Positions 1-13,418 of a stretch of 13,418 bases of DNA are shown here, in pieces (position 1 is the stretch's first letter; every line of letters starts with the position of its first letter). The DNA lies in assembly GCA_023267515.1 (NCBI GenBank), contig JAHFNF010000016.1, positions 1 through 13,418 of the forward strand, read 5' to 3'. The DNA comes from Candidatus Nomurabacteria bacterium (GTDB lineage Bacteria > Patescibacteriota > Minisyncoccia > Phycocordibacterales > UBA9973). The notes beneath the pieces were generated by a model. It made no database searches, was not told where the DNA came from, and saw nothing but the letters and a program-made list of their open reading frames with translations. The position numbers and the translations under genes were made by a program.

Positions 1-914
1 TATGTTTCTTTAAATTTAGCGCGTTTTTCTTCGGCATCTACAACCCCTGCCAAATTTTTATAAAATTCTTCTTGCGCATCTACTACATGTAAATTTATCC
101 CTGCTCGCTTACAAGTATCTTTCACCTCTTCAATTTCCTTATATCGCGCACCGCCAGTATCAATCAAGAATGCATATAAATTATTTTTCATCACAGGCGC
201 GAGCAATGCAGCAAGAGTGGTAGAATCTACTCCGCCAGAGACCCCGATAGCTGTGAGGCCACTTCCTACTTTTTTTAAAACTTCATCCCTAATTTCTTTG
301 ATCACATCCCCTGCTTGCCAATCCACTGTCGCCCCGCAAATATTTTCCGCAAAATTTTTCAAAATTAAGTTATTATCTTCCGTCTCAAACACCTCGGGGT
401 GAAACTGCACCGCGTATATTTTTTTATCAGTATTTTCCATTGCTTCAATGGCATTGCCTGAATGCGCCGTCGCCCGGTAGCCACTCGGCACCTTGCTCAC
501 GACATCCCCATGGCTCGCCCATACTTTTAATTTTTTAGGCACACCCCTAAATAGCTCGCCATCTTCAATATTTATTTCTATCGGCCCGTATTCTTTACCG
601 TGCTTCTCTCCACCGGTAACTAAGGATTTATCTTCGCGGTAAGCAACGTAGTGCATTCCATAGCAAATCCCCAGTACTGGGCAATTCATTTTAAAAATCT
701 CTTCCGGAATATCTGGCGCATCTGGATCGTAAACGCTCGCCGCCCCACCAGAGAGGAGAATGCCTTTCGGCTTGTTGTTTTTTATATACTCTCCTATTGT
801 GTCTGTACTGAAAATGATATTCTTGTGGCCGAGTTTTAAGAGCTCCCTGCCGATCACTTGGGTATACTGCGAGCCGAGATCAAGGATGACAAGTTGTGCA
901 GTATTGTTTTCCAT
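1..914 (-). CDS. guaA: GMP synthase (glutamine-hydrolysing), 3' end outside window
   Basis: Converts XMP to GMP with glutamine and ATP in the cytoplasm, the last step of the guanine branch. The first 304 residues are present with no stop; the C-terminal dimerisation part lies left of the window. Visible order: a class I glutamine amidotransferase domain (about 7-192) opening with LDLGSQYTQ, with the nucleophile in GICYGM (Cys84) and the His-Glu pair in FHPEV (His172, Glu174); then the ATP-pyrophosphatase domain with the PP-loop SGGVDS (226-231). The ATG at 914 is three bases after the purA stop, so it is the last visible gene of the guaB-purA-guaA operon. No Shine-Dalgarno sequence precedes it. 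Oddities: GMQ after the nucleophile is GMH here, and the usual D(H/N)GLLR motif of the synthetase domain reads IDTGGAR (251-257). The family assignment is secure. Confidence 0.96.
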   Translation of the reverse strand, partial: MENNTAQLVILDLGSQYTQVIGRELLKLGHKNIIFSTDTIGEYIKNNKPKGILLSGGAASVYDPDAPDIPEEIFKMNCPVLGICYGMHYVAYREDKSLVTGGEKHGKEYGPIEINIEDGELFRGVPKKLKVWASHGDVVSKVPSGYRATAHSGNAIEAMENTDKKIYAVQFHPEVFETEDNNLILKNFAENICGATVDWQAGDVIKEIRDEVLKKVGSGLTAIGVSGGVDSTTLAALLAPVMKNNLYAFLIDTGGARYKEIEEVKDTCKRAGINLHVVDAQEEFYKNLAGVVDAEEKRAKFKET

Positions 915-917
915 ATT

Positions 918-2306
918 TTATACTTTTTTTATTATTTCATCTCGCTTCGGGCCAGTGGAAATAAAAGAGATGGGCACCCCGGTTTCAACCTCAATAAAAT
1001 CCAAATAATCTTTCATCTCCTTTGGAATATCAGCTAGTGAGGTAAATCCTTTTGTATCTTTCTTCCAGCCAGGGAAAATTTTATAGACTGGCTTTGCTTC
1101 CGCGAGCTTGGAAATGTCCACTTCATCTTGCCCTTCGTAATGAGTGCAAACTGCTATTTCATTTAAGGTGTCCAATATATCAATCTTGGTAATACCGAGC
1201 TCAGTGACACCATTTAGGGCAATAGCATATTTAAGAAGCGGCAAATCGAGCCAGCCAGTCCGGCGCGGGCGTCCAGTCGTCGCCCCATATTCATTGCCTA
1301 AACCACGTAAAGCAATACCTTGCTTTAGCGGCACGGAGTCATTTACATCATAATTTAAATTCTCTTCATCAGCTCTGGTATGTGTTGTAGACCATTTATC
1401 AGCTTCTTGCCCACCAATCTCTGTCGGGAAACAGCCATTACCCACCCGGGTAACATATGCCTTGCAAACACCCAAGACAGTGCCGATGTCGGATGGAGCA
1501 AGGCCTAGGCCCACGCAAGCACCAGCAGAAGTTGTATGTGAGGAAGTGACGCCACGCCTCGTACCAAAACGCACATCAAGTAAGGTCCCTTGTGCCCCTT
1601 CCGCTATCACTTGCTCACCATTTTTCAAAGCAGTCTGTAAAAATGAATGGCAAGGCACAATATTTAAAGTCTGTAGTAGGGCCACTCCATCAAAAAATTT
1701 CTCTTCTTCTTCAGCGAGGGCTTTCAAATCTGGTTGAAAATTATATTTGCCGGATAAAGTTTTGAGATGGGATTCTTTTATTTCCTCGTAACGCTTGTGA
1801 AAAACTTTATCATCTTCTGCTTCATAAACTGCTAGATCATCTGTACGGCTGTAAAAATCTCCATAAGTGGGACCGATCGCTTTATTGGTTGTACCAATAC
1901 GTCCCCCTCCGCGCTCGCTTTCTTGCACCGCCTCAATAAGCTTGGCTGTGGGCACCACCACTGTCGCTTCTTTCGCAATAAATAAATTTTCTTTCCACCA
2001 CGGAGCGATGTCTTTTATCTCAGCAATTTCTTTTTTCATTGAGACGACGTCAATATTTACTCCGGCTCCTACAAGATTTTTTGTATTCTTTTCTAAGATT
2101 CCTGATGGGATGGAATGAAAAACCACTTTCCTGTTGCCAAATTCAATGGAGTGCCCGGCATTTGATCCGCCTTGAAAGCGAGCCACTAAAAGTTTTTGCG
2201 TTTCACTAAGAGTTGAAACAAGATAATCAATAAATTTTCCTTTTCCTTCGTCACCCCATTGCAACCCAAGTATCACTGATACTCGTTTCTTTTTATTATC
2301 ACTCAT
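918..2306 (-). CDS. purA: Adenylosuccinate synthetase
   Basis: Joins aspartate to IMP using GTP, the first committed step to AMP. It has 462 residues against about 430 for most bacterial enzymes. The N-terminal GTP-binding signature QWGDEGKGK has the catalytic Asp19; GGSNAGH carries the catalytic His52 (usually GGNNAGH). The IMP-binding GTT (138-140) is followed by IGPTYGD and Arg154, which matches the Arg supplied across the dimer interface in E. coli. EGAQGTLLD (236-244), the VTSSHTTS switch region, GATTGRPRRTGW (341-352) and the STGP guanine-binding motif near the C-terminus follow. Much of the extra length is an insertion around 300-335, before GNEYGATTG. The ATG is one base after the guaB stop, so translation is probably coupled; there is no Shine-Dalgarno sequence. 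Together with guaB and guaA it places both exits from IMP in one transcript. Confidence 0.97.
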   Translation of the reverse strand: MSDNKKKRVSVILGLQWGDEGKGKFIDYLVSTLSETQKLLVARFQGGSNAGHSIEFGNRKVVFHSIPSGILEKNTKNLVGAGVNIDVVSMKKEIAEIKDIAPWWKENLFIAKEATVVVPTAKLIEAVQESERGGGRIGTTNKAIGPTYGDFYSRTDDLAVYEAEDDKVFHKRYEEIKESHLKTLSGKYNFQPDLKALAEEEEKFFDGVALLQTLNIVPCHSFLQTALKNGEQVIAEGAQGTLLDVRFGTRRGVTSSHTTSAGACVGLGLAPSDIGTVLGVCKAYVTRVGNGCFPTEIGGQEADKWSTTHTRADEENLNYDVNDSVPLKQGIALRGLGNEYGATTGRPRRTGWLDLPLLKYAIALNGVTELGITKIDILDTLNEIAVCTHYEGQDEVDISKLAEAKPVYKIFPGWKKDTKGFTSLADIPKEMKDYLDFIEVETGVPISFISTGPKRDEIIKKV

Positions 2307-2307
2307 A

Positions 2308-3783
2308 TTATTTAGAATAATTCGGCGCTTCTTTGGTAATGGTCACATCATGTGGATGACTTTCCGTCATACCTGATTGGGTAATCTTAGTAAAATTCGC
2401 ATCCCACATATCTTTTATACTTCCGGCCCCGATATACCCCATCCCTGCGCGAAGTCCCCCGACGTATTGATAGACAATTTCCGCCACAGTACCCTTAAAC
2501 GGCACGATACCGACTATCCCTTCCGGCACCAACTTGGAGCTTTCTAATTCGGTATCTTGGAAATAGCGGTCCTTTGAGCCCTCTTGCATTGCTTCTACTG
2601 ACCCCATCCCGCGATAACTTTTAAAACGCCTGCCTTCCAAGAGCACCATCTCTCCCGGGGACTCTTCTGTGCCAGCAAAGAGCGAGCCCATCATAACCGT
2701 GGATGCCCCAGCCACAAGCGCTTTTACCATATCGCCACTATAACGGATTCCCCCATCAGCAATTACCGGAATATCATAACCGGCATTTCTCAGAGCTTCA
2801 GCGGCATTCATAATGGCGGAAAGTTGCGGAACGCCAATACCAGCAATCACCCTCGTTGTACAAATTGATCCAGGGCCGACACCGACTTTTACCGCATCCG
2901 CTCCGGCCTTGGCGAGCGTTACCGCTCCCTCACCAGTAGCGACATTACCAACTATGATTTGAGCCTTTGGGTACGTTTTTTTAATTTTTTTTAAAGCATC
3001 AATGATACCCTTTGAATGCCCATGCGCGCTGTCTAGTACTAAAACATCCGCGCCGGCGTCCAGCAACTCTTTAGCAGAAGTTAGCGCTTGCGGTCCTGCG
3101 CTGATAGCCGCCCCTACTCGGAGCCTGCCACGCTCATCTTTTGAAGCATTTGGGTTGGCCTCACCTTTTTGAATATCCTTGTAAGTAATGAGCCCGACTA
3201 AAACACCTTTTTTATTTACAATCGGTAATTTTTTTATTTTATTATGGAGTAAAATATTTTTTGCTTGTGCAAGCGAACAGGATTCTGGTGCTGTAATAAG
3301 TTTCTTGGTCATCACGGTACTTACTTTTTTAGAGAGATTTGTTTCCGAGCGCATATCTCGGCTGGTAATAATGCCTACAAGTTTTCCTCCATCCTCCACG
3401 ATTGGAAGCCCTCCGATACCTTTTTCCTCCAAGAGCTTTGTCGCCTCTGCCAAAGTTGCGTCAGGAGAAAGTGTATACGGATCTTGGATGATACTATTTT
3501 CAGATCGTTTAACTTGCTTAATCTGAGCCACCTGCTCTGTGATTGGCATATTTTTATGGATGATACCGATACCCCCAGCTTGGGCGATAGCCACAGCTAA
3601 CCGTGCCTCGGTGACCGTGTCCATCGCGGCAGAAATGATGGGAGTGTTTAGAGCTATTTTTTTAGTTAAATGGGTCTTTACGATGACTTCACGGGGGAGT
3701 ATCTCCGAATACCGAGGTATTATCAAGACGTCATCAAAAGTCAAAGACTCTTGTATATCCCCACGTTTTGAGGCCTTTTTCAT
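2308..3783 (-). CDS. guaB: Inosine-5'-monophosphate dehydrogenase
   Basis: NAD-dependent oxidation of IMP to XMP, the rate-limiting step of guanine nucleotide synthesis. At 491 residues it is full length. The TIM-barrel starts with [10 protein letters not shown] (14-23) and SAAMDTVTE; a tandem CBS (Bateman) domain occupies about 93-200 and is the usual adenine/guanine nucleotide sensor. The catalytic loop GPGSICTTR has Cys298; [11 protein letters not shown] (331-341), YRGMGS (380-385) and the flap KDRYFQ (394-399) complete the active site. It is the first gene of guaB-purA-guaA. The ATG is supported by an extended -10 box six bases upstream, predicting an mRNA that begins at the start codon. 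No leader remains for a riboswitch, so control would act at the promoter or through the CBS domains. Confidence 0.98.
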
Positions 3784-3789
3784 TTAAGG

Positions 3790-3798
3790 AGTATAACA
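3790..3798 (-). promoter_or_regulatory. Extended -10 promoter of guaB, predicted leaderless
   Basis: On the minus strand TGTTATACT (TGn plus a -10 hexamer matching TATAAT at 5 of 6) is followed by CCTTAA and then the guaB ATG. With the usual seven-base distance from the last -10 base to +1, transcription would start at the A of the ATG (3783). No good -35 is visible, which is normal for extended -10 promoters. Confidence 0.7.
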
Positions 3799-3800
3799 TA

Positions 3801-3818
3801 TTTATTTTTAAAAATAAA
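3801..3818. repeat. 18-bp perfect AT palindrome upstream of guaB
   Basis: TTTATTTTTAAAAATAAA is its own reverse complement. It spans about -18 to -35 relative to the predicted guaB start, the place of a -35 element, and follows the stop of the peptidoglycan-binding gene. It could be an operator, a weak AT hairpin ending the upstream gene, or chance in AT-rich DNA. No GC stem is present. Confidence 0.45.
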
Positions 3819-3826
3819 ATATTAAG

Positions 3827-4360
3827 TTACCCTTGCTTTTTTAGCCAATCAATCATCTTACTAAAAGTAGCCTGGCCGGCTTCCCCACTTGCGGTAAGAC
3901 CTTCTGCTTTCTGAAATGCTATGATGGCCTTTTTTGTACTATCGCCAAAATCATTGTCTATTTTATTTGTCGTATTATTGTAAATATTTAAAAATTGCTG
4001 AATAGTGCCCACCCGAGTACCTCGTGATTTTAGCTTCATTGTCACATTGTCATCTATGAGTTGCTGCAAAGCATTTATTAAATCTTGATATTTATACACG
4101 GTGGCTGGCGCCACTGGATTTTGTTCTGCCGGCTCAGTGTTTTGCTCACTTGTCTCTGCGATAGGCTGAAAAGCGCTGAGCTGATTTTTTAAATCAGCTG
4201 TTTCTTTTTCCAACTCTGCATTTTCTTTTTCAAGCGATTTTAACTTCTCGGTATTCACATGTTCACTGCCGGATTGGAGCGTAGTAATAGCCCAGTAACC
4301 TAAAAGGCCCACCAACGCCAAAACAACGATTGAAAACAAAGTAAATTTTAACTTTTCCAT
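3827..4360 (-). CDS. Membrane-anchored coiled-coil protein with peptidoglycan-binding-like domain
   Basis: A 177-residue envelope protein. Residues 5-27 are one hydrophobic segment (FTLFSIVVLALVGLLGYWAI) after MEKLK, read as an uncleaved signal anchor with the rest outside. Residues about 35-66 are rich in Glu, Lys and Leu with heptad spacing (coiled coil). A Pro/Ala/Gln-rich linker follows (about 67-88), and the last ~85 residues fit a PG_binding_1-like three-helix fold: RGTRVGTIQQFLN, then FGDSTKKAIIAFQKAEGL and a closing TFSKMIDWL helix. No enzymatic domain is attached. The layout mirrors the VanY-type protein two genes upstream. It is 43 bases ahead of guaB on the same strand with no GC-rich terminator between, so some read-through is possible. 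The exact role is unknown; binding to cell wall or holding wall enzymes is an inference. Confidence 0.8.
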   Translation of the reverse strand: MEKLKFTLFSIVVLALVGLLGYWAITTLQSGSEHVNTEKLKSLEKENAELEKETADLKNQLSAFQPIAETSEQNTEPAEQNPVAPATVYKYQDLINALQQLIDDNVTMKLKSRGTRVGTIQQFLNIYNNTTNKIDNDFGDSTKKAIIAFQKAEGLTASGEAGQATFSKMIDWLKKQG

Positions 4361-4366
4361 ACAAAT

Positions 4367-4375
4367 ATAATATCA
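4367..4375 (-). promoter_or_regulatory. Extended -10 promoter of the peptidoglycan-binding gene, predicted leaderless
   Basis: Minus strand reads TGATATTAT, then ATTTGT, then ATG. The TGn extension and a 5-of-6 -10 hexamer are in the same position as at guaB, so +1 falls on the A of the ATG at 4360. No Shine-Dalgarno sequence is present. Confidence 0.65.
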
Positions 4376-4398
4376 AAAAAACAAAAGATAAAAATCTT
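4376..4398 (-). terminator. Weak hairpin plus T-tract after the small basic gene
   Basis: Immediately after the stop of the 37-residue gene the minus strand has AAGAT, a TTTT loop, ATCTT and then a T-rich run (4386-4376). The stem is only five AT-rich pairs, so it is a doubtful intrinsic terminator. It abuts the next gene's -10 element. Confidence 0.3.
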
Positions 4399-4399
4399 A

Positions 4400-4513
4400 T
4401 TAATTCTTTTTCTTTTTAGCAAGTAGCGCGTGCTTGATAGCGAGACGCTTCTTGGTCTTGTGTGAACGTCTAGATTTCTTTTTTGGACTAAGGGTTGTTC
4501 CTCTTTTTGCCAT
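4400..4513 (-). CDS. 37-residue highly basic small protein, function unknown
   Basis: ATG at 4513, TAA at 4400-4402. It begins MAKRGTTLSPKKKSRRSH and ends in LLAKKKKN. By direct count 18 of 37 residues are Lys, Arg or His and there is no acidic residue. This composition resembles small ribosomal or nucleic-acid-binding proteins, but I cannot match it to bL32, bL34, bL36, THX or another named family. It sits in a 206-base gap between the VanY-type gene and the peptidoglycan-binding gene, preceded by a perfect TATAAT with a leader of about 20 bases and no Shine-Dalgarno sequence. The codons are ordinary and the frame is clean over the whole span, favouring a real gene. An RNA-binding or ribosome-associated role is a guess from charge alone. 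Confidence 0.6.
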   Translation of the reverse strand: MAKRGTTLSPKKKSRRSHKTKKRLAIKHALLAKKKKN

Positions 4514-4540
4514 ATAATTTTTTGTTATTAGTAAGTTTGT

Positions 4541-4546
4541 ATTATA
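4541..4546 (-). promoter_or_regulatory. -10 box of the small basic gene
   Basis: A perfect TATAAT on the minus strand, overlapping nothing coding and lying between the VanY-type stop and the small gene. The predicted +1 is near 4534, giving a leader of about 20 bases. The -35 region is a T/A run with no clear hexamer. Confidence 0.5.
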
Positions 4547-4566
4547 CTAGAAATTTTTTAAAAAAC

Positions 4567-5466
4567 CTAATCAAAAATCTTAATCAAATATTCATCAATA
4601 TCGCGCTGATCCCAATCGTAAAAATATTTTCCTTCATCATTTAATTCCCTTGCCAACTCTACCCCCACAAACCGCCAATGCCACGGCTCGTATTTGTAAA
4701 ACGAATTCCCTTGTGGGTAAGAAAGAATAAAGCCATGATCATATGCATTATCGAGGAGCCACTGGTAGGCGGTTGTTTTTTCAAAACCGTTGAGCGAACC
4801 GTATAATCCAGGGGTTGTAAAATCTAGCGTCGTGCCGAGCTGATGCTCGGAATATCCTTGTTCTGCAGAAAAACTATTTGCTGTTCCTGCTCCATATTGC
4901 ACAGTGTACGCATTTTTTAAATTATTTTGCATTTGAAATGAACGATAAGCGGAAGCGACCCAGATCACTATACCATCATGCTTTGCTTCTTCCAACATAT
5001 CATCTAAAAAGGGAGAGACATCTGCTAAAATCTGAGTCTGTTTACTTGGGACACTGAGATACTCTTTATCAATATCTTCCAATTCAGTCGGCACATAATT
5101 TTCACTTAAAAAGTAAACTTTTGAATACTTTTTTAAAAGCTCAGGATCAATCGTGGTCAGCTTGGTAAGCTCATCTATTTTATCTTCTTGTCTTCTTTTT
5201 TGGCGTTCAAGTTTAAGATTAGTTTTTTGTTGATCGGAGAGAGTCGCGGTAATGCTGTCATTTTCACTTTGCACCTCTTCTAATCTATGCTCCAAATCTT
5301 TTAGGTTGCTTTCATAGGATGCAGTGATGCTGGTGAGCTCTGTCTTTGCGGCCGTAAGATTTGTATAAAGATAAAAAATCCCATAGCCTAAGGCCCCGAT
5401 GACAACCACCCCAAGGATTTTAAGAGTGTTTCCTCTATTAAAATAAGCAATGATTTTTTCTTTCAC
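4567..5466 (-). CDS. Membrane-anchored VanY-type D-alanyl-D-alanine carboxypeptidase
   Basis: Zinc metallopeptidase predicted to remove the terminal D-Ala from peptidoglycan stem peptides outside the membrane. The 299 residues read as: a short basic start, a transmembrane segment at about 15-35, a charged coiled coil (about 38-103), and a VanY/peptidase M15 domain (about 115-290). Metal and catalytic motifs are all present: ASAYRSFQMQ (171-180), SEHQLGTTLDF with ligands His208 and Asp215, and EPWHWR with catalytic Glu260 and ligand His263. The start is GTG at 5466, chosen because a TGATATAAT box ends exactly six bases before it. The domain layout matches the peptidoglycan-binding protein downstream, and the same window encodes Ddl, which makes the D-Ala-D-Ala substrate. 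D,D- rather than L,D-specificity is inferred from the family. Confidence 0.9.
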   Translation of the reverse strand: MKEKIIAYFNRGNTLKILGVVVIGALGYGIFYLYTNLTAAKTELTSITASYESNLKDLEHRLEEVQSENDSITATLSDQQKTNLKLERQKRRQEDKIDELTKLTTIDPELLKKYSKVYFLSENYVPTELEDIDKEYLSVPSKQTQILADVSPFLDDMLEEAKHDGIVIWVASAYRSFQMQNNLKNAYTVQYGAGTANSFSAEQGYSEHQLGTTLDFTTPGLYGSLNGFEKTTAYQWLLDNAYDHGFILSYPQGNSFYKYEPWHWRFVGVELARELNDEGKYFYDWDQRDIDEYLIKIFD

Positions 5467-5472
5467 TTTTGA

Positions 5473-5481
5473 ATTATATCA
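5473..5481 (-). promoter_or_regulatory. Extended -10 promoter of the VanY-type gene, predicted leaderless
   Basis: Minus strand TGATATAAT (perfect -10 with TGn), then TCAAAA, then the GTG start. The predicted +1 is the G of GTG at 5466. This is the best match of the four boxes of this kind in the window and it decides the start codon. Confidence 0.75.
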
Positions 5482-5517
5482 CAAAATATTTTTATTTCGG
5501 CTTATTGCTTAGTGACG

Positions 5518-5547
5518 TTGTAAAACAATAATTCTTACATATATAAT
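5518..5547 (+). promoter_or_regulatory. Possible distal promoter of the PAP2 gene
   Basis: TTGTAA at 5518-5523 and a perfect TATAAT at 5542-5547, spaced by 18. The predicted +1 is near 5554. A transcript from here would contain both arms of the inverted repeat 5569-5577/5627-5635 and could fold just before the ATG. Confidence 0.4.
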
Positions 5548-5555
5548 CTCGCAAA

Positions 5556-5622
5556 AAACGTTCTTGGGAGTGTTGTTGACTAAATACAAAAAAGCTGTAT
5601 TATTGGGACCATAAACGTTCTT
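5556..5622 (+). repeat. 10-bp direct repeat flanking the PAP2 promoter
   Basis: AAACGTTCTT occurs at 5556-5565 and again at 5613-5622, 57 bases apart start to start. One copy is upstream of the -35 and one is in the leader; each contains the palindrome AACGTT. Confidence 0.7.
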
Positions 5623-5635
5623 AAAAAACAACACT
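5569..5635. repeat. 9-bp inverted repeat flanking the PAP2 promoter
   Basis: AGTGTTGTT (5569-5577) and its exact reverse complement AACAACACT (5627-5635) enclose the -35/-10 pair. The left arm overlaps the -35 by two bases; the right arm ends one base before the ATG. It could be a paired operator, or an RNA hairpin in a transcript from the distal promoter. Confidence 0.65.
5576..5603 (+). promoter_or_regulatory. Sigma70-like promoter of the PAP2 gene
   Basis: TTGACT at 5576-5581, a 16-base spacer and TATTAT at 5598-5603. The predicted +1 is near 5610, leaving a leader of about 27 bases without a Shine-Dalgarno sequence. Confidence 0.6.
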
Positions 5636-5636
5636 T

Positions 5637-6329
5637 ATGAAAACAATACCTTTACTCCCCCCGTTCAAACAGATACAGAGATTCGAAAGAAGGATAGGTA
5701 AAATAAAGAATAGATTCTTTTCAATGAATAAGTGGTTAGCATTTTCCATTATATTTTTTGGTTTATTTGGGGTATATCTGGCTATCAATCAAATCCCAAT
5801 GTATCGATTCGCCTATCAATTAAATGCAATTGAAAAAAGAATACCATTTCTTCCGTGGAGTTTCACTATTTACTTCTCAATTTTTTTACAAATTGCGATC
5901 GTAATTCATCGCAGTTCGCAAAAATTATTTAGAGAATTAATAGGAATACTAATTCCACTGGTCATTCTATACTTCATCCTGTTTCTGTCTTTGCCACTAA
6001 GATACCCAGCGGAAAACTACCCTAGTGATAATTCCTTTATTTGCTCCCTCCGGAAGATAGATGTTGGGAATTGCTATCCGTCCCTTCACGTGGCTCTTAC
6101 TATTATTTTTTCATTTGCATATGGGTATATTCAGAAACAAAGAAAATTAAGAATTTTAATGTGGATGTGGTCACTCCTTATCATTCTATCCGTCCTGACA
6201 ACCAAGCAGCATTATCTATTGGATGTAGTGGCATCAATAGTGCTTACAATTGTATGGTGGATAAGATGGGGTATACCAAAGACAGTAGATAGGTATTATC
6301 AATATCTGGAGGCTAGGTATAGTAGCTAG
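5637..6329 (+). CDS. PAP2-family integral membrane phosphatase/phosphotransferase
   Basis: A 230-residue polytopic membrane protein, probably acting on lipid or isoprenoid phosphates at the membrane. Hydrophobic segments lie near 33-51, 73-91, 102-120, 152-165, 172-187 and 197-210. PAP2 signatures: an RYP element (122-124) at the place of the first motif, CYPSLHVAL with His151, and TTKQHYLLDV with His192 and Asp196, the third-motif His and Asp. The Lys before QH, rather than Arg, resembles the PAP2_3 (inositol phosphorylceramide synthase-like) branch. Substrate is not predictable; undecaprenyl diphosphate recycling or phospholipid headgroup exchange are both possible. It is a single-gene unit with its own promoter and terminator, divergent from the VanY-type gene. 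Arg codons are overwhelmingly AGA/AGG (12 of 15 counted) and ATA is frequent, unlike uvrA or purA, which may indicate separate ancestry. Confidence 0.85.
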   Translation: MKTIPLLPPFKQIQRFERRIGKIKNRFFSMNKWLAFSIIFFGLFGVYLAINQIPMYRFAYQLNAIEKRIPFLPWSFTIYFSIFLQIAIVIHRSSQKLFRELIGILIPLVILYFILFLSLPLRYPAENYPSDNSFICSLRKIDVGNCYPSLHVALTIIFSFAYGYIQKQRKLRILMWMWSLLIILSVLTTKQHYLLDVVASIVLTIVWWIRWGIPKTVDRYYQYLEARYSS

Positions 6330-6335
6330 CCGCAC

Positions 6336-6387
6336 AAACCTTACTTGAACGAGATTATCAAATCTTTAATTCAAGTAAGGTTTTTTT
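6336..6387 (+). terminator. Rho-independent terminator of the PAP2 gene
   Basis: AAACCTTACTTGAA (6336-6349) pairs perfectly with TTCAAGTAAGGTTT (6370-6383), and the T run continues to 6387. Within the loop AGATT (6352-6356) can pair with AATCT (6361-6365), extending the hairpin. It starts seven bases after the stop. Confidence 0.85.
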
Positions 6388-6393
6388 ATTGGG

Positions 6394-6465
6394 CTCCGGG
6401 GGTAGGGATCGAACCTACGACCAATCGCTTAACAGGCGACCGCTCTACCGCTGAGCTACCCCGGA
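6394..6465 (-). tRNA. tRNA-Asn (anticodon GTT)
   Basis: A complete 72-base cloverleaf on the minus strand: acceptor TCCGGGG/CCCCGGA, D stem GCTC/GAGC, anticodon stem GTCGC/GCGAT around loop CTGTTAA, T arm GTAGG TTCGATC CCTAC, discriminator G. The following bases are CCCA, not CCA, so the 3' CCA is probably added by tRNA nucleotidyltransferase. Its 3' end lies close to the convergent PAP2 terminator. Confidence 0.95.
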
Positions 6466-6492
6466 ATGTTTCTAAAAACTTTAAAGAACCAC

Positions 6493-6498
6493 GTTATA
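6493..6498 (-). promoter_or_regulatory. Candidate -10 box of tRNA-Asn
   Basis: TATAAC on the minus strand, about 28 bases before the mature 5' end. The predicted +1 is near 6486. There is no convincing -35 in the poly-T region upstream. Confidence 0.35.
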
Positions 6499-6525
6499 CT
6501 AGCAAAAAAGAGATAAAAAAACAAT

Positions 6526-6553
6526 TTGCATTATATGAAAAATAAAGTAATAT
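6526..6553 (+). promoter_or_regulatory. Candidate promoter of the tRNA-Ala pair
   Basis: TTGCAT (6526-6531), a 16-base spacer and TAATAT (6548-6553). The predicted +1 near 6560 is about 15 bases before the first tRNA-Ala. It is the best -35/-10 pair in the 109-base gap between the divergent tRNA genes. Confidence 0.45.
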
Positions 6554-6574
6554 TGATAGGCAAACAAAAATATT

Positions 6575-6647
6575 GGGCCCTTAGCTTAGTTGGTAGAGCG
6601 CCTCATTTGCAATGAGGAGGTCAGGAGTTCGAATCTCCTAGGGTCCA
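6575..6647 (+). tRNA. tRNA-Ala (anticodon TGC)
   Basis: A 73-base cloverleaf: acceptor GGGCCCT/AGGGTCC with the alanine identity pair G3-U70, D arm GCTT/GAGC, anticodon stem CCTCA/TGAGG with loop TTTGCAA, variable loop AGGTC, T arm AGGAG TTCGAAT CTCCT, discriminator A. CCA is not encoded (ACAA follows). It is in tandem with a second tRNA-Ala 25 bases downstream. Confidence 0.96.
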
Positions 6648-6672
6648 CAACGAGTCACCTTTGAGCCAATTT

Positions 6673-6746
6673 GGGCCTATAGTAAAATGGTATTACGCAT
6701 CCATGGCATGGATGAGGTAGGGGTCCGATTCCCCTTAGGTCCACCA
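6673..6746 (+). tRNA. tRNA-Ala (anticodon GGC) with encoded CCA and a C55 variant
   Basis: Acceptor GGGCCTA/TAGGTCC again shows G3-U70; D arm GTAA/TTAC with GG in the loop; anticodon stem CATCC/GGATG with loop ATGGCAT; four-base variable loop; T arm AGGGG/CCCCT. The T loop reads TCCGATT, so the position normally U55 (TTC) is C. Discriminator A is followed by an encoded CCA (6744-6746), unlike the other two tRNAs here. It serves GCC/GCU codons. Confidence 0.92.
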
Positions 6747-6767
6747 AAAGATAGATATCCGTTAAAT

Positions 6768-7772
6768 TTATTTTTTACTAATCGCAAGCTCCAAGATGTG
6801 ATCTATGAACTCTGACATATTTGAGCCGATAGAAAACAACGCTTTTGGTATAAGGGACTCTTCGGTGAGCCCTGGCAAGGTATTTACTTCTAGAGCGTAT
6901 ATTCCCCTATTTGGCACCACTATAAAATCACTGCGGGAGTAATGGCCAAGCCCGAGTCCAGTATGGATGGCGAGAGCTAGACGTTCAAGTTCCCTCTTCT
7001 CCACCTCGGAGAAATTTCCCGGGCATATTTCTTCGGACTTACCAGAATACTTTGCCTCATAATCAAAAAAACGCGAGCCAATTGGCGGACGAATTTCAAT
7101 AGCTGGCAATGCGTATAAATCTTTCCCGCGGAATTTTTCTATCACTCCGACTGTCGCTTCCTTCCCTGCTATCAACTCTTCCGCAAGGATGCTGACATTT
7201 TTATTTTCCATACTTTCAAAAGCCTGCGCGAGCTCAGGCAAAGTCTTGCAAACGCGAATACCCAATGAAGACCCGCCAGTCAGTGGTTTTAAAATCCAAG
7301 GTGGTGATAACTTTTCAAAAACTTCCCTCGCCTTTTTCCTAGCATAAAATTCTAAAGGACCATCAAAGTCTTCTTGATATAGTGGAATTAAAAAGTGTTT
7401 TGGGGTTTTTATGCCAAGCTGTGCAAATTGTTCTTTGGCTAAAACTTTATTGTATCCAACAGCCGATGGCACTGACTCGGAACCAGTATAAGGAATACTC
7501 CAATTTTCTAAAACTTGTTGTAATTTGCCGTCTTCACCAAAATCACCATGCAGAGCGTTAAACACAACATCAACCGAACGTGCCAATTTTTCTTGAGAAA
7601 TTGGCAAACCGTTTAGGTGACAAACACCTTCCTTATCAACTAGAAGATCAAAAGGTTCGTATTTTTTACTTAGTATATCGCCACGCAAGTGCGAAAGAAC
7701 ATTCCCGCCCGTGGCAAGTGAGATATCATATTCAGGGCTTACACCTCCGCGAATAACACCGACTTTTATCAT
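6768..7772 (-). CDS. ddl: D-alanine--D-alanine ligase
   Basis: ATP-dependent ligase making D-Ala-D-Ala for peptidoglycan precursors in the cytoplasm; 334 residues, normal for the family. N-terminal GGVSPEYDISLATG carries the substrate-binding Glu14; HGDFGEDG (75-82) follows. The ATP-grasp part has ILKPLTGGSSLGI (160-172), YSRSDF (278-283) and the metal-binding LEVNTLPGLT (294-303, with Glu295 and Asn297). The start is four bases after the uvrC stop, with a weak AAGG just upstream, so it is the second gene of a uvrC-ddl operon. No terminator is visible after the stop; transcripts would run towards the convergent tRNA-Ala pair. The VanY-type carboxypeptidase at 4567-5466 acts on the product of this pathway. 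Van-type D-Lac or D-Ser ligase activity cannot be excluded from sequence alone. Confidence 0.95.
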   Translation of the reverse strand: MIKVGVIRGGVSPEYDISLATGGNVLSHLRGDILSKKYEPFDLLVDKEGVCHLNGLPISQEKLARSVDVVFNALHGDFGEDGKLQQVLENWSIPYTGSESVPSAVGYNKVLAKEQFAQLGIKTPKHFLIPLYQEDFDGPLEFYARKKAREVFEKLSPPWILKPLTGGSSLGIRVCKTLPELAQAFESMENKNVSILAEELIAGKEATVGVIEKFRGKDLYALPAIEIRPPIGSRFFDYEAKYSGKSEEICPGNFSEVEKRELERLALAIHTGLGLGHYSRSDFIVVPNRGIYALEVNTLPGLTEESLIPKALFSIGSNMSEFIDHILELAISKK

Positions 7773-7776
7773 AGCC

Positions 7777-8964
7777 TTATTTTAGCATATTCCTTCCACG
7801 AATCTTCCTATGGTAAGTAATGGCAAACCTATGCGCCTCGGAGTTTGCCAAAAGAATAGCTTTTTCGTTCAAGCCCTCTGCTTTTCCAGAATACAAAATC
7901 TGTCTCGGCCTACGACGCTCGTCTTTCACCACTGCCACTACTGGTATGGAAAGGCCGGCTTTCTTTTGAAACTTTTTTGCTGCATTGAGCTGTGCCCGCC
8001 CGCCATCTATCACAATAAGACCAGGATATTGCCATTCTGGATGATTGAATCTCCGCTCTAGTACCTCGAGCAATGCCCCAGTATCATTGGAACTATCGTA
8101 TTTCCTTATCTTAAATTTTCTATATTCGTTTTTATTTACTTCTCCATTTTCTACCACCACCATCACTCCTACCATATTTTTACCAGAAGTATGGGCAATA
8201 TCGTATGCTTCGATGCGTGAAGATTGAGAGCTGTGCTTGAAGGAGTCTTCGCTCTTAATTAATGCCACATCATTTATGTGCTTTAAAGCAAATAATTGTT
8301 TTTTGATTTCATTTGCTTCTTCGAATTTATGCTCCTTTGCCAGCTTTTTCATATCTCTTTCAAGCCCTTTTAAGATCCTTGTCTTTTTACCTTCAAAAAA
8401 AAGAATAATATTTCTTATATTCCTCTTGTATTCGTCCCCCTCCGGTGCAAGTTTTATCTGCCGATAAAATTCATAATTATTTTTAGATTTATCGTCAAGA
8501 TATGGAAAAATCTTTCTTATGATTTTCATCGCTTCGCGAAGCTGGTTTCCATTTGGATATGGACCAAAAATGTTTGCGAAGGCGGCGGAATTTTTTTGAT
8601 TCTGAAGCTCCTTGCCTCGAACTAGAGCAATTTTATTGTCTTTTGTTATACAAACATAATTGAAACTTTTATCATCTTTTTCTTTGGTATTGTAATAAGG
8701 CTGATTTTTTTTTATTAAATTTGCTTCAAGAATTAAAGCCTCGAGCACCGAGTCAGTTTCCTGCCATTTTATACTCGTCGCTTTGGTAATCATATCCACA
8801 ATCAAGGGCCCACGCATATTGAATAAATCCCTAGAAAAATAGCTTTTTACCCGGTCTTTGAGCGATGTCGCCTTACCAACATATAAAATATCCTTATTTT
8901 TAAGGAAAAAATACACCCCTGGCCTATCTGGAATCTTATATTTTTTCAGCTGTTGACTATTCAT
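7777..8964 (-). CDS. uvrC: Short UvrC-like excinuclease (GIY-YIG, UVR, RNase H core)
   Basis: UvrC makes the two incisions of bacterial nucleotide excision repair with UvrB. This protein has 395 residues against about 600. N-terminal GIY-YIG nuclease: PGVYFF (Tyr18), DILYVGKA (Tyr28), Arg38 and LILEANLIKK with Glu80. A UVR motif (about 201-231, LERDMKKLAKEHKFEEANEI) fits UvrB contact. The RNase H-like nuclease keeps AYDIAHTSG (Asp255), VIDGGRAQL (Asp320) and SEAHRFAITYHR (His378); Asp294 may be the fourth carboxylate. Missing are the four Fe-S cysteines normally between GIY-YIG and UVR (the only Cys is 105), roughly 120 residues between UVR and the RNase H core, and the C-terminal HhH domain. 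The frame is intact and ddl starts four bases later, so it is not a broken gene. The start is supported by a leaderless-type promoter. Confidence 0.9.
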   Translation of the reverse strand: MNSQQLKKYKIPDRPGVYFFLKNKDILYVGKATSLKDRVKSYFSRDLFNMRGPLIVDMITKATSIKWQETDSVLEALILEANLIKKNQPYYNTKEKDDKSFNYVCITKDNKIALVRGKELQNQKNSAAFANIFGPYPNGNQLREAMKIIRKIFPYLDDKSKNNYEFYRQIKLAPEGDEYKRNIRNIILFFEGKKTRILKGLERDMKKLAKEHKFEEANEIKKQLFALKHINDVALIKSEDSFKHSSQSSRIEAYDIAHTSGKNMVGVMVVVENGEVNKNEYRKFKIRKYDSSNDTGALLEVLERRFNHPEWQYPGLIVIDGGRAQLNAAKKFQKKAGLSIPVVAVVKDERRRPRQILYSGKAEGLNEKAILLANSEAHRFAITYHRKIRGRNMLK

Positions 8965-8981
8965 AATTTATATGATAACAT
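8953..8981 (+). promoter_or_regulatory. Promoter of the 9013-9399 gene
   Basis: TTGACT (8953-8958), a 17-base spacer and TAACAT (8976-8981) give a predicted +1 near 8988 and a 25-base leader. It overlaps the uvrC start region and the divergent uvrC promoter, so the two genes may compete for polymerase. Confidence 0.55.
8972..8980 (-). promoter_or_regulatory. Extended -10 promoter of uvrC, predicted leaderless
   Basis: Minus strand TGTTATCAT, then seven bases (ATAAATT), then the uvrC ATG at 8964. The geometry is the same as at guaB and the VanY-type gene apart from one extra base. The predicted +1 is at 8965 or 8964. Confidence 0.6.
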
Positions 8982-9012
8982 AATTCTAAACCCCCGTAAA
9001 ACCCCTAATTTT

Positions 9013-9399
9013 ATGAAAGAAAAACCACCCCCAGTTCCTTTTTTTTCTGTTTTTTATCCTCTTGAAGTTGCATGTGATACAATACGTGGAATTCCAATTT
9101 CATTAGTCAAAGAAAAAATAGACTTTATTGAAAATAACTTTACTGGAAAAAATAAGTATATCGTTGAAGACGGTAACTTAGTTTCAGTTAGAATAGCAGT
9201 CAGTAAAGAGATTCAGGAAACACGTAAAACTTTATTAAAAGTGAACATGTCTCCTGAGGCAAGCCATGAGGAAAGAGAAAGAAGAGCAACAGAAAGATGT
9301 CAAAAAATCTTGAGAGTTGAGGACATTCTAGCCATTGCTAGCTTCGCTAAAGGTATTGTTATGGAAGCAGAAAAAAGGCGAGGGATTGCTTTGAGTTAA
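9013..9399 (+). CDS. 128-residue hypothetical protein
   Basis: I do not recognise a family. The ATG at 9013 (MKEKPPPVPFF) is preferred: an in-frame TTG at 8953 would extend it by 20 residues but coincides with the -35 hexamer of its likely promoter. A Pro-rich hydrophobic N-terminus (about 1-20) is followed by mixed alpha/beta sequence (DTIRGIPISLVKEKIDFIENN, then VEDGNLVSVRIAVSKEI) and a strongly charged helical C-terminal half (ASHEERERRATERCQKILRVEDIL, closing with MEAEKRRG). No signal peptide or clear membrane segment. It forms a single-gene plus-strand unit between the oppositely oriented uvrC and uvrA, with its own promoter and a good terminator. Arg codons are mostly AGA, as in the PAP2 gene. 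Placement between two repair genes does not by itself show a repair role. Confidence 0.7.
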   Translation: MKEKPPPVPFFSVFYPLEVACDTIRGIPISLVKEKIDFIENNFTGKNKYIVEDGNLVSVRIAVSKEIQETRKTLLKVNMSPEASHEERERRATERCQKILRVEDILAIASFAKGIVMEAEKRRGIALS

Positions 9400-9413
9400 A
9401 AAACTCTCAACAA

Positions 9414-9450
9414 GGGAGAACCCGGAAATTTCTGTGTTCTCTCTTTTTTT
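9414..9450 (+). terminator. Rho-independent terminator of the 9013-9399 gene
   Basis: GGGAGAAC (9414-9421) pairs with GTTCTCTC (9436-9443) with one G-U pair, then a run of seven T (9444-9450). The T tract reaches the uvrA stop codon (9449-9451). On the minus strand the same hairpin lacks an immediate T run, so it is less convincing for uvrA. Confidence 0.85.
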
Positions 9451-12097
9451 ATTTCCTCAAAACTTTTTTTAGATATTTTCCTGTATAACTCTTTGCATTA
9501 TTGGCCACTTCTTCTGGGGTACCTTTAGCAATCAAGACTCCACCTTTATCCCCTCCTTCCGGCCCAAAGTCTAAAAGATAATCGCTAGATTTTATCAAAT
9601 CCATATTGTGCTCAATGACGACGACAGTGTGCCCTTTATTGACAAGCTTATCTAAAACAGAAATCAAATTTACCACATCATCATAATGCAGTCCCACCGT
9701 TGGCTCATCAAGCAGATAAATAGTTTTTTCAAGATACGGCCGAAAAAGCTCGCTAGAGATTTTTACTCTCTGCGCTTCCCCGCCAGAAAGTGTCGTCGCC
9801 GATTGGCCGAGCTTTACATAGCCGAGGCCCACATCCATCAATGTCCTGCATCGGTCATAAACACTTGGAATATCTTCAAAGAAATTAATTGCGTCTTCTA
9901 CTGTCATTTGCAAAATCTCGTAGATATTTTTATTTTTATATTTTACTTTTAGAGTCTCTTTATCAAAACGCTTTCCCATACACACATCACAAGTCACATA
10001 CACCGTCGGTAAGAAATGCATCTCCACCGCTATCTCGCCATTCCCCTCACAGGCCTCACAGCGCCCGCCTTTCACGTTGAAAGAAAAACGATTCTGCTTC
10101 CACCCGCGAAGGCGAGCTTCTTCCGTCTCGGCAAAAAGATCGCGTATAAAGACAAACATCCCTGTATAAGTGGCAATGTTTGAACGCGGGGTTCGGCCGA
10201 TCGGACTTTGGTCTATCAATACTGTGCGCTGTAAGTATTCACTGCCTGAAAAAGAGGCACAGTTGAAAGTGGTATTTGACCGATATTTTCTCTCAAACCT
10301 CGCTTGCAGATTTTTATGCAAAATTTCATACATAAAAGAAGATTTACCCGAGCCGGAAACTCCAGTGATAGAAACCAGCCGCCCAAGCGGAATCTCTGCA
10401 TTTAAATTCTTTATATTAAAAATCTTTCCGCCGACGATTTTTAGACTGCCCTTTTCTCCAGTCCGTCTTTTTTCCGGCTTTTCAATTCTCGCTTCCTCGC
10501 GCAAATATGCCAAGGTGCGGGACTTTGAAGTATTCTTCGGCGCAGTCAAAAGCTTGTCCAAATAATCTGCCACCACTATCTCCCCGCCGTGCACACCCGC
10601 TTTTGGACCAATGTCCACAATATAGTCCGAAGAGTAAATCGTATCTTCATCATGCTCTACGACTATAATAGTATTGCCCAAATCTCGGAGATCAATCAGA
10701 GTTTTTATTAATCTTTCATTGTCCCGTTGGTGAAGCCCAATCGTAGGCTCATCCAGCACATACAAAGCACCGACGAGGCGTGAGCCGAGCTGGCTCGCAA
10801 GACGAATGCGTTGCGCTTCCCCACCGGAGAGGGTATTTGCCCGCCTGTTTAGCGCCAAGTATTCCAAACCGACATTTAATAAAAATTCCAAACGGGATTC
10901 AATCTCTCGCAAAAGCACCGCCGAAATCTCGCGCTCTTTTGCACTTAATTTTAATTTATTAAAAAATTCCACTGCGTCTTCTATTGATAAAGAAGTGACA
11001 TCCACGATGTTCAAAGCAGAATCAGAAAAATTCTGTCCGTGTCGGAGCCCCCGCAGAGAGGGTAAAGCGGCAGAATTTTTTTTAATCTGCGTAGCTCCTA
11101 ACAAGACATGAAGTGCTTCGGGACGCAGACGTTTCCCCCCACATTCATCACACGGATCTTCCCCAAACATATGCTTCGTGCCAAGTCCGTGACACACAGG
11201 GCAAGCCCCGTGCGGAGAATTGAAAGAAAATAATCTAGGTTCTATTTCCGGATACGAAAAGCCATCCTTCGGGCAGGAAAATTTTGCCGAGAGCAATGTT
11301 TCTTCTTTATCTATTTTTATGTTCACTAATCCATCTGATTCTAAAAGAGCCCGCTCCACTGATTCAGAAAGTCGCAATTCAACATCTTTGCTATCTTTAC
11401 CAGCAAATTCATGCGCAGTAAATTCATCCACCAACACATCAATATCATGCTTTTTGTTCTTGGTTAAATCTATCCGCTCGCGGAGCTTTTTCATCACTCC
11501 GTCCACCCGCACTTGCGTATATCCTTTGCCGAGCAAATCGTAAAGAAGCTGATAATATTCTCCCTTCCTTCCCCGCACCATCGGCGCAAAAATCTGTATC
11601 GGGGTGTCGTTAAATTCCACCCCCATCACTTTCTTTTTCGGGCCAGAGAGCTTAGAAATTTTATCCATAACGAAATGAATAATTTCTTCATTGGAAAGTT
11701 TTTTAATTTCATCTCCGCAAACGAGGCAGTGCGGCCGGCCGACGCGCGCGTAAAGCACGCGCAGATAATCATAGATTTCAGTAATCGTCGCCACTGTGGA
11801 GCGTGGGTTGTTTGAGCGGGATTTTTGGTCTATAGAAATGGCCGGGGACAATCCTTCAATCTCATCCACGTCCGGCTTGGCCATTTGCTTTAAAAATTGG
11901 CGGGCATAAGAAGAGAGGGACTCCACATACCTCCGTTGCCCCTCGGCAAAAATCGTATCAAAAGCAAGCGAGCTTTTCCCGCTCCCCGAAAGCCCAGTAA
12001 AAACTATCATCTTGTTGCGAGGCATTTCTACCGTCACGTTCTTTAGGTTGTGCGTCCGAGCCCCCTTCACTATTATTTTGTCGTTGTTTTTTTGCAT
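9449..12097 (-). CDS. uvrA: Excinuclease ABC subunit UvrA, with internal deletion
   Basis: Damage-recognition ATPase of nucleotide excision repair; loads UvrB on DNA. It has 882 residues against about 940. First ABC half: Walker A GLSGSGKS (35-42), a UvrB-binding region (about 120-270, with CLVC at 124-127), signature LSGGEAQR (423-430), Walker [10 protein letters not shown] (447-455). Second half: GVSGSGKSS (579-587), the DNA-contacting zinc module CEAC...CDVC (680-683, 703-706), LSGGEAQR (770-777) and LLDEPTVGL. The first zinc module reads CPKDG (275-279) and CPVC (299-302): the usual second Cys is Asp278. The segment of about 110 residues normally between CPxCxGLG and the next CxxC pair is reduced to about ten, so CDEC follows at 316-319; about 20 residues are added near 335-355. 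Both ATP sites look intact, so it should be functional. Confidence 0.95.
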
Positions 12098-12119
12098 ATG
12101 GCGATGTAAAACCTCAAAT

Positions 12120-12142
12120 CCCCCACAGCGCTCGCTAGGGGG
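12120..12142 (-). promoter_or_regulatory. Stable hairpin in the uvrA leader
   Basis: On the minus strand CCCCC (12142-12138) pairs with GGGGG (12124-12120), enclosing AGCG/CGCT (12136-12133 with 12130-12127), with a small asymmetric bulge between. It lies about 22 bases before the uvrA ATG inside the predicted leader. There is no T run after it, so it is not an intrinsic terminator. It could stabilise the mRNA or regulate translation. Confidence 0.55.
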
Positions 12143-12163
12143 TATGTATTAATTTGTAACGTT

Positions 12164-12172
12164 ATTATAGCA
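12164..12172 (-). promoter_or_regulatory. Extended -10 promoter of uvrA
   Basis: Minus strand TGCTATAAT: a perfect TATAAT with TGn extension. The predicted +1 is near 12157, giving a leader of about 60 bases, in contrast to the leaderless pattern at uvrC. No SOS-type operator is recognisable around it. Confidence 0.7.
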
Positions 12173-12186
12173 TAAAATTGTAAAAT

Positions 12187-12214
12187 AAAAAAGCCTCGCT
12201 AGTGCGGGCTTTTA
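12187..12214 (-). terminator. Rho-independent terminator of the HicB-like gene
   Basis: On the minus strand AAAAGCCCGC, an ACTA loop, GCGAGGCTTTTTT: a stem with one bulged base followed by six T and then ATTTT. It lies between the HicB-like gene and the uvrA promoter, separating the two units. The plus-strand reading has only four T, so it is weaker that way. Confidence 0.75.
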
Positions 12215-12232
12215 TTGAAACATTCGTAAGAT

Positions 12233-12421
12233 TCATTTTTTCTTTTTTCTTTTTGTTTTCTTTTCGTTGTTAAGAAGTTTATCAATAACTTTGATTAAAT
12301 TACTCTTAGCTTCAGTTGCTGTATATCCTTCGGCTAAGGCTCCAAAAATTTCTACACACCATGAAATATACCTTTTTGGGGTAACTTTTACGGTGTTCAT
12401 GGTTAAAGTTAGGGTTTGCAT
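12233..12421 (-). CDS. 62-residue HicB-like small protein
   Basis: Residues 17-50 (RYISWCVEIFGALAEGYT, then EAKSNLIKVIDKLL) resemble the HicB antitoxin core, where a strand pair ending in a Gly is followed by GxTxxEAxxNLxxxI. The typical C-terminal DNA-binding extension is replaced by a Lys/Arg tail (NNEKKTKRKKKK). No HicA-type partner lies on either side in this window, so this is an orphan and may not be part of a toxin-antitoxin pair. ATG at 12421; Met8 is an alternative start. The stop is TGA, the only one in the window. It has its own promoter with a palindrome and a terminator. Family assignment is by pattern only. Confidence 0.6.
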   Translation of the reverse strand: MQTLTLTMNTVKVTPKRYISWCVEIFGALAEGYTATEAKSNLIKVIDKLLNNEKKTKRKKKK

Positions 12422-12468
12422 TGTATTTTGTTTTAAGGTTAAAAAAACTATTGTTTAAATCAATAAGT

Positions 12469-12497
12469 AAAATACTATATTAATAGTATGAAGTCAA
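12469..12497 (-). promoter_or_regulatory. Promoter of the HicB-like gene with palindromic spacer
   Basis: Minus strand TTGACT (12497-12492), a spacer of exactly 17 and TATTTT (12474-12469). The predicted +1 is near 12462, with a leader of about 40 bases. The promoter begins four bases after the decarboxylase stop. Confidence 0.6.
12472..12489. repeat. 7-bp inverted repeat overlapping the HicB-like promoter
   Basis: ATACTAT (12472-12478) and ATAGTAT (12483-12489) with a four-base centre. It covers most of the -35/-10 spacer and part of the -10, the usual place for a repressor site. As RNA from the decarboxylase gene it would be a weak AT hairpin followed by TTT, so a poor terminator is the alternative reading. 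Confidence 0.6.
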
Positions 12498-12500
12498 ATT

Positions 12501-13418
12501 TTATTTATGCTCGCCGTTTTGCCAGCCGAACATTTTGCCGATCATATCGGCAGTTTCGCGCTTGCGGGCGATTTTTATCATGCCGTCTTGAGCGACGATT
12601 TTAAGAGGTGGAGCAAGTAGACAGTGGCGTGATGATAACGCATCTTGGTAAGCGCCGGTGTCCAGTATCGCCACAAGCTGATCTTCTGCTTCTGGAATCT
12701 CCGGCATTAAAATATAATTTCCGCCTTCAGTGTATTTGTCGTCCGAGTCGCAAGTGCTCCCCGCGAGCCACACCCGCTTCATTTTCTTGCTCATCATATT
12801 GGAGGCCGGAATCGCATGCCACTTTTGATGTATCGCCCAAGTATCTTTCAAATCATTCATAAATGACCCGTCCACTACATACCAAGCTTTCGCATTCGCC
12901 TTCGGTATCGCCTTTTCGGAAATCACTTTGTAAATAGTAATCTGCGCAGGGGCGACGATGTACTGCCCCCATTCCACCGCGAGGTTCGGGTGCCGGATGC
13001 CGGCTTTGTCTGAAAGATTTTTTAATAATTTTACGATTTTATTTGAAACACCTTTAGCGGTGTAGAACTTTTTCTTTTCATAAGGAATACCAAATCCCCC
13101 GCCGATATCCAAGGTGTCCAAGGTCGGATGAGTCTTTTGCATTTCCACATAAATGCTAAACGCATGCCGGACGCCGTCTAAAATACTCTTCTGCGTCTTG
13201 ATCTGCGAGCCCAAATGATAGTGCATTATTTTTAGATTTTTAATCTTCACTAAATTCAGCGCATCTTTTTCTGACAAACCAAAACGGTCAAACTTTTTAT
13301 CCCAATGCGTGTCCGCCTTGATGGAAAGGTCTATGCGCACGCCGATGTCGCCCTTGAATTTTGAAAGCCGTTCAATCTCTTCCGGACCTTCAATGATAGG
13401 CACGATGTTCATCCCTTT
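12501..13418 (-). CDS. Fold-type-III PLP decarboxylase, arginine decarboxylase-like; 5' end outside window
   Basis: Belongs to the Orn/Lys/DAP/Arg decarboxylase family with an alanine-racemase-type barrel. Only the C-terminal ~305 residues are here; the frame is open to the edge, so the Met at 13412 is internal and the PLP lysine lies outside. Counting from that Met: YHLGSQI (65-71), GGGFGIPY (104-111, phosphate loop), EWGQYIVA (147-154), the DGSFMNDLKDTWAIHQ region (181-196), CDSDD with catalytic-type Cys221, and DTGAYQDAL with Tyr255. LGSQ, WAIHQ and the CDSD/GAYQ context favour biosynthetic arginine decarboxylase (agmatine, polyamine route); diaminopimelate decarboxylase is the main alternative. 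The normal E-x-GR motif has Gln (150) instead of Arg. The large insertions of E. coli SpeA are absent. No further polyamine genes are visible. Confidence 0.8.
   Translation of the reverse strand, partial: KGMNIVPIIEGPEEIERLSKFKGDIGVRIDLSIKADTHWDKKFDRFGLSEKDALNLVKIKNLKIMHYHLGSQIKTQKSILDGVRHAFSIYVEMQKTHPTLDTLDIGGGFGIPYEKKKFYTAKGVSNKIVKLLKNLSDKAGIRHPNLAVEWGQYIVAPAQITIYKVISEKAIPKANAKAWYVVDGSFMNDLKDTWAIHQKWHAIPASNMMSKKMKRVWLAGSTCDSDDKYTEGGNYILMPEIPEAEDQLVAILDTGAYQDALSSRHCLLAPPLKIVAQDGMIKIARKRETADMIGKMFGWQNGEHK

Follow-up and report, generated by a model that had tools for sequence, protein, structure and literature searches.

Extended -10 promoter boxes directly before start codons point to leaderless mRNAs in an order of Patescibacteriota whose readable 16S rRNA tails lack the anti-Shine-Dalgarno sequence

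In a Candidatus Nomurabacteria bacterium, extended -10 elements of sigma70-type promoters recur immediately before ATG start codons and would give rise to leaderless mRNAs, read by ribosomes that very probably lack the anti-Shine-Dalgarno (anti-SD) sequence. We assign this reading a probability of about 0.85. It is based on a window of 13,418 nucleotides, the whole stretch of DNA that was analysed, on box counts in the complete assembly (644,231 bases) and on comparison with relatives in the same genus, order, class and phylum.

Methods

Genes were called by a home-made ORF caller. Gene statistics of the own genome cover 258,674 of its 644,231 bases, on 20 of 76 contigs, and 19 of these 20 had already been known to hold hits; unselected figures are the whole-genome counts, a 200 kb stretch of the congener G166 and an 80 kb stretch of G217, a genome from another family of the order (55% GC) without anti-SD. 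From the rest of the class, genomes G303, G082, G153, G126 and G311 contributed 29-63 scored genes each. Box counts at spacings 6 and 9 were compared in 98 of the 286 genomes of the phylum, namely 24 belonging to the order and class together with 74 others with a 16S tail read. Reading of 16S tails succeeded in 104 of the 108 genomes tried (unread: G007, G063, G098 and G218).

Results

Boxes and genes in the window

Five genes on the minus strand carry the box, and two further genes serve as counter-examples:

2308..3783, minus strand: guaB (IMP dehydrogenase), Pfam IMPDH 2e-154
3798-3781, minus strand: putative leaderless promoter of guaB, read in the sequence, -10 TGTTATACT, discriminator CCTTAA (6), ATG
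3827..4360, minus strand: peptidoglycan-binding-domain protein, 177 aa, Pfam PG_binding_1 3.5e-14
4375-4358, minus strand: putative leaderless promoter of the peptidoglycan-binding gene, -10 TGATATTAT, discriminator ATTTGT (6), ATG
4567..5466, minus strand: VanY-type D,D-carboxypeptidase, 299 aa, Pfam VanY 1e-30
5481-5464, minus strand: putative leaderless promoter of the VanY-type gene, -10 TGATATAAT, discriminator TCAAAA (6), GTG
6768..7772, minus strand: ddl (D-alanine-D-alanine ligase), 334 aa, Pfam Dala_Dala_lig_C 1e-32
7787-7770, minus strand: fifth box, before ddl, TGCTAAAAT, discriminator AAGGCT (6), ATG
7777..8964, minus strand: uvrC, 395 aa, Pfam UvrC_RNaseH_dom 7.4e-36 and GIY-YIG 1.9e-6
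8980-8962, minus strand: putative leaderless promoter of uvrC, -10 TGTTATCAT, discriminator ATAAATT (7), ATG
4511..4546, minus strand: counter-example, short basic ORF starting at 4513, with TATAAT 27 bases before its ATG (by eye)
5576..5639, plus strand: counter-example, PAP2-type gene starting at 5637, with TTGACT-16-TATTAT about 33 bases before its ATG

A sequence-only reading of the window had proposed the boxes of guaB, the peptidoglycan-binding gene, the VanY-type gene and uvrC; all four were confirmed in position, spacer and start codon, and the IMPDH, PG_binding_1, VanY and UvrC domains agree with the identities it had given to the genes. Its statement that these starts are not preceded by a Shine-Dalgarno (SD) sequence also holds, GGAG, AGGA, GAGG and AGGT being absent just upstream (by eye). 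It had overlooked the ddl box, which lies mostly within the 3' end of uvrC, and the loss of the anti-SD from the 16S rRNA of order relatives. Upstream of the uvrC box, across a 17-base spacer, stands a weak -35 (TTTACG), and guaB is the first of three same-strand genes, followed at distances of 1 and 3 bases by ORFs that we take to be purA and guaA. Not all genes of the window fit the pattern: as their -10 elements lie about 33 and 27 bases upstream, the PAP2-type gene and the ORF at 4513 would, judged from these distances, be transcribed into mRNAs with leaders.

Genome-wide enrichment at a fixed spacing

TGnTAnnnT-N6-ATG occurs 91 times in the own genome, against 17 occurrences with a 9-base spacer and 10 of the reversed pattern, which upholds the claim that the fixed spacing is beyond chance. 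The spacing-6 count was at least 3.2 times that of the reversed control in 24 of the 24 congeners searched (in G166, spacings 6 and 9 gave 95 and 25 sites), and among the 98 genomes compared, whose counts were transcribed by hand, the order shows the strongest spacing-6 excess as a group, with a ratio to spacing 9 of 2.55-2.89. A comparable peak (111 against 36) was found in G282, which belongs to another class and bears the anti-SD. The sequence-only reading had extended the pattern to GTG starts; the single VanY-type site is plausible, but a general extension is unsupported, since 19 GTG sites were counted genome-wide against 17 in the reversed control.

Its description of leaderless mRNA as a main mode of expression proved too strong. 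In the unselected stretch of G166 the box stands at spacing 6 in 22 of 197 genes, at 6-7 bases before the first ATG in 30, and in 36 if all of the first eight starts are considered; in that of G217 it precedes 5 of 75 genes. In the own genome the count is 52 of 220, a percentage inflated by the choice of 19 of the 20 contigs for their known hits. Genes predicted to be leaderless are a minority (11-18% in the congener stretch, 7% in the other family), the majority of genes lacking both box and SD.

Promoter character of the box

When the boxes of 76 genes from the own genome and G166 were aligned, the positions left free by the search pattern were occupied by T (.57), A (.70) and A (.71), and those just upstream by T (.61) and A or G (.75), giving a TRTG extension and, as a whole, TRTGnTATAAT. 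A weak -35 appears at a 17-base spacer, -35-like words (TTGA, TTGC, TTGT, TTTAC) at spacers of 15-19 bases being present in 19 of the 76 against 6.4 +/- 2.3 in shuffles. With PWM scoring at spacings 5-7, the box was assigned to 4 of the 73 genes inside operons in the own genome, against 42 of the remaining 147 (P = 3.5e-5); the corresponding counts in G166 are 5 of 70 and 25 of 127. Because of this consensus, the weak -35 and the scarcity inside operons, the boxes look like sigma70-type promoters with +1 on the A of the ATG, consistent with the start-codon +1 that the sequence-only reading had predicted. The box is also found 0-30 bases before 18 of 42 tRNAs in three genomes (G000, G166 and G282), against 3 of 42 at 31-61 bases, and within 30 bases before none of 20 tRNAs in five genomes of the class.

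Among orthologues of two congeners (comparison with G166), sharing of the box was not significant under the strict criterion (6 with the box in both, 11 and 9 in one, 29 in neither; P = 0.51) but reached significance under a wider one (8 in both, 6 and 7 in one, 28 in neither; P = 0.017); the comparison with G217 comprised only 5 pairs. The strict box at 6-7 bases was seen in 2 of 13 guaB loci of relatives, and several others have, by eye, a -10-like element 8-13 bases before the ATG.

Shine-Dalgarno words and the 16S rRNA tail

SD-like 4-mers precede 11 of 220 starts (5%) in the own genome, against 12% at internal ATGs, and 9% against 13% in G166; G217 has a slight excess (11 of 75, or 15%, against 10%), and the anti-SD-bearing G282 reaches 43% against 10%. 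None of 44 box genes has such a word, which is partly built in, as the box occupies much of the stretch searched. Compensation for the missing SD by stop-start overlap was considered and rejected as a simple gain of ATGA coupling: among same-strand pairs, the own genome has -4 overlaps less often (9 of 161) than G282 (17 of 132) and gaps of 0-8 bases more often (43 of 161 against 18 of 132). All 24 genomes tried gave an S1-like match, with no score above the rpsA cut-off; when loss of bS21 was considered as a correlate, 17 of 24 genomes had a match at E <= 0.001 and only 5 passed the cut-off.

All 25 order relatives with a readable 16S tail, which represent 17 families and include 8 congeners, lack CCTCC, in a tail set that leans to full-length, high-scoring 16S matches, as do 4 of 5 genomes from the rest of the class; elsewhere in the phylum it is kept in 72 of 74 tails read. 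As the 16S gene of the own genome was not found in its 76-contig assembly, its anti-SD loss is inferred from the 8 congeners. In place of the anti-SD, several families of the order share a well conserved new tail, AATAATTCAATTT, and the tails of the class sisters are partly altered. An apparent conserved inverted repeat in the tail (TTCAATTTGAA / TCCAATTGGA) was dropped as a hairpin for the order, stems of at least 4 pairs occurring in 17 of 23 order tails and in 55% of shuffled ones. Tails from other parts of the phylum show an excess of these stems (69 of 74 against 40% of shuffled).

Discussion

The arrangement is best explained by the extended -10 (TRTGnTATAAT) of a vegetative sigma70-type promoter set 6, sometimes 7, bases before the ATG, from which RNA polymerase would begin transcription at the start codon's A and so produce a leaderless mRNA. 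The box would serve a minority of genes, chiefly the heads of transcription units and genes behind short same-strand gaps. Since CCTCC is absent in every order relative read, the ribosomes reading these mRNAs very probably lack the anti-SD and would initiate without classical SD pairing, the 5'-terminal AUG presumably being recognized by 70S ribosomes, or by 30S subunits with initiator tRNA. Leadered and operon-internal genes may depend on AU-rich leaders and a U before the AUG, perhaps assisted by the short S1-like protein.

That the pattern is a mere by-product of an AT-rich genome, in which TGnTAnnnT would often fall near an ATG, can practically be dismissed: the stretches read have 59% A+T, and scanning the region with a simple sigma70 consensus gave 18 sites against 15.5 +/- 3.7 in shuffles, but the genome-wide excess is confined to spacing 6 and was repeated in every congener searched. 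It is also very improbable that the box is a translation signal, acting as an AU-rich enhancer or unstructured context, with transcription beginning further upstream. Upstream regions are indeed AU-rich, with TAAT, AATAA and TTAA enriched even in boxless genes, and in every class of genes the ATG often follows a T. The TRTG extension, the TATAAT consensus and the -35 at 17 bases, however, suit a promoter better, as do the scarcity of the box inside operons (4 of 73 against 42 of 147), its presence before tRNAs in three genomes and its position mainly 23-32 bases upstream (12 sites in 44 genes) in G082, a sister lineage likewise without anti-SD.

Variant SD pairing with the new tail AATAATTCAATTT would fit the conservation of that tail among families and, weakly, the counts of GAAT in G166 (20 against 12) and AATTG in the own genome (9 against 5). 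We regard it as scarcely credible, the tail complements being otherwise unenriched immediately before the starts of the own genome (GAATTA 4 against 3, TGAATT 3 against 2, TTGAAT 1 against 1, ATTGAA 1 against 4, GAAT 13 against 22). A causal role for the anti-SD loss, which would have made leaderless transcription frequent in this order, is less far-fetched, in that the group with the strongest spacing-6 excess among the 98 genomes is also one without anti-SD in any tail read, yet it is unlikely, because such promoters occur both with and without an anti-SD. G282 combines its peak with anti-SD and SD use, and class sisters without anti-SD (G082, G153 and G126) show little leaderless signal, so that leaderless use appears to predate the loss and to be more widespread.

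Extended to the relatives, our reading of leaderless promoters beside anti-SD-less ribosomes leads to a tentative proposal, which we hold to be possible rather than probable: the whole order (17 families sampled) may have abandoned SD-anti-SD pairing, its AATAATTCAATTT-like tail staying unpaired with mRNA and starts being chosen through the 5'-terminal AUG of leaderless mRNAs or through AU-rich, U-preceded AUGs in operons. If so, the order may possess ribosomes that naturally initiate 'SD-free', with leaderless-type 70S initiation as an ordinary route and not one reserved for stress. Comparison of the order, the class sisters with altered tails and the relative of another class with both SD and leaderless genes can test in which sequence SD use, anti-SD and leaders disappeared. 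Gene finders that expect an SD may misplace starts in these genomes, and the promoter box can mark the start codon.

In the library searched, no paper joins anti-Shine-Dalgarno with Patescibacteria, or leaderless mRNA with Parcubacteria, and the excerpts of one paper mention leaderless translation only via the conserved YchF (PMC12641178). Leaderless genes have been described before, and so has anti-SD loss; here both are seen across one order of tiny-genome bacteria. The closest likeness is to the TA-led leaderless genes, which according to excerpts make up more than 20% of genes in Actinobacteria and Deinococcus-Thermus (PMC3160421), and to the '-10 region adjacent to ORFs' of Deinococcus-Thermus, given in excerpts for about 30% of ORFs in Deinococcota (PMC12340547): there, too, a TANNNT -10 lies at a fixed short distance, without SD, before a minority of genes. 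A strong TG extension is reported for Lactococcus in this literature, and the whole-bacteria figure of PMC12340547 may include this phylum. The second upstream motif of D. radiodurans is a GGAG ribosome binding site, whereas the own genome here has no SD excess and its relatives' 16S no anti-SD.

Campbellbacteria, Wolfebacteria, Absconditabacteria and Peregrinibacteria, and also the 128 taxids of PMC6107228, likewise have 16S rRNA without CCUCC and few SD sequences; for the candidate phyla the excerpts describe no promoter architecture, and here the loss, in 25 of 25 readable order genomes, stands beside a leaderless promoter grammar. Excerpts of PMC10783764 connect CCUCC loss with leaderless mRNA for archaea and, in the conclusions, for Flavobacteriia. 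Its Nanoarchaeia share leaderless mRNAs and CCUCC loss with the present case, which differs in that the organism is bacterial, its promoters are of sigma70 type and the genes predicted to be leaderless are a minority. The SD-less initiation of Bacteroidota, as described in excerpts of PMC6847099, also works without SD in an AU-rich upstream context, but Bacteroidota keep the anti-SD, whereas CCTCC is missing from 25 of 25 tails read in this order, the own 16S not being among them.

Box sites in the window

The sequence-only reading had described a TGnTAnnnT box shortly before four genes, and all four sites were recovered, with 6, 6, 6 and 7 bases between box and start codon (the spacing), together with a fifth that it had overlooked:

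3798-3781, minus strand, box before guaB (IMPDH), spacing 6
4375-4358, minus strand, box before the gene of a PG_binding_1 protein, spacing 6
5481-5464, minus strand, box before the gene of a VanY-type carboxypeptidase (GTG start), spacing 6
8980-8962, minus strand, box before uvrC (UvrC), spacing 7
7787-7770, minus strand, box before ddl (overlooked)

Exceptions to this rule are a PAP2-type gene at 5637, with TTGACT-16-TATTAT about 33 bases from its ATG, and a short ORF whose start lies at 4513, with TATAAT 27 bases from the ATG (read by eye). Three tRNAs are the sole Rfam matches in the window at gathering scores, and no known leader or riboswitch was found there at these scores.

The guaB gene (2308-3783) is patchy in the genus, with a strong match in 11 of the 18 other congeners searched (53-75% identical). 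Among the matches listed (80 loci), the Bacteroidota and Bacillota proteins share about 55-63% identity with its product. Horizontal transfer of guaB is possible, despite the local promoter type it carries. Relatives have a strict box at spacing 6-7 in 2 of 13 guaB loci; in several others a -10-like element lies 8-13 bases from the ATG (by eye), and a leader of a few bases is therefore predicted.

Genome-wide excess and promoter-like character of the box

The window's own genome (GCA_023267515.1; 644,231 bases in 76 contigs, 92.56% complete) contains 91 instances of TGnTAnnnT-N6-ATG, compared with 10 for the reversed pattern and 17 for a 9-base spacer, a control that preserves codon phase, so that the fixed spacing is indeed beyond chance. 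A spacing profile of 20 contigs (two in part) gave 57 boxes at 6 and 15 at 7, with 2-12 at each remaining spacing between 0 and 25; the peak is inflated because 19 of the 20 contigs were already known to contain matches. In all 24 congeners searched, the pattern was at least 3.2 times as frequent as its reversed control. The proposed extension to GTG starts found no genome-wide counterpart, since boxes before GTG show no excess (19 vs 17 reversed); in the 20 contigs, the 11 at spacing 6 outnumber those at the in-phase spacings (2-7) but not those at every out-of-phase one (up to 17).

When 76 box genes from the own genome and a congener (G166) were aligned on the box, TATAAT emerged at positions left free in the search pattern, preceded by TRTG and, across a 17-base spacer, by a weak TTG; TTGA, TTGC, TTGT or TTTAC words at spacers of 15-19 were present in 19/76 (shuffled, 6.4 +/- 2.3). 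The box is scarce in operon-internal genes, both in the own genome (4/73 vs 42/147 elsewhere, P = 3.5e-5) and in G166 (5/70 vs 25/127). It also ends 0-30 bases before tRNAs in the own genome (5/15), G166 (5/16), G217 from another family of the order (1/1) and G282 from another class of the phylum (8/11), the counts at 31-61 bases being 1, 2, 0 and 0, respectively; in five genomes of the class outside the order it was found before 0 of 20 tRNAs at 0-30 bases and before one at 31-61. A ribosome signal would account poorly for the consensus, the -35-like words, the scarcity within operons and the tRNA boxes. With a 6-base discriminator, transcription would start on the A of the ATG, as expected for sigma70 promoters in general.

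That leaderless expression is a main mode was not borne out, the predicted leaderless genes being a minority whose size varies among genomes. In a 200-kb stretch of G166 chosen blind to box matches, the box stands at spacing 6 in 22/197 genes, at 6-7 before the first ATG in 30/197 and before any of the first eight starts in 36/197; G217 (55% GC) has it in 5/75, and own contigs, which were selected for matches, in 52/220. Gene-by-gene sharing between congeners appears weak (strict, P = 0.51, 55 pairs; wider criterion, P = 0.017, 49 pairs).

Shine-Dalgarno words and 16S rRNA tails

In the own genome, SD-like 4-mers precede 11/220 starts (5%), and in G166 17/197 (9%), both below the share at internal ATGs (12-13%); G217 departs from this pattern (11/75, 15% vs 10%). 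G282, with an intact anti-SD, has them before 78/183 starts (43% vs 10%) and before 36/61 operon-internal genes, vs 5/73 in the own genome. In front of genes without a box, the most enriched words include TAAT, TTAA and AATAA for the genus, and GGAG and AGGA for G282. T at -1 marks 66% of own-genome starts vs 34% of internal ATGs, an excess that holds with and without a box. Such an excess was also seen in G166, G217, G282 and the class genomes G303, G082 and G311; in G153, of the same class, it is slight (25 vs 22%).

The 16S tails were readable in 104 of the 108 genomes tried. CCTCC is absent from 25/25 tails of the order (8 from congeners and 17 from 16 further families; G007 was left out as its 16S 3' end was unreadable), the genus reading mostly ...TGGA ATAATTCAATTT..., and is missing from 4/5 in the rest of the class, G311 being intact. 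Elsewhere in the phylum it is kept in 72/74, with one-base variants in two and three further genomes unread. No 16S gene was found in the own-genome assembly, so the anti-SD loss there is inferred from congeners. The tails of G126 (TCACTTCTTATC) and G303 (TCACTACATTTC) look like partly decayed anti-SDs. Arranged from intact G311 (CACCTCCTTTC) through G126 (CACTTCTTATC) and G303 (CACTACATTTC) to the ATAATTCAATTT-like tails of the order, the series looks like stepwise decay.

Predicted leaderless starts and anti-SD loss

The two features do not seem simply linked. In G282 a strong leaderless peak coexists with both SD and anti-SD, and G082, which lost the anti-SD, has neither SD excess nor leaderless starts, its boxes lying mainly 23-32 bases before the ATG (predicted leaders of roughly 17-25 bases). 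Little leaderless signal was seen in G153 and G126 (small samples). G126 (tail CTTCTT) has SD-like 4-mers before 10/35 starts vs 9% at internal ATGs (small sample) and perhaps represents a transitional state; G311 kept CCTCC, yet has SD-like words in only 3/45 vs 20% (small sample), the same lack of enrichment despite an intact CCTCC as reported for Bacteroidota. Across 98 genomes, the ratio of spacing 6 to spacing 9 reaches 2.55-2.89 within the order, compared with 1.2-1.5 for the other members of the class and 1.76 elsewhere where the anti-SD is kept; spacing 6 exceeds spacing 9 in 91/98. The simplest reading would be an old and phylum-wide presence of leaderless promoters, followed in the class by a fading of SD use and afterwards by decay of the anti-SD.

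Proposed mechanism

Taken together, the sequences display a promoter grammar; the own genome lacks an excess of SD words, and its relatives lack the anti-SD. We consider it probable (about 0.85) that the box is a sigma70-type -10 element giving leaderless mRNAs, read by ribosomes very probably without an anti-SD. These mRNAs would be recognised via their 5'-terminal AUG, and the remaining genes would have AU-rich leaders with U at -1. A short S1-like protein possibly assists initiation: one is present in 24/24 genomes tried, none reaching the rpsA cut-off, and the best matches mostly occupy open reading frames of about 360-445 codons. PMC12641178 lists YchF, which is known to favour leaderless translation, as one of the conserved factors. 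That the whole order abandoned SD-anti-SD pairing, with SD-free initiation as the normal route, is a more doubtful proposition. Confidence in both was slightly reduced because G217 has a slight SD-word excess and few boxes.

Comparison with known systems

In the open-access literature, preprints excluded, we did not find order-wide anti-SD loss or leaderless promoters described for these bacteria, apart from the following related reports. Leaderless genes with -10 elements adjoining the ORF are established (PMC3160421, PMC12340547), and leaderless transcription is predicted in 21.6% of bacterial species, as quoted in PMC9581028. Bacteria without CCUCC include 128 taxids listed in PMC6107228 and one or two genomes each of Campbellbacteria, Wolfebacteria, Absconditabacteria and Peregrinibacteria in PMC10783764, which, for archaea and Flavobacteriia, also ties the loss of CCUCC to leaderless mRNA.
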